From Acidimicrobiaceae bacterium (GTDB lineage Bacteria > Actinomycetota > Acidimicrobiia > Acidimicrobiales > Aldehydirespiratoraceae): a stretch of 9,698 nucleotides of DNA. The notes beneath the pieces were generated by a model. That model saw only the letters and a program-made list of their open reading frames with translations. It searched no databases and had not been told where the DNA came from. The position numbers and the translations under genes were made by a program. Numbering within the stretch: position 1 is the first letter of the stretch; every line of letters begins with the position of its first letter. The stretch covers positions 1 to 9,698 of the forward strand of contig VXNG01000225.1 in assembly GCA_009840695.1 (NCBI GenBank), read 5' to 3'. Of this stretch, positions 1-9,698 are shown in pieces.

Positions 1-27
1 TCAAGTGGTCTTATGTCGTTGGCTTTT
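1..27. other. Probable non-genomic contig-end sequence
   Basis: This stretch lies outside the adapter match at 28-61 and is T-rich and much less GC-rich than the rest of the window. In a Nextera library the index and P7 sequence would lie here. Only CAAG at 2-5 fits the start of P7; the rest does not align cleanly and is about 5 nt too short for index plus P7. I infer it is low-quality adapter read-through rather than organism DNA. No gene is supported here. Confidence 0.6.
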
Positions 28-61
28 GTCTCGTGTGCTCGGAGTTTTTTATAAGAGATAG
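28..61 (+). other. Degraded Nextera read-2 transposase adapter (sequencing artefact)
   Basis: Aligned without gaps to the 34-nt Nextera read-2 adapter, 29 of 34 positions match, including GTCTCGTG at 28-35, GCTCGGAG at 37-44 and TATAAGAGA at 50-58. The five mismatches (36, 45, 47, 49, 59) are all T on this strand, that is A on the read strand, as expected of poor base calls late in a read. The final 19 nt correspond to the Tn5 mosaic end, so genomic DNA should begin at 62. Base composition jumps to GC-rich shortly after this point. The adapter is a library artefact and not a biological transposon end. Confidence 0.9.
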
Positions 62-546
62 CCCTTTAACGTCTCGGCGTGGTCGGCGGCCACGGGGGCG
101 GCGGCCGACGCGAAGTCGGCTCCCACCTCGATCAAGCGGGCGGTCTGGGATCGCAGCAGCAGCCGAAGCGCCACCCGGGCCGCCTCCCGCCGGGGACGGC
201 CGGCGTGGAGCCACCCGGCCGAGTCCCCGATCCGCTCCACGAAGTGCCGCTCCCGCGAGTTGTACACCTCCCCGGAGGCGGCTTCGTAAGGGAAATCGGC
301 GGGATCGGTGTCGTAGGCGTCGAGCAGCACTCTCAGCAGGTCGGCCGCGGCCTGCTCGGGTATGAGCTCCCGGCTCCGAAGGTCCAGCACATGACCGAGA
401 TCGGCGAGATTCAGGCCATGGTGCAGTAGAGGAGCGTCCGCGATCTCCCACGCGAACCCGGCATCGATCAACTCCTCCGCCGGAGCCTCCGACGACGGCC
501 CCACGAGCCGAGGACCACGGCCCTGGTCGTTCCGGTGCTCACCCAC
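49..546 (-). CDS. Argininosuccinate-lyase-like protein, aspartase/fumarase superfamily (partial, 3' end missing)
   Basis: Only about 161 N-terminal residues are genomic. The last codons and the TAA stop (49-51) come from adapter sequence, so the gene is truncated by the contig end and not by mutation; the family is usually 450-500 residues. The visible part aligns with the argininosuccinate lyase N-terminal region: a helix ending in LLDAYDTDPADF, a segment RERHFVERIGDSAGWLHAGR (98-117) matching the family's IERRLIE-x-G-x-LHTGRSRND block, and ADHAETLKG, which lies where the family has HADT-x-MPGYTHLQ. The substrate-binding GRSRNDQ is replaced by GRPRREA (116-122), which argues against true argininosuccinate lyase. 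The start is the GTG at 546, 6 nt after the permease stop, with GAGGG upstream. In context it may be the second aspartase/fumarase enzyme of a coenzyme M-like pathway; that is inference. Confidence 0.75.
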   Translation of the reverse strand: MGEHRNDQGRGPRLVGPSSEAPAEELIDAGFAWEIADAPLLHHGLNLADLGHVLDLRSRELIPEQAAADLLRVLLDAYDTDPADFPYEAASGEVYNSRERHFVERIGDSAGWLHAGRPRREAARVALRLLLRSQTARLIEVGADFASAAAPVAADHAETLKGYLL

Positions 547-552
547 GAGCCG

Positions 553-1455
553 TCACATCCCTCGATGATCGGTCGCCTGGGATGCGTGCCAGCGCAGGAC
601 CCGCTTCTCCACCGCGATGAGCAGCAGGACGAAGGCGACACCGATGAAGGCCAGCACGAAGACGCTGCCCCACAGCTGGTCCACGAGCAGCCGGGACTGG
701 GCCACCCGGGCCGCGTTCCCCAAACCGTCCCTGGAGTTGAAGAACTCGCCGACGACAGCTCCGACCAGGGCCAGGCCGACGCAGATCCGGCCGGCAGCGA
801 ACAGGTAGGGCAGCGAGTGCGGGAATCGCAGCCGCCAGTAGATCTCCCAGCGGCTGGCATTCACGGATCGCAGCAGCTCGTGGGTCTCCTCGTCGATCGA
901 GCGAAGCCCGATGAGCGCGTTGGCGACGAATGGAACCCATGCGAACAGCATGGCGGTCAGGATCTTCGGCCAGGGCGAGAACCCGAACCACAGCAAGAAG
1001 ATCGGCACCAGCACGGCCACCGGCGTTGACTGCATCAGCACGATCACCGGCGTGGTCGCCCGCTCCACGAACTGGGAGTGCGCCATCCAGGTGGCAACGA
1101 AGAGGGCAGCAAAGAAGGCGATGACGAAGCCCCAGAACGCCTCCTGCACAGTGACCCAGCCGTTCTGCGCGTAGAAGCCTGGATTCTCGGCCACATGACG
1201 GATCACATCGGAGGGCAGCGGCAGCGTGAGGGGCCGCAGATTGCGGACATGGACGTATATCTCCCAGCCCACGAAGAAAGCCGTGAGACCGGCGAAGGGG
1301 GCGACCAGCAGCAGGACCCGGCGCACAGGCCGGCGAGGTACGTCGGGCGGCTCCTCGGCGACTCCCTCCCCGGCCACGTCCAACGTCTCGGGAGCATCAG
1401 GGCCTCCTGCCGCCGACCGGCCGGAGTCTCGTGACGCCACGACGCGACGCGCCAT
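553..1455 (-). CDS. ABC transporter permease, TauC/SsuC/RibX-type (BPD_transp_1)
   Basis: This is an inner-membrane permease subunit of about 300 residues, usual for the family. After a polar N-terminal tail (1-44) there are hydrophobic segments near residues 46-64, 105-124, 137-155, 165-183, 217-236 and 262-281. The cytoplasmic coupling loop (about 189-215) matches the family's EAA loop in the SsuC/TauC style, but the usual Gly is Asn (SVNASRW). I chose the ATG at 1455, which overlaps the ATPase stop by one base (TGATG), over an upstream TTG at 1467; this suggests translational coupling. It should form a homodimer with the neighbouring ATPase and take substrate from the lipoprotein at 3700-4965. 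The substrate cannot be read from sequence: the family includes sulfonate, nitrate, thiamine-precursor and riboflavin importers. Confidence 0.93.
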   Translation of the reverse strand: MARRVVASRDSGRSAAGGPDAPETLDVAGEGVAEEPPDVPRRPVRRVLLLVAPFAGLTAFFVGWEIYVHVRNLRPLTLPLPSDVIRHVAENPGFYAQNGWVTVQEAFWGFVIAFFAALFVATWMAHSQFVERATTPVIVLMQSTPVAVLVPIFLLWFGFSPWPKILTAMLFAWVPFVANALIGLRSIDEETHELLRSVNASRWEIYWRLRFPHSLPYLFAAGRICVGLALVGAVVGEFFNSRDGLGNAARVAQSRLLVDQLWGSVFVLAFIGVAFVLLLIAVEKRVLRWHASQATDHRGM

Positions 1456-2240
1456 CAGTTCGACCAACCGTGCCGCAGCGCGGCCCGGACCTCAGCGAGG
1501 ATGTGGTGATAGTCGTCGCTGTCCTCCACGTCTGCGTGCCGCGGCCTGGGCAGCGGCACGTCGACAACCTTGGTAATACGCCCGGGCCTGCCACTAAGGA
1601 CCGCGACGCGGTCGGACAGCACCACGGCCTCGGGGATCGAGTGCGTCACGAACAGCACGGTGCTGCCGATGCGCCCCCACAGATCGAGGAGCAGGTACCG
1701 CATGTCGGCCCGGGTAATCTCATCGAGGGCCGAGAAGGGCTCGTCCATCATCAGCACGGGCGCTCCGAGAGCAAAGGCCCGGGCGATGCTCACCCGCTGC
1801 TGCAGGCCGCCGCTCAGCTCCCGGGGCAATGAATCCAGGAACGGGGTCAGCCCGATGTCGTCGAGCATGCTGAGCTGGTCGTCACTGGACATGCCACCGT
1901 TGCCTGCGGTCCGGCGGTTGACGTCCTGGAGCAGCGACACGTTCCTGCGCACCGTCCGCCACGGCAGCAGAGCCGGATGCTGCGGCACGAAGCCGTAGCG
2001 CTTCTGACGGCGAGCCTCGGCCGGCGACTGGCGATTGACAACCACGGTGCCCCGGTCGGGTTCGAGCAGGCCCCCGGCCAGGCGCAGCATGGTGGACTTG
2101 CCGCAACCGGACGGTCCGATGAGGCTGACGAACTCCGACTGCTGCACGTCCAGGCTGACCCTCGACAGGGCATGCACGAGCCGACCCTCACGCCTGAACC
2201 ACTTCGACACCGCCTCGAAACTGACGGCCGGCGCGGTCAC
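1455..2240 (-). CDS. ABC transporter ATP-binding protein, SsuB/TauB-type
   Basis: This is the cytoplasmic ATPase that powers the adjacent permease, 261 residues, typical for SsuB/TauB/NrtD-like subunits. All nucleotide-binding elements are present: Walker A GPSGCGKST (42-50), Q-loop Gln87 in FVPQ, signature LSGGLQQR (142-149), Walker B VLMMDEP (162-168) and the switch His200 in VTHS. The start chosen is the GTG at 2240, which forms a 4-nt GTGA overlap with the SDR stop; in-frame GTG codons at 2243 and 2249 are alternatives. A purine-rich GGCGGG lies 8 nt upstream of the chosen GTG. The gene sits between the SDR and permease genes in a tightly coupled operon. The protein looks intact and functional; the transported compound is not evident from it. 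Confidence 0.94.
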   Translation of the reverse strand: MTAPAVSFEAVSKWFRREGRLVHALSRVSLDVQQSEFVSLIGPSGCGKSTMLRLAGGLLEPDRGTVVVNRQSPAEARRQKRYGFVPQHPALLPWRTVRRNVSLLQDVNRRTAGNGGMSSDDQLSMLDDIGLTPFLDSLPRELSGGLQQRVSIARAFALGAPVLMMDEPFSALDEITRADMRYLLLDLWGRIGSTVLFVTHSIPEAVVLSDRVAVLSGRPGRITKVVDVPLPRPRHADVEDSDDYHHILAEVRAALRHGWSN

Positions 2241-2971
2241 CACATGCACATCCCGCCGGTGACGTTGACCGCTTGCCCGGTCATATAGCTCCCATCGTCC
2301 GAGGCCAGGAAGGCGACGGCGGAGGCTACATCGTCGGGTTCACCGAGCCGACCGAGGGGGCTCTTCGCCGTCCAGGCCGCGACCTGCTCGGCGGTGCGGG
2401 TGCCGCTGCCCATGTCTGTGAGGACATAGCCGGGGCAGACCGCGTTCACCGTCACCCCGTGCTGACCGAACTCCATGGCTGCGATCCGGCTGAGGGCCAC
2501 CACCGCCGACTTGGAAGCCGCATAGGCCGCTTCACCCGGCGTACCCAGCTTGGCGGCCATCGACGCCACGTTGACGACCCGGCCACCCACTCCGGCCGCG
2601 ATCATGGCCGGCACCAGCGCCTGCATCACGACCACCATGGAACGAACGTTCACCCGGTGAACGCGATCCCACTCGTCCAGCGTCATCTCCAGCAGCGGGG
2701 TCTTGGAGAACACGCCCGCGTTGTTGACCACAAGCCAGTAGGGCTCGTCACCGTCACCGGCTGCCAGCGCGGTCCGAGTCCGGGCGGCATCGGCCAGATC
2801 GACTACGAGGCTGGCGGCCCCCAGGCCCTGGGCGACATCGGCGACGGCCGGGTCGACGTCGACCAGCGTGGCTTGCATCCCCTCGGTGACCAGCCGCTCC
2901 GAGATCCGGCGACCGATCCCTCTCGCCGCGCCGGTGACGAGGCAGCGGCGGCCCCGGAGCCCGTCAGCCAT
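2237..2971 (-). CDS. Short-chain dehydrogenase/reductase (SDR), classical type
   Basis: This is a 244-residue NAD(P)(H)-dependent oxidoreductase with a complete classical SDR set: cofactor motif TGAARGIG (13-20), NNAG (83-86), structural Asn108, catalytic Ser137, Tyr150 and Lys154 (YAASK), and PG at 180-181. Asp38 at the end of the second strand favours NAD(H) over NADP(H). The closest general family is FabG-like or secondary alcohol dehydrogenases; the substrate is unknown. In coenzyme M-linked epoxide metabolism, hydroxypropyl-CoM dehydrogenases are SDRs. Here Glu147 sits three residues before the Tyr, where, from memory, the R-specific enzyme has a sulfonate-binding Arg, although Arg192 lies near the second such position. 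That role is therefore not supported. The gene starts at ATG 2971, 23 nt after the riboflavin synthase stop. Confidence 0.93.
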   Translation of the reverse strand: MADGLRGRRCLVTGAARGIGRRISERLVTEGMQATLVDVDPAVADVAQGLGAASLVVDLADAARTRTALAAGDGDEPYWLVVNNAGVFSKTPLLEMTLDEWDRVHRVNVRSMVVVMQALVPAMIAAGVGGRVVNVASMAAKLGTPGEAAYAASKSAVVALSRIAAMEFGQHGVTVNAVCPGYVLTDMGSGTRTAEQVAAWTAKSPLGRLGEPDDVASAVAFLASDDGSYMTGQAVNVTGGMCMW

Positions 2972-2994
2972 GCGGTCAGCGGCGTACTCGACGG

Positions 2995-3642
2995 TTACGG
3001 GACCGGACCGGAGTCGAGGATCTGAGCACGGAAGCTCGAGTCGCTGAGCAGCTCCTGGACGGTGTGGACGATGGCCTGGGTGTGGGCATCGATCTCGAGG
3101 TTGACACGATCACCGACGGTCACCCGACCCAGGGTCGTCCGCTCCAGCGTCTCGGGGATCAAGCTCACCGCGATCCGGTGGGCGCCGCGATCAACCCCCG
3201 AGATGGTCAGGCTGGCACCGTCGATGGCGACCCACCCCTTCCAGAGCAGGTACGGCATGAGCGACTCGTCGACGTGGAACCACATCGTGCGGTTGCCGTC
3301 CTCGGCGATGATCTCGCCCACGGTGGCCGTTCCCGACACATGACCGGACAGGACGTGCCCCCCGAGTTCATCCCCGAAGCGCAGCGAACGCTCGACGTTG
3401 ACCGGGTCGCCAACGGTGAGGTTCCCGAGGTTCGTCAACTCCATCGTCTCGGCGATCACATCGAATCGCGCCGTCGAGCCGTCTATGTCCGAGACGGTCA
3501 GGCATGTCCCGTTGTTGGCCACGCTTGCGCCGGCCTGCAGGCCGTCTGCATGAGGGCCGAGGTCGACGGTCAGGCGGCAGATGCCATCGACCGTCTCGAT
3601 GTCGACTACCCGGCCCATCCCCTGAACGATGCCGGTGAACAT
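2995..3642 (-). CDS. ribE: Riboflavin synthase, alpha subunit (E. coli-like type)
   Basis: This enzyme dismutates two 6,7-dimethyl-8-ribityllumazine molecules to riboflavin plus the pyrimidinedione precursor. The 215-residue length is normal. It has two tandem lumazine-binding domains (about 1-95 and 96-195), the start MFTGIVQG, NNGTCLTV (43-50), GDELGGH (90-96), SGHVSG (99-104), DGASLTI (141-147) and LIPETLERTTLG (161-172). Residues linked to activity in E. coli have counterparts: Phe2, Cys47, Ser144, Thr146 and Asp185. NLEIDAHTQAIVHTV resembles the E. coli C-terminal region more than usual Gram-positive forms. The gene starts at ATG 3642 with GGAGG 6 nt upstream. No other riboflavin biosynthesis gene is in the window, and it is inserted between the binding protein and the rest of the transporter. 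Confidence 0.96.
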   Translation of the reverse strand: MFTGIVQGMGRVVDIETVDGICRLTVDLGPHADGLQAGASVANNGTCLTVSDIDGSTARFDVIAETMELTNLGNLTVGDPVNVERSLRFGDELGGHVLSGHVSGTATVGEIIAEDGNRTMWFHVDESLMPYLLWKGWVAIDGASLTISGVDRGAHRIAVSLIPETLERTTLGRVTVGDRVNLEIDAHTQAIVHTVQELLSDSSFRAQILDSGPVP

Positions 3643-3648
3643 GCCGGT

Positions 3649-3653
3649 CCTCC
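3649..3653 (-). promoter_or_regulatory. Strong ribosome binding site of riboflavin synthase
   Basis: On the minus strand GGAGG lies 6 nt upstream of the ATG at 3642, within the 57-nt gap after the lipoprotein stop. It fixes the riboflavin synthase start and suggests independent, efficient initiation rather than coupling. Confidence 0.8.
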
Positions 3654-3699
3654 CTTCAGGCCGGTGCGGCCACCCTGAGGCCCCTCCGGTCAGGACGGG

Positions 3700-4965
3700 T
3701 CACGGACCCGGCCAGATCAGCGTGGTTCCGTCGTACACGCCCGCGGCGAAGTCGGGATTCACCATCGACTGCCAGTCAGGCGCCGACTCGAACACACCGG
3801 CCTCCACAAGCGCATCGATCTCGGCGCCGAACAGGTCGAGGTCGGGGATGCCCACGCCTACGCCGGCGGGTGCGAGATCGGCGATGAGGCCGGACTCCAC
3901 GCCCCAGCGGTAGCGCTCCGCCTCCATGGCGAACCACAGCGGGTTGCCGGCCGCGTCGATCAGCTCGAACGCGTTCTCCACCGCGATGTCCGGATTGGCG
4001 GCCGCGAAGGCCTGGCCGCGGATCAGGGCTCGCACCACGTCAGCCACCAGGCCAGGGTTGTTGTCGATCATCGACTGGGTCGTGAAAGTGACGCCGAAGC
4101 TGGACGGCACGTCGAAGTCGAGCGGATCGAGCATGGTGAAGGCCACGCCGTTGTTGGTCAAGGTGTTGGGCTCGTTCGACTTGTACACGGGCAGGGCGTC
4201 GATGCCCAACTCGAGATGGGCGATCGGGTCGAAGCCGTCCAGCAGGATCTCCTCGAAGCAGCTCCGCTCGATTCCCGACAACGCGACGGAGGCCTGCAAA
4301 GAGTACGGCAGGTCGCCCTTGATGCCTATGAGACTCCCGCACAGCCCGGCGAAGTCCTCTATGGCGCTGCCCTCGGGGAGCACGATCGCCTCAATGGCGG
4401 TGCGGCCCCAGTGGATCAGGGCCACGAGATCGCCCTCTCCGGCAACGTTGTTGGCCACCAACTCGGCGAACGATCCGGACGCTCCGAACTGGGCCTGGCC
4501 CTCGATTACCAGCGCCCCGTTGGAGGGCGCGAACCCGGGCTGTACTTCGAAGTCGATGCAGAGCTCGTCGAAGTACCCCTGGGCATCGGCGACGATGGCA
4601 TCGATGATGCCGGCCGCGGCCGCGAAGTCGAACCCCGTGACGAAGGTCATCTTTCCGGCGTCGCGGTTGGCCTGGCACCGCTCTGCAGCCGCGTCCGGCT
4701 CGGGCTCAGGCGCCGGCTCGGGCTCAGGCTCGGGCGCCGCCTCCGGCTCGGGCTCGGGCTCAGGCGCCGGCTCGGGCTCAGCTGCCGGCTCGGGCTCAGG
4801 CTCGGGCGCCGGTTCGGGCTCAGCTGCCGGCTCGGGCTCAGCTGCCGGCTCGGGCTGGGCCGGAGCCGCATCCTCGTCGTCGCCGCACGCAGCCGCCACC
4901 AGTGCCAGTACCAGCAGGGCCATCAACATGGCACGCGGCCTCCGGAACGAACTGTTGTGTCTCAT
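3700..4965 (-). CDS. Substrate-binding lipoprotein of NMT1/THI5 (TauA/ThiY/RibY-like) family
   Basis: This is a 421-residue extracytoplasmic binding protein. Residues 1-27 form a lipoprotein signal: basic start, hydrophobic core [14 protein letters not shown], lipidated Cys27. An acidic linker of Ala/Glu/Pro repeats spans 38-90. The ligand-binding domain follows (about 104-421), with features of the NMT1/THI5 family: [20 protein letters not shown] (111-130) then [12 protein letters not shown] (260-269), [11 protein letters not shown] (277-287) and [16 protein letters not shown] (302-317). Cys97, Cys136, Cys209 and Cys236 could form disulfides outside the cell. The start is ATG 4965 with GGAGG 7 nt upstream. 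It is the first gene after a 130-nt leader and is followed by riboflavin synthase, so it probably feeds the permease/ATPase pair. Sulfonate, a flavin or a thiamine-type precursor are all possible ligands. Confidence 0.93.
4696..4845 (-). repeat. In-gene tandem repeat coding an Ala/Glu/Pro linker
   Basis: Variants of an 18-24 bp unit are repeated in tandem. On the minus strand they encode AAEPEP and APEPEPEP blocks (residues 41-90 of the binding lipoprotein). The linker follows the lipidated Cys and a DDED acidic patch, so it likely spaces the ligand-binding domain from the membrane through the cell envelope. Such repeats readily change copy number. Confidence 0.85.
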
Positions 4966-5095
4966 CGTCTCGCCTCCCCCGGCATGACCAGATCGGCCTG
5001 ACCGCTACTGCGGTTCCCGCTGAGGAGGAGTCTGCCAGTCCCGGTCGATCGACGCCAATGCTGCGACACTGTCCGATCCCCGCATTAACGCCAGT
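4966..5095 (-). promoter_or_regulatory. 130-nt leader with possible Shine-Dalgarno sequestration upstream of the binding lipoprotein
   Basis: This is the longest non-coding gap between the lyase and the lipoprotein. On the minus strand a strong SD (GGGGGAGG, 4973-4980) sits 7 nt before the ATG. The upstream stretch CCTCCTC (5022-5028) can pair over 7 bp, with one G-U, with GGGGAGG at 4973-4979, hiding the SD. Between them, ACCGC/GCGGT (5001-5014) and GCGG/CCGC (5010-5020) can form mutually exclusive short hairpins. I see no FMN (RFN) riboswitch boxes and no rho-independent terminator. The SD is certain; the regulatory fold is a hypothesis. Confidence 0.35.
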
Positions 5096-6445
5096 TCAGG
5101 TCCATTCTTGGGTCTCGCGGTTGCGTCGCTCCCTGGCCGCCGCGACGACGGCGTCGACCATCGCCGACGCCGAGCCGGTCTCGGGGCGGTCCAGCCCTTC
5201 GAGTTCCGCCGGTGTGGCGACGCCCTGGAGGGTCTCCACCAATGGACGGCCCAGTTCACGGGCCCGCCGGTAGGCGAGTTGCAGCTCGTCGTTGGCCCGG
5301 TGCTTGCCCAGCCTCGCCGACAGGCGCTTCAGCAGCTCCTGGGATCCGAAGTCGCCCATGGTCTCCAGGTTGGCCTCCATCGCCTCGGCGTCCACTTCGA
5401 TGCCGGCGGTGAGGCCGCGGGCCATCGTGAGCTGGGCCAGCAGGTAGTGGCACACTTCGGGAAGCAACACCCATTCGGTCTTCCAGGTGCGGCCGTCGCG
5501 CTCGTGGTCGCCGACCATGGTCTCGGTGAGGGTGCCCGCGGCCGACCGCACCAGGCGCGCCAGGGTCACCATCTGCTCGCTGCGCTCCGGGTTGCGCTTG
5601 TGGGGCATCGTGAAACTGCCCATGGTGGCCTCCGAGGCAGCCTCTGCCACCTCTGCGATCTCGCGTCGCTGGAGGTTGTAGACCTCGTTGGCCATGCGGG
5701 CCATGGTGGCCGACACCAGGGCGGCGTTGCTGGCGAACTCGGCTATGCGGTCGCGCGCTGCGATCCACGAGACGGTCGGCTCGCCCAGTCCGAGGCGCTG
5801 GCAGAAGCGGCCGCGCAGCTCCGGGCCGAGCTCCCCGTAGAAGCCCAGCGCCCCCACCGCGCCGGCCAGCTGGCCCACCACCAGGCGGGGACGGCTCTGG
5901 CGCCAGCGATCCAGGTGCCGGGCCGTCTCGTCGGCCCAGGAGGCAACCTTGAGCCCGAAGGTCACCGGGGCGCCGGGCTGGCCGTGGGTGCGACCCAGCA
6001 TGGGCGTGTCGCGATGGCGCCCGGCCAGCTCCAGCAGCGAGCCCTCCACGGCCCGCAGGTCCCGCCACACGATCGCCCCGACGTCGCGCATCTCCAGCGC
6101 GGCCGCGGTGTCGGAGACGTCCTGCACGGTGGCGCCGTAGTACACGTGCTCGCGGGCATCGGCGGGCAGCTGGGCCTGTAGCTCGCGCACCAGTCCAGCG
6201 GCGGAGTGCGAGGTCCGTCGGGTCTCGGCGCCTACCGCGGCCGGATCGAGGCTTTGGGCGTCGAGCCGGTCGATCGCTTCGGCCGAGGAGGCCGGAATGA
6301 TCCCCAAGTCGGCCTGCGCGGCGGCGAGAGCCTTGAGCACCAACACCCAGCGCGTCAGGCGGGCCCTCTCGGAGAACAGGGCCAGCGACTCCGGGGTGGA
6401 CCAACCGTGGCCGTAGACGGCCGAGTCGATCAGATGAGCGTCCAT
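5096..6445 (-). CDS. Adenylosuccinate lyase/PcaB-like lyase, aspartase/fumarase superfamily (XcbC1-like candidate)
   Basis: This is a complete 449-residue lyase. Superfamily motifs are present in order: YYGATVQDVSDTA (102-114), GRTHGQP with catalytic-region His154 (151-157), NEVYNLQR (253-260), and the signature loop GSFTMPHKRNP (276-286) holding the expected general-base Ser277 and Lys283. The second Ser of the usual GSS is Phe278. Sequence style is that of PurB and 3-carboxymuconate cycloisomerase. The start is ATG 6445, overlapping the preceding gene by 16 nt, with GGGGA 6 nt upstream. Two genes downstream of a ComA homologue, it is a good candidate for the phosphate-eliminating step that makes sulfoacrylate from phosphosulfolactate, as XcbC1 does in Xanthobacter. 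A purine or protocatechuate role has no support from the neighbours. The superfamily is certain; the exact reaction is inferred. Confidence 0.93.
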   Translation of the reverse strand: MDAHLIDSAVYGHGWSTPESLALFSERARLTRWVLVLKALAAAQADLGIIPASSAEAIDRLDAQSLDPAAVGAETRRTSHSAAGLVRELQAQLPADAREHVYYGATVQDVSDTAAALEMRDVGAIVWRDLRAVEGSLLELAGRHRDTPMLGRTHGQPGAPVTFGLKVASWADETARHLDRWRQSRPRLVVGQLAGAVGALGFYGELGPELRGRFCQRLGLGEPTVSWIAARDRIAEFASNAALVSATMARMANEVYNLQRREIAEVAEAASEATMGSFTMPHKRNPERSEQMVTLARLVRSAAGTLTETMVGDHERDGRTWKTEWVLLPEVCHYLLAQLTMARGLTAGIEVDAEAMEANLETMGDFGSQELLKRLSARLGKHRANDELQLAYRRARELGRPLVETLQGVATPAELEGLDRPETGSASAMVDAVVAAARERRNRETQEWT

Positions 6446-7356
6446 GAGCCGTCCCCGGATCCGGCCAGCGCCACGAGGGCCCGGCGAACCTCGGCGAGGG
6501 TGGCGCCCCAGGGCACCATGGCGGTGTCGCCCCGACGCTCCAGACCCTCCTCCAGCAGGCAGCAGCGGCTCAGAACCAGGGCCGAGCCGTCGCTCTCCCC
6601 GCCGTCGGCGTCGATGAGGCGGCGCGGGCACCAGTCGATGGTCCGGACCGGGTCGGCGCCGTAGAACCAGCGGTGGATCTGCCGGGAGCGCTCGCAGCCG
6701 AGCAGGGTCGATCCAGCGGAACTCGGACGCTCGTCGAGGTGCGAAACCTCTACGCCCTCGATCTCCACGCCGCCGCCCCGGCACGGGACGACCAGCCCCT
6801 CGGGCACTGGCTCCGTCACGAGGGCGCGGCTGTCGAGTATGCGCTCGGTCACTGCGATGGGAGGCAGATCCTCGGCCGTGTCCAAGACCCGGGCCACCTG
6901 GTCGGCCAGCTTCGACGGCTCGGGCGGCACGACGTCCACCACGGTGATCCGGATCGGATCGGCGTTGAGGAGGAAGCTGACGTGGCGGTACCGGCCCTCC
7001 ACCACAATGCAGCGCCGGTCCGGGCGGCGGAGCGCAACCCGGGCCAGGTGGGAGGCGATTCCAAGGTCGGCGCCGTCGTCCCGCACGTAGGCGCAATCCT
7101 CGGCGGAGGCCAGCACCCGGGCCGCCAGCGCCGGCGAGAAGAGTTCGTCGCTGCCGTCGCGGGCCAGCTCCACCAGCGCACAGCGGTCGGGTTCGCCGTC
7201 GAGGCGGGCCACCACGAACCTGGTCCTGCAGTACGCCTCCCGTCCTGTGAACCGGGCCACGAGATCGTCCGGCGACAGGCTCGGGACCGCGGCCACGGAC
7301 ACCTGCCGGTACCGCGACGGCATGATGTTGGGTGAGGCGGGGTCTAGGTCGAACAT
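6430..7356 (-). CDS. Conserved-looking protein of unknown function, Cys-containing, within the ComA/lyase operon
   Basis: I do not recognise this 308-residue protein by function. It has no signal peptide or membrane span, so it is probably cytosolic. Nine cysteines are present, including those in VVEGRYRH's preceding RRC, DWCPRR and RCCLLEEG near the C-terminus. Other motif-like stretches are LDTAEDLPPIAVTERI, VVDVVPPEPSKLADQV, RWFYGADPVRTIDW and AMVPWGATLAEVRRAL. It overlaps the ComA-like gene by 13 nt and the lyase by 16 nt, so all three should be co-translated and act together. The start is ATG 7356; an in-frame ATG at 7323 would give 297 residues and begin just before RYRQVSVAAVPSL. Neither start has a clear SD, fitting coupling to upstream translation. 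In-frame sequence upstream of 7356 is antisense or shadow of ComA and is excluded. Confidence 0.85.
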   Translation of the reverse strand: MFDLDPASPNIMPSRYRQVSVAAVPSLSPDDLVARFTGREAYCRTRFVVARLDGEPDRCALVELARDGSDELFSPALAARVLASAEDCAYVRDDGADLGIASHLARVALRRPDRRCIVVEGRYRHVSFLLNADPIRITVVDVVPPEPSKLADQVARVLDTAEDLPPIAVTERILDSRALVTEPVPEGLVVPCRGGGVEIEGVEVSHLDERPSSAGSTLLGCERSRQIHRWFYGADPVRTIDWCPRRLIDADGGESDGSALVLSRCCLLEEGLERRGDTAMVPWGATLAEVRRALVALAGSGDGSWTLI

Positions 7357-8132
7357 GCGGCAGCAAGGCGGGTTCGGAGAGTGTCGGATCGCAGCCCGCG
7401 CCGGAGGGCCTCCACTGCGAGTAGCTCGTCGCGCGAGATGTTCGCCAGGTTGACGTTCGACCCCAAGTGATTCACGAGCCAAGCCTGCTGTTCCCGCCGG
7501 GGTGCCTCGTACACCACCGGGACCTCGGGTCCGGCGGCCTCGAGGGCGTCCACGAGATCGGCCCTCACCAGCCCGTCGGCGGTGTAGAGCCCCACGGTCC
7601 CGCTCTCCCGGCCCTCGGCCACCAGCCAGCACGCCCCGCTGTCTATGTCGCGCCGGGCCTCGGTAAGCCACCGGTCCGGGCGGGCCGGCTCGCCCGGATC
7701 CTTGCCCCCCACCTCAGCGAATACCTCGAAGCCGTGGTGGCGAGCCCTAGCAATCAGATCGAGCTTGGAGGCAGCTGGCAGGTCGGTGGCCCCGCGGGAC
7801 ACTTCCACGCAGTCGAAACCGAGTTCCCGGGCCCAACTGAAGAACTCCTCCGCACGCCCCTGCCACCAAGCCGCCTCTAGAAGCGTCCCGCCCGGGCAGG
7901 CCTTGACCCCGTGCGACTGGAGCAGCTCGATCTTCGACGCGACGTCGCGGTCGAGATAGGCGGTACCGAAACCGAACTTCCAGACATCCACGAATGCACC
8001 GTGGGCCCGCAGCCGCTCATCGATGCCTGCGGTCGGGGTGCCGGTGTCAATTACGTGGGTGATGCCGCTGCGGCGCGGCTTGATCGTCCGGGCAGCCGTC
8101 TCGAGGAACCGGGGAGGCTCAGAGATGGGCAT
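7344..8132 (-). CDS. comA: Phosphosulfolactate synthase (ComA family)
   Basis: ComA-family enzymes add sulfite to phosphoenolpyruvate to form (R)-2-phospho-3-sulfolactate, the first step of coenzyme M synthesis in many methanogens and in Xanthobacter (XcbB1). The 262 residues fit the family, a TIM-barrel. Signature stretches are VWKFGFGTA (50-58), CPGGTLLEAA (79-88), GFDCVEVSRG (105-114), FAEVGGKDP (138-146), VAEGRESGT (171-179), VYEAPRREQQ (207-216), GSNVNLANI (224-232) and RRGLRSDT (244-251). Compared with the Methanocaldococcus enzyme as I remember it, the DKG near the start is DTG (29-31) and EISDG is EVSRG. The start is ATG 8132 with AGGAG 9 nt upstream. Bacterial homologues also include Bacillus YitD, so product identity rests on the neighbouring lyases rather than on this gene alone. 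Confidence 0.95.
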   Translation of the reverse strand: MPISEPPRFLETAARTIKPRRSGITHVIDTGTPTAGIDERLRAHGAFVDVWKFGFGTAYLDRDVASKIELLQSHGVKACPGGTLLEAAWWQGRAEEFFSWARELGFDCVEVSRGATDLPAASKLDLIARARHHGFEVFAEVGGKDPGEPARPDRWLTEARRDIDSGACWLVAEGRESGTVGLYTADGLVRADLVDALEAAGPEVPVVYEAPRREQQAWLVNHLGSNVNLANISRDELLAVEALRRGLRSDTLRTRLAAACST

Positions 8133-8141
8133 CCAGGTGAT

Positions 8142-8146
8142 CTCCT
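8142..8146 (-). promoter_or_regulatory. Ribosome binding site of the ComA-like gene
   Basis: Minus-strand AGGAG lies 9 nt upstream of the ATG at 8132. It is the only clear signal in the 50-nt gap (8133-8182) after the DUF2877 gene and supports the chosen start. No terminator is visible in that gap. Confidence 0.7.
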
Positions 8147-8182
8147 GACCGGCGTCACACGTCAGTGGGCCGCGGCGCCATT

Positions 8183-8989
8183 CTATGAGAGTCGGTATGG
8201 GGCGAGTTCTGTGGCGGCCAGAGCGAGGCCGGCCACGAGCGCCCGGCCTGACGTGGCGCCCACCCCGGCCAGTGACGCCGCAGCCCGACGCATCCCGGCC
8301 TGATCACCCGATCCCGCCGCGTCCAGTAAGGCGTGCGCGGGCTGGATGCTCTGACCAGCGGCTGCCCACCGGAGGAAGGCTCGGCTCAATCGTGTGGTTC
8401 GCGCCGTGAGGGCCAGGTCGGCAAGGGCGTCCCTCCGGCGCCGGTCGATGGCCGCCACCAGCAGGATCCCGGCGAGCACATCGTCGCCGCTCGGAGTCAA
8501 GCCGTCGCCGCGACCCTGAAGCCGATCGAACACCGGGGCGAGATCGCCGCGGCGAACGTCGCCGATGACGGTCTCCCACACACTGGCGATACCGGCGTCC
8601 ACACCCGGAGCGATGCCGTGCCAGACCGCCGGGCCGGCATCGAGATTCTCGGGCAGGCGCGGCACCCAGTGGCGGGATCCCGCGAGGCGGACACGAAGCG
8701 GCCCTGCTGCCAACTCGCTGCCCGAGACCGTGACCCGGTCGTGCACGGCCGGCAGTGCCGGCATTGTGCCGGTCACCAGGTGCAGGGGACCGGGCCAGCA
8801 CCCCGGTCCCAGGACTGCGAATACCGTCCCGGAGGGTCCCGAGACGTAGAACCCGCCACCGAAGACGCCCTCCACCCGGCCGATGAAGTCCCGTGATGTC
8901 GCCTCCAGCACGGCTTGGCCGACCGAGATCGCGGAGACCCGACCCGCCGCTGCTATACCGTGCGGCCGTGCCCTCGCCGGAGACGTCAT
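8183..8989 (-). CDS. DUF2877 (AllH-like) domain protein
   Basis: The DUF2877 hallmark GRGDGLTPSGDDVLAG (159-174) is present, followed by TARTTRLSRAFL (196-207) and a second Gly-rich element GVGATSGRALVAGL (242-255). The family includes AllH/YlbF, a component of the oxamate carbamoyltransferase system of E. coli, but most members are uncharacterised and no AllF or AllG partners are in the window. The start is uncertain. ATG 8989 gives 268 residues but overlaps the divergent PurM-like gene by 22 nt and has no SD. An in-frame GTG at 8911 gives about 242 residues, removes the overlap and still precedes the conserved GRVEGVFGGGFYV. The ComA-like gene follows 50 nt after the stop, so co-transcription is possible. 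A link to the sulfonate pathway is unproven. Confidence 0.85.
   Translation of the reverse strand: MTSPARARPHGIAAAGRVSAISVGQAVLEATSRDFIGRVEGVFGGGFYVSGPSGTVFAVLGPGCWPGPLHLVTGTMPALPAVHDRVTVSGSELAAGPLRVRLAGSRHWVPRLPENLDAGPAVWHGIAPGVDAGIASVWETVIGDVRRGDLAPVFDRLQGRGDGLTPSGDDVLAGILLVAAIDRRRRDALADLALTARTTRLSRAFLRWAAAGQSIQPAHALLDAAGSGDQAGMRRAAASLAGVGATSGRALVAGLALAATELAPYRLS
8951..8959 (+). promoter_or_regulatory. Extended -10 promoter for a probably leaderless PurM-like transcript
   Basis: TGC followed by TATACC is an extended -10 element, an AT-rich patch in very GC-rich DNA. The GTG start of the PurM-like gene begins 9 nt after the hexamer, where transcription should start, and no SD precedes it. 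This fits a leaderless mRNA, common in Actinobacteria. No convincing -35 box is seen. Confidence 0.4.
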
Positions 8990-9698
8990 CGCTGGACCGG
9001 CTGGTCGCCGCGGTGCGGGACCATGACGGCTTGCGGGCCAAGCAAGCCATCGGGGCCGTGCGCCGGGTCATCGAGGCCTCCGATCCGGCGACCGGGCCTG
9101 GCGACGATGGCGCCGTGGTGGAGGTGCCCGCCGGAGGCTCGGTCATCGTTTGCGGCGAGGCAATGCATCCCGCGTTCGTGGCCTCCGATCCGCGGGCTGC
9201 AGGCATGGCGGCCGTGCTCGCCAACGTCAACGACCTGGCCGCCATGGGGGCAGTCCCCAGAGGCATCGTGAACACGGTGGTGGCTCCGGCCGAGGTGGCG
9301 GCCGAGGCGCTGGGCGGCATGGCCGAAGCGGCCAGTCTCTACGACGTGCCGGTCGTGGGCGGGCACATCACCGAGCACGAGGGCGAACCGGCGCTGTCGG
9401 CCTTCGCCGTGGGGTATGCCGACCGTGTCCTGTCGGCGAGCCGGGCCAGTCCGGGCCAGCACCTCGTCTTCGCCGGCTGCCTCGACGGCCGCATGCGCGC
9501 CGACTTCCCCTTCTTCACCACCATCGGCTCCCGGGGATCGCGCATGGCCACCGACGTGCGCCTGCTGGCTCACGCGGCCCGAGAGGAACTCGCGTCGGCG
9601 GCCAAGGACGTCAGCATGGCCGGCTCGATCGGCTCGCTGGCCATGCTTCTCGAGCCCGAACAGCTCGGGGCTGAGATCGACCTGGACAAGCTGCCGGT
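8968..9698 (+). CDS. AIR synthase-related (PurM-like) protein, partial at right edge
   Basis: The frame stays open for 243 codons from GTG 8968 to the window end, so the 3' end is missing. PurM/SelD/ThiL-superfamily features are GPGDDGAVV (43-51, the Asp pair used for metal-ATP), ANVNDLAAMGAVP (86-98), VGGHIT (130-135) and KDVSMAGSIGSLAMLLE (213-229). True PurM in purine synthesis normally has a different N-terminus. The form with an N-terminal helix (SLDRLVAAVRDHDGLRAKQAIG) before the GDD loop resembles AIR-synthase-related families such as sll0787-like proteins and methanogenesis marker 2, though I cannot separate these by eye. The protein probably makes or uses a phosphorylated intermediate with ATP. 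It is transcribed away from the minus-strand cluster, so involvement in the same pathway is only suggested by proximity. Confidence 0.88.
   Translation, partial: MPSPETSSLDRLVAAVRDHDGLRAKQAIGAVRRVIEASDPATGPGDDGAVVEVPAGGSVIVCGEAMHPAFVASDPRAAGMAAVLANVNDLAAMGAVPRGIVNTVVAPAEVAAEALGGMAEAASLYDVPVVGGHITEHEGEPALSAFAVGYADRVLSASRASPGQHLVFAGCLDGRMRADFPFFTTIGSRGSRMATDVRLLAHAAREELASAAKDVSMAGSIGSLAMLLEPEQLGAEIDLDKLP

Follow-up and report, generated by a model that had tools for sequence, protein, structure and literature searches.

The window, by which we mean the whole stretch of 9,698 nucleotides that was analysed, belongs to a sulfonate module of the Xcb type from an uncultured Acidimicrobiia-like bacterium, as seen in homology, gene order and co-occurrence. 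All the named genes from the XcbC-type lyase to ComA lie on the minus strand in a single array, and the earlier note was right to describe a ComA homologue and two aspartase/fumarase lyases as co-directional. The genes for ComA/XcbB, a phosphosulfolactate synthase (7344 to 8132), for an XcbA family protein (6430 to 7356) and for an XcbD-type lyase (5096 to 6445) overlap one into the next. Between the XcbD-type gene and the N-terminal third of an XcbC-type gene (62 to 546) is a five-gene cassette: an NMT1/THI5-type substrate-binding lipoprotein with a Pro/Glu/Ala-rich linker (3700 to 4965, PF09084), the riboflavin synthase alpha subunit RibE (2995 to 3642; NF009566, 251 bits, cut-off 180), a short-chain dehydrogenase/reductase or SDR (2237 to 2971, PF13561), an ABC transporter ATPase (1455 to 2249, PF00005) and an ABC transporter permease (553 to 1467, PF00528). 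With the XcbD start set at 6466, intergenic spacing in the array ranges from -37 to +130 bases; the first ATG of XcbD is at 6445, which gives an overlap of 16 bases with XcbA.

Both outer boundaries proposed earlier had to be moved. Bases 1 to 61 are non-genomic sequence, and bases 28 to 61 are a degraded sequencing-adapter remnant, a Nextera/Tn5 arm that agrees with the adapter at 29 of 34 positions. When 148 stretches of the window were scored against the Nextera transposase adapter, this stretch scored 24 and the best other stretch 14. Because these bases are adapter, the XcbC-type gene breaks off near base 62, and the "stop" at 49 with which the ArgH-like gene had been thought to end is adapter sequence. 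Nor does the unit stop at 8132: an AllH gene (8183 to 8989, minus strand) and a divergent gene for an AIR-synthase-like protein (8893 to 9696, plus strand) share the conserved neighbourhood.

Both lyases had an Xcb model as their best match in NCBIfam. For the ArgH-like lyase, of which about 161 N-terminal residues remain, this was NF052535, the XcbC or phosphosulfolactate phosphate-lyase family; the truncated gene scored 83.9 bits across 141 residues (cut-off 575), against 31 for argH. The lyase is 84-89% identical over 151-164 residues to the full-length XcbC proteins of relatives, which themselves score 411-439 bits, under the XcbC cut-off; one of them (L004) gave 438 bits with the XcbC model and 267 with argH (cut-off 279.5). 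The window fragment is too short for a tree, so the full-length relatives were used in its place, and in a tree with housekeeping ArgH and PurB they clustered with Xanthobacter XcbC (support 100/97). The PurB/PcaB-like lyase scored 500.5 bits with the XcbD model (cut-off 600) and 257 with purB, and the XcbD-type lyases formed a clade with Xanthobacter XcbD (97/92). Its loop, GSFTMPHKRNP, is common to all 41 XcbD rows, Xanthobacter included; the XcbC rows lack their loop pattern in two of 36 cases (L040 and L041), which read RASVLLPQKRNP. The XcbC and XcbD rows were chosen without use of the motif; the housekeeping rows were the longest ORFs with S[SA]xMPxKxN at loci from the ArgH/PurB-family search, and hence show the motif partly by construction. 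Tree and loop motif led us to reject a housekeeping PurB or ArgH identity, and both lyases group with the Xanthobacter Xcb proteins apart from PurB and ArgH of related genomes, as the earlier note had envisaged. On these grounds they are putative members of the Xcb pathway families.

ComA matched PF02679 with 246.9 bits and the archaeal equivalog model TIGR03849 with 237.3, under the cut-off of 280. It scored higher with M. jannaschii ComA (1qwg, 166 bits) than with B. subtilis YitD (1u83, 134 bits). The sporulation identity, YitD, which the earlier note had weighed, was rejected on the tree, in which the window ComA is set apart from YitD at a weakly supported fork (82/91). In this tree the Xanthobacter ComA is on a long branch with archaeal ComA (86/87), apart from other bacterial ComA. 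The protein previously called unknown belongs to the XcbA family (DUF7714; its position and size correspond to "xcbF1" of mycobacteria), with 298 bits to NF052538 (cut-off 150) and 276.6 bits to PF24830. Residues C187, C216, H223, R224, Y227, C238, C260 and C261 are invariant in 29 of 29 rows, and the XcbA proteins of nitrile-type loci form a clade of their own (100/99) that spans two phyla. The XcbA structure model is confident (pLDDT 88.2), as is that of a 238-residue island family of no known function (88.9). Neither had a match in PDB at E 0.001 or better, and a profile search of solved structures with XcbA found nothing, so that no function came from the fold search.

AllH and the AIR-synthase-like gene are the window's own share of a larger island. 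AllH (DUF2877), a homologue of an oxamate carbamoyltransferase subunit, scored 71.7 bits with PF11392 (cut-off 25). The AIR-synthase-like protein, of the NitF/sll0787 type, continues at its 3' end past the window and probably has its true start inside the ORF; sll0787 was its best NCBIfam model, at 176.9 bits, under the cut-off of 321.3. The remainder of the island was read from relatives, which are 72-88% identical to the window at the protein level. In Actinomycetota and Pseudomonadota the island joins Xcb genes to parts of nit1C, the cluster for cyanide assimilation, nitrile hydratase or nitrilase, AllF, AllG and AllH homologues and often carbamate kinase; the earlier note did not see this nitrile/cyanide nitrogen neighbourhood. 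Models for NitD, NitE and NitB are above cut-off in relatives, which also carry homologues of all three All proteins and of carbamate kinase. Nitrile hydratase was found in the Acidimicrobiia set and other Actinomycetota loci, and nitrilase only in L015, L016, L018 and L039. The motif CTLCSC, which is of the Co type and a hint for the carrier scheme described below, is present in all 12 Acidimicrobiia-set loci whose stretch includes the alpha gene. A candidate family, f29, turned out to lie antisense to nitrile hydratase alpha and was left out.

The conserved co-occurrence that the earlier note had looked to is strong in many genomes. One or more genes of the nit1C, All or nitrile kind were present in 35 of 38 related loci (L001-L037 and L039) in the stretch fetched per locus, none being found in the stretches of L020, L023 and L028; the three alkene-type loci had none of these genes. 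A radical-SAM NitD homologue was above cut-off in 33 of 36 genomes, and in 26 of the 36 it was on one contig with XcbA, 2.4-30.2 kb apart, a count that includes a 206-bit partial match, under cut-off, at a contig end in G028. Among 51 genomes of the family of G004, 14 had XcbA, 14 the NitD homologue and 13 both (Fisher 4e-10, kinship ignored). In a sample of 120 Pseudonocardiaceae genomes, a lower-scoring NitD type occurred in four, nitrile-type XcbA in three and both in three (Fisher 1.4e-5, with classes set after the scores were seen and kinship ignored). The complete set lies within 968-1036 kb of a single contig in G158. Exceptions were G040, with the lower-scoring NitD type and no XcbA, and G011 and G156, which have XcbA without NitD and NitD without XcbA, respectively, contig ends being present in both. 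G010 keeps XcbA and XcbD and is without ComA and XcbC; the module is therefore not always complete.

The relatives resemble the nit1C cluster (NitA-H) of Pseudomonas and others in having homologues of NitB (MSMEG_0572), NitD (radical SAM), NitE (GNAT) and NitF (AIRS), and those from Methylocystis, Nitrobacter and Sphingobium also have the nitrilase. However, Actinomycetota islands have nitrile hydratase where nit1C has nitrilase, and the islands add coenzyme M (CoM) genes and AllF/G/H; the available part of the published nit1C description (PMC11049912) includes none of these three features. Homologues of all four components of the E. coli oxamic transcarbamylase AllFGH and carbamate kinase AllK occur in relatives, but in the stretches annotated the island is without allantoin genes and has nitrile and CoM genes alongside.

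We consider it probable that the window belongs to an Xcb-type module for CoM, or for a close sulfonated thiol, within a conserved nitrile/cyanide nitrogen island, and that the cassette is separate. The bacterial CoM pathway is drawn here in part from NCBIfam names and from passages of PMC8727900, PMC11507031 and PMC12068725. Like the Xcb clusters of Xanthobacter autotrophicus Py2 (pXAUT01), Nocardioides JS614 and Mycolicibacterium NBB4, the window group has ComA/XcbB, the XcbA family, XcbC and XcbD, with the same types of XcbC and XcbD active-site loop. Unlike them, it has a separate XcbA clade and lacks XcbE in the closest genomes. The reading as a CoM cluster held for XcbA, XcbB, XcbC and XcbD, which occur together, but not for XcbE or the known CoM-using epoxide enzymes. 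The PLP-dependent XcbE, which the earlier note proposed to look for, is absent from the window and was found in none of the 13 closest genomes (best 37.6 bits, similar to control genomes); we therefore do not claim a complete CoM pathway. The module might instead stop before the XcbE step and make another sulfonate, such as a sulfopropionyl-cysteine or sulfolactate product serving as osmolyte or building block. The missing XcbE favours this, as does the NCBIfam name of XcbD, 3-sulfopropionylcysteine synthase. However, an XcbE homologue scoring 137 bits or more is retained, beside the same neighbours, in 22 of 23 more distant carriers. CoM is therefore the simplest product for the clade, and we regard the other sulfonate as unlikely.

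The cassette could bring in a sulfonate for XcbD in place of ComA and XcbC. In G010, ABC genes directly follow XcbD and there is no nearby AllH, and the window, with both the cassette and ComA/XcbC, would be an in-between state. However, in the relatives G001 and G009 the same set of binding protein, RibE, SDR, ATPase and permease lies apart from the Xcb genes, and it is a cassette in its own right. The binding protein scored 27.8 bits with the SsuA_fam model, far under the cut-off of 163.5; a sulfonate-specific transporter was rejected on this score and on the separate location. RibXY riboflavin transporters, according to the part of PMC4418817 available, fall in the same COGs as sulfonate, nitrate and taurine ABC sets. 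The cassette is like these in having an NMT1/COG0715-type binding protein, here beside riboflavin synthase, and unlike them in its SDR and in its substrate, which is predicted; an Rfam scan of the window gave nothing at gathering score, and thus no FMN riboswitch, a result also set against sulfonate import. We judge such import improbable; most likely the cassette is a separate supply unit, for flavin rather than sulfonate. The earlier note had joined the transporter to the Xcb set in an undescribed layout; it goes instead with riboflavin synthase and the SDR, and an ABC "nitrate/sulfonate" set and SDRs already flank the xcb genes of Xanthobacter pXAUT01. In mycobacteria, SsuABC genes are 2.7 kb from CoM genes (PMC8727900, in the part available).

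CoM is a small sulfur cofactor whose known use in bacteria lies in the metabolism of alkenes, including their breakdown, and of epoxides. The least probable reading, that this is an ordinary CoM pathway for that metabolism with nitrile genes as chance neighbours in a catabolic island, has for it that xcb genes are otherwise known beside alkene monooxygenase and the epoxide-opening epoxyalkane:CoM transferase, EaCoMT (PMC11507031, available part) and that single-Cys CoA-disulfide-reductase-like flavoproteins are near both alkene-type and nitrile-type loci, and against it that a close EaCoMT homologue (50%, full length) is in one of 36 genomes, G016, at a second, alkene-type xcb copy, and that the nitrile-type XcbA clade has the same neighbours in both phyla. 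Four other genomes have full-length EaCoMT matches at 34-35%, more like methionine-synthase relatives. EaCoMT, alkene monooxygenase and CoA-transferase do not adjoin the Xcb genes of the window group, where nitrile, nit1C and All genes are found instead; the search for CoM-using enzymes thus gave no link to known epoxide enzymes, and the neighbourhood points to nitrile/cyanide nitrogen. A literature search for CoM biosynthesis joined to nitrile/cyanide genes gave none among the matches listed; a sponge transcriptome names both phosphosulfolactate synthase and nitrile hydratase transcripts, with no link drawn in the part available (PMC4412061).

In the module for CoM or a close sulfonated thiol that we favour, the families suggest that ComA would join sulfite to PEP, XcbC would remove phosphate to give sulfoacrylate, XcbD would add a thiol compound to the sulfoacrylate and XcbA may take part in some further step, after which a C-S lyase different from XcbE would release the thiol. 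Judging by its neighbours, this thiol would serve the nitrile/cyanide island rather than epoxide breakdown, with nitrile hydratase or nitrilase, nit1C parts, AllF/G/H and carbamate kinase as partners. More speculatively, and with a low probability in our view, CoM or its relative may carry a one-carbon nitrogen unit (cyano/carbamoyl). Cyanide and CoM disulfide would give CoM-S-CN, which a cobalt nitrile hydratase would convert to S-carbamoyl-CoM; the AllF/G/H homologue would transfer the carbamoyl group onto phosphate and so release CoM, carbamate kinase would yield ATP, CO2 and ammonia, and the single-Cys flavoprotein would deal with the CoM disulfide. Hints for the scheme are that the genes assigned in nitrile-hydratase islands include no amidase and that thiocyanate hydrolase is a relative of nitrile hydratase (PMC3511329, available part). 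Among the loci with AllF, all 17 that have nitrile hydratase also have carbamate kinase, and none of the three that have nitrilase does, a post hoc comparison in which those three are one kin group. Against the scheme, AllF and AllG are kept at nitrilase loci, where it would not need them.

These observations suggest a second, undescribed bacterial job for CoM, in nitrile/cyanide nitrogen use. Some carriers are, we take it from the MAG names, of sponge-symbiont origin; culturable carriers exist, among them Methylocystis iwaonis, Actinomycetospora and Kribbella or Nocardioides soli relatives, and the role is therefore directly testable. The linkage, recurrent across phyla, would give CoM a second role in bacteria, would provide the long-unexplained nit1C genes (radical SAM, GNAT and AIRS) with new partners for tests, and would add a route for cyanide/nitrile nitrogen in soil bacteria, methanotrophs and sponge symbionts.

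The Xcb genes of the window's relatives mostly lie in a conserved island with nit1C (cyanide assimilation), All and nitrile genes; the window itself holds two island genes (AllH, AIR-synthase-like). Bacterial coenzyme M (CoM) clusters are already known; among the matches listed, no paper was seen to describe a separate Xcb clade linked to nit1C, All and nitrile genes. Relatives were found by scanning genome contigs with the XcbA-family protein of the window, which gave 37 loci. Thirteen of these are in Acidimicrobiia MAGs (76-85% identity), which we take to be sponge-derived from their names; the other 24, at 45-53%, are in Pseudonocardia, Actinomycetospora, Nocardioides, Kribbella, Paraburkholderia, Methylocystis, Nitrobacter, Sphingobium and other Acidimicrobiia. 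A plasmid scan with XcbA gave 6 records; of four examined, three were alkene-type (xcb genes of alkene/epoxide metabolism) and that of Methylocystis iwaonis was nitrile-type (xcb genes inside the island). The XcbA tree split the 3 alkene-type rows from the other 38, window included (100/99).

Twelve genes or other parts were identified in the window. On the minus strand these are, in order, AllH, ComA (XcbB), the XcbA family, XcbD, an NMT1-type binding protein, RibE, an SDR, an ABC ATPase, an ABC permease and a cut XcbC; an AIR-synthase-like gene is divergent from this array and runs off the plus end. Searches of the window for tRNAs and Rfam families gave no matches. The ArgH-like gene does not end at base 49: its apparent stop is an artefact of degraded Nextera adapter sequence, which occupies bases about 28-61 (29 of 34 positions matching). 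Further contigs of the assembly may likewise carry adapter yielding false stops, as at window 1-61. The binding protein (3700-4965) has a long Pro/Glu/Ala repeat linker behind its lipoprotein signal, which attracts false matches to repeat-rich proteins.

NCBIfam profiles now exist for XcbA, XcbC, XcbD and XcbE. XcbA of the window scored 298, above the cut-off of 150. For the PurB-like lyase the top model was XcbD (500.5, under the strict cut-off of 600); the cut ArgH-like lyase scored best on XcbC (83.9). On the XcbC model (cut-off 575), scores were 411-439 for full-length XcbC of the relatives and, among the rows listed, 167-234 for their housekeeping ArgH; Methylocystis sp. Sn-Cys has an alkene-type XcbC that scored 792. 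In a tree of 58 lyase rows, which drew a long-branch warning from the program and left out the cut XcbC, XcbD of the window, its relatives, Xanthobacter and JS614 formed one clade (97/92) separate from 8 PurB rows, and XcbC of the relatives and Xanthobacter another (100/97) separate from 13 ArgH rows. The XcbD active-site loop, [GS]S[IF][ST]MPHK[RV]NP, was present in 41/41 XcbD rows, Xanthobacter included, and the PurB loop, SSAMPHK, in 8/8 PurB rows. Grouping with housekeeping PurB and ArgH, which the earlier note gave as refuting its reading, was seen for neither lyase, XcbC being judged by its relatives. ComA of the window grouped with the bacterial Xcb set, with sporulation-type YitD outside (82/91, a weakly supported fork). 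In the XcbA family (window 6430-7356), eight Cys/His/Arg/Tyr residues that look catalytic or metal-binding are invariant across 29/29 rows; a PDB search with the predicted fold of the family gave no match.

Island families around the Xcb genes were modelled from the loci and then named via Pfam and NCBIfam. The nit1C-type genes encode NitD-type radical SAM, NitE-type GNAT, NitF-type AIRS and MSMEG_0572/NitB proteins. With them are the MSMEG_0565 glycosyltransferase; AllF (FdrA), AllG, AllH and carbamate kinase; a cobalt-type nitrile hydratase (alpha, beta) plus an activator-like protein; and an AmiS/UreI channel, CbtA cobalt transporter, OsmC, cupin-HTH regulator and CoA-disulfide-reductase-like flavoprotein. 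Actinomycete islands additionally have LarC and LarE (nickel-pincer cofactor), which adjoin the island in L021, L026, L032 and other loci. In Methylocystis, Nitrobacter and Sphingobium, a Nit6803 nitrilase replaces the hydratase. In the stretches covered, 35 of 38 loci hold one or more nit1C, All or nitrile genes, and L020 (a 7.5-kb contig), L023 and L028 hold none; 0/3 alkene-type loci had any. One genome, G158, has the complete set on a single contig (968 to 1036 kb). A further conserved island protein, about 238 residues long, is encoded at L006:6612-7349 and in 18 related loci; it matched neither Pfam nor NCBIfam, and its confident predicted fold had no PDB match. The hydratases of MAG loci L002-L012 and L037 are of the cobalt type, with CbtA genes close by. 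PMC3766881 describes a sponge aeroplysinin nitrile hydratase, of either sponge or symbiont origin, whose peptides matched no known hydratase.

XcbA and a NitD homologue share a contig, 2.4-30.2 kb apart, in 26 of 36 genomes; NitD is on a different contig in 8, and the remaining 2 have no NitD or a 25-bit match only. The pattern is present in both Actinomycetota and Pseudomonadota. Among 51 genomes of the family of G004, 13 have both genes, one XcbA alone, one NitD alone and 36 neither. Across 120 Pseudonocardiaceae genomes, a lower-scoring NitD type (380-402 bits) occurs with XcbA in 3/4 cases and a higher-scoring type in 2/19, both with the high-scoring XcbA type. These co-occurrence tests take no account of genome kinship.

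The transporter, RibE and SDR, which the earlier note saw as joined to the CoM set, are a unit of their own that sometimes joins the island: G001 and G009 carry the cassette whole at a site away from the Xcb genes, G167 has it without the SDR, in G158 it is loosely present within the island, and in G010 it occurs as ABC genes only, directly after XcbD. The stretch between XcbD and XcbC seems open to insertion; in G001 (L097, L096) it holds three short genes that match no Pfam family. G010 (L010/L054) is a natural dissection of the module: XcbA and XcbD are kept and the neighbouring AllH is gone, as are ComA and XcbC, absent altogether from the genome searched.

The XcbB, XcbC and XcbD steps are described in PMC8727900. 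Going by the named families, XcbB and XcbC of this clade would yield sulfoacrylate, and XcbD its thiol adduct. The PLP-dependent XcbE-like gene that the earlier note would have sought was not found in the 13 closest genomes, so the window lineage is not assigned a complete Xcb CoM pathway; an XcbE homologue is present in 22 of the 23 remaining, more distant carriers. We favour the reading that the thiol product serves nitrile/cyanide nitrogen assimilation. Its boldest form, in which CoM would carry the CN and carbamoyl groups, is improbable. Three hints led to it: no amidase among the L006 genes of at least 150 residues, all assigned to families; carbamate kinase tracking nitrile hydratase, being present in 17/17 hydratase loci with AllF and 0/3 nitrilase loci with AllF (the other two AllF loci, L001 and L014, have the kinase with neither nitrile enzyme in view); and phosphorolysis by AllF/G/H, which in E. 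coli yields carbamoyl phosphate according to PMC11326118. The idea is weakened because the nitrilase loci retain AllF/AllG.

Among the 36 genomes, only Methylocystis sp. Sn-Cys (G016) yielded a close, full-length homologue of epoxyalkane:CoM transferase (50%), and this lies on the contig that carries the second, alkene-type xcb copy of the strain. This strain has both locus kinds, nitrile-type and alkene-type (L015; contigs C17, C19), and is a good one in which to separate the two roles.
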